Assembly: GCA_933822405.4 (NCBI GenBank) | Contig: CAKOGP040001870.1 | Span: 248,001 to 312,000 of the forward strand | Source of the DNA: Cylindrotheca closterium | Taxonomy: Eukaryota > Bacillariophyta > Bacillariophyceae > Bacillariales > Bacillariaceae | Length of the DNA stretch: 64,000 nucleotides | Reading direction: 5' to 3' | Shown here: positions 1 to 64,000 of the stretch, piece by piece | Numbering within the stretch: the first letter of the stretch is position 1 | How the letters are laid out: every line of letters starts with the position of its first letter | Translations under genes and position numbers: made by a program | Notes under the pieces: model-generated | Seen by the model: the letters and a program-made list of their open reading frames with translations, nothing else | Told to the model about the DNA's origin: nothing | The model's database searches: none

Positions 1-2759
1 GCTTCAAACCACGAGGACTGGTCGACATGAAGGGGAAAGGAGAATATCTTACTCATTGGCTTGAGCGTGGTACAGAGAATAACTATGCTGCAAATCCCGG
101 TTCCTTGCTGACACTCTCCAACAAAGTAAGGAAAAGAATATCGTCCAAAAAGTGGAAGATGAGGAAATACTTCCAAAAACAGCAGCCACAAAAAAGCAGC
201 AGATCGCTTGATTTATCCATTCACTCTGGTGATCCTTCGTGCATGAGTAGTGTGGCGAGTGAAGGGACAAATTCCATCACACTGAATAGTCGGACTAGTT
301 TCAATGACAATGATAATCAAGAGCAAAAGGGGGCTGAAATACAGCACGAAAACATCCTGAATTATTCCGAGGAGCTGCCAAAGGATGCCCAAGAATGGAG
401 AGAGCTCCACTTTGATATCTTCCTCCCAGAAGATGATTTGGTCTCTGAGATTTTTGGTATACTTTTTTCGAAACTGAACAAATGCATCGAAAAGGGCGGG
501 AGACGACTCAAGATTATCAAGGATCAGCTTAGGTCATATGTACAAGCCATTGTCGACCTCTACAACAGTGACAGCGTTTACCACAGCTTGCGCTACGCCG
601 CTGAAGCAATGAACCGGGCGGCATTTTTGATGGACCGCCGATCGGAAGTCGAGAAGAAGGATCCATGGGATGTTTTTATGATGGTATTCGCCATCTTTGT
701 GCGTGACATCCACCACTTAGATATTTCAGATGACCAATTGGAGCATGAACGCCACTATCTCGTCTCACATTACAGAGGCAAAGGTGCCTATCAGCAAAGG
801 AGGTCTTTGGATGCGGCACTTGAAATTCTTGAGGACGACTTTCAGCAGCTCTACGACGAAATCTTTCTAGGATGCCCAACTTTCCGCCGAGGAGTGAAGA
901 AGTTGGCTGTGGCTTCCGCAGAGATTGAAAGCGAAAGCAGGCTCAAGGGAATGCTATCAAGATTTGATTCCCATCAAGACAAACCAAGTGCTCGAGTCCG
1001 AACAGTTCAACATGAAAGTGACGACGTTCTAGCGATGTTTCTTGCACTTGCTACGATGGGCCACTACTGCCAATCTCATGATTTGTTCCTGCATTGGAAT
1101 CAATTGCAACTGATGTCGCAGCTACATTGCTTCGAAAATGATAAACGATCAACAGATCCTTGCAAAAGCTGGCACAAGGAACAAACCTTGATCTTCAAAA
1201 ATACCATCGAACCGATAGTCGCCCGTGTTGAGAAGCTTCTACCACAAAATTCCTGGCTTCGATTTGGTTTCACGAATAATTTGTCTTTGTGGGAGAGAGA
1301 CGGAAGAGAGTGGGTCTCGTCCAGTTTGATTCCTGAAGCCAGGGTCACTGCAGCTCCGTGGGCACACAATTCTGACATGATATCTTCAAATCTGTCGATT
1401 TTGGAGACTCTTTTGGCCGAAATTGCTGCCAGTCGTGGAGAAGATGGCACTGTAGGGGAAGTTGATTGGGAGAGCCTGAAGAAAACTCGCACTCCGTACG
1501 AAGAGATGCGTCTATCACTTGACGTCGGCAGAGTCGACAATCGAGTGAGAATCGACCCATTAAATCATGATGACCTTCCTGCTAGGGTTCAAGAAGAGCT
1601 GCGGGACTTTATGCTGGCGATTTCAAATGGTCATGGTCGAAATGAATTCCATAACTTCCACCATGCAAGCCATGCTGCCCACATTGCTGATCTACTCCTC
1701 CAAAGTCTGGAGACAGAGTCGGATGAAAATCGAAAGATTACGTTCGATCCACTTGTTCGGTTTGCAGTTGTGCTATCCGCATTAGTTCATGATGTTGGAC
1801 ACACTGGCGTGCCAAACAGTCGTCTTAAAGTGGAAAATCCCGAACTCGCAGCCAAGTATAGCAACAAAAGCATTGCCGAACAGAATGCCATTGATATGAC
1901 CTGGAGAATTTTCATGTCCGACGATTTCCAGAATCTTCGAGAGTTCATGTTTGGATCTTCTGTCGCAGATTGCAAGAAGCTTCGCGACTTGATGGTCAAC
2001 GGAATATTGGCCACTGACCTTGAGAATCCCGTTCTGAAAGCACTGCGAAAGAGGCGTTGGTTTAAGGCTTCGACTTGCAAGTTTACAAAAGCGACACTGA
2101 TTATGGAGCACATCCTTCAAATCTCCACTGTGAGTCATTCTATTCAGGTATGGGAAATCTTTTTGGAATGGAATGAAAAGCAGTTTTGGGAATCCTATCT
2201 TGCCTTTTTGGAGGAACGTTCCAAAAAGGACCCTTCCGAAACCTGGTACGAAGATCAGCTCAAGTTCTTCGATGATTTCGTTCTCCCATTGACAGAAACT
2301 GGAACCGAAACTGGAGTCTGGGATATTCTTGGTGATCAGCTATTCCAGCAAGCAACTAGGAATCGCCTGAAGTGGGAACTTGAAGGCAGAAGCATCTGCG
2401 ACTCTTTAATTCAGAAAACCAAAGCCCGTTTCTCAAAGCCATCCGACGCAACGGCAAGCACAGCTGCAGAGAGCATCCTGACATCAACCATCGTGGAACA
2501 GATCGAGTCGCTTTCGAAAGTTATCAAGCGATATGAGCGGAAGGCAGAAACTGCTTGCGGAAATCTGATCACTGTAGCTTACAATGATCATTCCAGCCAG
2601 GCAACCAAAGGGCTTCGTACCAAATCGTGGTCCGAAATTCATCAGCATTTCAAACAACAAGGCTGGTACCGAGTGCACTCAAAAACAACGGATGACGATG
2701 ATGACAGGCCTGAGATGTATTCCAGACCGGTAAAGGATGGTACTGTCGTTGATTGCTAA
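1..2759 (+). CDS. Guanylate cyclase / tandem phosphodiesterase fusion, upstream copy (5' partial)
   Basis: Reading frame 3 is open from the first base to the stop at 2757-2759, so the gene begins upstream of the window. The first codons (FKPRGLVDMKGKGE) are the last strand of a class III nucleotide cyclase domain and align with the same point of the complete paralog at 5808-10468. A basic segment (KVRKRISSKKWKMRK) and an acidic/Ser linker follow. Next comes a degenerate PDE-fold domain (YHSLRY, VRDIHH, MGHYCQSHD, about bases 400-1270). A second PDE domain has FHNFHHASH, HDVGHTGVPN and the ATD motif. A conserved tail of about 60 residues (STIVEQIESLSKVIKRYERK) follows it. The second PDE keeps the catalytic-acid His and three metal ligands, but the fourth ligand Asp is Thr (LQISTVSHS). 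It would act on cyclic nucleotides made by its own cyclase domain. Tandem paralogy to the next cyclase gene is clear; enzymatic activity is uncertain. Confidence 0.9.
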   Translation, partial: FKPRGLVDMKGKGEYLTHWLERGTENNYAANPGSLLTLSNKVRKRISSKKWKMRKYFQKQQPQKSSRSLDLSIHSGDPSCMSSVASEGTNSITLNSRTSFNDNDNQEQKGAEIQHENILNYSEELPKDAQEWRELHFDIFLPEDDLVSEIFGILFSKLNKCIEKGGRRLKIIKDQLRSYVQAIVDLYNSDSVYHSLRYAAEAMNRAAFLMDRRSEVEKKDPWDVFMMVFAIFVRDIHHLDISDDQLEHERHYLVSHYRGKGAYQQRRSLDAALEILEDDFQQLYDEIFLGCPTFRRGVKKLAVASAEIESESRLKGMLSRFDSHQDKPSARVRTVQHESDDVLAMFLALATMGHYCQSHDLFLHWNQLQLMSQLHCFENDKRSTDPCKSWHKEQTLIFKNTIEPIVARVEKLLPQNSWLRFGFTNNLSLWERDGREWVSSSLIPEARVTAAPWAHNSDMISSNLSILETLLAEIAASRGEDGTVGEVDWESLKKTRTPYEEMRLSLDVGRVDNRVRIDPLNHDDLPARVQEELRDFMLAISNGHGRNEFHNFHHASHAAHIADLLLQSLETESDENRKITFDPLVRFAVVLSALVHDVGHTGVPNSRLKVENPELAAKYSNKSIAEQNAIDMTWRIFMSDDFQNLREFMFGSSVADCKKLRDLMVNGILATDLENPVLKALRKRRWFKASTCKFTKATLIMEHILQISTVSHSIQVWEIFLEWNEKQFWESYLAFLEERSKKDPSETWYEDQLKFFDDFVLPLTETGTETGVWDILGDQLFQQATRNRLKWELEGRSICDSLIQKTKARFSKPSDATASTAAESILTSTIVEQIESLSKVIKRYERKAETACGNLITVAYNDHSSQATKGLRTKSWSEIHQHFKQQGWYRVHSKTTDDDDDRPEMYSRPVKDGTVVDC

Positions 2760-3143
2760 GTGATTCCTCGAAAGGACAGCAGGCATTTTTCAATGAATTG
2801 CAAACCATCACCAATTGCAGTCACTTTCATAAATAAGTTTTCGCCACCCTGCGAAAAAGTTCGCAAGTCGAACGGTTCAGATTCGACCCGCTATGATTCA
2901 CATACCTGTTTGCATCAATAAGCGAACTTTGCATTCTCATGCCGGCAATCATGTACCCAATTTCAAATCAAGTTTTGTAAATGGTTGCTATAGAAATAGA
3001 GGCGGCCACAATTTAGATTTATTTACATTTCGCATATATCGTCCTACACTCATAACTTTGGGCCTCTGATGAACATTGAATCGTATCAGCAGTCTCCTCT
3101 TGAACGGAATCTTTTGCCATTTTGGATAATGTGGGCATTTCTT
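2760..3143. other. Intergenic, convergent 3' ends
   Basis: This AT-rich stretch lies between the convergent stops of the cyclase gene and the minus-strand gene. I see no coding potential or structured repeat. Confidence 0.5.
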
Positions 3144-4585
3144 CTAATTCTCAGTTTCCAACACAGTCTCTTCTTTCACCACCAATCCAGATTGTTCGGA
3201 TGTTTCCACACCAACGTGCTCGTGGTAAAAGGTCTTTTGGCATCCCTCAAGACCACAGCAATAATAGTCAATCTCCGCTTTTTCACTGGCGGCCTTCTTG
3301 CTACTGATGTTGGTATTAGCTCCCAAATACGAGTTCAAAGCATCTTCTTCGGGTCGGACATAACACAAGGTTTCAACAGGCGGCGCACGAGCAATCAAAA
3401 CTCCAGTTTGATTCAACCACCGCTCCACCGCATGAGACTCGATTTCCCCTTCCCCATCTCGACTGTGGGAGAATTCACGCAAGTTTGGGCAGACATTTAC
3501 GACGACACCATCTCGAATGGCAATCAAACATGGCAAATCCCGATCGGGTTCCAATTGTCCAATCAGTGTACCCTTCATTCTTGGCGAGTCAGCGTTCCAT
3601 TGGAGTGCCCCCCGTCCAGGAGCTCGCAAAAACATGGTCCCCCTTGAAAGATAGAATGCATACAATGAGTATCTTGAACTCGGATTAGACAAACAAGATG
3701 ACGGTTGCATTGAACTTACATGTTGGCTGGTGCCAATGTGTTTTCAAGGTAGTAATCCAATGACGCACTCGACAAGGCGTCCGCGTCCAGCAGGTGCAAA
3801 ACCACAGCTGGAGGTGGCTGCCGTGCATTGGCAGAGGATACCTCTTTGGGTCCCTTGATTCCAGCTACTTTGAGGACTCGTGCTGGGTGATGCTGTCGGT
3901 GTACTCCAAACCCGTGTTGCATAGCCACTTGATTGCTCCATATCTGATATTCCAACTCTGCTTTGCGGGCTTCTTCCCATTGCTTGTTGGCACTGGCTCC
4001 CGGCAAATCGTCATCATCCAGTAAATAGTCAAAATCACTATCATCATCACTGTCAGTTTCACTTTCAGTAGGTCTATCAGGTACAGAAGTTGGGGCTTTC
4101 TCACGCAAGGACATGCCGTAAGCATCCTCGTCCTGTGCTTGCACTTGGTCTTCATCTTGTCGCTTTAGCTGTTTGTACTCAATCAAGGCACGGTAATCGC
4201 CTCCTCCATCACTATTAGGATCATAACAGCATCGACATCCTTCAAAATTGGAAGTCTTGACCAAATTCCGCGCATGTCGACGACGTTCTTCTGCTGTGGC
4301 AATGCGATCATGTCGTTGCAACGTACTTGTTAGAGCGTTGTATTTGCGGTTGGATTCCAACTGAAGAATGAATCCGTAAAGCGATTATTCGATGAGTGAC
4401 ACACATACCAGTGCATAGACAAACATACAGTAAACAAAGGACATCATCCTTGAGCCGTGGGTGAAATAATGACTTACCTCTCGTTGACAACAAGCGTCCA
4501 AGGCAGGATCAATGCCATTCAGAGAATACTGATCCATTCGAACTGGTCCTCCAATACCTTCCATCATCCCTCGATTGTCTGCCAT
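3144..4585 (-). CDS. Conserved hypothetical protein, 3 exons, 415 aa, Cys-rich C-terminus
   Basis: Three minus-strand exons join in phase: 4585-4478 (36 codons from ATG), 4360-3720 and 3642-3144. The introns are 117 and 77 nt, each with GTAAGT and CAG/AAG ends. The product starts MADNRGMMEGIGG. It has a Cys cluster (GCRCCYDPNSDGGG), a long acidic run (SETDSDDDSDFDYLLDDDD), a segment that could be a thioredoxin-like strand-helix unit (CLIAIRDGVVVNVCPNL), and a C-terminal YCCGLEGCQKTFYHEHVG that resembles a small C2H2-type zinc knuckle. I do not recognise the family and assign no function. It sits convergent to the upstream cyclase gene. The exon structure is secure because phases and the reading frame agree across both junctions. 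Confidence 0.75.
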
Positions 4586-5807
4586 GTTTCCTTCCTCAAT
4601 TAAGATCTATCTACTCTCTTGGGTCGTGATCTATGTCTTGTGTAGCTTTTGGATGCTTCGTTGTTCTACCAATAATATACCGGTATATCATGTCGTCTCG
4701 AAGATTTCCTTCGTCTTCAGCTGTGCCCTTTTTATTTGGAGCTCATTTCACATGCGCAAATTCCGCGCAGTTTATTTCTCCCGTCTGACGGGTTTTCATC
4801 CTACCCGTATGTCCATCGTCCGCCATAAAGTTGAATTCTGACAGCTGTCTGCAGTCTCAAATCGGAGGGATCCAATGGACGACGATTGAGAGTACGGGTG
4901 TTGCTATTGTTTCAGCAAGGGAGTAGGAAAGTGCAGGGATCACACTAACGAGATTCAAGTTGACTAGGATTGTTTATTGAGCAATGGGAATTGTGTGGGA
5001 CTGCCAACTTTGTACGGATTCAAGAAATAGTCCTACTGTACTACAACACTGCAATGCCTTTGTAAAAACACCACTCTACTACTTTCGCAAAAGAAAATCG
5101 AACCGTACAGTTAACTACTCTTCTTGCGATTGGTCATGAATACACCCCAAGTCAATTGCACACCTAGCAAAAGATGCACAAGCAAGATCTCTTTGACGAA
5201 GAGCGAGAGCCCTGCTCCCTCTGTTGGATAAATGGTGAACTCTACAAAGATCGACTTCAACACCAATTCACAACGGGTAAAATGTGTTACCGTAGGGTAC
5301 AACCAGGGGGTACCAGAGCACCTGGTACGCAAGAATTTGAAACAAAAGCTTTCGTTTGCTAATTCGAGTTTCTGACATTTCTCACCAGTCTGGTTTTGTC
5401 TGGCTAAATCGAACTGGGGACATTTGGCCTGTTTATGAAGCTGCTTCATAAATAAGCCCGTGTAGAAATGTCATTATGTTTTCCCTTGACGTGGATGGCC
5501 CTTCGGACTAGCATGGTAAATTAATGTTGTGACGTTTTAATGTGTACTTTCCGCCATTCTCCGTTCAACTTCCAAGGTAGCGAATTTGGTATGACCTTCG
5601 ATACGAATGAAAAAGTCATAAAGAACGTGTGCACCGGGCAACACAATGCTGTTGGGCCGATCAATAAACATCCGATTGACCAGGCAAAGAAGTCTTTTCA
5701 TGGAATTTTTGTCCTACCGTATGGTACGAGTACCTGACAACCGGTTACACTAACCCATTTCAACAACAACAACAACAACAAAACAAAACAAAACAAACAT
5801 CAATACC
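4586..5807. other. Long upstream region of the complete cyclase gene
   Basis: This holds the divergent promoter region between the minus-strand hypothetical gene and the cyclase gene. A TATACCGGTATA palindrome lies near 4677-4688. A minus-strand open frame at 5111-5449 (112 codons, ATG start, one hydrophobic stretch FVKEILLVHLLLGVQLTWGVF) could be a terminal exon or chance; no family is recognised. Confidence 0.35.
5762..5798 (+). repeat. (CAA)n / (AAAAC)n tract in 5' leader
   Basis: About seven CAA units followed by AAAAC-type units end ten bases before the ATG of the cyclase gene, so they lie in its 5' untranslated leader. Confidence 0.8.
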
Positions 5808-8800
5808 ATGTATGGTCTAGCATTCGAGATATTCGAAGCCTGGATCGTCGATGACTATGGTAGCGATGCTTGGCGCTCTACAAAGAAGAAGGCTCGTTGC
5901 GAAGTGGAAGCCTTCCTCACCCGTGCCACATACGACTTCAAACTGCTGGTCAAGCTGATAAAGGCAGCATCGCTCTATTTGGACAAAGCTACAGACAAGA
6001 TCCTCAGAAGCTTTGGTAACTACACTGTATCATATCTATTCAATAGCGTATATGGAAGCATACTGAGGAATAACGGTGCCACTCTGAAACAATGGCTATC
6101 CAATATCAACGCCACGTTTGATCACTTTCAAAGAAGTTTCCCTAAAGGAGATGGGTCAAGTCCTCCTGTTTTCTGGTGTGAAGATTACAAAGAAGAGAAA
6201 GGAGCCATCCTGTTACACTACTACAACCCTCGGGGCAATGCTTTCGTCCCATTCGTGGTAGGAGTTGTTGAAGAACTTGCAACCCTTCACTTTGAACTAG
6301 ACATTAAAATGGAGATTCTGGGTCTTCAGAACAGCGGTGACGCTCAATATTCCACGTGGATGATCAAGGCTGCTGATCCTAAGGACAGCTGGAAGGTCAC
6401 ACCAAGTGCACCCAACCGAAGGGGTGGAATGACCAGAAAGTTGAGTTTCGCACAACTTGACGAAATGCCCGACGAACCGTGCCCATTCACTGCCGATACG
6501 CAAGTAGTCCCAGCCAACAATACTGGCAGCGAAGAAGCGCTTAGCGTCAAGAGACTGAAACACGTTTTCCCATTCCACGTGGTGGTGAATCGTGATTTCT
6601 GCATCACTCAAGTTGGCTACAAACTGCCACAAGTCCTAAGGACCGACCAAGCAGATATCTGCGGTAAACATATCAAGGATGTCTTTAAGGTCATTCTTCC
6701 AGAAATGGCCTTTGACTGGGAATGGAGCTCTATGAATCGATTTTGGGATCAAAGCTTCTTCTTGGAGCCAATCGTCGATGCCGTGAAAACATCACAAAAT
6801 GCCAAAATAGATTTCAAAGCCTCGCTGTTGACCCTCTCGTCACAACTCGTCATGATTTCCTTGCGACCAAATGTTAGGGACATCGAAAGTCTGCAAGAAA
6901 CCGGGCTCACACTTTCCGAGCTATCCGACGTGACATCCGAGCGAGATGCTGTGTTCTTGGGAGAATACGTGTCTCGAGAGGCTGGTAAAACACATGCATT
7001 GGACAAATTGAGTAAAGACTTGAAAGCAGAGCAGGTACGTTTCGTGGACGAGTTGTATACCCTTTTCATTTTCTTCTACTCAGGTTCTTACCATAATATA
7101 TTGCACGCACACAGAAACTGTCGGAAACCTTGCTGTACAATATGCTGCCAAAGAATGTCGCGGATGATCTTCGACAGGGGAAAACTGTGGAGCCGCGGTA
7201 TTTTGGGAATGTGACACTTTTCTTTTCCGATATCGAAGGCTTCACAACGCTCTGTGATCAAATCCAACCATGGGATGTCATTGACATGATGAACCAACTT
7301 TATTCTGTCATGGATTTCCTCGTGGATCGATTCAAGCTCTACAAGGTCGAAACAGTCGGTGATGCCTATGTCTGTGCGTCTGGATTGCCTGAAGCGGACG
7401 AATTCCATGGTGAAAAAATTGCCAATTTTGCATTGGCTGTTGTGGAATGCTCCAAGCATGTGAAGTCACCACTTACGGGTGAACCCATCAAGCTACGTAT
7501 TGGTATCCACACGGGGCACTGTACGGCTGGTGTTGTCGGAACATTGACGCCCCATTATTGTCTCTTTGGAGACATGGTGAACTTCACAGCCCGTCACGAA
7601 ACAAGTGGTGCTGCTGGCAGAATTCATTGCTCGAATGATTTGTACGAGCTTCTGCGATCACGATCACCTGCTGGTGCACAACAGTATCGCTTCAAGGCAA
7701 GAGGACTGGTTGATATGAAAGGAAAGGGTGAACACCTTACCCACTGGCTCGAAAAGGGAACCGAAAACAACCACTTTGCCAATCCAGGTTCCCTTCTGAC
7801 ATTGTCAAACAAAGTGAGGAAAAGAATCTCCGCCAAGAAGTGGAAGATGAGGAAGTATTTCCAAGAACAGGCTGCCAACTTTGACGAGTCGAATCGCGCT
7901 TCTTCGGCTTCCGTTTCAGTAGGCTCCGGACTTTCAGTCGTTAGCAGTGTTGCAAGTGGGGCAGCATCAGTTGATAGTCGTACGAGCTTCGTTGAGACTG
8001 CGGTTAGAAAGAATTCGCAGGTTGACGGACAGGAAGAAACAATCATTGACTTCGGAGACCACCTGCCCAAGCATGCTCAAGAATGGAGAGAGCTGCGTTA
8101 TGATAGTATGGTTTCCCAAGAAGAGTTGGTTGACCATGTTTTCGAAATCCTTTTCTCGACATTGAAGAAGTGCATCGACAAAGGGGGGAGACGACTCAAG
8201 GTGATTGAAGATCAGTTACGAGCATACGTGTACTCCATCGTTGGCCTCTACAACCCCGATAGCATCTACCACACTTTGCGGTACAGCGCTGAAGTTATGC
8301 TTCGTGCAGCCTTTTTGATGGAACGCCGTGCCGAAGTCCGAAAGAAAGACCCATGGGATGTTTTCATGATTGTTTTTGCCATTTTTGTTCGAGACATTCA
8401 TCACAATGAGATTTCTGACGAGCAGCTGGAGCAAGAAAATCACTATTATGTTTCGCATTATAAGGGCAAGGGTGCTTACCACCAAAGGAGGTCTTTAGAT
8501 TCGGCGCTTGAGATTCTTGAGGATGATTTTGTGCAGCTGTATGACGAGATCTTCCTCGGTTGCCCTACTTTCCGTCGAGGAGTGAAGAAGTTGGCTGTCG
8601 TTTCAGTGGCTGTTGAAGTTGAAAGCAAGTTCAAGGTCATGCTCGAAAGATTTGACTCCAACAAAGAAAAACCAAATGTTCGAGTCCGTTCAACCCACGG
8701 CGAAAGCGATCCTGTTCTCGAAATGATTGTTGCATTTGCTACAGTAGGTCACTACTGCCAGTCTCATGATTTGTTCCTGCATTGGAACCATTTGCAACTC

Positions 8801-10468
8801 ATGGCTCAACTTCATTGCTTCGAACACGATCGAAAATTGGCAGATCCTCGAAAGGATTGGCATCGAGAACAGTGCATGGTATTCCAAAATACCATCGAGC
8901 CTCTTGTGGGTCGCATGGAGACTTTGCTTCCGCAAAATACTTGGCTTCGATTTACCTGCACCAATAACTTGGCCTTGTGGATGAGAGATGGCAGAGAAGA
9001 AATATCATCCAGTCTGATTCCTCAAGCCAAGGTGAAAGCACAGCCCTGGGCATACAATTCCGATCTGGTATCTTCGAACTTGAACATTTTGGAGTCTCTA
9101 ATGCTTGACATAGCGGCCAATCGTGCTGAAGATGGAACCGTGGGTGAAGTTGACTGGGATAGCATGAAGAAAACCCGGACTCCGTATGAAGAGATGCGTC
9201 TTTCCCTCGAAGTCAACAAGGGTGGCAATGAACAGCAATCTGAAGAAAGCGGTGCTGATGATCTTGTTCCAACTAGAGTTCTGGAAGAGTTACGCGACTT
9301 TGTGCTTTCCGTCGCAAACAGCCATGGAAGAAATGAATTCCGCAACTTTCATCACGCGAGCCACGTTGCTCATATTGCGCACTTGCTCGTGCAAAGTTTG
9401 CAGAAGCATTCAGACGAAGAGCACCCTGTTGCATTCGACCCACTAGTTCGATTCGCTATTGTCCTATCTGCGTTGGTACATGATATTGGGCACACTGGTG
9501 TGTCCAATGCTCGTCTGAAGGTTGAAAACCCACAGTTGGCTGAGAAGTACAGCAACAAGAGCATTTCTGAGCAGAACGCTGTCGATACCGCCTGGAATAT
9601 TTTCATGGCTGACGAACACCAGAATCTTCGCGAGTTCTTGTTTGGATCTTCCGTTGCAGAATGCAAGAGACTTCGTGAGTTGATGGTCAATGGAGTGATG
9701 GCAACCGACTTGTCAGATCCTGTCTTGAAAGCGCTTCGTAAGAGGCGCTGGACAAAGGCCTCGTCTGACGCGAACACCAAGTCGACACTAATCATGGAGC
9801 ACATTCTCCAAGTATCTTCTGTTGGCCATCACTTCCAAGAATGGGGCATCTTTTTGGATTGGAATGAGCGCGAATTTTTGGAGGACTTCCTAGCTTTCTT
9901 AGAAGGCCGCATCTCCGAAGACCCATCAGATGGTTGGCATGCGAAACAACTCAAGAAGTTTGATGACATCGTGCTTCCAATGAGTGAACGTGGCGCCGAA
10001 ACAGACTGCTGGCACATGCTGGGTGATCAGCTCTTCCAGCAAGCGACCATGAATCGACTAAAGTGGGAACTCGAAGGGGAGGAGTTCTGTCGCGCAATGG
10101 CTGAGAAGACAAAATCGAAATTCTCGAAGCCGTCCGATGCAACTGCAACGACAGCGGCAGAGAGCATGTTGACTTCGACCATTGTGGAGCAAATTGAGTC
10201 GCTTTCAAAGGTGATCAAGAGATACGAGCGCAAGGTCGAGACCGCCTGTGGAAATCTAATCACAGTTGCCTACAAGGACAGCCCTGATATTGCTGCTAGC
10301 GGCCTCCGTAAGCAATCGTGGGCCGACATCCGTCGTCATTTCCGGCAACAAGGCTGGTACCGAGTGCATTCGCCCTCGCTTGAAGATGATGAACTCAGTG
10401 GTTTGACTGATGAGAGCGGCAACAAGATGGCTCGAAGGCATTCTGTTGATGTCGTTTTCAATTGCTAA
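5808..10468 (+). CDS. H-NOX / HNOBA guanylate cyclase fused to two phosphodiesterase domains
   Basis: Two exons, 5808-7034 and 7115-10468, join at a codon boundary across an 80-nt GTACGT...ACAG intron and give 1526 aa. The protein starts MYGLAFEIFEAW, the canonical N-terminus of H-NOX domains (residues about 1-185). It then has the PAS-like HNOBA domain (about 250-372), a signalling helix (LLYNMLPKNVADDL) and a class III cyclase (about 430-620). The cyclase has metal Asp448 and Asp492, guanine-type Glu488 and Cys558, and catalytic Asn565 and Arg569, so GTP is the expected substrate. Residues about 690-1010 are a degenerate PDE fold. Residues about 1120-1430 are a second PDE with HDIGHTGVSN at 1198. 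Odd points: the proximal heme His is Phe104, the first PDE has lost three of four metal ligands, the second has Ser1311 for the fourth ligand, and its acid His is Arg1152. It probably makes cGMP; hydrolysis is doubtful. It is the tandem paralog of the gene at the window start. Confidence 0.95.
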
Positions 10469-10695
10469 GTCTTGCAGGGGTAATGGGCGGGAAATTGGCC
10501 CAAGAGACTATGCAAATACTACTTCCACAATATAAAACTACATTGTATCTATAGCTTAGTCGGAAAATATCTATTAGAAATGTCGCATGTACCCACTTCA
10601 CCGTACAGCAAGATAGATTCTCTATCATTTGATATCTGAAACAATTTGAAAACTAGGAGCATTTTTACAATCCCAAAATTGTGCTATTCAAAGAA

Positions 10696-11738
10696 TCATA
10701 GGAACGGCCCATTTCCATTTATGAAGCACTCTGTCAAGTAGCCTGATCCCATGACCAATTGCTCTGCTTCAGTGCACTGGGCAGACACTTGTCCTTGACT
10801 TCCCATCATTTCTCCCGAAATTGTCTGATACAAGATGCCAGTGCATGTGATGCAAAGGATGAGGAAGGTATAAAGCACTCCCGGTTCATCCTCATTAGGA
10901 TCTACATCTAGAGCTCCCGCTCCTGGAACATTTGTCAGGATGCGCTGTCGAACCTTAGAAGCCCAATCTACTTCATCAGCAATAGGTGGCTTCCTTGATA
11001 CATCCAGCCAGCTTGCAAACTCTTGTGCCACAACTCTATTTTGTAGCCTCAAAGAGTCAGCTTCTTCCACTAGATCAATGGATTCTTCCAAGATAATAGT
11101 TACTGCTTGAGTAGCTGAACCGTCCTGTATCAGTCGGAAGCGTGTGTTTCCCTTGACTGAATACCTTGGCAATACAATTGTCCCAGTTTGGAATGCGTTT
11201 TGAAACAACTGAAAGACTCGAAGCCAGCTGAAGGTCGAGACCTTGGTACTATCGGGCGGTTTCGTTTCTATTGTCCAGCCTACTTGTTCCGCCAGTTCAT
11301 ACAACCAAACAGAATTGGGACTTATCCATGATGCTTCCCATCGAACGTTGAACTGTCTCGGACTGTTTTGCAAACTGCCATCAAGCATTATTTCTTCACA
11401 CCGAATCAAACGTGTTGCATATCTATCAAACAGGTCGACGCATCCGACATGGCTACTTGATGTGCACTGTGAGTATACCTCAAAAGGTATTTCATATTGT
11501 TCTTGAAAGCTGGTTGAAATTTTTATCGTTGAACCGGCAGGTAGTTGAAACGATGGCGTCTCGTTGTCAAATAAGGGCGATGTTGGAAGGATTGTGCAAT
11601 CATTGGAGCGCCGAAAGGACTCAATCACATATGATGACTCCAAAGTAAAGCCAACAGTACGATAGATGATCTGTAGTCCGATAATAGGCCGGAGAAAGGT
11701 TGATATTTGTCCCATGACGAGGATGACAATAATATTAT
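10696..11738 (-). CDS. Membrane protein of unknown function, open into the N gap (5' partial)
   Basis: The minus-strand frame is open from the N gap to the stop at 10696. An internal Met at 11715 (MGQISTFLRPIIGLQ) is preceded in frame by NIIVILV, so the hydrophobic stretch begins at the gap edge and looks like a transmembrane helix. A Cys-containing, probably lumenal or extracellular domain of about 270 residues follows, then a second hydrophobic helix (GVLYTFLILCITCTGILY) near the C-terminus. I recognise no family. The short coding piece on the other side of the gap may be its N-terminus. A decayed copy of the region around Met-Gly-Gln is found at 14531-14658. Confidence 0.6.
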
Positions 11739-11748
11739 NNNNNNNNNN
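11739..11748. other. Assembly gap (10 N)
   Basis: Ten N bases interrupt the minus-strand membrane-protein gene. The true missing length is unknown, and the frames on either side are not continuous if exactly 10 bases are assumed. Confidence 0.95.
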
Positions 11749-11960
11749 TGGGTACGTAGATGACGGTACTTCCCATCTCCATAGATGGGACGTTGCTGGT
11801 TTGGAGAAAATGCCAATGGTGCACTGGTGTCCAATGCGCTCCAGTCCTTCAATGGTTTGCCAGTTCCAACGACTGCCATCTTGTCGCCAGAGCTGTTGAT
11901 TTCCATGGTGTAACCCATGATGGGCGGTTGGAGCTGGAAAGTTGAGGTGGTGCCCGACAT
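11749..11960 (-). CDS. Probable N-terminal piece of the gapped membrane protein (3' partial)
   Basis: On the minus strand an ATG at 11960 opens MSGTTSTFQLQPPIMGYTM and stays open to the N gap, ending IYGDGKYRHLRT. The frame is also open upstream for about 90 codons with no Met and no stop until about 12247 (…SVGSDWDNNTASSTSTSPP…), so the real start may lie in an earlier exon. The soluble, Ser/Thr/Pro-rich character would suit a cytoplasmic tail ahead of the transmembrane helix found beyond the gap. The linkage is inferred from position and orientation. Confidence 0.4.
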
Positions 11961-12109
11961 GGGAGGCGATGTGCTTGTGGAACTAGCGGTGTTGTTGTCC
12001 CAGTCGGAGCCAACTGAGTCGTCGTTGAGTTCTGCGGCGACGTCAACAAGAGATGCTGGAGAGCCGTCTCCTGTAGGACCAGTTGGGCGAGACGGAGTCT
12101 CTATCTTTG

Positions 12110-12250
12110 CAAATGTGAGCTTGGAAAGCTTGTGGGCCGGTAGGTAGGTGCTTGGAAAGCTCGATCGATGCTCGGAGAGCTGGTGGTAGCTTGGGAAGCT
12201 AGTGAAGTACTTCTTTGTTGTAGGCTCGGAGAGCTTTGGTTGGTAGCTCT
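12110..12250. repeat. Degenerate AGCTYGGRRAGCT repeat cluster
   Basis: Five near-palindromic 12-13 base units (AGCTTGGAAAGCT, GCTTGGAAAGCT, GCTCGGAGAGCT, AGCTTGGGAAGCT, GCTCGGAGAGCT) occur within about 140 bases, irregularly spaced, between the minus-strand membrane gene and the first CRAL-TRIO gene. Confidence 0.6.
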
Positions 12251-12794
12251 AATGGACGTCTCCACAGAGGCTGGTAGCGTAACTTATTAGGTATAAATTG
12301 GGCGTAAATAACCACTCAAAGCTGTAGCGTGTACAGCCTTGATTACTTGAGAATGCAGGTACAAGGTTGTCCAGGCTTGTTGTGCTTCAAGTACTGAAAT
12401 AGTTGTAAATGTCCGAAAGATGTGTGATAAAACAGTATTCTGAAAATTATAGTGATTTTGTGTTGTGAAGGATGCAAACAGGATGAAACTCCGACCATCT
12501 CAACGCATGCAATGGCGATGCTTAGTCTTAACAACGTTGAGAATGTGGCGAAGCTTAGCAAGGGAAGATGGTAATCAAGATTGGTAATCTTGATACCTGA
12601 ATAAGATACTTTGGATACGTTAGCCGTTGGGGTGCAGACGTTCAACAACGGCTATTATCTGATGGACAAACAGACGACGTTCGACTGGTACGAAGGTATT
12701 CTATAAATACGATGCGTATTCCATATTTTATTTCGATTGCACATCCAATACAGTTTTTCACTGCGACTCCAGTTCGGTTTCCTTGTCAAACAAG

Positions 12795-14241
12795 ATGGAA
12801 AACAGTTGGCTACAGAGGCTTATGAACGGGCCAGGCTCCCCGCTGGTGCCACATGTTTCTGCAGAAAATACCCCAAGGGGAACAACGTCTCAAGAGCTTG
12901 ATTTGTTTCTTGCAAGTTCCATGGCCCAGTTAGATGTTCAGCAGCGGTAAGTCTAAAATCTGCCTTATTGTGATGCTTCCAACTTTGTGGCTGACGAAGT
13001 GTATTGACCGCGCCATTTCCATTGCTGAACTTTCAATGCATGTGGACAAAAGAGAAACAGTTTTAGAAGAATTGCACGGGATACGTAACAGTGAAAACCC
13101 CGAGAGCAATCCTGCTTCTGTTGATTTGTGGTTGCAGCTCCTTAATACGCACCTGCAGAGTATCAAGCGAGGGACCGTCTATGAGACTGCCGAAGCTATT
13201 GATCGAACTTATGTCACCAGCAGAAAGTTTCGGATGATGTTTCTGCGCGCGAATCGGTATGATTCTCAGGCTGCAGCAGCCCAAATGATTAAATTCTTGG
13301 AGTTGAAGCGGTCAATCTTTGGCCAAGAAAAACTGACAAGGAAGATAACACTGGCCGATCTGAATGTGGATGACAAAAAGTATCTCGAATCGGGTGCTGC
13401 GCAAATATCGACGAAACGAGATCGATCAGGGAGGGCTATTTTTCTTGTCTTTCCGTCTCTTCGGAGTGAAGAAACCACAGCCGAAGTCGAAACCGTGCTC
13501 AGAGCTCGATATTATGTTCTTATGAATATGATGGAATCTGAAGAGCATCAAAGGAATGGTATAATCCTGATTTACTTCGGTGCGCTAGCGTCACATCGTA
13601 ATCAGCATGCATCAAACTCTGGCCTTCTGTGGGATCTGCCAGTGTTCTATGCCGGCCTTCATTGCTGTTTCAACAGCCTGGCAGCCTATATTTTGATAAG
13701 CGTAGCAGTGCTGCGCTTACCATTTGCAATGAGACCGCGTATGAGGGTGCACTACGGTTCTTGCACAGACTGTCTCTACAAGCTGTCATCGTTTGGCATT
13801 CCCAAAGAAGCCATTCTCAATGACTCCAACGAACCTGATCTGATGGACCATTTGCAATGGTATCGTCACAGACAAGAGCTGGAACTGACATATGTGAGCG
13901 ACAGTGATACCGATATGCAATCTCTCGCGTCAACACACACCATTATTCCTCGACCCGGGGATGTTTTGTTTGGACCCGGTAGTAGGAAGAACGAAGGCAA
14001 TATCCTGATGAGAAATCTAGTTCTCACGGTACTTACCGAATACAACGAGTCTACTAAAAGGGATAAGATGCAGCTCACGAAGACGATAATAGATGAAATC
14101 ACGAAGAAGGGCGGACGGTTCTTGAAGCAAAATGAAGATACGAAGGAGTGGGAAGAAGCCAATCATACGGAGGCCAGTAGGAAAATTGCACACACGTTCA
14201 GGAATATTCGACGACCCAGCCGCGCGAAAAACAAGTCATAG
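12795..14241 (+). CDS. CRAL-TRIO / DUF6824 protein, tandem copy 1
   Basis: Exons 12795-12946 and 13053-14241 join across a 106-nt GTAAGT...AAAAG intron (Arg codon split CG|A), giving 446 aa. The N-terminal exon (MENSWLQRL...SSMAQLDVQQR) is short and low-complexity. Exon 2 begins ETVLEELHGIR. It continues with an alpha-helical segment like CRAL-TRIO N (RKFRMMFLRANRYDSQAAA) and a Sec14-like lipid-binding core (about residues 150-300). Residues 354-440 are a DUF6824-type domain (DVLFGPGSRKNEGN, GGRFLKQNEDTKEW, KIAHTFRNIRR). DUF6824 is widespread in diatoms with no known function; the CRAL-TRIO fold suggests binding of a hydrophobic ligand. An internal open frame crosses the intron from the middle of exon 1, but only the spliced form matches all four paralogs. 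The central part matches copy 4 and both ends match copy 2. Confidence 0.85.
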
Positions 14242-14348
14242 AGCGTCTTGGCGATAGTGAAATTATCTGATAACGTTACGGAAGCCGGGTGACGAGGGCT
14301 ATCAAAGCTGACTCTTGACAACGTGTGTACTGCGTGTACGGCTGGTCG

Positions 14349-14530
14349 TCATAGTCGGGATTGGAACAAGCAAGCCTTGCTGCATCGAAATCTAGCAATG
14401 GGTTTTGAAAACTTATGAGGATTTGAGAAGCACTCAGAAGGAAGGATTACGGATGGTAGGTGCTGGATTTGGAGTACATCTGAAATGATTGCAAGACTGG
14501 TGGAGCTGAATTTTTCGCCTCTCTCATGAT
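14349..14530. repeat. 3' flank duplicated with copy 2
   Basis: The sequence from CAAGCCTTGCTGCATCGAAAT onward (14370-14500) recurs with substitutions after copy 2 (about 16501-16620), so the duplicated unit extends past the stop codons. Confidence 0.6.
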
Positions 14531-14658
14531 GTGTGCAATCATTGGAGCGCTGAAAGGTCTCCCCCACACATGGTGACTCCAAAACAAAGACAACAGTACC
14601 AATGATGCTCTGTAGTCCGATAACAAGCCTGAGAAAGGTTGATATTTGTCCCATGACA
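14531..14658 (-). pseudogene. Relic of the 5' part of the gapped membrane-protein gene
   Basis: About 128 bases align by eye with 11597-11720: GTGCAATCATTGGAGCGC, GATGACTCCAAA, TGTAGTCCGATAA and GAGAAAGGTTGATATTTGTCCCATGAC are shared. On the minus strand it starts MGQISTFLRLVIGLQS against MGQISTFLRPIIGLQI. The frame then departs from the parent after RSNDCT, and a stop lies just upstream, so only a fragment remains. Confidence 0.7.
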
Positions 14659-14917
14659 AATGATGAAACGCAGTGATAAAATTATACGATAGTAATATAG
14701 GAAAATAATAATCTGGATGGTGCCAATAAAAGGGAACCTTGAAACTCCCTTCAAAAAATGGGGTGGATGATGAACCCGCATTGTATATAATAATATGTAT
14801 TGAATATTAGCCGTGCGTTCTCCGTTCAAATTTTTTATTTCGATTGCACATTGCTCGCATCCAATATGCAATAATATCGAAAAGCAACTCCAATTCGGTT
14901 TCCTTATCATAAACAAG

Positions 14918-16358
14918 ATGGACAACTATTGGCTACAGAGGCTTATGAACGGGCCAGGCTCCCCGCTGGTGCCACATGTTTGTGCAGAAAATACCCACAG
15001 GGGAACAACGTCGCAAGAGCTTGATTCGTTTCTTGCAAGTTCCATGGCCCAGTTAGATGTTCAGCAGCGGTAAGTCTAAAATCTGCCTTATTGTGATGCT
15101 TCCAACTTTGTGGCTGACGAAGTGTATTGACCGCGCCATTTCCATTGCTGAACTTTCAATGCATGTGGACAAAAGAGAAACAGTTTTAGAAGAATTGCAC
15201 GGGATACGTAACAGTGAAAACCCCGAGAGCAATCCTGCTTCTGTTGATTTGTGGTTGCAGCTCCTTAATACGCACCTGCAGAGTATCAAGCGAGGGACCG
15301 TCTATGAGACTGCCGAAGCTATTGATCGAACTTATGTCACCAGCAGAAAGTTTCGGATGATGTTTCTGCGTGCGAATCGGTATGATTCTCAGGCTGCAGC
15401 AGCCCAAATGATTAAATATTTGGAATTGAAAAGGTCACTCTTTGGCCAAGAAAGACTGACAAGGAAGATAACATTGGCCGATCTGGATCAGGATGACAAA
15501 GCTTGCCTAGAATCAGGTGTCACACAAATATCTACCAAACGAGATCGATCCGGGAGAGCAATTATTCTTGTCTTTCCATCTCTAGGAAGAGAAGAAACCA
15601 CAACCGAAGCCTTGACCAGAGCACGATTCTACGTTGTGATGAGTTTGCTTGAATCAGAGGAATATCAAATGAATGGAGTAGTGCTGGTTTACTTTGGCGC
15701 GGTAACGTCTCAGCGAAACCAGCATGCATCGAACTCTGGTCTTCTGTGGGATCTGCCGATTTTCTTGGCAGGCATTCATTGCTGTTTCAGCGAGCTGTCA
15801 ACCTTTCTCTTTATCAGCGTAGCAGTTCTGCGCTTACCATCCACACGGCGACCACGCATGAGGATTCATTACGGCTCTGCTACTGACTGTCTCTACAAGC
15901 TGGCATCGTTTGGCATTCCCAAAGAAGCCATTCTCAATGACTCCAACGAACCTGATCTGATGGACCATTTGCAATGGTATCGTCACAGACAAGAGCTGGA
16001 ACTGACATATGTGAGCGACAGTGATACCGATATGCAATCTCTCGCGTCAACACACACCATTATTCCTCGACCCGGGGATGTTTTGTTTGGACCCGGTAGT
16101 AGGAAGAACGAAGGCAATATCCTGATGAGAAATCTAGTTCTCACGGTACTTACCGAATACAACGAGTCTACTAAAAGGGATAAGATGCAGCTCACGAAGA
16201 CGATAATAGATGAAATCACGAAGAAGGGCGGACGGTTCTTGAAGCAAAATGAAGATACGAAGGAGTGGGAAGAAGCCAATCATACGGAGGCCAGTAGGAA
16301 AATTGCACACACGTTCAGGAATATTCGACGACCCAGCCGCGCGAAAAACAAGTCATAG
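14918..16358 (+). CDS. CRAL-TRIO / DUF6824 protein, tandem copy 2
   Basis: Exons 14918-15069 and 15176-16358 give 444 aa, with a 106-nt intron almost identical to that of copy 1. The domain order is as in copy 1: short N-terminal exon (MDNYWLQRL), CRAL-TRIO N helices, Sec14-like core and C-terminal DUF6824. About the first 500 bases and the last 450 bases are nearly identical to copy 1. The middle (15420-15860) differs at many codons (YLELKRSLFGQERLTRK, DQDDKACLESGVTQ, two residues shorter). That pattern of identical ends and a divergent core indicates gene conversion. The start ATG is conserved in position with the other copies (M-x-N-x-W-L-Q-R-L). Confidence 0.85.
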
Positions 16359-17738
16359 AGCGTCTTATGGTGAGATCGGAGTTCTCTGATAACGTTACGG
16401 AAGCCGGGTGACGAGGGCTATCAAAGCTGACTCTTGAGAACGTGCGTAGTGAGTGCACGGTTGTTCGTCCTGATCCAACTGGGTAGCATTGGGCCAATAA
16501 TCAAGCCTTGCTGCATCGAAATCAAGCAATGGATTTTGGAAATGTATAAAAGTTTGGGTAGCATTCAGAAGGAAGGATTACAGATGGCGAATGAGTTTGG
16601 AGTACTTATGCCATGCTTAAGATGAATTGGAGAAATGAAGTACAGACCTGCTGTTGATGCATTTCTAAGAGATTGAGAACCACCTCCAGCAACAGGAGAA
16701 CTTAGAACTGGATATTGATGTATTGTATTCGACCTAGTTATAGGATGCCGTGCGAAGAAATCAGTGGCGAGGTGCAAGTGGAAACTTCAGTGGAAGTCTA
16801 GCGGCTACCACCAACCTGAGAACTGAGAACTAGTCAACTACAGTATGATACCGTACCCCGCCTTTGAGTTAAATTGAATTCACCATGGTCGTAATATATT
16901 GTACACCTAGTTGTGGAACGTCGGGGAGGAAATCATCACCTAGTAGGCGCAGCAATCAGCCATCATCTCACGCTTTTCCCACCTGTCGGATTTCTTCCCT
17001 GGTGGATTGCTGAAAAAGTATTCAAATTTCGTAGGTATTACACTTTACTCTTTTATAAATCCACTTGAGGGATTGGAGCAGGAAGCTCGGTGCCAAGTCA
17101 ATTGAGAATGCATTGTGGCCAAGACAATGCTCCTGAACGTATATGAATGATTCTTCCAGCAATAGTCCCACTGAGAAATAGTTGATGTGGGAAAAGTTGT
17201 TGTCGTCGTCCTCTGTATACCTGTAGAATCTACTGTAATGGACAGAACCCAATAATCTTCGTTTTCTTTCTCTTTGCCCAAAGACATTTCGAAGATGGCA
17301 AATTCAAGCTTCTGCAACTATTCATGGTGCGGGAACTCGAGCACGTACACGTTCCAGCGTGTACCAAATACTATATATACTGTCCCGGTAGATTCGTTCG
17401 ATCTTTCCGGTGTAATTTCAGTTTTGTGTAGGAATAGGAGAGTGGGTCAGCCATTCGGATATACCGTATCAATAAGTGAGAAACAGCATACCGGGACATT
17501 GGAAAGGTAAAGAATCAAACTTTTGTGATACGTGATACAATACTGGATTTCGCTGAAATTCGTGTAGACGTGTTCCGGTACGATGATCTTCTGAACGAGC
17601 ACGGAGAAATGTATACCATATGCAGTTGAAGTTTCGGTCGGAAAGGCATAGCGGTCGCGAAGCGATGGTGGTTCGTTATCATAATCATTGACCCTACCAA
17701 ACAATTACTCTCAGCATCAGTTCCGTGAAAGTTCCATC
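16359..17738. other. Intergenic between CRAL-TRIO copies 2 and 3
   Basis: The first 270 bases are the duplicated 3' flank shared with copy 1. The rest has only short unconserved open frames and presumably contains the promoter of copy 3, including a CTATATATAC stretch near 17371. Confidence 0.4.
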
Positions 17739-19164
17739 ATGACAAACAACAACAGTTGGCTTCAGAGGCTGCTAGGTGGCACAGACTCACCCTACATATC
17801 GCCTCATTATGCGGAAAACGACAACGAAGGGATCACAAAACAACAGCTTGATTCTTTCTTAGCCAGTTCAATGGCCCAGCTGGATGTGCGGCAACGGTAA
17901 GCCATTTGTTCCTGGGTTCTATATGGGGTGTTGCTACGAACGAAGCGTGCTCATGGTCGATTTTTAATTGATGCATAGGGAGTCCATTCTTGAAGATCTA
18001 CACGGGATACGTAACAGTGAAAACCCCGAGAGCAATCCTGCTTCTGTTGAACTCTGGTTGCAGCTTCTTGATATGCACCTTCAGAATATCAAGCGAGGGT
18101 CTGTTTATGAGACTGCTGAAGCTATTGATCGAATATATGTCACAAGCAGAAAGTTTCGGATGATGTTTCTTCGTTCCAATCGGTATGATCCTCAGGCTGC
18201 AGCAGGTCAAATGATTAAATTCTTGGAACTGAAGCGGTCACTCTTTGGCCAAGAAAAACTGACACGGAAGATACTATTGACTGATTTGAATGAGGACGAG
18301 AAAACGTATCTCGAATCGGGTACTCTACAAATATCGACGAAACGAGATCGATCAGGGAGAGAAATTCTTCTTGTCTTTCCATCTCTCCGAAGAACCGGAA
18401 CCGAAGTCCAAGTCAACACCGCGCTTAGATCGCGATACTACGTGCTCATGAATATGCTGGAATCTGAGGAGAATCAAAGGAATGGAATAGTACTGGTTTA
18501 CTTTGGTGCTTTGTCACAACCTAATCAGCGCGAATCCAACTCTGGCCTTCTTTGGGATCTGCCAGTTTTCTTGGCAGGTATTCATTGCTGTTTCAATAAC
18601 CTGGCAGCCTATCTTTTGATAAGCGTTGCAGTTCTGCGCTTACCATTCGCTCTCAGACCACGTATGAGGGTGCACTACGGTACTTGTACTGAATGTCTGG
18701 ACAAGCTGGCATCGTTTGGCATTACCAAAGAAGCCATTCTCAATGACTCCAACGAACCCAATCTGATTGGCCATATGCAATGGTGTCGTCACAGACAAGA
18801 GCTGGAACTGACATATGTGAGCGAAAGTGACGCCGAATCGGTATCGCTTGCGTCAACAGGTTCTATCATTCCTCGACCGTTGGACGTTTTGTTTGGACCC
18901 GGCAGTAGGAAGAATGAAGGTAATATCCTTGTGAGAAATCTTGCTCACAAGGTCCTTGCCGAATACAACGATTCTACTAACAATGATAAGGTGCAGCTCA
19001 CGGAGACGATAATAGATGAAGTCACGAAGAGAGGCGGAAGGTTCTTGAAGCAAAATGACGATACGAAGGAGTGGGAAGAAGCAAGTCACATCGAGGCTTG
19101 TAGGAAGATCGCGCACACATTTCGGAACATTCGACGACCCAGCCGTGCGAAAAGCAAGTCATGA
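17739..19164 (+). CDS. CRAL-TRIO / DUF6824 protein, tandem copy 3
   Basis: Exons 17739-17896 and 17979-19164 join across an 82-nt GTAAGC...GCATAG intron (Arg codon split CG|G), giving 447 aa. Exon 1 reads MTNNNSWLQRLLGGTDSP...SSMAQLDVRQR and exon 2 ESILEDLHGIRNSENP. The fold is as in the other copies, with the DUF6824 hallmark (DVLFGPGSRKNEGNILVRN, GGRFLKQNDDTKEW, RKIAHTFRNIRRPSRAKSKS). The intron sits at exactly the same position and phase as in copies 1 and 2 but its sequence is unrelated to theirs; it matches copy 4. This is the most divergent copy in the core (RRTGTEVQVNTALRSR). Confidence 0.85.
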
Positions 19165-20228
19165 AGGTGAGGGGTGAGGGCTAAAAACTCTGATAATCTA
19201 TGTTAACGAGGGCTATCAAAGTGGACACTCGGCAACATTGGGGTTCTTGTACTGAGCGTCTCAATCGATATATTCATGGGACCAGCCTATTGGTTGGCTT
19301 TCATTTACTGGGATATAGCACATCATGAAACAATTATTTCTATTTTTAAAAATAGTCATGTCTGCAGAGTTGTAGTTGTCATGTGCTATGGGTTCATTAG
19401 GTATGTAGTATGTACTTCAGATTCTGTTTGTGGTAGGCACATTACTGTACAGAAATATTTGAAGAATTTTGTTGGAGTTGAGTTATTTTTCCCTTCCAAT
19501 ATTATTATAAAAAATACTGTACTAGCTGTCCTGTAGTGAAAGAGAAAATACAACAGCTCTGAAACTGAAAACTGTGTCTGTGTCTGTGGGATTCGTTTTA
19601 TTTTCATTTCCGTTGCTATCATGTTGTATCATAATTACCTACTGCAGCGTCAGTTTCAATGACAGTATTTCCCAACAGTGCCCACGGTATCCTGCAACAA
19701 GAGTCGTCCATTCATGTTTGTACCGCTGCCACAAATCGAAAGATCCTCTATCTGAAAAAAGAAGCCATCGGAAACAACAACAAAGACCACCAAACCTCCT
19801 TCCAGCTACAACAAGACCGAAGTCAAACAATTCCAGCAGCTTCACAAAATCCTCGCCGATATGAATATGGAAAATAATCGAGGACCCGCATGCTGCACTG
19901 TATCATTTACCTACCGCAGTCAAGAGTATACTAACTCTTGGTGCAGTATAATACCTCCCGGTACCACATATATATATACTGTAGACTGTAGGTCCACAGG
20001 TGCTTTTTGAAATTTTTGCTTCATGGCCCCAAAATTCCAAATTCCTTCCTGGATTCTGGAAAACAATAACCCGCCGCACGGTGCGGCCGGCGGTGGCTCA
20101 TCACTACAGCACTATACAGTACCGGTATACACCGGTATACCTGAAGTACTACACATTCATATATTATATCATCATCGCAGCACACCGCGGTCAAAATATA
20201 AGCCTTTTACCAGTTCTGCGGGAGTTCC
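19165..20228. other. Intergenic between CRAL-TRIO copies 3 and 4
   Basis: Short open frames occur near 19574-19877 with low-complexity Gln/Ser/Lys content and no paralog. ATATATATATA at 19969-19979 and two CCGGTATAC elements at 20121-20139 lie upstream of copy 4. Confidence 0.4.
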
Positions 20229-21669
20229 ATGATGAACAACTCTTGGCTACAGAGGTTGCTGACTGGCACACATTTACCCGCGATATCTCCTCCGTATGCG
20301 GAAGACAACAATGTGGGAGGCACACGGCAACAGCTTGATTCTTTCTTAGCCAGTTCAATGGCCCAGTTGGATGTTCGGCAACGGTAAGCCATTTGTTCCT
20401 AAGCTATTTGTTCCTGGGTTCTATATGGGGTGTTGCTACGAACGAAGCGTGCTCATGGTCGATTTTTAATTGATGCATAGAGAGTCCATTCTTGAAGATC
20501 TACACGGGATACGTAACAGTGAAAACCCCGAGAGCAATCCTGCTTCTGTTGAACTCTGGTTGCAGCTTCTTGATATGCACCTTCAGAATATCAAACGAGG
20601 GACCGTCTATGAGACTGCCGAAGCTATTGATCGAGTATATGTCACAAGCAGAAAGTTTCGGATGATGTTTCTTCGTTCCAATCGGTATGATCCTCAGGCT
20701 GCAGCAGGTCAAATGATTAAATTCTTGGAACTGAAGCGGTCACTCTTTGGCCAAGAAAAACTGACACGGAAGATAACATTGACTGATTTGAATGAGGATG
20801 ACAAAAAGTACCTCGAATCGGGTGCTGTGCAAATATCGACGAAACGAGATCGATCAGGGAGGGCTATTTTTCTTGTCTTTCCGTCTCTTCGGAGTGAAGA
20901 AACCACAGCCGAAGTCGAAACCGTGCTCAGAGCTCGATATTATGTTCTTATGAATATGATGGAATCTGAAGAGCATCAAAGGAATGGAATAATCCTGATT
21001 TACTTCGGTGCGCTAGCGTCACATCGTAATCAGCATGCATCGAACTCTGGCCTTCTGTGGGACCTGCCTGTGTTCTTTGCCGGCCTTCATTGCTGTTTCA
21101 ACGAGATGTCAACCTTTCTTTTTGTCAGTGTTGCAGTTCTGCGCTTACCATTCGCTCTCAGACCCCGTATGAGGGTGCACTACGGTTCTTGTACTGATTG
21201 TCTCTACAAGCTGGCATCGTTTGGCATTCCCAAAGAAGCCATTCTTAATGACTCCAACGAACCCAATCTGATGGACCATTTGCAATGGTATCGTCACAGA
21301 CAAGAGCTGGAACTGACATCTGTGAGCGACAGTGATACCGACATGCAATCACTCGCGTCAACAGGTACTATCATTCCTCGACCGTTGGACGTTTTGTTTG
21401 GACCCGGCAGTAGGAAGAACGACGGCAACATCCTGATGAAAAATCTTGTTCTCGCGATGCTGGATGAGCACAACGAGTCCAAGAAGGGGAGAAAGATGCA
21501 GCTCACGGAGACGATAATAGATGAAATCACGAAGAAGGGCGGACGGTTCTTGAAGCAGAATGATGATACGAAACATTGGGACGAGGTGACTCACTTGGAG
21601 GCCTGCAGAAAAATTGCACACACGTTCAGGAACATTCGACGGCCCAGCCGTGCGAGAAAGAAAGCGTAG
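20229..21669 (+). CDS. CRAL-TRIO / DUF6824 protein, tandem copy 4
   Basis: Exons 20229-20383 and 20481-21669 give 447 aa. The 97-nt intron equals that of copy 3 plus a 15-base internal duplication (CCATTTGTTCCTAAG / CTATTTGTTCCTGGG). Two adjacent ATGs open the frame (MMNNSWLQRL). The 5' part of exon 2 is nearly identical to copy 3. The core from about 20812 to 21092 is nearly identical to copy 1. The 3' DUF6824 part has private changes (KNDGNILMKNLVLAMLDEHNES, TKHWDEVTHLEACRK). It is the last member of the array, followed by a minus-strand TIR-like gene. Confidence 0.85.
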
Positions 21670-21942
21670 AACAATCTTCAACCGTACGGAAGAGCTCAGG
21701 TCTTCAGCGCAACCTGACTTCTAGTAGACATGGACAATTGTAGCAGTTTTGACTTGGAACTTTTGGAATCATTCATGATGGCTTTGCTCTTGAACCAGTT
21801 TCTCATCTGCAACACCATGGTGCTGGAAGATAGTTTAATTAATAATGATGAAAGTGTTCCTTTGATAGGAGTATTTAGAAAACTTTATAGAAAATGCTTT
21901 TCTCAAAGGATTAGTTTTGGTTGTCCAGGCATATATAATGAA

Positions 21943-22506
21943 CTAATATCGGTATGCCCGAAGAAGTCGTTGCGCTCGTGCTTCTTGAAGGCGATTTTTT
22001 CGGCAAGCACGTTCTTGCCTTCTAGCTTTCAATGCACCTGTTCGGTCCAATTTCACCTTTGATTTTGCGAAAAGATCTCTTAGACTGTTTTCATAGTGCG
22101 AAGGGCCATGACGGTCGTCTTCTTTCTCCTGCTGTAAGTGAAGAGAACCATATCTCCTATCCATATTTTGAGCGATGTGGCCAAGCAACGTGGCGAAACC
22201 TTCTTCATAGTAGGAGTCCGAAATGTCTATCGTCCGTGGCAATTTAATTTTTGCTGGTATGGTTTCATTTCGATTAATTTGTTTGTTCACGTCAATGAGC
22301 CAAACTGTGATGATGGAAGTCTCTGTTGCCAAGAATAGTAGACCATCCGCCTGGTGAATATGTTCTCCCAACTCATTGTCCTCGACTTCTTCCCAATCAT
22401 CATTGTGGTCTAACGCAACAACAAAACTTGTGTATGCCTCAATATCTTCTTTAAGACGTGCAGCAGTTTGTTGGTTTTGCTCGCTGTAACTCAAGTAGAT
22501 CTCCAT
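21943..22506 (-). CDS. Small TIR-like domain protein, 187 aa
   Basis: A single-exon minus-strand frame with ATG at 22506 starts MEIYLSYSEQNQQTAARLKEDIEAY, matching the first strand and helix of TIR/TIR-like folds (hydrophobic strand, SYS, then an amphipathic helix). A second strand (FVVALDHNDDW), an acidic helix (DNELGEHIHQADGLLFLATETSI) and a region resembling the TIR S-x-x-W-x-x-D/E helix (SIITVWLID) follow. The C-terminal third is charged and basic (KARRQERACRKNRLQEARAQRLLRAYRY). TIR domains serve as adaptors or NAD-cleaving enzymes; a catalytic Glu is not clearly present here, the nearest acid being Asp. The similarity is at motif level only, so another Rossmann-like fold is possible. Confidence 0.5.
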   Translation of the reverse strand: MEIYLSYSEQNQQTAARLKEDIEAYTSFVVALDHNDDWEEVEDNELGEHIHQADGLLFLATETSIITVWLIDVNKQINRNETIPAKIKLPRTIDISDSYYEEGFATLLGHIAQNMDRRYGSLHLQQEKEDDRHGPSHYENSLRDLFAKSKVKLDRTGALKARRQERACRKNRLQEARAQRLLRAYRY

Positions 22507-23119
22507 GTTTGTTTCTGTGGTTGGTTTTGCCCTTCTTGGTTAACTAAGAATTGATGAGCTTCGGCTAAAACTTTTGCAAATTTGTGTTCATTGCAACTAC
22601 ATCGCGTCGTACCGATACCGATACCGTAGATGGTAGATGGTAGATAAGCCGACCCAGCCAAGCGATATTATCGTTCCCGAATTTGTAAAACTCTCACCAG
22701 ATCTTTATTGCAACGTCGCTTCTTTTCGGACTATATATATCATCAAACTGTGATTATTTTAAAAACAAAGTAAGCCCCTATTCGATAATTTTTATGTTTC
22801 CAGTCCCGACTTGAATCACACAAACCAGGAATCGTCCTTCTTTGCTGTTCATCTGTTTATTTGCATCTAAGTAGACGACAATGAAAAGGCGAAGCAAGGT
22901 TTCGGAGAAATACAACTTCGACTTATTTTAGTTTTTGAAAATGCACTCTGTTTTCGCCTATGATCCTTTTCACTGAGGTTTCGGAGCAATTCGACTTGCC
23001 TTATTTAATTTTTCTTCTAAAAGCCCCACAGTTTCGCCTGTTTTCCCAAATCGTTGGTCAAAGACACAGAAAAACTAGTTTGTGATTGTGCTCACAATAA
23101 AACAACAGATCAAAAAACC
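22507..23119. other. Intergenic with short repeats
   Basis: The divergent region between the TIR-like gene and the LURP-one-like gene has GATACCGATACCG and TAGATGGTAGATGGTAGATAAG near 22612-22647. A segment around 22900-22950 (GGTTTCGGAG, CGACTT, TTATTTTA) recurs in altered form around 22977-23035. No gene was found. Confidence 0.4.
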
Positions 23120-23824
23120 ATGAACATTCAACGTCATATACCGTACACCTCTATCGATCTTTCTGCAACACCAACGACAGCTCTGCATTCACACTATGAA
23201 AGACGACAGTCACGTCGCCTTTCAAGCTCCGAGTTTTCAACAGAGGAATGCAGTGGTGACCCTTGCGCACGCGAGACAAGCCAAGAGTTTACCATGCGCG
23301 ATAAGGGCAAAGCTATGCTTATCGATGGGATCGGCCAATCCTGGAAAATCAAAGGCCGCATCGATCCTTTCGGGGGCCGAGCTATTCTCCAAGAGAACGG
23401 TAAAATCATTGCTGTTGTAATCAGCGAACGATCAGGAGGACGATTTGAATACAAGCTCTTGGGAATCACACCCCTCTACCCAACACAGAAACCTCATCGA
23501 ACGACAATCAAGGCCCAGAAACTTTATGAACACATAGTTATTCGAAAGAAAAGTTCCTTTTCCAATAACTTTGTGATCCAAGGTCTTTGTGACAGAATGG
23601 AGTATGTTGCGCAAAGTACCTCAAAGTTTGGTCCCCTTCAACTCAAGGTATACGAGAAAGAATCTGGTCGATACTGCGGTGCAGTGCGACAATACTTTGA
23701 GGACGGCGATGTGTCGTCAAGCTCATGGCAAGTTCGGGTGGAAAAAGGAATCAACCCAAAAATCATGGTGTGCTTGACTGCAATTGCGAACAAATCCATG
23801 GGGAGAGCTGTGATGTTGTGGTGA
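23120..23824 (+). CDS. LURP-one/tubby-C2-like protein, copy A, 234 aa
   Basis: The start is taken at the first in-frame ATG (23120, MNIQRHIPYTSID); the frame is open for 22 more codons upstream without Met. Beta-strand-rich repeats (SWKIKGRIDPFGGRAILQ, GKIIAVVISERSGGRFEYKL, FGPLQLKVYEKESGRYC) and a C-terminal NPKIMVCLTAIANKSMG resemble the 12-strand barrel plus final hydrophobic helix of LURP-one-related/scramblase-like (tubby C2) proteins. Members of this fold bind membranes or act in defence and lipid scrambling; no role can be assigned here. It is a paralog of the gene at 24791-25444 in the same orientation. Confidence 0.65.
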   Translation: MNIQRHIPYTSIDLSATPTTALHSHYERRQSRRLSSSEFSTEECSGDPCARETSQEFTMRDKGKAMLIDGIGQSWKIKGRIDPFGGRAILQENGKIIAVVISERSGGRFEYKLLGITPLYPTQKPHRTTIKAQKLYEHIVIRKKSSFSNNFVIQGLCDRMEYVAQSTSKFGPLQLKVYEKESGRYCGAVRQYFEDGDVSSSSWQVRVEKGINPKIMVCLTAIANKSMGRAVMLW

Positions 23825-24790
23825 AAAAATACCGTGCAAGAGAAACGACCAGCATGATGGATAAAACGATTTATTCATGAATGAAATGCAATTTGAAAGT
23901 ACAATAGTATGAAGTCAACTGGAACAATAAAGACAATTTCGTCTGTACTTCACTTGTTTATAGTTCTATTTGCGTTTTGTCGGTACTACACTTTTATCTG
24001 ATCCCTATCAACAAACCTTACACACCATACTTCTTTGGAAGGAAATCAAGAAGCTTCATGGATGTGTTGGAATGGAATTCTCGTCACATACATACATTGC
24101 TATGTTCGTCCTTAGCTAGGTCGCATCCTGCTACAGTCCAATACAAATCTAAAAGGTTGTTGCCTACTGCACGTACTGCATGAAGCATGTCCTTAGAGTT
24201 TCGGAGCTATTTGTAGTGTATGCTCCTTGTGACAGGCCATACTGGACTGATTCCGCAGTTTCGGTACCGTACAGTACAGTACAGTACCGTACAGTACCGG
24301 TAGTCCAGAAACCAGCAACACTCCGCATGATCAATTCTTGATCAGAACCAAGCAAGAGGAGCACCGAGGGTGACTAGCTAGTACAGTAGCGGTAGATGAT
24401 TGACTCTTCCAAAATTGGTGACGTATTGATTCTTCGTTGTCGCATCGGCCGATGAATGAATCGTTCATTTTGCTTCTTCTGCGGTTATGCGATGCTCTTC
24501 GTCGAAACAGATAAATATCTGACCGGAAAATGTAAAAATAACTACTGTCACAGCGAGAACTTCAATTAATCACCCTAATTCTTTTCCAGCGCTATTAATA
24601 TTTCATAGGTTCTTCCACCATATCAATCCAATAATATGGTTGAATAATATAATACGCTTTTCCAGTGAGAAAAGTGGTTGCGTGTATTTACAATCGTGTT
24701 TGTTACCGGCTTTTTGATACCAGTATATCGTTGAGCTCACAAATCCAAAAAGCTGAACCCAAAACGAGAAATCAAACCTACAATTCGTAT
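23825..24790. other. Intergenic between the two LURP-one-like genes
   Basis: Only short open frames are seen. This stretch contains the GTAC-rich repeat described separately and an AT-rich zone (24590-24660) likely to be promoter. Confidence 0.4.
24262..24305. repeat. GTACAGTACC / CGGTAC simple repeat
   Basis: The stretch is built of overlapping TACAGTACC and CGGTAC units (…GTACAGTACAGTACAGTACCG…) and ends in ACCGGTAG. It is largely self-complementary. Confidence 0.75.
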
Positions 24791-25444
24791 ATGACAATGT
24801 CATTGAAATCTAGATCAACTTTTCAATCTAGCGTTTATTATTCACCAGAAGACTCGGACGGCCGCAGCAACAGCAACCATGAGTTCATCATGCACCAGAG
24901 CACTGGCAGAACAATGACGGTCGATGGTATTGCCGATGGTGCAGGAAGATCGTGGAAAATCAAGGGGCGCATGGATGGCTTCGGTGGACGAGCCATTCTC
25001 CAAGAGAATGGCAAAGTCCTCGCCGTGGTTTTGTCCGAGAGAAGTGGCCGATGTTTCGCCTACAAATTGCTCTACCCTACACCACTGTGCCCCACACAAA
25101 AGTCGCACCGAATCCGAATCAGGGGCCAATTGCTCTACGAACACATGACTATTCGAAAAACAAGTTGCTTTTCAAACAATTTTGTTGTAATCAACAATGA
25201 TCTTAATTGTGGTAATGAAAACAATATCGCCTATGTTGTCCGTGGATCTTCCAGATTTGGACCACTCCGGCTAAAGGTCTACCAGAAGGACACGAAGCAA
25301 TGCTGCGGGGCAGTGCGCCAGTCCTTTGAAAATGGCAGTGTATCTTCTAGCTCTTGGCAAATCCGAGCAGACAAGAATATCAACCCGAAAATTATGATCT
25401 GCTTGACCGCCATTGCGAGTAAATCCTTGGGAAAACTCCATTGA
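24791..25444 (+). CDS. LURP-one/tubby-C2-like protein, copy B, 217 aa
   Basis: The start is taken at the first in-frame ATG (24791, MTMSLKSRSTFQ); the frame is open upstream from a GTG at 24665 but that part is not shared with the paralog. It shares with copy A the blocks SWKIKGRxDxFGGRAILQENGK, FSNNFV, RFGPLRLKVYQK and NPKIMICLTAIASKS. It has a longer acidic N-terminal Ser/Asn segment and a six-residue insertion in the middle (NDLNCGNENN). The shared pattern of short beta strands plus a hydrophobic C-terminal helix supports a single fold. Function is unknown. Confidence 0.65.
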   Translation: MTMSLKSRSTFQSSVYYSPEDSDGRSNSNHEFIMHQSTGRTMTVDGIADGAGRSWKIKGRMDGFGGRAILQENGKVLAVVLSERSGRCFAYKLLYPTPLCPTQKSHRIRIRGQLLYEHMTIRKTSCFSNNFVVINNDLNCGNENNIAYVVRGSSRFGPLRLKVYQKDTKQCCGAVRQSFENGSVSSSSWQIRADKNINPKIMICLTAIASKSLGKLH

Positions 25445-25454
25445 AGGGGATCCA

Positions 25455-25487
25455 TGCATCATATATACATATATGTATATATATATC
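25455..25487. repeat. TA-rich microsatellite
   Basis: An ATATATACATATATGTATATATATAT tract lies just downstream of the LURP-one-like copy B. It is self-complementary and may serve in 3' end formation or be neutral. Confidence 0.6.
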
Positions 25488-25661
25488 CGATGTTTTTGGA
25501 CACGAACAAAGATCAGTCGAAATAGAATCATACCACTAGAAACAACAAAATTTTGAAGCAATCTGGTCTCAAGTGTTTCAATCTTGTCCTTTCTGTTTTC
25601 AATCCTTCGATGATACACTAAGTGGTGTACCGGCCGGCATAGTACTGTATGGAAATTGTCA

Positions 25662-26768
25662 CTAGGGGCTTATGCGAGGCCAAAATGTGCCAGTATCCAC
25701 CTTTTCACATGTGATCACAATATTGGATCCGTCAATGGTCCATGTGCACCCGTCAACATCAATTGCGCCATACAGTGACACATCCAGAATATCTTGCTTG
25801 TCATATTTCACTTTAACTTTTTTGCTGAGAAAGATGACTTTTACGAGTTTCTTATTGAAGGATGACGACTCCTCCATTGGTGGCAACACGGACAGCTCCA
25901 CTTCTTCTTCATCTTGAGTCCACGAAAAGTTGTTCTCTTCGGCGGTATTTCCTTCCGTCCCAACCGCAGGTGGTTGAACTTCCGACGTCTTGTTGGTCAC
26001 CTTGTTCAGTTCCTGTTGCCAAATAAGGTTTTCAGAGATTGCTCGTTGCATCCACTGGGATTCTCGGTTGGTATCATGGACTTCAAAGTTGACATTTTGC
26101 AAGGTTGGTCTGGAAGTGACTCGTCCAATGAATACATCTCCATAAAAGTTGGGAGGAGGATGGAAACCACAAGTGGCTGCGATACGAGTGGCTCGATTGT
26201 TATTCGGCAGTTTCTTGAGCATGCCAACTTCGTCCAAATAAATGTAGACTCCAGTGTAGCCGTTGGTATCCGCAGGATGAACAAGAGGAAAGGTTTCGAC
26301 ACTCCCCATGGCAGCAGCCGCATTCATGGAAGCAGCAGAAATGTTGGATTCTACTAGACCAGACAAATTGCCCCCCGCAAAGTGCTTAGTGGCTTGTTGC
26401 TCCAGCAATGCGGTATCAATGGATTGCCGATCCGAAGCAAAGTAGGGCTTGACGTATTTGGGAAGAAGGTCGCCGTTAGCGTTCTTTGCTAGAGAAGCTG
26501 GTAGCTTCAAACTAAAGATTTCCTTGGATTCATCTTGAGGGACGCATACAAATGACACGTTGTTGCTGGAGACGTCGTCTTCGTCTTCCTTCAATCCAAC
26601 ACCCGCCATTTGCTCCAGAATGCTTGACATGGTACCGGTAGTGCTGGAAGAGCAGGATTCGGAAGTGGCAGTCTGGGGCGGTTCAATCTCTACTCCCCGC
26701 TCTCGTAGCCAATCTTCTCGTTGTTGCATGGTCATGGATGCCTCTTCTTCATTGCTGTTGGACGCCAT
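25662..26768 (-). CDS. CS-domain (NudC/p23-like) protein, 368 aa
   Basis: A single-exon minus-strand frame opens with ATG at 26768. The C-terminal 90 residues form a CS domain: FSWTQDEEEVELSVLPP, KKVKVKYDKQDILDVSLYGAI and CTWTIDGSNIVITCEKVDTGTFWP give the strand pattern and W-P ending typical of NudC/p23/HSP20-like cochaperone folds. The N-terminal 250 residues include an acidic Ser-rich stretch (SESCSSSTTGTMSSILEQM), SLKLPASLAKNANGDLLPKYVKPYF and YTGVYIYLDEVGMLKKLPNNNRATRIAATCGF. The last of these looks like a globular domain I cannot name. A cytosolic HSP90-cochaperone or dynein-chaperone role is inferred from the fold only. Confidence 0.75.
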   Translation of the reverse strand: MASNSNEEEASMTMQQREDWLRERGVEIEPPQTATSESCSSSTTGTMSSILEQMAGVGLKEDEDDVSSNNVSFVCVPQDESKEIFSLKLPASLAKNANGDLLPKYVKPYFASDRQSIDTALLEQQATKHFAGGNLSGLVESNISAASMNAAAAMGSVETFPLVHPADTNGYTGVYIYLDEVGMLKKLPNNNRATRIAATCGFHPPPNFYGDVFIGRVTSRPTLQNVNFEVHDTNRESQWMQRAISENLIWQQELNKVTNKTSEVQPPAVGTEGNTAEENNFSWTQDEEEVELSVLPPMEESSSFNKKLVKVIFLSKKVKVKYDKQDILDVSLYGAIDVDGCTWTIDGSNIVITCEKVDTGTFWPRISP

Positions 26769-27973
26769 TGTGGGTTGATGGGAGTGGATAGTATTGTATT
26801 GTACTACTATACTGCAATGATGATGTAATGATGTATGGTAATGATGATGATGATGATTTGCGGTTGCGAATTGGGGTACTGCACGGACGCCATACAGACC
26901 ACGTAAATGACGTCATCTGGATGATTGAATGAATCTATCATGAATCATGAATCCTCACATTTTATGTAGGTATGGGGATTCCTCAAGGACGTCAATCGCA
27001 GACAATAACAATGCCATGATGATGATTATGCTTGTTATTATTCATTCATCATTCAGCTTACAGGATGAAGCAAAATCCAAACTCTTCCGTCTACCTCATG
27101 AGAATCCTCGCGAAACGAGTGGCATCATCGGCCAAACTCCAACCTCTCTTTGGATCATCTTCTAGTACTACAGTAAGGGAGGGCAATAACTGTATTGTGA
27201 AATGAGAAGGCAGGCTGATCGACACAGCAGGGTTTCATCATTTCTTTCATGACTGTCAATTTTGGACGCTTCCATCAGTGAGCAGTACACGAATTATTCA
27301 TCCATATTCTTCTCTGATGGAGTGGCCCCAACTTTCAAAGTTTTTCAATGAGAAAGCGCGAATTATTAGGCCGTCGTCTCCACCCAGAAGCCGCGGCGCT
27401 CTAGCCTCAGCTTCACCAAGCCTTGACATTCACAGTCACGCTGATGCTTCATCAACTGTCGCTACTGCAGTGATACGAACGAACACGTTTTGAGCTGTTG
27501 CCCGAGAATTCTTCCGTTTCAAGAACAAGTGTGAGGGAGAATGTTTTACCCTCTTATTTTAGTGCAGCGAGTGAGTGTGTTGGTAAGTCCCTCGAGAGGT
27601 AACAGTAAGTCATGATGGATTCTAAATGTAAATGCAGTTTTCGAAGTCACTTTTCCATATGGCTCAGAAAAATATGGCTCCCTTGCTGGGCTAAATTCCT
27701 TTTTCACCTGATATCGATGATGAATTGCCATTGAACGAAACAAGTGCCAGCAGCCAGCAGCTGCCTTGCGATAAGTGGAGCGATTGTTTCTTTGCATGCT
27801 TCACGTTTTCGTTATTAGAATACATGAGATAAACTTCGATGATGTTGAAGCCTTGGTGATTGCATTATCGGTCTTGTTGAAAGTCTGAGTTTTTGCGCAT
27901 CATCTCCAGTTGATTTCAGGTAGCCACCCCATGCATTGAATGCTGTTTTGAAAGCAAAAAAAGAAGTGGTGGA
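26769..27973. other. Gene-poor 1.2 kb interval
   Basis: ATGATG-rich simple sequence lies at about 26815-26860 upstream of the CS-domain gene. The remaining short open frames have no recognisable features. Confidence 0.5.
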
Positions 27974-28450
27974 TTAGTATGACGACAAAAGGATGCATCG
28001 AGAAGAGGTTGGAGAACATTCCTTACCATCTGATAGTCCCACTTCTTGTGCGACGCTTGAGGAATCACTGGACACTGATAGGTATGCTTCTCGGATAGGT
28101 TCCCAATCTAGATTTCCTGACAGGAGCTCGTCGCATTGTGCCTCTTGAGCATACAGGACCACCTCGCATGCTTCTTGCTTTGTATGTCTCCTTCGTTTCG
28201 ACGCTTCAGAGCTCTTGTCTTCTAATCCACGGAAGCAAATCTCCCTTTTGTCTTCTTCTCGTTCGCCATTGTCAATCATTTCGACGATCGACCTGTTGTT
28301 TTCGCGAATTCTTGAATACCCATTTGCATCAATCCATATTTTCGATCTTTCTGATGCAGTGTAGTCGTCAATGCACTTGACACCATGAACCTTTACAACC
28401 TTCGAGAACTGTACCCTCTTTGGACGAGATATTGAACTATTTGTCTTCAT
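27974..28450 (-). CDS. Short diatom-type hypothetical, 158 aa
   Basis: The single frame from ATG at 28450 begins with a basic leader and then VQFSKVVKVHGVKCIDDYTASERSKIW and SRIRENNRSIVEMI. This pattern (V-x-F-x-x-x-V-x-V, D-D-Y-T, E-R-x-x-I-W, R-I-R) recurs in many short diatom proteins of unknown role. A middle basic stretch (SKRRRHTKQEA) could direct nuclear entry, and the C-terminus is Ser-rich. A GTAAGG at about 28025 could be a splice donor, so the last residues are uncertain. I do not know the function. Confidence 0.55.
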   Translation of the reverse strand: MKTNSSISRPKRVQFSKVVKVHGVKCIDDYTASERSKIWIDANGYSRIRENNRSIVEMIDNGEREEDKREICFRGLEDKSSEASKRRRHTKQEACEVVLYAQEAQCDELLSGNLDWEPIREAYLSVSSDSSSVAQEVGLSDGKECSPTSSRCILLSSY

Positions 28451-28973
28451 GATTGATTTTTATGTTTTCGGAAGATAATGTTTTATTTGTCTCTGTTCGT
28501 GTTTTGTGAGTGCCAGACATTTGGGAAAGAGGAGAAGAAATATGTTTATTTAGAAGTTCGTGTTTGTCACCATATTTACGACCACGTCATCAGTACTGGC
28601 ACCATGCATTTTGAGAAGCTTGTGGCCAATCGTGCATCTTGGAGTTCGCTTTCATGTCTTTGTACGTGCAAAAAGTGTGTCAAAAGTGCACCCGCATATT
28701 TGCCTGACATTTTCTGGGATGTGATTGACATTCAAAGTTCGCGGCATGCATGTGCAATGTAAGAGCAAATCGACGATTGGTTGTGAGAGATGTATTTAAA
28801 AAAATATATAAGTCGGGTTTTGCAAGATTGTAATAGTACTAAGAACATTAGTTTACGAGGAATACAGTGACATACAACGCCTTTCGACTAAGCTTGAATG
28901 CTTTTTACACAGACCCGTTGATTCGCTACTACTTCGGTCATTTCACACTTTTCTAATCAACAGTAGAGACACT

Positions 28974-30500
28974 TCAAATTCCATTGCAGAAGGAGGCCAT
29001 GGCGTTTCTAAGACTGTTTCGTTGCGATTGCATTTCTAGTCGACAATGCTTCACGATCCTTGAATTTCCATTACTCTTTTCTTCCATGCTACGCTTTGAC
29101 GGGGTCGTTCTCGCCAAGGCGTCGATTTTCATTTGTACCCTTGACCTCATTACATTTCTCTTGGATCGGGCAAGGTCCAATCGGCTCATCCCAGCCGTAA
29201 CAGTCGTCGGAGCGATATCGGGTACAATGCTCAAAGAAGAGCTCCTGTCCGCAGTGCAGAGGAGGTCTATCTCTATTCGCTTCGTGACTTCATAGATCGG
29301 ATTCGGTGGAAGTCCTAACAAATAGTGGGACCAAATCAGCCACAAGAGAAGCAGCAAAGTCAATTGTTGCATCCTTGTATCTTTCAGCAATCTCACACCA
29401 AGTCCATTCATTTCCAAATCGCAAATCATGGGTTCTTCTCGCAATAGTGTATACACGAAATCTAGTTGATTCGGTGCTGCCGTGACCTCGCCTAGCAGTT
29501 GAATTCGTTGTTCTGGTGATACTAATGGAGAATAGTACCGCGCGTTCAGATTCATTCGGTGAAGCTCCAGCTGGAGATCGATTGCTCGTTTTCTTTCTTC
29601 CATCCCAAGAGGGAAGGTGCAAGCAAAGAATTGCAAACAATTCGAATACGACCTTAAATGATCATTCAAGATATTGAATGAGTCTTTGTTGAATTTCACA
29701 TCATTTGCAACTTCCAGTTTCGTCCAGTGTGATCGAATTCCGTCTAGTACAGAATTGAGTCCTGTCTTCGTATTGCCATTAGCATTCAGAATAAGCTCTT
29801 GTAGTTTAGGCTGTGTATTCGATGCTATCACTTGCATTTGGTCATCTTCCAGTCCAAGATTGGTCAGTTCGAGACGGTTAAGACATTTCGTCGACTGCAG
29901 TAGCTGCCGAAGTGCTGGGCTGGAGGCGAAGCTAGTGTTCCAATGCATAAAAGAGGAAAAGCATCGTAGCTGCAAATTCGTCATGATTGGTATCGTGCAT
30001 AATGCTCCAAGTAATGGATCCAGTAAGTAGAGTGAATCCACCGGTGTGATGTGATTCAGAAAATTCAGAAATGAAAATTCCTGAAGACTTTTGTGATTCC
30101 GTACGGCTTCAGCCATATCCTCAACATATGTGATTGAATCCAAGATTATTCCTCCTTCCACTTTCAGAATGCGAAGATTTGGCGCATTGATGCTCAGAGC
30201 TAGAGACTGTCCTGGAATCACTTGACCCATAATCGTGCCATGAACGACCAATGTTGTCAAGTTTTCCAGATTACCAAGCTGCTGAAACAAGGATCGCCGT
30301 TGATTCCATCTCAAAGTCCACTGTGGTGGTCCAAACAACTTATCAGCAAGACGAATCCTGTGGCACTTTTGACTTTTTGCAATGCCGGTTAGCTGTTTCA
30401 CATCCTCCGGAGTTTCTAATAGAATTTCAACTTGTTCATCTTCGATTCTGTTGGTATCCTTTTGTTTTCGGGTCTGATTGCTTATTAGTGGAGTAACCAT
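28974..30500 (-). CDS. Leucine-rich-repeat (RNI-like) protein, about 508 aa
   Basis: The frame is open from 30617, but the first codon there is TTG; the first ATG is at 30500 (MVTPLISNQTRKQ). Degenerate LRR units run through the first two thirds: LGNLENLTTLVVHG, APNLRILKVEGG, HKSLQEFSFLNFL, TKCLNRLELTNLGL and QPKLQELILNANG. An acidic/basic C-terminal part follows with a hydrophobic stretch (LTLLLLLWLIWSHYLLGL) and a Lys/Arg-rich tail. This resembles the many large soluble LRR proteins of diatoms with no assigned role. The Leu-rich stretch might be a membrane helix or a buried LRR-cap helix. Confidence 0.65.
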   Translation of the reverse strand: MVTPLISNQTRKQKDTNRIEDEQVEILLETPEDVKQLTGIAKSQKCHRIRLADKLFGPPQWTLRWNQRRSLFQQLGNLENLTTLVVHGTIMGQVIPGQSLALSINAPNLRILKVEGGIILDSITYVEDMAEAVRNHKSLQEFSFLNFLNHITPVDSLYLLDPLLGALCTIPIMTNLQLRCFSSFMHWNTSFASSPALRQLLQSTKCLNRLELTNLGLEDDQMQVIASNTQPKLQELILNANGNTKTGLNSVLDGIRSHWTKLEVANDVKFNKDSFNILNDHLRSYSNCLQFFACTFPLGMEERKRAIDLQLELHRMNLNARYYSPLVSPEQRIQLLGEVTAAPNQLDFVYTLLREEPMICDLEMNGLGVRLLKDTRMQQLTLLLLLWLIWSHYLLGLPPNPIYEVTKRIEIDLLCTADRSSSLSIVPDIAPTTVTAGMSRLDLARSKRNVMRSRVQMKIDALARTTPSKRSMEEKSNGNSRIVKHCRLEMQSQRNSLRNAMASFCNGI

Positions 30501-30890
30501 CGTATTCAGATCACCGTCTATCCATGGCGAGAGGGGCGATAGGATGGTATGATGATGTATGCCTTTCACTGTAGTATCAGATAAGAAGGTTTTGATTTGA
30601 AGGTGTTCGGTTATCAATTTTTATGGAATCAAATTATGATGGGGCGGACGAGAACAGACGTAAATGACCTTTTAATAAAAAAATCGTATGGACGCACTGT
30701 CTTATCAATGTAGTATAACAACAGTGTAGCAACAGATTGAATTTATTCATTTGCAAAATTGGGTATTTTCCATCTCCTAAAGAACCAAAAAGGAGAAAAT
30801 ATCCCAGTACAGGCCACTAAAAACTTCCAGAAGAGATTTGCGCAGCCGCCCCACGATGGGCACCTGGTGATGACAGCGATCAGTAGTGTT

Positions 30891-32345
30891 CTATTTCATA
30901 GCAATAGCTTTGCCGGACATCATTTTTTGGGGTCGCCATCCCATAAAGTCTTTGATTGCTTCTACAGCAAGAAAGGAAATTGCGCCCGTTGGCGCCAATT
31001 TGATCAAGTTTGGGACTAGACCAGCGTACACACCTTTGATCCCTTCCTTTGCAACGACCTGACGGAGACAATCAACTGTACCAGAGTATTGAATTGGTCT
31101 GCCCCCGATACCTTGGACCTGTAACCGCTTCCAAGCCATTTGAAAGGGAAAGGCAACAAAACATGCCGTCATACTGGATATTGCGCCCAAGGGTATACCA
31201 ATGAGTGGATTGGCGGGGCGTGGATCATCCGGTGGACGATTGAAGGTGGTATACTGTACCTTCAGCATATCATAGACGAAGAACTGGGTACCATAATATG
31301 GAACTGCAAACATGTTGGCTGGAAGCAGTCCCTTGTAAAGCCCTCGCATACCCTCCTCCTTGACTGTACTCTTCAAACAATCTAACATCCCATCGTATGC
31401 GCCAGGTGAAGTCATTAGCCGGGTGCGAATGAGATCAATCGGATACACACCTGTTTGGCAGACAATACCGCTTGACATTGATGCAGCGAGTGTCTGAAGA
31501 GGCGTCGGCTTGTTTCCTTCACCAGCATACACAACTTTGAAGTAGTCCTTTGCATAGAAAGCAATAGCCATTTGTGGTGCAATTCTACCAATATTGAGTG
31601 CATTACCCGCCCAAAATCCAGTGATTCCCTCAACTTTGAAGATATCTTGCATACAAGCAAGCATGCTCGGATACCTGCCAGCATCTGCAATCATTTGGAC
31701 TCGAGTTCGTTCCAATGGTGCGATGATTGTCCTTGAAATGGAATTTCCTAAACCTCCAGCAACAGCTGAAGTCCATGCCGGAACTGTTTTGGATTCGTCG
31801 CGCTTTGCAGAACGGGAAACGTCAATGGCAGATACACCGGCTAAATCAGAGTCAGATTCATATTCCATCCACGTGTCCTTCAGAGATGAAAAATGCGAGG
31901 GATGCAATAGAGCAAAACCTGATCTGAACTCTTCAAATGACAGTCGTTGGTCTCCGTCCTTGTCTAGCTTTCTCATAAGCATCGATGCATTCTTAATCGG
32001 TAGATCGAGGTGGTATAGAAACAACTTCAGTTCTTGAAAGTCGATGAATCCACTGTTGTCTCTGTCTACGCTCTCAAAGAGGACTTTCATATCTTCGTGC
32101 TTCATTCCAACCCATTCCTTGAACTCCTCGAAATCGATTTCGGAGTTATTGTCTTTGTCGAGTGTGGTGAAAACATCAAAGGCATAGTTTGCTGGATACC
32201 GCAGTTTTTGAAGACCTTCTTGAACCTCGGCAAAATCAAGTGAGCCAGAGTTGTCTGTATCCAATTCCACAAAGACTTTGTAAATCTCATCTGAAAAAGA
32301 CCCTCCTTTCCCCGACACGCCGCCTTTGCTCGAGCTGGCTCCCAT
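30891..32345 (-). CDS. Calcium-dependent mitochondrial ATP-Mg/Pi-type carrier (SCaMC-like), 484 aa
   Basis: An intronless minus-strand gene has ATG at 32345. The N-terminal half carries four EF-hands (loops at about 29-40, 63-74, 94-105 and 128-139). Loops 1 and 3 are canonical (DTDNSGSLDFAE, DRDNSGFIDFQE), while loops 2 and 4 lack the usual Gly at position 6. The C-terminal half has three mitochondrial carrier repeats with signatures PLERTR, PIDLIRTR and a degenerate third PFQMAWKR. This layout is that of SLC25A23/24/25-type ATP-Mg/phosphate carriers of the inner mitochondrial membrane, where Ca2+ on the intermembrane side switches adenine nucleotide exchange. Length fits the family (about 470-490 aa). 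No mitochondrial presequence is seen, as expected for carriers. Confidence 0.93.
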   Translation of the reverse strand: MGASSSKGGVSGKGGSFSDEIYKVFVELDTDNSGSLDFAEVQEGLQKLRYPANYAFDVFTTLDKDNNSEIDFEEFKEWVGMKHEDMKVLFESVDRDNSGFIDFQELKLFLYHLDLPIKNASMLMRKLDKDGDQRLSFEEFRSGFALLHPSHFSSLKDTWMEYESDSDLAGVSAIDVSRSAKRDESKTVPAWTSAVAGGLGNSISRTIIAPLERTRVQMIADAGRYPSMLACMQDIFKVEGITGFWAGNALNIGRIAPQMAIAFYAKDYFKVVYAGEGNKPTPLQTLAASMSSGIVCQTGVYPIDLIRTRLMTSPGAYDGMLDCLKSTVKEEGMRGLYKGLLPANMFAVPYYGTQFFVYDMLKVQYTTFNRPPDDPRPANPLIGIPLGAISSMTACFVAFPFQMAWKRLQVQGIGGRPIQYSGTVDCLRQVVAKEGIKGVYAGLVPNLIKLAPTGAISFLAVEAIKDFMGWRPQKMMSGKAIAMK

Positions 32346-33069
32346 TTTACTGTCCAGTGGCTCGCACTTTGGCTATACGGTCAGTCTGATGATGCAGGTG
32401 AACAAACACTTCTCTTCGTTTATATATATTATGATAGATGACTGCCACCGAACTGTATAATGCAACGATCGATCTTATGAGTCTCTCGAGTGACTGACTG
32501 ACTCAACTCATCGTCATGCAGTATGCAGTATTCCGGAACATTCAAAATGCTAAAGAAAACCGGCTGGCGTGAAAGGGAATTCCGCGACTAACCATTGACA
32601 GCTAGACGGACGGACTGACCGACGGTGGAGTGATGAGATACTCGCTCACGTTCCGTGTGGCACGTACAGTTACCAGGCACGAGTATCAGTACCGGTACCG
32701 GTACCAGGTAGTGTTGAAAAGTGAAAATAAAAGTGAGTCCATCGTCAAGTGAGTCATCAGTCGACTTCCATGACTATTCGACTGTATATCTCAAGTTTCT
32801 GCCCCACTGTACCTGGTACCTATTGTACGATGGGGAGGGTAGAGTGACAACCCACGACCCACCAAACAAGGATCTATACGTAGTGTCAATATCAAAGTGT
32901 CGATTGTCAAGAATATCATGTACACGATGGACAAGGGATGGGTAAAAAGACACGATCTCCCAACATGTTGCCAAAGTATCACCACCACTTACTACGTGTG
33001 TAGGCTCGGATTTTGCATTCAAGAGCAATTCAAACATCACCAATTATACGTATATTATTATTTGAGACA
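32346..33069. other. Promoter-side interval with CGGTACC palindromes
   Basis: TTTATATATATTATGA lies about 75-90 bases upstream of the carrier ATG. AGTACCGGTACCGGTACCAG at 32689-32708 is a tandem palindrome. Open frames here overlap on both strands without recognisable domains. Confidence 0.45.
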
Positions 33070-34167
33070 TCACTCATCTTTAGCGATTTCTATCACTACT
33101 TTGCCGTGGGCATGCTTGGATTGTTGCAACCTCATGGCCGCGCGAACGCCTGCGGACGTGAACTGGAATGGTCCTGCCGAATCCAAAATCACACGAACCT
33201 TTCCTGATTCCACATCACCAAGAACCTTCTTTAGATGACCAGGTGGTAGATCCAATCCTTGTGGGATCTCCCATTTCGGGCAGGAGGGATGGCACTTGGA
33301 AACTAGTTTTCGACCGAGCATGGAACCAAGAAACGATCCGATGCCAAGACCAGTCATGTTGATTTCTGTTCCGACGCCGGGGATAAGTTGCACATAGGGA
33401 ACCTTCTTCGGCAAGACTTTGGTCCCTGAACGGGCCCCTCGGGTCCAGTTTTCGCCATTGACTAAGTCAATGACCTTGTCAAACGGTTTGCCTTGAAATT
33501 CGGATTCGAGTTCCCACCAATTTTCTGTTCGATAGTCTATGATCCGATCTACACCCAGCGACTCTGCGAGTTTGGCTTGGGTCGTCGTTGCAGCTAAGAA
33601 ACTTGCTCCTTGCAGTTTAATGTATTGAGAGAGAAAGGTCCCCACTCCGCCACTGGCTCCAAGCAACAAAACTCTGTCTCCCTTTGAGACAAAGCCTTCG
33701 GCAACATTCTTGGCCGCTGCTGCCGAGGATGGCAGGGTGCAAGCATGGATGGCAGGGATCGACGAAGGACATTTTTCACTGAACTCGGTCTTGACACAAG
33801 AGTACTCTGCACACATTCCTACCGGTTGTGGCTCGGCAAAACGAGCAATAATCTTGTCACCAACTTGAAAGTAGGAATTCTTGTCATCAACTTCCATCAC
33901 GATCCCACAAATATCACTGCCAAGCACATACGGTCTGCCGTATTTTGGAAGCTGTGCCATATCTGTCTTTCCCCGAAACAGTCGACAGTCTCCGGGAGCA
34001 ATGGCACATGCGAGTACACGAACGATTAAGTGCGCATCCTTGAGTTCCGAGACTAGTTTGCCAGTCTTTGAATCTATGGCTGTTGCCAGCGTCGGTTTGG
34101 GCCAATCTTCCTTGACGTGGATATGATTGTCGACATCTTCAATCCCAGTCGCAACAGCAGCTTTCAT
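33070..34167 (-). CDS. MDR-family zinc-independent oxidoreductase (quinone/enoyl reductase type), 365 aa
   Basis: The ATG is at 34167. The N-terminal GroES-like domain contains APGDCRLFRGKTDM, VLGSDICGIVMEV and KIIARF. The Rossmann domain has GDRVLLLGASGGVGTFLSQ (nucleotide-binding GxxGGVG) and AESLGVDRIIDYRTENW. The Cys and His ligands of classical zinc alcohol dehydrogenases are missing, which places it with the quinone oxidoreductase / trans-enoyl reductase branch that uses NADPH. No targeting peptide is visible. Substrate cannot be told from sequence. Confidence 0.85.
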   Translation of the reverse strand: MKAAVATGIEDVDNHIHVKEDWPKPTLATAIDSKTGKLVSELKDAHLIVRVLACAIAPGDCRLFRGKTDMAQLPKYGRPYVLGSDICGIVMEVDDKNSYFQVGDKIIARFAEPQPVGMCAEYSCVKTEFSEKCPSSIPAIHACTLPSSAAAAKNVAEGFVSKGDRVLLLGASGGVGTFLSQYIKLQGASFLAATTTQAKLAESLGVDRIIDYRTENWWELESEFQGKPFDKVIDLVNGENWTRGARSGTKVLPKKVPYVQLIPGVGTEINMTGLGIGSFLGSMLGRKLVSKCHPSCPKWEIPQGLDLPPGHLKKVLGDVESGKVRVILDSAGPFQFTSAGVRAAMRLQQSKHAHGKVVIEIAKDE

Positions 34168-34431
34168 GTTGGTAGTTATCTGGATGGATGGTTTATATGT
34201 TGAGCATGATAGATTCTTGTTTGTCAGAGTGCGATACCACGACTACGATCGCAGTCTCTGCGTCGCCCATTTGAGAGCACCAAAGAACACCACGATTTGA
34301 AAACCACAATAACGTTATTTTAATAATAGATAGTTTATTTTGGTCTAACTTGTTTTTTTTATTTAAATTATGCTTATTTTATAAGTAGAGTAGCACTACT
34401 TTGAAAATAAAGGGTATTGTGCCTCAGTATA

Positions 34432-35805
34432 CTACCATGGACTTCCACCTTCTTCAGGTTCCAACCAAGTGCTCCGACTGCCACCTTCGTATTCGCCAGT
34501 CTCGAGTGGGAAGAAGTATTCTCCTGTACCCTGACCAGAGTAGTCAGGATGGTGCACTGCTTGTACAAACTGGAATCCTTTTGTCAAATCATCTTTGAGT
34601 TCCAGAGTGTCTAGTTCTTCGAGTTCTGCCTCGTCGACGCCTTGTTCCAGCGTCTGAAAGGTAAACGCAAGTCGTTCGAGGCTGACATAACCAGATTCGA
34701 CAGCCATTTTGAACCCCTTTTCCAAGAATTGCTTGAGATATCGCAAGTCTTCATTGGTATCCGGTGCAACGTGAACAAAGGTAGGCGGAATCTTGGGGTC
34801 CAGTTCCTTCTTGGTCGTAGTGGTGGAGGAGGAAGAAGAATCTCCCATGTCCATTCCCAAGCCACCAAAGGACGATGATGCACCAGCAACACCTTCCTTG
34901 GTAGAGGCAAGAGCTATTTCATTGGATGGCAATAGATAGTTGGCCACAGTCCGAGCCAATTCTTTGGAACTTGGATAGGAAAAGTCCAAATCACTGCCAA
35001 GGATGGTTCGATAGGCACGGTCGACTTGTCTTCCAGCCGGTAGACGAGTGCTCCAACGGAGATCCTTGAGGGTAACTTGCTTGGAGTCGAAATTCTTGGC
35101 AATGGCTAACGCTTCTTTCAAGGCTTCTTCGCTTTCATCTGTGAGGGTCAAGTGGGAAAGCTTCTCAGGGAGGGGGATGTGATGTTCAGGTACTGTCAAT
35201 AGCTCGGCAGACCAATCGTTATCTCCACCAAGTTCTTCTCCAAGAACCAATTTAGCTCCAATGCATCCCAATACAGAGGACACAGCAGAATCGCAGCCTA
35301 ATTGCAACATGTCCCCTTGAATCAATTGAGGATTCGATGCTATCCACAGGGCAGTCGCAATGCTCGCATCCATAGTCCCAGGGCCATTGTGTGGCTTGCC
35401 ATCTTCAGATCCAACGTCAAATCTGTATAATGGAGGCGTGATTTCATCCTTGCTGGTCCCCTTTCGAAAAATGAACGTACGGCCTTGAATTGGTTGAATG
35501 TACCCAGATTTAGTACTTTCGGGATCTAATTGAAAGCGAAGGCGCTCTTCCAACACGAGTGCATTGGGGATTGATACTTGAGATCCAGGAGTCAGTCGAT
35601 AGAAGGTGCGTTGATATATGATTTTTCCTTCCAACACTGATGACGAGTCGTCGTCTCCACCTTCTGTGGCTAGCAGTAGCGTTGGTTGACAACACGCCGT
35701 ATGTTTTGGGTTGATGATGCCCCGTGTGCATTGTTTAGGTGAGAGTAAGCTAAAAGCATTCTCTATTGATAGAATCGCGACTAGAGCAAGAAGAAATAGT
35801 TTCAT
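34432..35805 (-). CDS. Plastid-targeted protein with a family-16-like methyltransferase core, 457 aa
   Basis: The frame is open from a TTG at 35835, but the first ATG at 35805 gives MKLFLLALVAILSIENAFSLL, a signal peptide followed by the A-F junction typical of diatom plastid import. A Ser/Thr-rich linker follows. The core has DASIATALWIASNPQLIQGDMLQLGCDSAVSSVLG (SAM-binding loop, 'LGCDSA'), HLTLTDESEEALKEAL (motif II acid), LKDLRWSTRL and YRTILGSDLDFSYPSSKEL (post-motif II, usually D-V-x-Y). These match METTL21/FAM86-type protein-lysine methyltransferases at motif level. The C-terminal acidic tail ends GGSRSTWLEPEEGGSPW. The SAM loop is weakly conserved, so activity is not assured. Confidence 0.65.
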   Translation of the reverse strand: MKLFLLALVAILSIENAFSLLSPKQCTRGIINPKHTACCQPTLLLATEGGDDDSSSVLEGKIIYQRTFYRLTPGSQVSIPNALVLEERLRFQLDPESTKSGYIQPIQGRTFIFRKGTSKDEITPPLYRFDVGSEDGKPHNGPGTMDASIATALWIASNPQLIQGDMLQLGCDSAVSSVLGCIGAKLVLGEELGGDNDWSAELLTVPEHHIPLPEKLSHLTLTDESEEALKEALAIAKNFDSKQVTLKDLRWSTRLPAGRQVDRAYRTILGSDLDFSYPSSKELARTVANYLLPSNEIALASTKEGVAGASSSFGGLGMDMGDSSSSSTTTTKKELDPKIPPTFVHVAPDTNEDLRYLKQFLEKGFKMAVESGYVSLERLAFTFQTLEQGVDEAELEELDTLELKDDLTKGFQFVQAVHHPDYSGQGTGEYFFPLETGEYEGGSRSTWLEPEEGGSPW

Positions 35806-36074
35806 GTCAAAGAATGGTTGCCTCGATGTTTCCAAGATGGTTATTTTGACAGTGCCGTCCGTATGGATCGCCCTGTTGAGCTTAACGTTTTATATTGTGG
35901 GATTTTCGGTGTTCTCATCAGCTTTTCGATCTGGATCTTTTCGGAAATTGAACGGACGCGGACGCGGACACTAGTGGCAATCTGTTTAGTCGATCCTACA
36001 TCGATGACACCGGCTGCTGCTGACTCTTTTAAAATTTGGTACACAAAATCTATTTTAAAAACACAGGTGCAGTT

Positions 36075-37661
36075 TCACTCATAGGCAAAGCCTCCTTCCT
36101 CATCATCATCACGAAGCAAAAGATCTTCCTCTCCATCAAAAGAATGCACGATTATGGTGTTATCAGCTCCATCTGAAACAAGCTTCTTCTTACCAGCAAA
36201 TATTGAACCCAGCCAGACTTTGTAACCAGTCATGGCATACAAACATCTTGGTAGATTGTGAGAACTTACTCCTGTGTCATCGTAGTTGGCTTCCGCTACT
36301 TCTTCCTCAACGGCTTCGACAGGGGAAGTGTTCCGACTTGAGCAATCCCAAACTCGAACATTGCCATCCTGGGCACCAGTGACAAGCAGTCCAGGGTAAG
36401 GGGAAGCCATAGCGAGGACCACACCTTGGTGGTTTGGTCGCAACTTCGAAGGCAACTCATGAGTGGTATTTTCAATCATGTCACGAAATGGAGCGGCATC
36501 AGAGACAGAGCGCGACAAAGCGTCCACGTTCAGCGAACGTTGAAACACGCTACCCTCCGAACCTCCGCATACAACTGACCAGACACTTTCTGGATCTGGA
36601 TCATTTTGCACAATAATTGCTGTTCGAAAGAACTCATCTCTCTTTCCAACTGGTTTCCAAGTGGCCAGGACTTGGCCATCATCCGTAGAAAAAATAAAGA
36701 TACCACCTTCTCGGGTACAACCGACACCACAACCAATGTCATCATTAATGCTGAGACTAAGAATTGGAGAATTGAGCTTGGTCTCAAACATTGGATATTT
36801 TTGTCGTAGTAGCACAGGTTGGTTGTTCCCGTCCATCTCTTCTGCGTCATACCCCATCAACCTGCCATCGTATCCACCAACCCACAGAGTACCTGAAACA
36901 TCGAATGCTAGGCTAGTGACTATTGAATCCGACGTGTTCTTGAGACCCCTCAGAAAGCCTTCGCGGATCAAAGAAAGCTTTGTTTGACGTGCAGTTCCAC
37001 CCCTGCTTCCCTTGTATATATCCTCTTCTTCACCTGTTATCCTGGCAATGTGAACACCTCCCTCGCGTCCGGCGCTAGCGATTATATCACCTTTGATTGC
37101 CAAAGCAATGACACCCCCTCCATCATACCTCCCGTACAGATCGCGTATAGCGTTTTGAAAAGTTGTTGTGTACAGGCTGTCATCTTCATGCAATTGTGCT
37201 GAATGTACGTCTCGTATGCAGTCCAACTCTTGCCCTTGTTCCAGGTCCGCCAGATAAATATGCCCGGAAGCGCTTCCGCAAACTGCCAAGGGGTAATTTT
37301 CCACTGCCATACGTCGAATCCAATCATCCAAGGCCAATCGGACTGTTGACTCACAGTTGGCACTCTTCCAATTTTGGAGATACTGAGCTGAGCTGCTGCT
37401 GGGTTGGATAGCCACCCTCTCAATGGACTCGTGCCTTCTCTTGAGTGAGTCGAGCCAATCCTGATCGCTCTTGGACGAACTCGATGGCATGGGGACATCT
37501 TCAAAATCATCATAAAACGAAGAAAGGCTGTCATGTAAGCGAATGCTTGAATTTATTTTTTTCCAGCGGTGCAATTGTCTCTCAAATGCAGCAGTCTGAG
37601 AGAAGCAGATCCACAATAAGATTTTCGAAAGGGTGGGATATCCATATTGTTGCTTCGTCAT
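36075..37661 (-). CDS. WD40-repeat protein with plastid-type leader, 528 aa
   Basis: The ATG at 37661 opens MTKQQYGYPTLSKILLWICFSQTAAFERQ. This is a hydrophobic signal followed by an A-F junction and a basic stretch, so plastid import through the ER route is predicted. The body consists of beta-propeller blades: MAVENYPLAVCGSASGHIYLADLE, VIALAIKGDIIASAGREGGVHIAR, VTSLAFDVSGTLWVGGYDGRLMGYD, VVLAMASPYPGLLVTGAQDGNVRVWD and KKLVSDGADNTIIVHSF. Only one blade has a full WD ending (VRVWD). Propellers of this type are scaffolds; no partner can be named. The C-terminus is acidic. Confidence 0.75.
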   Translation of the reverse strand: MTKQQYGYPTLSKILLWICFSQTAAFERQLHRWKKINSSIRLHDSLSSFYDDFEDVPMPSSSSKSDQDWLDSLKRRHESIERVAIQPSSSSAQYLQNWKSANCESTVRLALDDWIRRMAVENYPLAVCGSASGHIYLADLEQGQELDCIRDVHSAQLHEDDSLYTTTFQNAIRDLYGRYDGGGVIALAIKGDIIASAGREGGVHIARITGEEEDIYKGSRGGTARQTKLSLIREGFLRGLKNTSDSIVTSLAFDVSGTLWVGGYDGRLMGYDAEEMDGNNQPVLLRQKYPMFETKLNSPILSLSINDDIGCGVGCTREGGIFIFSTDDGQVLATWKPVGKRDEFFRTAIIVQNDPDPESVWSVVCGGSEGSVFQRSLNVDALSRSVSDAAPFRDMIENTTHELPSKLRPNHQGVVLAMASPYPGLLVTGAQDGNVRVWDCSSRNTSPVEAVEEEVAEANYDDTGVSSHNLPRCLYAMTGYKVWLGSIFAGKKKLVSDGADNTIIVHSFDGEEDLLLRDDDEEGGFAYE

Positions 37662-38196
37662 GGTGAAGTCTAGTGGATTTGAAACAATCTCCTACAGTGT
37701 CTTTAGATCACTTCCTGGTGTTGTTATTACCATTCCACTTTGCTCTCTGCTCAATTTTTGGTGGCTGTGCCTCTTTTCAGTTGTGACGTCAGTCTAGTTG
37801 CAGACTACCAGCTTCTACGTACACGTGTACGACACATGAACGTGTCGACAGATGGATGCTCAATATAAGCAAAACAAAAAGTAAGAGGGGAAACTTTCAG
37901 GGGATATGAGACTTCATCACGATAATCGTATGCAACTGGGACTGTCGTCTCAAGGACAAACGGGAATCAAAGAATATAGCCTTTTCTCCTCAATATAAAT
38001 GGGCGCAAGATTACTGAAGGGTAGACGCCAACAGACAATAGCAAAATGTAGCAGGTAGTGCATAGGGAAATACTAAGACATGTAACCACAATCAGATCGT
38101 ATCGTGTCAACAAATTGTAGATATTGAGGAGAAACAAGAGTTATGTACAGTATTACTGTCGAGTACAAAACCCGCCCTGCATGGGTGGTATTGGCA
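37662..38196. other. Intergenic
   Basis: This stretch holds the 5' region of the WD40 gene and the 3' flank of the Tudor-like gene. ACACGTGT lies near 37819. No gene was seen. Confidence 0.5.
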
Positions 38197-40077
38197 CTAT
38201 AGATTCTTTGGCGGTTTATCTTCTGCTAGCCATCCATTTTCCATCATGCGCATACACTCCAAATACCGATGTAGATAGAAGGACTCTACTTTCTCCGTCC
38301 TGTCCCCATCAGGGAAATCGATCCGGTACAAATTCTTCGTGTTATTTGACTTGAAGACTTTTGTAATACGACCCCAGTAGTATCCTATCAACAAAGGAAA
38401 GAAAATTGATGACCTGTGAGAAAGAATCAAATCCGGTACTGTATCTGATGCGGCTTTATCAATTGTGTACTTACGTTCTCTTTGCGGATCCTCGCCAGGA
38501 TGCGGCGCGTATACCTTTTCGTCGACCTGCAACATAGAGTCTTTGAAGTCTTGGCTTTCCAACGATAGTTGGAGCTTACTTTCGTTGGCTGGATCCATGA
38601 TTCGAGACGACTGCGCTCTCTCAGATATCTTCGAAGCGGCATTTCGTCGTTTTGTTCTTGGTTTGGATGGTGCCCTACGTCTTGGTTTCGGTGGTTTTGT
38701 GGCAGAAGGAGCTTTTGCTTTCTTTTTGGCTGTACGCTTTTGTTTTGGCTTGGATGGTTCTTGTTGTTCTCTTCTCATGTCAATCAGTTCCTCTAGTGAC
38801 ATTTCGTGCGAAGATGGCAAGTCGTCGGTGCGCAAAACTGCATTCTGCATCAAGAAGATGGCTTCCTTTTCACGATAGATGAACTCCGAGTCCAAATCAT
38901 CAGTGATGTCGACTAGTCCGTGGCTGTCAGGGGTCGGAAAGAAGAGAATGGAATAGTGCTTTTTAGAGTCTCCACTTGGTGAGCCAATCTTCACTTCGTT
39001 GATTCGTCCCCAAAAATACGCTACATCGGTGATCCAAGTGCAATGGAGCAGGGGGAATTAGATGGACATTCTAAATCTCTTGATCAATCTTGCGAAGACA
39101 TCATGACGGACTTACAGTCAGTTGCAGGGTTCTCTGTCCCAGGCCATGGCGCGTATACTTTGTTGCCAGCTGATAGTTTGCTGTCTTTCAATTGACGAGA
39201 TTCCATCGTCATCATATCTGCAATCGACACATTGCGAAGCACTAGCGGTGCAATCAAAGTAGAGCTTGAGTGATATAACATGATTATGAGACAAGAGTAG
39301 AGCATAGATGCGATGCGTACCTTTTTCCCCGTATTGAACGTCAAACACTTCTTTCGAGCACCGTCTTACAATCTTCCCCCATATTTTTTTCTTTTGTTTG
39401 TCTGTGGTGCTTTCCTGTGCTACGCAGACAAGACTTTCGACCCCAACTTCGTTTGTCTTCATGCATACATTTTGCAACTGATACACCGAGTTGCCTCCAT
39501 CAGACATACTATCATCGTTGTCGTCGTCATCATCATCAGAATCACCAGCAAAGGGATCAAACTCTACACTGTCTCCATCAGCACTACCAGCATCGTCATT
39601 GACGTCACCGTCATCATCCTGAGAAGAATCAGATGTGAAAAGATCATCCTCCAGACGGCTTTCATTTCGCTTGCGTTTGACACCACCAATAGCCTTGCCT
39701 TGACCAACGTCACCTGGATCTGCAATCTCATCTTCCGAAGAATAGAAAGCAATCTCTTGCAATGTTTTAGCGTTCACTTTGTGTTTTGATCTCGCGGATT
39801 GAGCAGGCATTTTTCTATCAGATGATTTATCTCCTATTGATACAGTACTGTCTCCCCAAGATTGGCTGTGGATGTCATCCTGCTGTGCTTTCGAACAGCT
39901 GTTCGCTTCTGGAGATTCGACTTGGAGTGATACAGTGCTATCGCTTGGCGAACAAGCATCTCCTCGATTGTTCTGCATGCCGCTCCTTGAGTCTTTCGCT
40001 TGAGGTGAATGACTTGGATTCCTCTGAAAACAGATTTGATCTTCGGGAATGCTGTCATTGGGCATTGTATTTCCCAT
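38197..40077 (-). CDS. Three-module Tudor-like nuclear protein, 4 exons, 530 aa
   Basis: Exons 40077-39321, 39217-39116, 39020-38475 and 38384-38197 join in phase with GT-AG introns of 103, 95 and 90 nt. The N-terminal 200 residues are disordered, with Ser/Asp runs and a basic KRKRN that could be a nuclear signal. Three related small beta modules follow. The first is ESLVCVAQES...KKIWGKIVRR. The second is NKVYAPWPG...SYFWGRINEV. The third is EKVYAPHPGEDP...RYYWGRITKV, ending ESFYLHRYLECM. Each has a V-Y/C-A start, a junction at the intron and W-G-[RK]-I, as in Tudor/PWWP-like chromatin readers. A Lys/Pro-rich segment (KPKQKRTAKKKAKAPS) between modules 2 and 3 suits DNA or chromatin binding. 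The last intron is 90 nt, in frame and without stop. Confidence 0.8.
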
Positions 40078-41307
40078 CAAATTGAACTTGTCGCAAGAAG
40101 AAGATGCCTCAAGTTGAGACGGCCTCCCTTGTCACAGAACTTCTTGTCTCTTTTATCCAACAATTACTTTTAGCTGATGATACGAACGGAAATCGTTAAA
40201 AGGGCAGCAGAATAATTAATGACGCAATAATAATCATCACACATTTTCAATTTGATGCAGCAGAAACGCATAGGTAGCAATTCAAAAGTGCTTACAGCAC
40301 GGTTCTATCCGTTATCTTGGCGTTAAAAAACACCCACTAAATTGAAAATATTTTATGATGCTGTCATAGGAATCCAGCTTACGCCTGATACCTAGACTAT
40401 GCCAAAGGATGCACTGGACATTGCAGCACTGAACAGTTCAATCGATTAGTATTGGAGCTGCGTGGAGGCGATCTCTGTCCAACGGGATACCGATTCATTG
40501 GGTTGGGATGATAGTGAGTGCTGTCACTTCTTTTGTATTGGAATCGGAGTAGTCCTCATCGTTTACGCCCAAGCCCGGAATGCTGAACGCAGATTTACCA
40601 AATAGGATCAAACCAATTCTTGGGTAAACTTTCACACGAAGTCTTCGATCGATTGTCAAAAGCCAAATCAGTCGATCAGGATCCACTGACGATTCCACCA
40701 GACGAATTATCATGCAGTCTCCTCGTAAAGTACTGTAATGGCTTCTTGACAACTCCGAATTTGGTTGGACGACCGTCCCGATTTGTGCTCTACAGACACT
40801 ACACCCTGTTCTTCACAATCTCGATACTGAGGAATGACGTACTATGTATCCATTCCAAGACTGGCTGTGCCTTCCTCATTGAAGTTCTTGTAGATCTGCT
40901 GCCTCTTGCCCACAAGCAGGAGCTTTCCCTCCATTTCATTGCCAGTTCCAAACGAAGCTTCTATTCAGGTGTTTCGTAGGATTGGTATCAGCAGATACCC
41001 CCGAGTCAATCGGTCATTCATTGCAGGTTGCAATACTCTGCTCCATGAAGATCTTATCAGCAAAGTATGATGTTTTGTTAATAATCTCAAGGTGAAGTCC
41101 TGTGCAGTTTTTCGCCTTCCTTGAATTCAGCTGTCGCAGAGCAGCTTCACTTAAGCCAAGTGATAAAAACACTTAAGCACCAGACATGATTTACATATTG
41201 GTCGTTCTGCCAAAGGTCATATACTGCCACCTCCAGACATCAATACGACCACCCAACAACGCCATCATGTACTGACAACACAAACTTGTTTAGAAGTCAT
41301 CATCATC
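40078..41307. other. Interval with a decayed methyltransferase copy
   Basis: This region separates the Tudor-like gene from the 7TM receptor gene and contains the pseudogene listed separately. The rest has no recognisable feature. Confidence 0.5.
40575..40980 (-). pseudogene. Decayed copy of the SAM methyltransferase family
   Basis: The plus-strand text matches the complement of the methyltransferase at 42830-43840 in patches and in the same order: TAAACTTTC...AAGTCTTCGATTG, then ACAACTCC...TTTGGTTGGA(C/T)GACCG, then TTGAGGAAT/CTGAGGAAT, then CATTCCAAGACTGGCTG against CATTGCAAGACTGACCTGG. The matching stretch corresponds to the C-terminal third of the protein. The reading frame is not maintained, so it is a relic in the same orientation as the two downstream copies. 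Confidence 0.6.
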
Positions 41308-42525
41308 ATGGAAGGTGACCAAACCCAAACAAATGATGTCAACACGGACAGTGCTTCAAATGTATCCTATCTTTCCGATACACAAGAGACTGCTCTTGCT
41401 TTTGTCCCTATTGTCCCAACCCTCATCAGTATTTGGGCATCATGTCTCCTGATTCGACTGCTCTACAAACGTGGCTTCAAGTCTCCCATGCGAAGAATCT
41501 TGCTCGCCCTCAGTATAACGGATATCTTTACCTCAGTCACAGCAGCGCTGCAATGCTTCTTCGTTCCAAGAGACACAAGTCGAAGGTTGTATGCAATCGG
41601 AAACGATGCTACCTGCTCTTATCTGGGCTGGGGCTTTTCATTTTCGACCATTTCTTTTTTTTACTATGCAGCCCTATCATTTTACTTTCTAATGGTTGTC
41701 AAATTTGGAATGAAAGATCCTGTCTTTGGACGAAGGATTGAGCCATACATGCACGTGAGCATTTGCATTTTTTCCACAGCGACCGCTACGATTGGTTTGG
41801 CACTCGGAATGTACGGCGAAGTTTCGGCCGGTGCTGGTTGCTGGCTCCGAGTTACGGATAAGTGCGATGCTGATTGCATCCACGCGGTTGGGTCGGTCTT
41901 TGGAGGCACTCCGTTTCTGCTGTGTACGGTTGTGGTGGTAGCCTTCAATCTTCTCATCTTCTGTCACGTTCGGGGAACTATTTATGAAGGTATCAAAAAG
42001 AGTAAGGAAAGATGGACGACGAACTTGAAGAATCTCCGGCTATCGCTATCTTCATCAAAGCACAAATCTGTGACAGCTGCAAATGCGCAAGCTGCTACCA
42101 GGGTAGCCACCACCACCACCACCACTCTGACCAATGACTATGTTATAAAACAAGTCACAGCGTCGCCAGATCAACTTAAAAGGGTGCAACGAGTGGGAGT
42201 ACAATCGTTGTTGTATTGCCTTGTCTTTCTTGTGACCTACATATGGACAGTGGTATTGACTACAAAACGAAATAACACTGCAAACGGAGGTGGGCCAGAA
42301 TTGGAGCCAGCACTCTATCCCTATATGATGCTTCGTGCTACATTCATTCCACTAATGGGTTTTTGGAACCTACTAGTGTATGTCCGTCAGAGATATATCG
42401 CACTGCGAGAGCAAGAGACTTCGAGAGAGAATGGCGAATCAAGCTTGAAATCTTTTCGTAGAGTGATATGGGATGTCGATGCTGGTGCTGGATTCCGAAA
42501 GCCAGCAAAAGGATCAGGAGGATAA
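41308..42525 (+). CDS. Seven-transmembrane receptor (GPCR-like), 405 aa
   Basis: The ATG at 41308 follows an ATCATC run. Hydrophobic segments occur at about residues 30-52, 62-84, 105-132, 145-168, 190-216, 298-318 and 335-360. An Asn-rich extracellular N-terminus (NVSYLSD) and paired extracellular Cys residues (TCSYLGW and GCWLRVTDKCDADC) fit a GPCR. The last helix ends PLMGFWNLLVYVRQRY, close to the helix 7 ending of cAMP-receptor/secretin-like GPCRs (F-x-N-x-x-V-Y). The third intracellular loop is long, basic and Ser/Thr-rich with a (T)n run from ACC repeats. It is expected in the plasma membrane; the ligand is unknown. A Gln/Ser-rich open frame at 42534-42740 could be an alternative C-terminal exon. 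Confidence 0.8.
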   Translation: MEGDQTQTNDVNTDSASNVSYLSDTQETALAFVPIVPTLISIWASCLLIRLLYKRGFKSPMRRILLALSITDIFTSVTAALQCFFVPRDTSRRLYAIGNDATCSYLGWGFSFSTISFFYYAALSFYFLMVVKFGMKDPVFGRRIEPYMHVSICIFSTATATIGLALGMYGEVSAGAGCWLRVTDKCDADCIHAVGSVFGGTPFLLCTVVVVAFNLLIFCHVRGTIYEGIKKSKERWTTNLKNLRLSLSSSKHKSVTAANAQAATRVATTTTTTLTNDYVIKQVTASPDQLKRVQRVGVQSLLYCLVFLVTYIWTVVLTTKRNNTANGGGPELEPALYPYMMLRATFIPLMGFWNLLVYVRQRYIALREQETSRENGESSLKSFRRVIWDVDAGAGFRKPAKGSGG

Positions 42526-42822
42526 CCAAGCAGTTTATAAGTCGAATCATCGAATCGACACGGACACGAGTGACATGTTTTAGGACATCACAGGTTAGGG
42601 AGTCAGAACAAGGCAACAGACAACACCAACATCAGCAGGTGCAAGACAAAAGCAGCGGACAATCTGAATCATCGAATCAATCATCATCTAATCCTGTAAG
42701 AATCACCAGGTCAGGGGAGCGGATTAACCAATCTTACTGAGCAGGAGGTTGGAAATGAAATACTACAGTAGCTATCGTGCTGCACTTTGACAATTCTTCT
42801 ATTTTATATTAATCTTATAGCT

Positions 42823-43994
42823 TAGCGTCTTATGGCTTATAAATATACCAGGAAGGGTTCCGATCCCTTCGCAGTACCATACCAAAATCAAAACCATCCT
42901 TGGTTAAACTTTCTTGCGTAAAGTCTTCGATTGTGTGTCGTACAGTCAAAAATGGATTCCCCAATTCCTGAACCATCCAGTCTTGTACTGCCCTCACAAC
43001 TCCATTTTGGTTGGATGACCGCCCAGTTTTGAATACTGCTGATTCCACACCCCATCCGGTGTAGTCTTGGCATTGAGGAATAAGTTTGCACCCATTGCAA
43101 GACTGACCTGGCTCCCCGTAGTTACAGTAATCATGTCCACTGATGATCCCACCGGATCTAACCTTCTTCCACCAAAGAGGAAGCTCGGCTCTTACAGCAT
43201 CATAGGTATGAGATGCGTCAAGGTAGACAAAGTCGAAATAGCCATCGGGGTATTGGTCCAGTAATGCAGGATTGGTTGAAATAGTCTTCTGGAGGTTCAC
43301 CGTACAGTTCTCCAAATAGCCTTGTCCAGCCCACTTGCTTTGCTTGCCAGCCAGACCTAAGCGTCTATTCAAGTACTTGGTAGGGTTTGGTTCCACCAGA
43401 ACCCAAGTCCATTGGTCGTTCATCAGCTTTGAATTCTGCTGCATGAAGACCTCGGAGAAGCGCCCATCTTGTACCCCAATTTCAATTCCTCGTCGAAATC
43501 CTCCATAAGCAAAGAGATGGGAGAAATAGTTTCGTTGTGGGTGAGCAGTCATGTAAGTCACGATTTCTGTTTCACTCCAATTGCCGTTCTTTTGTTTGAT
43601 GATTCTTTCAAAATCTTCTGCTCCAGTAGACATCCCGGCACCATTTTCTCTGAATGATTTTGTGGTCATTGGCATTTCATCCTCTTGCAATGATCTTCCG
43701 ATCATCTCTCCCACAAAATCACTCAAACAGTAGGCAGAAATCAAAGTGAAAAATACCTTTACAATAGCACTTAAGATTTCTCTGTTCGGGCCATTGCTCC
43801 GAATAGGACTCTTTTGGCGAGACTGTCTCGGCGATGGCATGGATACAATATGAATCGAGAGAGGTTATGACTATGGAAGGTCACAACACAGTTTCGACTC
43901 TGGTTTTGTGGTGGTGGAGTGAGATGAGGACGAGGACCCCAATGCCCAACTCGGAAGGTTTCGAACGATTGGCCCGACTGGCGCGTAGAAACCG
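42823..43994 (-). repeat. Inverted repeat, left arm (about 1.17 kb)
   Basis: This arm matches the reverse complement of 47081-48249 from TAGCGTCTTATGGCTTATA to GGCGCGT. It holds a whole methyltransferase gene plus about 150 bases of its upstream region. The central 850 bases are almost identical; the edges have diverged. Confidence 0.9.
42830..43840 (-). CDS. Type II membrane SAM methyltransferase, copy 1, 336 aa
   Basis: The ATG is at 43840. A basic cytoplasmic tail (MPSPRQSRQKSPIRS) precedes one membrane anchor (AIVKVFFTLISAYCLSDFVG), giving a type II topology suited to the Golgi. After a stem, the catalytic part shows FRRGIEIGVQDGRFSEVF (SAM loop, residues about 118-126), DGYFDFVYLDASHTYDAVRAEL and WWKKVRSGGIISGHDYCNYG. 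This is the pattern of Methyltransf_24-type class I enzymes. A Cys pair lies at GQSCNGCKLIPQCQDY. The C-terminus ends RDRNPSWYIYKP. The product is nearly identical to the inverted copy at 47226-48242 and paralogous to the gene at 44589-45557. The substrate is probably a secreted or cell-surface molecule; this is inferred. Confidence 0.8.
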   Translation of the reverse strand: MPSPRQSRQKSPIRSNGPNREILSAIVKVFFTLISAYCLSDFVGEMIGRSLQEDEMPMTTKSFRENGAGMSTGAEDFERIIKQKNGNWSETEIVTYMTAHPQRNYFSHLFAYGGFRRGIEIGVQDGRFSEVFMQQNSKLMNDQWTWVLVEPNPTKYLNRRLGLAGKQSKWAGQGYLENCTVNLQKTISTNPALLDQYPDGYFDFVYLDASHTYDAVRAELPLWWKKVRSGGIISGHDYCNYGEPGQSCNGCKLIPQCQDYTGWGVESAVFKTGRSSNQNGVVRAVQDWMVQELGNPFLTVRHTIEDFTQESLTKDGFDFGMVLRRDRNPSWYIYKP

Positions 43995-44588
43995 ATTTCT
44001 TGAAATTTCGTGCTACTTATAGCCTTGACACTTTTGCTTGTGGAAAATACGTCAGGGCATCCGACTATTTTATATGGTCAAAATCATTTTTAGAAAAAAG
44101 CACGATTGATTGAATGTTTTCTAAGACGACCACTTCAGATTACTGTAAGTTGAAATGCAATGCTGAGATGCTGAGAGACTTCTATCTTTGTCTTGCAAAG
44201 AAAGCAATCTAGTTCTTGTATAATGTTGGTCAGCTTTGATTGGAAACTGGAAGCTTTCTCGATGCTATACCGGTAGTTCTGTACGACCCGACTTGGATAC
44301 TCCAATGCGAACATTTTTGAATTCCCACCCTTTCCATCCACCGTTGGCATCGCAACGGACTCGACCAATTGCCTAGTCGTTTTTTCACGATCTCTTCTGA
44401 TTGGACACGAAAAAGACGCTCTAATCACTCGGAAACCTATTGTGAACTATTTTCGGACAAGCTGTCACGAATGGCAAATTCTGCCACGGGGCTGTGAATA
44501 GCAAGACCAAGGTTCTCTTCAATCCTTGGAAATTAGAGTACCATACAAAATTAGTATACACGTTACCTCGTCAGTTCAAGATGTGACC

Positions 44589-45557
44589 TCATGGCTTGAC
44601 AATGAACCATGATGGATTGCGATCCCTTGCAATCACCTGATAAAACTCAAAGCCATCCTTGGCCAGACTTTTTCGTGTATAGTCTTCTTGCGTGTGATGC
44701 ACTGTCAAAGTGGGATCACCAGATTCTTCTACCATCCATTCTTGCACGGCCATGACTACACCATTTTGGTTCGAAGACCGCCCTTCCTTTGGTCCAGCTG
44801 AATCTACTCCATACAACGTATAGGGCCTACATTCTGGAATTTCCTTGCATCCATTGCACGACAGTCCTTCCTCTCCATAATTACAATAGTCATGGCCTGC
44901 CAGAACGCCTCCCGAGCGCACCTTGTGCCACCATATCGGTATCTCGGCTCTTACTTCATGGTGTTCATGCAGACCATCCAGATAGACAAAATCAAAATAC
45001 CCATCCGGATACTTTGCTATCAGTTCTGGATCCATCGCCGTGGTTCGTTCAAATGTGACATCCACATTTTTTAGATAACCTTCCTGCTTCCAAACACCTG
45101 GTTTGCCGTCCATGCCGAGACGCTCCTTCAAATATTTCGTCGGATGGGGGTCGACCAAAACCAGTGACCAATGATCCTTCAAAAGGCGGGCATTCTGATC
45201 CAGCAACACTTCACTGTACCGACCATCTTGCACCCCAATTTCAATTCCTCGGCGAAAGCCTCCATAGGCAAAAAAATGAGAAAAGTAACTGCGCTGTGGA
45301 TACGCCGTCATATACGACACAATTTGTTCTGGACTCCACATGATTGGGCCATCACCATTTGCATCTGAAGATGTCGATAGCGCTGATGCTGCCGAAGAGA
45401 TAGCAGAGCCATCGCCGCTGGATTGATTGTTGATATTTCCGACCAATCTCGTCAAGAAATCCAAGAGTAGCAAGGCGGATACAATTATAAGTAGTATATT
45501 CAAGGTCGTGGTTTGCTGAAGGAATGAGTTGCTCCTGTTGAAGTTAGGCACCGTCAT
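44589..45557 (-). CDS. Type II membrane SAM methyltransferase, copy 2, 322 aa
   Basis: The ATG is at 45557. The N-terminal anchor is TLNILLIIVSALLLLDFLTRLV, followed by a Ser-rich stem (SSGDGSAISSAASALSTSSD). The catalytic domain keeps FRRGIEIGVQDGRYSEVL, DGYFDFVYLDGLHEHHEVRAE, WWHKVRSGGVLAGHDYCNYG and the Cys cluster GLSCNGCKEIPEC. It also keeps the C-terminal RDRNPSWFIVKP. It is clearly diverged from the two near-identical copies, so it is an older duplicate. It lies inside the spacer of the inverted repeat in the same orientation as the left copy. Function as for the family: SAM-dependent transfer onto an unknown lumenal acceptor. Confidence 0.8.
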   Translation of the reverse strand: MTVPNFNRSNSFLQQTTTLNILLIIVSALLLLDFLTRLVGNINNQSSGDGSAISSAASALSTSSDANGDGPIMWSPEQIVSYMTAYPQRSYFSHFFAYGGFRRGIEIGVQDGRYSEVLLDQNARLLKDHWSLVLVDPHPTKYLKERLGMDGKPGVWKQEGYLKNVDVTFERTTAMDPELIAKYPDGYFDFVYLDGLHEHHEVRAEIPIWWHKVRSGGVLAGHDYCNYGEEGLSCNGCKEIPECRPYTLYGVDSAGPKEGRSSNQNGVVMAVQEWMVEESGDPTLTVHHTQEDYTRKSLAKDGFEFYQVIARDRNPSWFIVKP

Positions 45558-45897
45558 TTATGGTATCTTCTAGAGAAACAACTTAAGCTTTTATCAAGAG
45601 GTGAACTGTGATGGACGGTGATGGATTGTGATGATAGAAATGATGAGAGGAAAGGACGTAGTCAAGTTGGGAGTGCTGTTGTGACAGGTAAGTATGGAAT
45701 GGTGCGGTGACGGAGAATTTTTGGTGATGCATGCATGTTTATTGTTTGGGCCTATTAGATCGGACGGAGGACAGGTCTGCCTGATGAGGTTTGATCATAT
45801 ACTCGTATACGGTACGGTATATATGCAGCCGCATAATATCCAATATTCCATGATTTGATACATCATCATCACAACAGTGCCGTTCCCTCCTACAACA

Positions 45898-46643
45898 ATG
45901 GAATCTTCATCCAACTCGGACGACCCGCCAGCCAACTCGACAGCGTCAACATCTGCCGCCGCTAGCTCCTCTACAGATGACGCCACCATTGCCCAGTGTT
46001 GGCAAGCAGTCGAAAGTCTGACGACGATCTTTGGGTTCCCCTATGATGTTGCCGCAATCACGCTGTCAACGAAGTGGGACCGGATGTCACAGCTTGCTAC
46101 AATTTTATTTTGGATCAGCAACTGGCAAAAGATGGAGGTGGTACCATTGCGCCCATTGATTCGTGTCCGCACATTGCTGAACACGTAAAGGTTACGGCCA
46201 AGGATGTCTCCGACTACTTTGCTAATTCCAATCTTGCCATGTTGGAAATACCCTGCTGCATGCCACCAAATCAAAAGAAGCCAACGGGTGGACTCAAGTC
46301 CGAAGTTGTTGTAGCAACAGAGGAAGAAGGCAGCAACGACGTCAAGGAGGAGCACTGTCCATTGGGAGAGAATTGGTTTTGCCTCGCTACGCAAAAGATA
46401 TTATGTTCACGATACGTTAATGGACATGCCTTGCAGCATTGGAAGGATACGGCGAACTGTATCGCTGTCAGTTTGGCCGATCTCTCTGTGTGGTGTCATG
46501 TTTGTGAGGCTTACATCAAGGACAAGAGTGGCCCCGAAAAGGCTTTAGTCTTGAAACCAATATTGCAAGCACTTGAAGACATCAAGTTTGGAGGAGGAGG
46601 AGGAAAGGAAGCAGGCGCCAATACTACAGGAGCTAAAACATGA
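45898..46643 (+). pseudogene. UBA-like plus UBP-type zinc-finger gene with a frameshift
   Basis: The ATG at 45898 opens MESSSNSDDPP and reads into a UBA-like helix (CWQAVESLTTIFGFPYDVAA) up to about 46055. There the frame breaks, and the UBA pattern resumes one frame over as NHAVNEVGPDVTACYNFILD and runs to the stop at 46643. A UBP-type finger follows: SCPHIAEHV, NWFCLATQKILCSRYVNGHALQHWKDTANC and SLADLSVWCHVCEAYI, a class that binds the free C-terminus of ubiquitin. The usual second Cys of C-x-x-C is Thr (CLAT) and the usual His after the Thr is Asn (TANC). No GT-AG intron can bridge the break, so this is either a genuine lesion or a one-base sequencing error. A second decayed copy lies at 50885-51130. 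Confidence 0.7.
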
Positions 46644-47080
46644 TTGACTTTGTTTCTTGAATTATTGAATTTCTGTTTTTAATCATCAAATTATCGGCAC
46701 AAAGTGCTTGCTTGTGGAAGTGTCGGAGGTAGAGTACGAAAAATGATCGGCAGGTCTGAAGCCAAAGGAACTCTGGAAGGGGACTCATATCTTCGCGTTT
46801 GAGGATCCAATGTCGGGTCCTTCCAGGACCCTGGCATGGAGAAAGCTTCTAGTTTACAACGCTGACCAACATTATACAATAACTCGATTGGCTAAGCATT
46901 ATATTTCAACTTCAGCAATCTGAATTGGTCGTCTTCATGGATCAAGACATAAAATCAATCGTGTTTTTTTTCCTCAAAATGCTTTACCGTGCGCGTATCA
47001 TATTTTATTTGTTAGATGCCGTGACGTATTTGTACAACAAAAAGTGTCAATGCCGTAAGTAGCAGGAAATCATATTATTT
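46644..47080. other. Intergenic
   Basis: AT-rich flank between the zinc-finger gene and the right arm of the inverted repeat. No feature was seen. Confidence 0.4.
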
Positions 47081-48249
47081 CGGTATCCACGCGCCAGTCG
47101 GGCCAATCGTTCGAAACCTTGCGAGGTGGGCATTGGCCATACCTAATTCCACAAACCACAAATCAGAGTCGAAACCGTGTTGTGACCTTCAACAGTAATT
47201 GCCTCGCTCGATTCATATTGTATCCATGCCATCGCTAGGACAGTCTCGCCCAAACATCCGTAGTCGGAGCAATAGCCCGAACAGAGACGTCGTCAGTGCT
47301 CCTATAAAGGTATTTTTCACTTTGATTCTCCTTGCTGCGTACTGTTTGAGTGATTTTGTGGGAGATATGATCGAACGATCATTGCAAGAGGACGACATGC
47401 CAATGACCACAAAATCATTCAGAGAAAATGGTGCCGGGATGTCTACTGGAGCAGAAGATTTTGAAAGAATCATCAAACAAAAGAACGGCAATTGGAGTGA
47501 AACAGAAATCGTGACTTACATGACTGCTCACCCACAACGAAACTATTTCTCCCATCTCTTTGCTTATGGAGGATTTCGACGAGGAATTGAAATTGGGGTA
47601 CAAGATGGGCGCTTCTCCGAGGTCTTCATGCAGCAGAATTCAAAGCTGATGAACGACCAATGGACTTGGGTTCTGGTGGAACCAAACCCTACCAAGTACT
47701 TGAATAGACGCTTAGGTCTGGCTGGCAAGCAAAGCAAGTGGGCTGGACAAGGCTATTTGGAGAACTGTACGGTGAACCTCCAGAAGACTATTTCAACCAA
47801 TCCTGCATTACTGGACCAGTACCCCGATGGCTACTTTGACTTTGTCTACCTCGACGCATCTCATACCTACGATGCTGTAAGAGCCGAGCTTCCTCTTTGG
47901 TGGAAGAAGGTTAGATCCGGTGGGATCATCAGTGGACATGACTACTGCAACTACGGGGAGCCAGGTCAGTCTTGCAATGGGTGCAAACTAATTCCTCAAT
48001 GCCAAGACTACACCGGATGGGGTGTGGAATCAGCAGTATTCAAAACTGGACGGTCATCCAACCAAAATGGAGTTGTCAGGGCAGTACAAGACTGGATGGT
48101 TCAGGAATCGGGGAATCCATTTTTGACTGTACGACACACAATCGAAGACTTTACGCAAGAAAGTTTAACCAAGGATGGTTTTGATTTTGGCATGGTGCTG
48201 CGAAGGGATCGGAACCCTTCCTGGTATATTTATAAGCCATAAGGCGCTA
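47081..48249 (+). repeat. Inverted repeat, right arm (about 1.17 kb)
   Basis: Partner of 42823-43994 in opposite orientation; the spacer between the arms is about 3.1 kb. Matching begins around CACGCGCCAGTCGGGCCAAT and ends after the stop codon at TAAGGCGCTA. Confidence 0.9.
47226..48242 (+). CDS. Type II membrane SAM methyltransferase, copy 3, 338 aa
   Basis: The start is at ATG 47226 (MPSLGQSRPNIRSRS), which aligns with the ATG of the left inverted copy; an upstream in-frame TTG at 47199 is not needed. The anchor is PIKVFFTLILLAAYCLSDFVG. From about residue 52 to the C-terminus the protein is almost identical to copy 1 (one visible change, QESGNP for QELGNP). The N-terminal 50 residues carry many changes. 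The catalytic motifs are the same (GIEIGVQDG, FDFVYLDASH, GGIISGHDY). The uneven divergence argues for recent conversion between the two arms. Confidence 0.8.
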   Translation: MPSLGQSRPNIRSRSNSPNRDVVSAPIKVFFTLILLAAYCLSDFVGDMIERSLQEDDMPMTTKSFRENGAGMSTGAEDFERIIKQKNGNWSETEIVTYMTAHPQRNYFSHLFAYGGFRRGIEIGVQDGRFSEVFMQQNSKLMNDQWTWVLVEPNPTKYLNRRLGLAGKQSKWAGQGYLENCTVNLQKTISTNPALLDQYPDGYFDFVYLDASHTYDAVRAELPLWWKKVRSGGIISGHDYCNYGEPGQSCNGCKLIPQCQDYTGWGVESAVFKTGRSSNQNGVVRAVQDWMVQESGNPFLTVRHTIEDFTQESLTKDGFDFGMVLRRDRNPSWYIYKP

Positions 48250-48697
48250 TGATAGAAAAATAGTGCATCTTCAATAAGTAAGACTACTGTAGAGATCAGA
48301 TTTCATTCAAACTGCAGCATGGTAGCTATACTATACCGGTAGTACGATACTACCGTAGATCGTTTCGTTTTCAATAGGGTTTGTTCCACTTTTCACCCCC
48401 GTTTATTACCCCCGATTTGAGGATATCCTGATCGGCACGCGACCAAAAAACCCCAACGAATTTTTTCTGTTGTTTGTTTTCGGGTTCACGATCGATTTGA
48501 GGGTTTCAAAGCAATGGCACCAAAAGACTAACCCCCTCACAGGGGTATGTGCAAATTCAACGCGTGCAAATCGCGCGTTTGAGAAAACTTGCGGTGGGTC
48601 CAGGTAATCAATCTTCTACCGTACATACTCGATTGTCAACCTATCCTTTCAGTGTCACTTTGAAAACTAGATACAGAAAGAAAGCAGGAAGCAAAAA
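48250..48697. other. Upstream region of the DDD-motif transferase gene
   Basis: CTATACCGGTAGTACGATACTACCGTAG at 48330-48357 is a strong inverted repeat. No coding potential was seen. Confidence 0.45.
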
Positions 48698-49981
48698 ATG
48701 AAGAACCTACCATCTTCTCTTCACCTGCTGTTATTGGCTATGCTGTATTTTGTGCTCCAAGGTGACAGGAAAATACTGTTTTCATGGGAGAAGAGAAAGA
48801 AAACGAATGCCCAGCAAGAAAAAAGACAAGGAGTGGGCCTGTCGCTTGGTATGGGAGGAGGAGGCGATGTGCAGACAGCTGCAACTGTAGCTCCGCAGAG
48901 ACAGGCAGAGGCTCTTACGCCCCAAACAGCACCACCACAGCCACTTGAAGAAACCGTCATCACATCTGCTCGAACAAATGCCGACCAATATTCCATTTCA
49001 CACCTAGTTGTCCTTGTGCAAGGTCCCGCCCGAATGTTGGGTCACTGGAAACAACGACTCCGCGATGCAGGCGTGGAAAAAAGTGTTTTATTGGTCTATG
49101 CATCCTTTGATAAACCGGCTAAAGATCCCGAATGCGATGTCTTGGAAAATGGCCAATGGTCGTCCTTTTGCCGCACCCTGTTTATCCCCGATACCACTTG
49201 GACGGAAGGAAGAAATGAACTGGTCAAGTATGCGCACTGCGAAGAGCAGATTAGAGAGCAAGAGTTTAGATATTGGATCTTTTCGGATGATGATGTAGAG
49301 CTTGAATGCCACATACCTGACGATATGGCCACCACGACCAACAACTTGAATGGGACTGTCTGCTGGACACTTTATTTTGACTTTTTGGACACGCAAATGC
49401 TATCCTCTCAAGCTGTATTCTATGCCTTGCGAGATGCTGAGAGGTTCAGCGAAGAAAATCAAAAAGGAATCATTATTACCGCAGAAGTGGATGCCATTAT
49501 CAATGCCTTTGATAGAAGATATATCAAGATGCTGATGCCTTATGTATTCATGAAAAAAGACGATTCCTGGTGGATGTCGCAAATGATGCAATTCAGCCTA
49601 GTACACAGATGCTTTGGGGCAGCTGGAATCGTTCCCCTCTTTTTCAATTTTGTCAATGACTTGCACCGCGATTATCCAAGAGGCTTAGAACTTGAAAAGG
49701 CGAGCCTGTTGTTGCACCAAAATTATGAACAATACATGGGCGTCGACTTTTTTCGCGGCAAATTTGGCATCTATCAATATGAACATAAAGAGGGGCCTTT
49801 TCTCGACGTTGCAACAGCAGCCGTTCAAGTACGCAAGCAATTGGAGAACTCTCAGGCATCCTGTGGTAATTTGACACAGCGCTTTCACGATTGGGAAGAT
49901 TCTTGGGGAACATGCATTGCCTTTCAACAACGCTTAGAAGAAGAGCAGAGCCATCCGCTGCCAAGAAAGCCTATACGGTAG
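48698..49981 (+). CDS. Type II membrane glycosyltransferase-like protein with DDD motif, 427 aa
   Basis: The ATG at 48698 starts MKNLPSSLHLLLLAMLYFVLQG, a signal anchor. A basic then Gln/Pro/Thr-rich stem follows (to about residue 95). The globular part starts SISHLVVLVQGPARMLGHWKQRL and contains EFRYWIFSDDDVELEC, a DDD/DxD-type metal-nucleotide sugar motif in the right setting (strand end followed by acidic residues). Also present are GTVCWTLYFDFLD, IITAEVDAIINAFDRRYI and DDSWWMSQMMQFSLVHRCFGAAGIVPLFFNFVNDLHRDYPRGLE. I cannot name the CAZy family. The architecture is that of a Golgi glycosyltransferase. Neighbouring genes encode other type II transferases. Confidence 0.65.
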   Translation: MKNLPSSLHLLLLAMLYFVLQGDRKILFSWEKRKKTNAQQEKRQGVGLSLGMGGGGDVQTAATVAPQRQAEALTPQTAPPQPLEETVITSARTNADQYSISHLVVLVQGPARMLGHWKQRLRDAGVEKSVLLVYASFDKPAKDPECDVLENGQWSSFCRTLFIPDTTWTEGRNELVKYAHCEEQIREQEFRYWIFSDDDVELECHIPDDMATTTNNLNGTVCWTLYFDFLDTQMLSSQAVFYALRDAERFSEENQKGIIITAEVDAIINAFDRRYIKMLMPYVFMKKDDSWWMSQMMQFSLVHRCFGAAGIVPLFFNFVNDLHRDYPRGLELEKASLLLHQNYEQYMGVDFFRGKFGIYQYEHKEGPFLDVATAAVQVRKQLENSQASCGNLTQRFHDWEDSWGTCIAFQQRLEEEQSHPLPRKPIR

Positions 49982-52363
49982 GTACTGACGGCAAATGATA
50001 GACAACCAAGACCTAATTGAAAATTCTGTGGTCATTGTGCGACGAATATATTAAGAACTAAGTGATGCTTGTTTGAACACCATGGTGTCAAAACCGATGG
50101 ATACTACGTCATGGTCGAAGCCGACCATCGTTGGACCACGTTTGCCTTGGTAACGGAATGATGGTCTTGCCAGAACCAAAGATAAAATGGCGCCACTCAA
50201 GCGCCATATGGAGTTCTCTTGTTTCATGACATTGAGAAGAGTGTTCTACAATTTGATGACAACAACTAGCCCATGATACCGCTCAAAGATATTTACGCAA
50301 TGCATCCAGAATACGCCAATTATTTATGTGTAAACTTTGAACGAAGATTGATGGCACTGAAAGAAATTTTCCACAAACTGATCAGCCACATAGATGACGA
50401 CATCACTGCACTAGAATATTACATGGCAAATCATGATATCTCAAAGGTGACCAAGCTTCTAATGGTGGAATGTGATTGAACTCAGCGTTTCAAAAATTCT
50501 GTTGACAGTTTCATTATCAATCCAAGCAGCAGCGCAAGCCGCTTTTTGAAGTTGCATGCAGGAAGACTATGAAAACTAATGTTTCCAGACACATCATGCG
50601 ACTTGAACTCCTGTGTTTATATGACAACATTCTTCCTGGATCATCTCAGAAACTATGTGAGTGTAATATTGAGTAGCGAGTGACAAGAAAACTGGTACCA
50701 GAAAAAACGAGAAAGAACAAGTGCGATGACGAATCATGCGGAATTTATAAGTTGTGTGCAAATCTCTATGTGAAACTATCTATGCGATGTCACAACACCT
50801 TCATATTGTGATAATCCAGATTGTCTACCAGTAGCATTGACTGATGCTGATACTATTTTTTTCCTTTTTGTTGACTCCACTGCCTGGGACTCAAATCGGA
50901 AGTTGGTGGAGCAACGGAGGAAGAAGATAGCAACTACGACAAGGAGGAGCACTGTCCAGCTACTGGTGGACGAGAATTGGTTTTGTCTTGCTACGCAAAA
51001 GATATTATGTTCACGATACGTCCATGGACACGCCTTGCAGTAGTGTCATGTTTGTGAGGCTTCAATCAAGGACAGGATTGGCGCCGAAAAGGCTCTAGTC
51101 TTGAAACCAATATTGCAAACGCCGGAACACATCTGTTGGAACGTGTATTAGATACTTAGATTGGACTAGTCACATTAAAGTAGGAGCCTGGTAGGCACAG
51201 CGGTTCGGTTCCGTAATACCTTATATTTGACACATGAAGGGAATGAATGAAAATCATCGCTTGTGCGACTGGTCCATCATGAGATTTCATATAAGGTCCC
51301 ACGTTGGCCGTATTGCGTTCAGCAATCATAAAAAATGATACTTCCTGAATCTCAAATCAGCTTCACCATTTCCATTTTGTTTTCGCCCACCAAAAGGTAT
51401 ATGGGAGGTCCCGCTTCACCCATTTTTTTTTAGCTCAAGATAATATTTATTACGAAATTTAGGGCAATTTTTGTAATATATTCTTCTGTTTTCTTTTGAA
51501 AAAGTCACTCAGATTAGTGGGGCTTTTCTAAATGTCCGATGTCCCACATCAGAAGAAATATTTATGCGAAACAAACAACTTTTGGTCGCACATTCGCATC
51601 AAGAGTAGCCTACGGACACCCATCATGTCGCAAATTGACTAAAATGGATCGTGAACTGGGAGAGTTGGAGGGTACCAAGACATGTTTGAGCACGTTGTGA
51701 AAGTCAAACCCTCCTCTAGTATTAGAAAGTGAGCTATGAACTAGTCTTTGCTCAAGATCTCTGAATTAACATAGCTATTTGGGGGCATGCTTGTGGCTTT
51801 TCGACGTGTTTTTTTGCATTGAATAATCATATTGGCTCATTTTTGTACCAACGAAACCTAGAAGGCATTTTTTTAATTTCAACATATGAAACTACCATAT
51901 TGTTGCTGTTTTTACCCATTTCATAGTTCACAAGTGTTGTAAAATGATAAGGCTAAGATCTTTTCCTTTTCCTTTCAGTACGGTCAATGGAGTCGAAGCA
52001 GTTCGTCCTCGGACTTATTTCGTGGGAATAAGCTTACGTCGGCCCTCGGTCATTCTACGTTGAATTTGAACGATGAACAGTACCGAATACATATATTAGA
52101 TCAGAAGGGAATTGCCGAAGTGTATCAGGTGCGTATTCCATTGTCACCTGTTATCCAACTTCTGACCTAATACTACTTGTATTACTTGCAGCAAGAGCAT
52201 TAGCGCAAGCACCTTCTGAACGTATTTCAGACACCAAGACTCCAAAGCTCGAAGTTTGGGTTGCATTGAGCCAAGACAGCTGACAGAAACAATCTCTAGT
52301 GCCATTATCAGGTGAATTCATTCATTCAGTCTATCACATCTCATCTTCGACGTACGCTTCAGG
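49982..52363. other. Gene-poor 2.4 kb interval with relics
   Basis: A 68-codon ATG frame at 50273-50479 (MIPLKDIYAMHPEYANYLCVN) resembles the end of short diatom hypotheticals and may be a remnant. The zinc-finger relic is listed separately. The stretch 51330-51960 is AT-rich. Stretches with splice-like borders (TTTCAG at about 51979; CAG|GTGCGT at about 52129) could be non-coding leader exons of the sirtuin gene. Confidence 0.4.
50885..51130 (+). pseudogene. Second, decayed copy of the UBP zinc-finger gene
   Basis: This stretch matches 46288-46595 in order: AAGGAGGAGCACTGTCCA, GAATTGGTTTTG, CTACGCAAAAGATATTATGTTCACGATACGT, TGTCATGTTTGTGAGGCTT and AAGGCT(T/C)TAGTCTTGAAACCAATATTGCAA. The 5' part is out of frame. 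About 56 bases present in the other copy after GCCTTGCAG are missing here, producing an immediate TAG. No start region or UBA part was found, so it is a truncated relic. Confidence 0.85.
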
Positions 52364-54112
52364 ATGAACCAGCAAGGACACGCGGCAGTCGGCGGCTTTC
52401 CGCTCGCTGACATTTCAAGGAAACCAACATCCTTGGGACATCCAATCCTGGAAGGCCCACAGAAGCCACAGCTTATTCACACTACACATCAAACTTCTAC
52501 GACTACTACCAATAGTTATTCTCCGCCGTTTGAAATTTCTGTTTCAGCATCGGCGTCTCCAGCTTCCGACACGAATCCAATGAGTACAACGGTACCATCG
52601 CTGATCCACAGAGAAGATTCTGAATCCAGGAATGCCCAAGCTGGCCGAAACGGTATTATTGCCACAGGCGCAGTAGCTCCTTCCAATTCTGATCCTAAGT
52701 CTCCCTTGAGCGGCGAACAGAGTACATGTCCTCAGCCGCCGCATCCTAGCAGCGGTGATCATGACAATGTCGCCAACGATGAGTCAAGTATCACCTCTGA
52801 TGTTCTTAACGATCAATATGAATCATCAAAGAAGAGTATCATTCGAAAAAATGCTCCGGCTCACGCTGATTTCGAGACGGATATTCGGCCGATCAAGAAA
52901 CAGCGCTCCGTGAGCAGCATGTGCTCTTCGAATGATTCCTTAGTCTCCACATCCGATTCGGTCCACGATTCCATAGATAACGACCAGGAAGATGATGATT
53001 CTTCCTTTGATCGAGAGGCCAAAATCAGGTCTTTCCCAATTACCTTGGACGATTCTTTTGACGATGATTTGTCTTCTGTCATTCAATATCCATTTGGTGA
53101 ATTGCCAAAATCTCTTACCGATGTGGCCAAATTCATCAAATCGGATGCCTGTCAAAAGATTGTCATTCTCACAGGCGCTGGCATGTCCGTTGTCTCTGGG
53201 ATTCCTGATTTTCGCTCGGCCAATGGCCTTTACGCTACCATGGATGCGGATCGTCTCACTGCGACTCAGGCCGAACGTGATTTAATACGTGTGGATCCAT
53301 CCATTGCCTTGGACAATCATTTATTCCTGCAAAACCAATTCCCATGCCTGGAAGTTAACCGCCAGTTCGTGTTGGGAACAAGGGACCAACTATGGAAGGC
53401 CACACTTGCCCACCGGTTTGTGGAGCTCTTGCACGCCAAGACTGGAAAACTAGCGCGACTGTATACCCAAAACATTGACGGACTTGAAGATCAGTGCACC
53501 AAATTACCAAGAGATATGGTGGTACCAGTCCACGGCACCATGGATCAGGCAGACTGTGGCATGTGTCATAACGAAGCGAACTTTGAACGGTTCTGTGAAG
53601 ATGTCCGCACCAAAATTAAGGATATTACAAAATCTGACCCGACTGCTCCACAAGAAAGTTCGCACATTGCCTGTCGGATATGCGGGTACAATACAGTGAA
53701 GCCCTCTATCGTTCTGTTCCGATCAAGCCTTCCTCCGAAGTTTTTCGAGTTGGTTCCAAAGGATGTGGAAGACGCCGATCTACTGATTGTCATTGGTACT
53801 TCTCTCAAGGTAGCACCAGCCAACTCGTTAGTTTACAGAGTACCGGAAACCTGTCTTCGAATGTTGGTAAACAGAGATCCAGTTGGATTCAATTTGGGAA
53901 TGCATTTTGACAGCCTGGCGAATAGGGATTATTTCGCCGAGGGTGACATTGATTCTTCCATGCTGGACCTAATGGAAGCCTTGGGGTGGGTTGACGAGTT
54001 GGCGCCGCTTTTGGATTGCAATGGATTACCAGAATCCAGTGCGCAACTGCTGCAATCCAAGCTTCAAGAGATGAAGAATCGAACCGATGCTACAGCAACT
54101 GCTTCAGTCTGA
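52364..54112 (+). CDS. Sirtuin NAD+-dependent protein deacylase, 582 aa
   Basis: The ATG is at 52364. About 240 N-terminal residues are disordered and Ser/Pro/Asp-rich. The catalytic core starts SLTDVAKFIKSDACQKIVILTGAGMSVVSGIPDFRS (GAG at 271, NAD loop). It contains YTQNIDG (367-373), the general base His390 (VHGTM) and a zinc module Cys398/Cys401 with Cys437/Cys440. It then has GTSLKVAPANSLV, which contacts NAD, and ends with a helical tail. The order matches class I (SIRT1/2/3-like) enzymes that remove acyl groups from lysine. The usual F-G-E before the substrate loop reads F-R-S (IVLFRSSLPPKFF). No organelle leader is evident, so cytosol or nucleus is likely. Confidence 0.92.
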   Translation: MNQQGHAAVGGFPLADISRKPTSLGHPILEGPQKPQLIHTTHQTSTTTTNSYSPPFEISVSASASPASDTNPMSTTVPSLIHREDSESRNAQAGRNGIIATGAVAPSNSDPKSPLSGEQSTCPQPPHPSSGDHDNVANDESSITSDVLNDQYESSKKSIIRKNAPAHADFETDIRPIKKQRSVSSMCSSNDSLVSTSDSVHDSIDNDQEDDDSSFDREAKIRSFPITLDDSFDDDLSSVIQYPFGELPKSLTDVAKFIKSDACQKIVILTGAGMSVVSGIPDFRSANGLYATMDADRLTATQAERDLIRVDPSIALDNHLFLQNQFPCLEVNRQFVLGTRDQLWKATLAHRFVELLHAKTGKLARLYTQNIDGLEDQCTKLPRDMVVPVHGTMDQADCGMCHNEANFERFCEDVRTKIKDITKSDPTAPQESSHIACRICGYNTVKPSIVLFRSSLPPKFFELVPKDVEDADLLIVIGTSLKVAPANSLVYRVPETCLRMLVNRDPVGFNLGMHFDSLANRDYFAEGDIDSSMLDLMEALGWVDELAPLLDCNGLPESSAQLLQSKLQEMKNRTDATATASV

Positions 54113-54523
54113 AAAAGAAAGAGATGGAGCAATGTCCTTTTAGAAAAATGGTGAAGCGGAAATACATACAATACGACGAGAGCAACAAATGCGGCTCAAG
54201 GGGACGAAGAAAAGAAGGGTGATGAAATGTTTGTAAAAGATGTCTTGTGAGTGAGAGTCTGGGTGTAAATATCATAATTGTAAATTATTCAGCACAGAAA
54301 GTGCTCATGTTTATTCATGAAATACAATCCGATTTTGTTACAATGGGACGTTGCTGAAATTTGATAATATATCATGGCAAGGTTGAAGGTAATAATTGTA
54401 GGAGTTTTGGGGAATACTTTAGTCCCAAATGAATCTAATCGTACCATTACCATCATCATCGCATCGCATTGTCAATTGCGGTCCTTTGAATTCCTGTGCT
54501 ATACCTATCATTCTCGTTGAACC
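54113..54523. other. Intergenic
   Basis: 3' flank of the sirtuin gene and promoter of the next gene. No feature was seen. Confidence 0.4.
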
Positions 54524-55753
54524 ATGAAGAATCGACCCAAAAGCATCACCATGGCAGGATCTGTCCTTGATCCACAAATGTCAACGGAAGACAGCGACCA
54601 GAATGACAGCGTTCATGATGAAAATAAGGAGGAAACCAAGGAAGGAAACCACAAAGCTGAAGCCCAGCAAAATTTACCAAGCAACGCCGACATTGAAAAG
54701 AACAATGAACAAGATACGAATGAAGACTCAAAAAAAGCAGACGATTCCTCGCCGTTGGTTCACACGGGGCGACCATCTACGAAAGGTCTCAAATCTCCTG
54801 AGTCTAAGAGGCCCACTGCCTCGTCTAATAACGAACCAAAGCAAGAGCCCAGTGTCAGTGACTCCCAACATAATTCTGTACCACCACCATCAAGTGGGAT
54901 GAGTACCAGATCCAAAGTCATGATATATGTTTGCTTCTGTCTATCCATTGTCTTTATTCTGCAGGGGGTCATTATTGGAATGCTGATGGAAAGCAATGAC
55001 GAGAACAACAATACCAAACGAGTGGCCACCATTGGTGAAGATGAAGGCTTGACGGAACGTCCTACACCAGTGGACAGTCCAACTCCCACATTTGCACCTA
55101 CATTTGGTGTTGAAGAACCAAGTTACCTGTATGAGTCGATTGCCTCCACGCCAGGAGCATTCCGTGTCGTAGAAGTATCATTGTGTGACGACTGCTCCGC
55201 TGCCATTTATCCCAGCTCAGACGACCGTTTGGATTGGGATGCTTCCGCTTGGATCAACGAAGTGATCATTGATAGTAACGCAATCGTCACATTGAATTGC
55301 TATTTGCACGGAGTCTGTGGAATGATTGATCTGATGGGGTCTATTGACTTGGCACCGAATGTGAATGGAAACGTCTATGCATTGTGGGGTAAAGAGTCAC
55401 CTAGGACGAACCTTGATGACCATGCCGACCACAGCAGCAGCCCCTTGAAAGCAAGGCAACGACCCATGGATCTTATTACTACCCTGACGTTGTCTTGGGA
55501 AGATGTCAGTATTTTTGGGTACGACGATACAAGCCGGTTTCGCATCAATGCACAAGTAAAAATCTCGCAACAGGAAGTTGTATTTTGCTATGGGGAAGGA
55601 AATGTAAATGGAACAACCTTTCGTTCTGGCATTGGAAACTACACGAATGGATATGAATATACAGCTGTAGATATCACTGGATTTGACAATAGAGGCTTTT
55701 CCGATACCTTTCCCAAAAATACCTGCGAGGCAAAGATTCTCAATTCAGATTGA
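54524..55753 (+). CDS. Single-pass membrane protein of unknown function, 409 aa
   Basis: The ATG at 54524 (a second Met is at codon 10) begins a 130-residue hydrophilic cytoplasmic part rich in Glu/Lys/Asn/Ser. One transmembrane helix (KVMIYVCFCLSIVFILQGVIIGMLM) and a Pro/Thr linker (TERPTPVDSPTPTFAPTF) follow. The linker is a style common before the extracellular domains of diatom surface proteins. The outer domain has Cys pairs (SLCDDCSAAIYPS, LNCYLHGVCGMIDLMG, VFCYGEG, KNTCEAKI), beta-rich character and several N-x-S/T sites. I recognise no family. It is expected at the cell surface or in an endomembrane with the C-terminus outside. Confidence 0.7.
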   Translation: MKNRPKSITMAGSVLDPQMSTEDSDQNDSVHDENKEETKEGNHKAEAQQNLPSNADIEKNNEQDTNEDSKKADDSSPLVHTGRPSTKGLKSPESKRPTASSNNEPKQEPSVSDSQHNSVPPPSSGMSTRSKVMIYVCFCLSIVFILQGVIIGMLMESNDENNNTKRVATIGEDEGLTERPTPVDSPTPTFAPTFGVEEPSYLYESIASTPGAFRVVEVSLCDDCSAAIYPSSDDRLDWDASAWINEVIIDSNAIVTLNCYLHGVCGMIDLMGSIDLAPNVNGNVYALWGKESPRTNLDDHADHSSSPLKARQRPMDLITTLTLSWEDVSIFGYDDTSRFRINAQVKISQQEVVFCYGEGNVNGTTFRSGIGNYTNGYEYTAVDITGFDNRGFSDTFPKNTCEAKILNSD

Positions 55754-56033
55754 AGGTGACAGGTGATTGCCATCTTCCCTCGGAAAAGATAAGCAACAGC
55801 ATCCAGAACTGAAAAAAAGGGACTATTGGATCGAGAGCAACACTACGAATGGTAGAAATCTGAACACCAAGAAATAGCCGAAGCATGACAAAGCCCGACT
55901 GACGTTCGAATGCGAGCCGACACCAACAATTAAAATTGCACCCTCAATTTACTGTATACCTTATAGTAGAAGCATTATTATACAACACACTGCGAATCAT
56001 GTTTTGATGTAATTCTATAATCGTTGTTTTTAT

Positions 56034-57560
56034 TTATCCCTTATACCCAATCGCTTGCTTTAGCACCTCGAAATGCTGAAGTGCCGCTTCGTAGAGCTTC
56101 ATGTCTAATTGATTGTGCTCTTCAATCACCCTTCGGGTTTCATTATCTGGATGCTGTAATACAGGCATGTGCATCATTTGCTTTGTTGCCCTATCTATGA
56201 TGCATCCATTATTCCTGGGTGACTTATTGGTGTGCTGCATGGTACAACTAGCATTGCTGCGTTCCAACTGTCCATCCAGCCACGGAAAGGCATTCACCAA
56301 AAGAGCTTCCGTGGCTTCCATTTGTTCGGTAATCCCTACCAACGTGAACTTTGATTTCATATTGGCAATAGCATCGTTGACTCGCTCCTCGTCTGTGGCA
56401 TCTGCTGGCAAGTCTCTGGAAACGAGGTTTCGGACCTGTTTGTCCTTTAGATGAGACATGCACAGGTTATCGTATCCGGGCCAGTCACCACTATCAAATA
56501 GCTCGTACACAAAAGTCAAGTTTTTACATCGATAACAATTGGATAGCTGGTACTTGTATTGACTCCAAACTACAATGTTAATTGGAAAGACAGGCGGATG
56601 GGCGTTAGCAATAGCTCTGCGATTCATTCATTCATTACAGGCAGGAAATTCGTTGAATTGACCGAGTCAGTCAGTCAGTTTCAGATTTTAAATGGCGTAC
56701 CTCGTTCCACGGGATGCCGTAGCATGGTAACCACGGCGACTTCTGGTCTATCTTGACCAGCCCAGCCCAACATTTCCACGTTTTGCAAAGGTCCACAGAA
56801 ACTCATCACAGCGGCATCTTTTATTTCTTGTCGACATGGGTTTGTGGAATTCGCCATGCATTCTCGATACACCCTCCGCCAGCATTCGTGAATATCTAAT
56901 AGAAGTGACATTCGTAGCAGTAGCAGTAGCAGTAGTGAATACAATTCGAGAAATAGAAGGCAGTTCCGTGGAAATGGAAGTGGGACAATTAGTTATGGGA
57001 TCGGCGTCACAGGATGATTTAAATGGATCAAGAAAAGGAAGGTGAAATCAATGAGAATATCCGGAGGATGATAACGTTCTTTTTTGTGATCCCAATATTG
57101 TTTCAAACGTACTGTACCGAGGTATCGTCACATTGTAGTCAGCGCTCATACGCTTGATGGCGCAATTCAATCGTTTGTCAATGGAAGTTCCTCCTGTCTT
57201 CATATTGTGGAGATGTAGAATTTGATGGGAGATGGCTTTGTTTTCCTCCAGCTGTAAACGCCGGGGCTGTAATCGTGCTGTGATTGCTTCCACGCTGTTT
57301 TCTAGTGTTGCAATATTGGTTCCTTCATAGTCAAATAAGGAATCGTGCTCGAGCGGGCGAGAGGCCTTTTCTTGGATGGAAGAATAGGATGACGAGGAAC
57401 CGTCCTCTTTCTTTCGTCCATTCAGATCAGCCCCTTGAGGAAGAGAAAGACTCCCTTTGTGGATATAATCCAGCGTCATGGCTCCAACAAAGCATAAAAG
57501 TCCAGCTATAGGAAGTACCTTGCCATATTTCGTTATCGATGAGGAAGATGAAGCGGTCAT
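56034..57560 (-). CDS. Golgi-type PAPS-dependent sulfotransferase, 3 exons, 407 aa
   Basis: Exons 57560-57113, 56895-56701 and 56614-56034 join in phase (GTACGT...TTAG; GTACGC...AGAG). A type II anchor (VLPIAGLLCFVGAMTLDYI, residues 16-34) follows the short tail. The 5'-phosphosulfate loop is ILHLHNMKTGGTSID (residues about 114-128). The 3'-phosphate motif is VVTMLRHPVERAIANA (about 204-219), and its continuation RHPVERA is only restored when exon 3 begins at CTATTGC, which supports the splice choice. The C-terminal half contains FTLVGITEQMEATEALL, typical of sulfotransfer_2-like enzymes acting on glycans. A carbohydrate acceptor in the Golgi is likely but not shown. Confidence 0.85.
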
Positions 57561-57982
57561 CTTTTCAATTTTATGTTATTGTGCGTGTTTCCACTCTTGT
57601 TTTTGTGTCGGAGATATTATTTGAGTTCGTGTTTGTATGGTGGCAAAAAGGCCTTGGTCGAACGAATCAATCAATCAATGAATCCTGGAGCGAGTCTTGG
57701 GAATCCATCGAGTCACGCACTTTTGTACCACTGTATATATTATTTTCTCTCCAATCACATGAAATCATCTTACATCAGCAAGCTGATGACGCTCCTAGTG
57801 CATTGCATCTCATCTAGAGAGGAACAAAAACCGCAACAATGGACGACAAGAAGGATAATTCTGCTGCAAGTGATGGGGACGGCTCGTCTGTATTCTCAGA
57901 CCTAGAACCACCACCGCCTGACTTTTCTTGACCTAGGTACGAGTACGGTTTCGATCTCGTCCATCTACTACCCAATTCACAG
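57561..57982. other. Interval holding a possible 5' exon of the LRR gene
   Basis: An ATG at 57839 opens MDDKKDNSAASDGDGSSVFSDLEPPPPDFS then stops. It precedes the LRR exons and might be a broken or alternatively spliced first exon; I could not connect it in phase. Confidence 0.35.
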
Positions 57983-58698
57983 CAAACAATAATCTACTAG
58001 GAACCATTCCACAGGAAATCTTCCTCCTTTCAAATCTCAAGTATCTGAATCTTGACAACCAATTTTTCACTGGGACCATACCGTTTGGCATTGGGAAAGC
58101 AACTCAATTTGGGGAACTACACCTGGGTAAGTCGTGTGGCTCGCCGAGTGAGTCCTCGTTACAAAACAAACTCACTCCTCTTTTCACTGGTACTTCGTCC
58201 TTGTTTCAGCCAGCTGGCAATAGTGTAGGCGGGATGATTCCAACGAAGATCCATCAATTGAATCTTCTGAGCGTTTTCGATGCAGGTACGTTGTCGTACA
58301 ATCCTTCCAATCCATGCGAGAATCGTGCTGAATGATCTGGTTCTTTTGCCTTCTACTACTAGGAGAGAATCAATTGACTGGTCCATTGCCCAGCGGAATA
58401 TTCGTTAGTATGACGAGCCTTCGACAACTACGCTTGGACAAGAACGATTTGTCAGGAACGACTTCGCCGCCAATTGTCCTGTCCGAACTAGAGCAGCTTG
58501 AGTTGCAAAACAATGAACTCATTGGCGAAATTCCCGCACTACCACGAACTCTTACATTTTGTAATCTATGTGAGTTTCACAAACCCAATACTATGTCTTG
58601 ACGTTGTTGTGACCTCATCAACCGTTTTCATCTTTCATTCTTTCACTCCAGCATCGAATATGCTCCAGGTGGTGAATGCCAGTGTTTGCGAGGTGTAA
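57983..58698 (+). CDS. Short leucine-rich-repeat protein, 4 visible exons, 5' end unresolved
   Basis: Exons 57983-58126, 58214-58285, 58363-58569 and 58652-58698 join with consistent phase-1 GT-AG introns and end in TAA. The joined product reads plant-type LRRs: LLGTIPQEIFLLSNLKYLNL, FTGTIPFGIGKA, GGMIPTKIHQLNLLSVF, NQLTGPLPSGIF, SLRQLRLDKNDLSG and LEQLELQNNELIGEIP, ending SNMLQVVNASVCEV. Introns falling at the same phase between repeats are usual for diatom LRR receptor-like proteins. The acceptor of exon 2 is the second AG of CAGCCAG; the first would give a stop. The signal or membrane part is missing, so this is either the 3' part of a larger gene or a truncated remnant. Confidence 0.6.
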
Positions 58699-58948
58699 AG
58701 TGGCGCCATCATCCATTTAGTGGGAGGCCATTTTCAGTGACACTACTAATAGTAACATCTCCAAGTGAAAGTAAAAAATAAATAAGTTACATCGTAAGTC
58801 ATGATTTCGGACTACTCTAGCAAGATGCTCTTGTGCTGATTTAATGACACAGTCGTGCAATGGATTTTCCCAAGACGATAGTCTCCCCAAAGCCGATAGA
58901 TGGATGTCATTTTGTTGTCCCTATCGCCCCTTTAATATCACATGATTA

Positions 58949-60271
58949 TCAAGTGCCTGTTTTCTTCTCTTTATAAAACACGCACATTGGTGTTCCTTTG
59001 CATCGAGAATAGAAATAGGGGGTCTTGGTGGCATTGTCATGGACCATGAAATTGCATCCCCAATAGGACGTTTCTCGAATCAATGCTGGATATAACTTTT
59101 CATCCTTGTTTTCAAACTCTTGCAGCAACCATGGTGTTGTAAGATTCACATTTCTATCATAGGCTATCCGTAAAGTTACAGGTCCCATGAGAATTCCAAT
59201 TGTGTGGTTTAGATCGAAGCCATACTGTGCCACATGTTCCAACCGCAAATCGGTATAGGTCTGGCTTCGGAACCATTGTGGTTCGAATTCCGTTTTGCCG
59301 TGGTCCTTCATAATCGTTGGAATCATGTACCAATCCACCAACATGGTTTCCATTGTATGCTTCATAAGTGGATGCCGCAGTGTCGAGGCCATGACTGCTT
59401 GAAAGAACGCTCGATTTCCAGCTTGGGCTGTTATAAAGTCGACTTGAGGTGGTGGATCCAATGCTTGGATTGGTTCAATATCCACATCCAAGTAGTATCC
59501 TCCGTATGTGTAAAGTGCCGCTATCCGGCAGATATCTGCCCGGTAGGCCCCAGTCTTTTCCGCCCAAAAGATTGGAACCAGTTTCGGCTCCGATGCTTCA
59601 ATGACACGAGCACAATCCTGATCGTCAAAGAACATGACTTCAACATTACTTTTGTTTTCAACGCCCCATAGATCAGCATATGTTTGAATTGTATTCTGAA
59701 CATTTTTGTAGAGATGTCGAGGAAATCTACGATCGATCAAGTGGGTGTGATGGGTAAAAATCAGTCGCCTTGGGATGGGTTGTAATGTTTGGTGGTCGAT
59801 AATGGTTGGTAATGGTAGTTTATCGCCAGTCATCCCCGCACCAGTAATCTTCGTCTTCATCGTCGTCGTCGTATGCTTCATTCGTCCATGGATCGAATTC
59901 GTCATACTCCTCAACGGGCCGCATTCTGCTCGATCCGATGCAGTAAAATTTGGTCCTCTATCTCCACAATTATTTGCATCAGTTGTCATCTTCCAGTCTT
60001 TAAAATTATTGGGAGCAATATTATATTTGCCTTTCTCTCCTTCATCGACTATGAGACTTCGAGTGTCTCTTTCCTTCGCCACCAAACTCTTCCATTCCTT
60101 GTTTGTTGCATCATGAATGGGATTTCCAAAATACCCATCTGAAATGTCGTGATAAATGCCTCCAAAGTTGATAATGAAACCAATCAGAAGAAAGCATATT
60201 AGAGGAATCAATGTTTTCCTCAGGCGGTAAAGATGTGATGTTGGCGCGGTGGTGCTGGACGATTGTATCAT
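58949..60271 (-). CDS. GT32-type glycosyltransferase (Och1-like), copy 1, 440 aa
   Basis: The start is taken at the first ATG (60271, MIQSSSTTAPTSHLYRL); the frame is open to a TTG at 60319. A type II anchor (LIPLICFLLIGFIINFGGIY, 21-40) is followed by a stem, then PRRLIFTHHTHLIDRRFP and an acceptor-proximal NVEVMFFDDQDCARVI. The family hallmark is GAYRADICRIAALYTYGGYYLDVDIEP (DVD at 262-264), the metal and nucleotide-sugar site of GT32 enzymes. The C-terminus has TPWLLQEFENKDEKLYPALIRET and Cys residues (WGCNFMV, YSRCKGTPMC). It is expected in the Golgi, adding a hexose from a nucleotide sugar. It is the tandem paralog of the next gene. Confidence 0.85.
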   Translation of the reverse strand: MIQSSSTTAPTSHLYRLRKTLIPLICFLLIGFIINFGGIYHDISDGYFGNPIHDATNKEWKSLVAKERDTRSLIVDEGEKGKYNIAPNNFKDWKMTTDANNCGDRGPNFTASDRAECGPLRSMTNSIHGRMKHTTTTMKTKITGAGMTGDKLPLPTIIDHQTLQPIPRRLIFTHHTHLIDRRFPRHLYKNVQNTIQTYADLWGVENKSNVEVMFFDDQDCARVIEASEPKLVPIFWAEKTGAYRADICRIAALYTYGGYYLDVDIEPIQALDPPPQVDFITAQAGNRAFFQAVMASTLRHPLMKHTMETMLVDWYMIPTIMKDHGKTEFEPQWFRSQTYTDLRLEHVAQYGFDLNHTIGILMGPVTLRIAYDRNVNLTTPWLLQEFENKDEKLYPALIRETSYWGCNFMVHDNATKTPYFYSRCKGTPMCVFYKEKKTGT

Positions 60272-60921
60272 TATAAATGAACATGCGGGTATATAATATA
60301 TTGCGTGCCATGAAAACAAAAAGGCGTAAACGCTTGTCAGTTGAGTGAGTCACAGTCGACTATGACTCAATTGAGTCGGAAGTATAAGCTTTCATTTTTT
60401 ATTATTAGCTGAGAGACACGCGGAACGACAAAAATGTTAACTAAATTTGTAGGTCGATTTCTGGCCACTTTTGCAGGCAGTCCTTTTCTACTATATTTTC
60501 ATATAAACATTCCTTATCATACCATCCCGGTATCCGTCGTATACATTCAACATGTCAAACACGTTAGGTAAGCCTATGGATTGGATTTTCTCATTATTCC
60601 CACTCTCTGTTGCTAAACCTTTGCTTTGCCTTGTATCAGAGTCAGGGACTGGTGGTCAGTCGCCCAAACCAACAACTATTCCCTCGTCGTATCCAACCGA
60701 TATTTCAGTACACTATTTTAATCGTAACAATTCCAAAATTTAAGGTGAAAATAAAGAAGCATCTCAAGTCATGTTTTAGGACACTCTTGTATTACAGTGC
60801 TGATTTTAAAATAACGCAGTCGTGCGATGGATTTTCCGAAAACGATAGTCGCTCCAGAGCTGATTAAAATGGATGTCATATATTGTCGTCCCTGTTGCCC
60901 CTTTGATATACCACATGGTCA
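60272..60921. other. Spacer with duplicated 3' flank
   Basis: Bases about 60815-60915 (GCAGTCGTGCGATGGATTTTCC and onward) repeat the 3' flank of copy 1 (about 58850-58945), showing that the duplicated unit includes downstream sequence. No additional gene was seen. Confidence 0.55.
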
Positions 60922-62394
60922 TCAGCTGTACATTGTCTTTTCATCGTAAGATTTTTTCTTCTCATCGTGAGATTTTTTCTTCTCATCGTAATTTGGGCAA
61001 TTTGCCGTTCCTTTGCATCGAGAATAGAAATAGGGGGTCTTGGTGGCATTGTCATGGACCATGAAATTGCATCCCCAATGAGAGGTTTCTCGAATCAATG
61101 CAGGATAGACCTTTTCAGCCTTGTTTTCAAACTCATCCAACAACCATGGTGTTGTAAGATTCGCTTTCCTGTCATAGGCTATCCGTAAGGTTGCTGGTCC
61201 CATGAGAATCCCAATGCTATGATGTGGATCAAAGCCATACTGTACTACATGTTCCAACCGCATATCGGCATAGGTTTGGCTTCGAAACCAGAGTGGTTCG
61301 TATTCCGTTTTGCCGTAGTCCTTCATAATCTTTGGAATCATGTACCAATCCACCAACATGGTTTCCAATGTATGCTTCATAAGTGGATGCCTTGGTGTGG
61401 AGGCCATGACTGCTTGAAAGAATACTCGATTTGCAGCTTGGGCCGTTATAAAGTCGACTTGAGGTAGTGGATCCAGTGCTTGGATTGGTTCAATGTCCAC
61501 ATCCAAGTAGTATCCTCCGTACATGTAAAGTGCCGCTATTCGGCAGATATCTGCCCGATAGGACCCATTTGTTTCCGCCCAAAAGATTGGAACCAGTTTC
61601 GGTTCCGACGCTTCAATGACACGAGCACAATCCTGATCGTCAAAGAACATGACTTCAACATTACTCTTGTTTTCAATGCCCCATAGATCAGCATATGTTT
61701 GAATGGTTTTCTGAACATTGTCGTAGAGATGTGGAGGAAATGTGCAGTCGAACAAGTTTGTGTGATAGGTAAAAATCAGTCGCCTTGGGATAATAGGTTT
61801 TCCCCCTCTTCGACGCCGAATCTTGGTTCTCTCGGTTGTCATTGCTGGTGTAGCAGTAGTAGTAGTGTGGGTAATGTTTGGTGGACGATAATGGTCGGTA
61901 ATGGTAGTATTTCGCCAACAAGTACCCTTTGGTGTCGAACAATATTCCCCGCACCAGTATTCCTCGTCTTCGCTATCATCGTCGTAAACTTGATTCGCCC
62001 ATGGGTCAAATCCATAGTCCTCAATGTTCCGTTTCATGTGATCTCGTAGAATGGCGGACTCCTCTTCATATTGCCTTCTTTCAGCTTCATCTGCCTTGGC
62101 TTGATCTTTATTGAGACCAAGGTTGTCTTTCTTGTTGTCTTTTTCTCCTTTCTCTATAATGAGACTTAAAGTTTCTTTCTCTTTCACCATTAAACTCTTC
62201 CATTCCTTGGTCGCATCGATAATGGGATGTCCTCCAAAACTCCCATCCGAGATATCGTGATAAATGCCTCCAAAGTTGATATTAAAGCCAACCACAAAGC
62301 ATAGCAACGGAATGAGTGCTTTTCGCAAGCGGTATAGATGCGATGTCGGAGCAGCCGTGCTGGGCGATGCTGGTACTGACAATAATGACATCAT
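60922..62394 (-). CDS. GT32-type glycosyltransferase (Och1-like), copy 2, 490 aa
   Basis: The ATG at 62394 starts MMSLLSVPASPSTAAPTSHLYRLRKALIP. The anchor is LIPLLCFVVGFNINFGGIY. The stem is longer than in copy 1 and includes a charged coiled-coil-like piece (KADEAERRQYEEESAILRDHMKRN) and an acidic Cys segment (DDDSEDEEYWCGEYC). The catalytic part keeps PRRLIFTYHT, FFDDQDCARVI and GSYRADICRIAALYMYGGYYLDVDIEP (DVD at 298-300). The C-terminus carries a three-fold DEKKKS repeat absent from copy 1. Catalytic-domain similarity to copy 1 is very high; the stems have diverged. Confidence 0.87.
   Translation of the reverse strand: MMSLLSVPASPSTAAPTSHLYRLRKALIPLLCFVVGFNINFGGIYHDISDGSFGGHPIIDATKEWKSLMVKEKETLSLIIEKGEKDNKKDNLGLNKDQAKADEAERRQYEEESAILRDHMKRNIEDYGFDPWANQVYDDDSEDEEYWCGEYCSTPKGTCWRNTTITDHYRPPNITHTTTTATPAMTTERTKIRRRRGGKPIIPRRLIFTYHTNLFDCTFPPHLYDNVQKTIQTYADLWGIENKSNVEVMFFDDQDCARVIEASEPKLVPIFWAETNGSYRADICRIAALYMYGGYYLDVDIEPIQALDPLPQVDFITAQAANRVFFQAVMASTPRHPLMKHTLETMLVDWYMIPKIMKDYGKTEYEPLWFRSQTYADMRLEHVVQYGFDPHHSIGILMGPATLRIAYDRKANLTTPWLLDEFENKAEKVYPALIRETSHWGCNFMVHDNATKTPYFYSRCKGTANCPNYDEKKKSHDEKKKSYDEKTMYS
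60938..61000. repeat. 21-base tandem repeat in the GT32 copy 2 C-terminus
   Basis: Three units of TTTTTTCTTCTCATCGT(G/A)AGA encode (DEKKKS)n on the minus strand, just before the stop codon. Copy-number change would alter only the tail length. Confidence 0.8.
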
Positions 62395-63122
62395 GTTGGT
62401 TCGTTTGGTTATTGTTCGTTGTGTGCTACTATATATATTTTGCAGAGGAAGTGAGAATCAAATAGTTCCGTGTGTGTGTGCGTGTGTGTGTGCAATAGTA
62501 GCAGTAGTAATCGTATCAGTAGCAGCAGCAGAGGTAATATGTCCTTTGTTGTCTTCGAGATTGATGTAGTGTGTGCCAAAGGAAAACGCCAAACCAAAAA
62601 AGTTGTGTGGTTGGTGGTGTTTGGTGGGCAAAGCGTAGTAAATGTATAATCTTCAAAATGAATGAATGAATGAATGGAAAAGTAGCTGCAAATGGGATAC
62701 TATCAAATCAAGCGTTGTAAAAATTGCCGTTGTCCTTGTGATAGTATGTGTTGATGACGGGATTCATTTACAAAGTTTGGAATATTTCGATTGTGCGGTC
62801 ATTGCTGGCCTTATTTTCTTTTTTATTGATGGGTTCGAATCGAGTCTCTTCGAAAAAAAAATTCGAAAAACAAATGCCAACACACACGTGATCGATGCAC
62901 ATGAAATAAGCGAAATAAATAACGCGGACAAATCACACTCATCCATGGCACGATCGCCAAAGCATGATTGTCGTGCGAAATCCCACAAATATCCTGGCAA
63001 ACAGAATACACACAGTGTACGTGTACCTCGTCTACTTGTAAAAATGGTCGAACACGAACAAAGACTCATCACCACCCTGTCCACCACAAATAGATAGCAC
63101 CATATATACAGCAAAATATAGA
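62395..63122. other. Divergent promoter region
   Basis: This region lies between the GT32 copy 2 and the terminal methyltransferase-like gene. It has CTATATATATTTTG at 62430, a (TG)n run at 62470-62492 and AGTAGCAG repeats at about 62497-62530. Open frames here overlap on both strands with no recognisable domain. Confidence 0.45.
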
Positions 63123-64000
63123 ATGCCTCATCAACTAGCCCGAGGACGTCCAAGATTGTCATCCAACCGCAAGGGAAGCAAGGATGAAAGAAATCTATGT
63201 CGACTGTATCGTCTTTTTCTTGGTGCGATCTTATTGACCTTGCTCTTGATGTCATTACTTGCGGAGGGACGTAACTCGTATCCGTTGGCAGCTCTTCCAG
63301 CCGCATCCATCACTACCGCAACGCCATCCGAAATGACCAATAGGTTGCTGCGTCCTTATTCCAAACCGAGTTACGTTCTCCCTTTTCCTTTGCCAGTTCC
63401 AAGAGATTTGCATGTGGAAAAGTTATTGCCCAAGCTCTTGAACCTCTTTTCCAATACTAATGAGAACCCGTCCTTATTACGACTGGTCAATTTGGGAGCC
63501 GGAGTTCGAGACGACGATCCGACCTTTCCCTTGTTGGACGATCCGACCCAAAAATGGGAGGCCCTATTGATGGACGGTGATCCGAACCAAGAGACGGCAA
63601 TGGCCGAACGGTTTCCCAGTGACAAGATCCAGACTCACTTTGCATACATTACGGCTGGGTCCATACCAAACATCTTGTCCAAACATGGGTTTGATCAAAA
63701 TGTGGATTTGCTCAAGATTGATATCGATTCCTTTGATTGTTTTGTCATGGATAGTATCCTAAAGACGGTGCGGCCGTCAGTCATTGTCATGGAAGTCAAT
63801 GTCAAGTTTCCGGCCAACATTCGGTTCGCCATGCTTCCTGGATTTGTCAGCAGCAGCAGCAGCAGTGAGTCTTCATCTTCAGCAGAACAATATCCGTTTG
63901 ACTCGGAACAACGAGGGCACCTATATGGATGTTCGTTGGCCTATCAAGTCCACGACTTGATGCGACCCAATGGCTACGAAGTACTCTACCTGGATTCCAA
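63123..64000 (+). CDS. Type II membrane FkbM-like methyltransferase (3' partial)
   Basis: The ATG at 63123 opens a frame that stays open to the window end (292 codons). It starts MPHQLARGRPRLSSNRKGSK, a basic tail, then an anchor (LFLGAILLTLLLMSLLA). After a stem, LLRLVNLGAGVRDDDPTFPLL resembles the SAM-binding strand and turn. WEALLMDGDP resembles the motif II acid. LLKIDIDSFDCFVMDSIL followed by RPSVIVMEVNVKFP matches the 'K-I-D-I-D/E ... E-V-N' core of FkbM-type methyltransferases. A Ser run (from AGC repeats at 63852-63866) interrupts the region after LPGF. It continues the theme of membrane-anchored transferases in this part of the window. Confidence 0.6.
   Translation, partial: MPHQLARGRPRLSSNRKGSKDERNLCRLYRLFLGAILLTLLLMSLLAEGRNSYPLAALPAASITTATPSEMTNRLLRPYSKPSYVLPFPLPVPRDLHVEKLLPKLLNLFSNTNENPSLLRLVNLGAGVRDDDPTFPLLDDPTQKWEALLMDGDPNQETAMAERFPSDKIQTHFAYITAGSIPNILSKHGFDQNVDLLKIDIDSFDCFVMDSILKTVRPSVIVMEVNVKFPANIRFAMLPGFVSSSSSSESSSSAEQYPFDSEQRGHLYGCSLAYQVHDLMRPNGYEVLYLDS

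Follow-up and report, generated by a model that had tools for sequence, protein, structure and literature searches.

Does a single gene of the diatom Cylindrotheca closterium encode a self-contained cGMP signalling device, in which a gas sensor, a cyclase and a phosphodiesterase (PDE) are joined in one polypeptide? Such a combination of sensing, synthesis and breakdown had been proposed in the initial annotation of a 64,000-nucleotide stretch of genomic DNA (the window). The gene occupies positions 5808-10468 of the forward strand, on which all features of the window described here lie unless stated otherwise, and specifies one chain of 1526 residues, identical to the deposited protein P0001. 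Its two exons (5808-7034 and 7115-10468) are separated by a single GT-AG intron of 80 bp (7035-7114, phase 0, after residue 409), whose position and phase recur in the models of the paralogues L015, L020, L021 and L022; the related protein P0002 reads across the exon junction. Domain matches and fold evidence uphold the proposed order: an H-NOX (HNOB) domain, expected at residues 1-185 and found by domain match, model and fold matches at residues 2-169 (5811-6314); a PAS-like HNOBA domain with PAS fold matches, which runs into the start of the signalling helix and contains the intron (residues 245-428, 6540-7171); a class III guanylate cyclase domain (residues 437-622, 7196-7753); and two PDE folds, PDE1 (residues about 732-1035, 8081-8992) and PDE2 (residues 1151-1331, 9338-9880). 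In the predicted structure a helix spans residues 378-408, and model confidence drops to block means of 70 and 63 over residues 101-120. PDE1 was missed by the genome-wide Pfam scan and was recovered by a sequence search of the PDB and by the predicted structure; the Foldseek match lists were filled by single domains, so that absence of other folds from them means nothing. A list of domains in the proper order is not, however, a working feedback device.

Is the sensor equipped to sense? We aligned 73 H-NOX rows from the C. closterium genome and from protein searches. These are not independent of one another, since one genome contributes many of them, several duplicate others almost exactly, and a single gene underlies both P0017 and L010. 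Five rows have no residue at the column of the heme-ligating histidine (human beta1 H105) and were left uncounted; among the other 68, the column holds His in 63, Phe in three and Ile in two. The window gene, whose H-NOX fold is kept, has Phe104 (6117-6119), according to both the family alignment and the alignment with human beta1. Phe is also found in P0002 and P0003, and Ile in P0004 and, by the family alignment, in the tandem neighbour L022, a gene at C330:246089-250759 whose 3' part lies at 1-2759 of the window and whose protein is 67% identical. These five proteins form one clade, outside which the column is His in all 63 rows. Further heme contacts changed alongside. Residue 5, a pyrrole contact position, is Ala in all five members (Ala5 in the window gene, 5820-5822) versus Val, Ile, Leu or Met in all 57 other rows with a residue there, and the Ser/Thr of the heme-propionate motif YxS/TxR is Asn in all five (Asn140, 6225-6227) versus Ser or Thr in each of the 66 others. 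Tyr138 is replaced by His in three of the five, whereas Pro120, which by alignment is the Pro-115 heme contact, and Arg142 are kept in the clade. In the part of the earlier survey on which we draw, His-102, Pro-115, Ile/Val/Leu-5 and YxS/TxR are common to all H-NOB sequences aligned, and residue 5 is assigned its role in heme contact (PMC1435932). The change at the ligand column has a laboratory counterpart: in the excerpted report, the mouse beta1 H105F knock-in, an apo-sGC with the same His-to-Phe substitution, lacks heme, fails to respond to NO and shows elevated basal activity (PMC4699393). That mutant has no PDE, and in the window gene the change was fixed in nature. A histidine two residues beyond the ligand column is present in human beta1 and the window protein alike, and heme may be bound without the ligand histidine or through this residue, His106.

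Class I cyclic nucleotide PDEs rely on an H/H/D/D metal set and a catalytic His, and both PDE folds of the window protein depart from it. PDE1 carries Y799, R835 and T952 at ligand sites while keeping H795 and D836. In PDE2, Arg1152 (9341-9343) occupies the site that is the catalytic His in most relatives, and Ser1311 (9818-9820) the site of their fourth metal ligand, an Asp; the assignment of this Asp as a metal ligand is one that we take from the family alignment and the PDE4 and PDE5 structures, two PDB alignments for PDE2 stopping short of it. Since H1156, H1198 and D1199 are kept, PDE2 might retain weak hydrolysis. The PDE2 metal Asp is present in 30 of 36 PDE2-type rows and was lost in the five clade proteins, L022 having Thr there, and in P0028. 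The catalytic His is absent from the window gene but present in L022, P0002, P0003 and P0004; P0003 is without the Asp of the HD pair. The heme and PDE2 losses of the clade fall on one stem branch and amount to a single coincidence. Moreover, P0028 lost PDE2 residues yet kept its heme His, which implies that the two kinds of loss are not always linked. The loss of the heme ligand and of PDE metal ligands in the window gene is firm at the level of sequence.

The cyclase domain, by contrast with the flanking modules, appears equipped for catalysis. The window gene has D448, E488, D492, C558, N565 and R569, an intact set that all five clade members retain. We take the Asp pair to bind metal, Glu and Cys to confer guanine specificity, and Asn and Arg to be cyclase site residues as well. 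The best PDB sequence matches of the domain are guanylyl cyclases.

The five heme-less proteins group with an SH-aLRT support of 100 on a stem branch of 0.64, nested among the other rows, in a tree of 46 rows built by a quick method and rooted at the midpoint. This tree omits P0017, P0034, P0042, P0043, P0046-P0048, P0049-P0051 and deposited proteins identical to our models. The losses seen in the window gene recur in three relatives, one of which, at 88% identity, derives from a transcript. Between the window gene and L022, pN/pS is 0.27 overall and 0.11-0.32 by domain, codon rates being of limited use here as dS is saturated. The clade is conserved and shows signs of purifying selection. The tandem neighbour and P0004, a protein from the Bacillariaceae sp. 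metagenome-assembled genome (MAG; proteins grouped by one locus-tag prefix), are 82% identical in the H-NOX domain, 93% in the cyclase, 87% in PDE1 and 86% in PDE2. In two canonical pairs, the corresponding figures are 89, 90, 81 and 84% (L014-P0015) and 90, 91, 75 and 81% (L016-P0008). The dead PDEs have therefore not drifted faster than live ones, and by these identities the PDE domains of the heme-less branch are constrained no less tightly than those of the two canonical pairs. Its H-NOX domain may be held more loosely. Looseness of this kind would not be confined to the heme-less branch, given that the MAG protein P0030, with an incomplete H-NOX domain and one PDE, is 61-79% identical in H-NOX and 83-87% in the cyclase to its three nearest heme-bearing paralogues. 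A profile search (P0001-P0004) returned no further protein more than 45% identical to its first row; L022 is also absent from its results, which are not a census, and because each protein search scored the best 7,981-7,992 candidates by shared words, further members may be missed.

How does the window gene relate to its siblings? The Pfam scan placed HNOB at 15 sites in the genome, and HNOBA, cyclase and PDE matches adjoin 14 of them. The full H-NOX-HNOBA-GC-PDE-PDE chain is present in 13 genes, the window gene included, and is hence not unique to it; two PDEs are found in 13 of the 14 multidomain genes, window gene counted, and L012 has one. Spliced models with GT-AG introns were built for 13 paralogues, and those of eight, as well as that of the window gene, equal deposited proteins; the L010 model has 30 cyclase residues that deposited P0017 lacks, probably from an intron left unspliced. 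The paralogues L010-L021 share the architecture of the window gene (L012 without PDE2) and a degenerate PDE1, but kept the heme His in 12 of 12 cases and the PDE2 Asp in all 11 that have a PDE2. Heme His and PDE2 metal set are both kept in 11 of the 13 paralogues with spliced models. The proposed sensor-synthesis-breakdown device is thus retained, on residues, for these paralogues, and dropped for the very gene for which it had been put forward, in which heme and PDE ligands are gone. For the heme-bearing paralogues, O2 sensing was also considered; the distal column 149 has no Tyr in 67 rows outside the clade, which favours NO on the evidence of one column. The genome further contains a stand-alone H-NOX protein of 459 residues, L009 (C340:209000-218900, minus strand, locus positions 5648-4269), in which both the His and YxSxR are preserved; a 1696-residue frame on the other strand has an HNOBA match some 3.2 kb from it. 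Two of the paralogues, L016 and L018 (C101:455500-470600), are near-identical tandem H-NOX-GC-PDE-PDE genes with a whole-gene pS of 0.02, a recent duplication. Both catalytic families are very large in this genome, with 113 six-frame matches to PDEase_I and at least 170 to Guanylate_cyc, counted exon by exon.

What, then, does the window protein do? We favour, as the probable though by no means settled answer, that it is a conserved guanylate cyclase that is blind to NO and carries pseudo-PDE domains, and that it belongs to a heme-less, PDE-dead branch comprising the window gene, the adjacent L022 and related proteins of other diatoms within a family of one-chain H-NOX-GC-PDE-PDE proteins. We envision a scenario whereby the protein dimerises through its PAS domain and signalling helix, which would provide both dimer and signal path, and makes cGMP without gating by NO, either at a basal rate or governed by another input. 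Both PDE folds would then act as structural or regulatory modules rather than as cGMP hydrolases, and the cell would hold NO-gated, self-limiting paralogue chains alongside one ungated, unlimited chain. Alternatively, the heme-less chain might pair with a heme-bearing paralogue that senses NO for both, in the manner of the animal alpha subunit with its beta partner. Only the beta H-NOX binds heme in animal soluble guanylate cyclase (sGC), according to the pertinent part of PMC6839917, and 12 multidomain paralogues with the same PAS and helix architecture keep the His and could conceivably serve as partners. This arrangement seems unlikely to us, however, because the cyclase retains D, D, N and R, and with them the two halves of a homodimeric site, which implies that no obligate complementarity evolved, and because the tandem neighbour is heme-less too. 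Still less probable is that the heme-free H-NOX fold was re-purposed to bind another ligand that gates the cyclase: the pocket residues 138 and 149 differ among clade members. That the window gene encodes a cyclase gated by NO and joined to an active PDE of its own, as the ordered domains and the residues of 11 of 13 paralogues would permit, is very improbable in view of the missing heme His, YxSxR Ser and Ile/Val-5 and of two PDEs devoid of metal ligands. Decay of the gene, to which lost key residues in two kinds of domain and the long stem branch might point, has next to no probability, pseudogene status being rejected on the intact 1526-residue frame, the intact relatives at 88, 83 and 68% identity, one of them transcript-derived, and a pN/pS well below 1.

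How might a cyclase with built-in dead hydrolases have arisen? None of the 34 first-of-two PDE rows has the last metal Asp, and nearly all of them are without further ligands; in P0024 it is the sole missing one. Chains with a single PDE, which have the same domains except PDE2, occur in Ditylum brightwellii (P0031) and among metagenome proteins. A full PDE metal set is present in six of 18 such rows (P0031, P0033, P0035, P0036, P0037 and P0040), and all six keep the heme His, unlike the window protein. In a PDE tree, single PDEs and first-of-two PDEs, that of the window gene included, group together (100/100), and the second PDEs form a separate group (100/99) on the same side as rows P0046-P0048, which are of the receptor-type GC/PDE kind; the tree is rooted at the midpoint, with 22 of 88 domain pieces excluded as near-copies, fragments or distant rows. 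Together, the intact single-PDE rows and this grouping make it likely that an active PDE1 was ancestral, that PDE2 was added later and that PDE1 then decayed, the order of events being our reconstruction.

Among the closest known counterparts are the subunits of animal sGC, beta1 and alpha1, which share the HNOB-HNOBA-helix-GC order; the best PDB matches of the window protein are beta1 by sequence (6jt0_B, E 1e-29) as well as by fold (8hbe_B). A heme-free H-NOX domain is likewise known from the alpha chain. The animal chains have no PDE, whereas the window protein adds two PDE folds, its heme loss is nested in a clade of diatom relatives that bear heme, and its cyclase keeps a homodimer-type site. 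These features point to heme loss from an H-NOX cyclase lineage having been repeated outside animals. We suggest, tentatively and with considerable doubt, that diatoms evolved a heme-free, hydrolysis-free, 'alpha-like' sGC class from one-chain NO sensors, independently of animals, in which the empty H-NOX pocket and the dead PDEs would be regulatory, either alone or in partnership with heme-bearing sisters. One genome here offers natural sets for comparison, with sensor and one hydrolase intact, with the second hydrolase missing, or with both hydrolases dead and the cyclase site live. A corollary is the question of which role dead PDE folds play that are still kept by selection.

Fusions of cyclase and PDE in one chain are also known from the transmembrane GC/PDE proteins of pennate diatoms, which respond to sex pheromone in Seminavis; these have an extracellular stretch, and H-NOX is unmentioned in the available portion of that report (PMC8027222). 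The H-NOX match of the window protein begins at residue 2. We regard P0046-P0048 as belonging to the transmembrane type, given their domain content and how P0048 is named. Mating of Pseudo-nitzschia multistriata is accompanied by strong induction of a soluble guanylate cyclase (PMC5485032), and neither the pages consulted on it nor those cited for Seminavis describe an H-NOX-GC-PDE chain. None was found for diatoms among the titles and abstract openings searched, a body of literature that excludes most subscription journals. In two metagenome proteins, P0078 and P0079, H-NOX and HNOBA are fused to histidine kinase and response-regulator domains, and the heme His is kept. Elsewhere in the window, four tandem frames at 12934-14238, 15057-16355, 17968-19161 and 20470-21666 (12934-21666 overall) each carry a C-terminal DUF6824 domain (E 3e-17 or better), and a frame on the minus strand (30894-32372) combines EF-hands with mitochondrial carrier domains in the layout of a calcium-regulated carrier.
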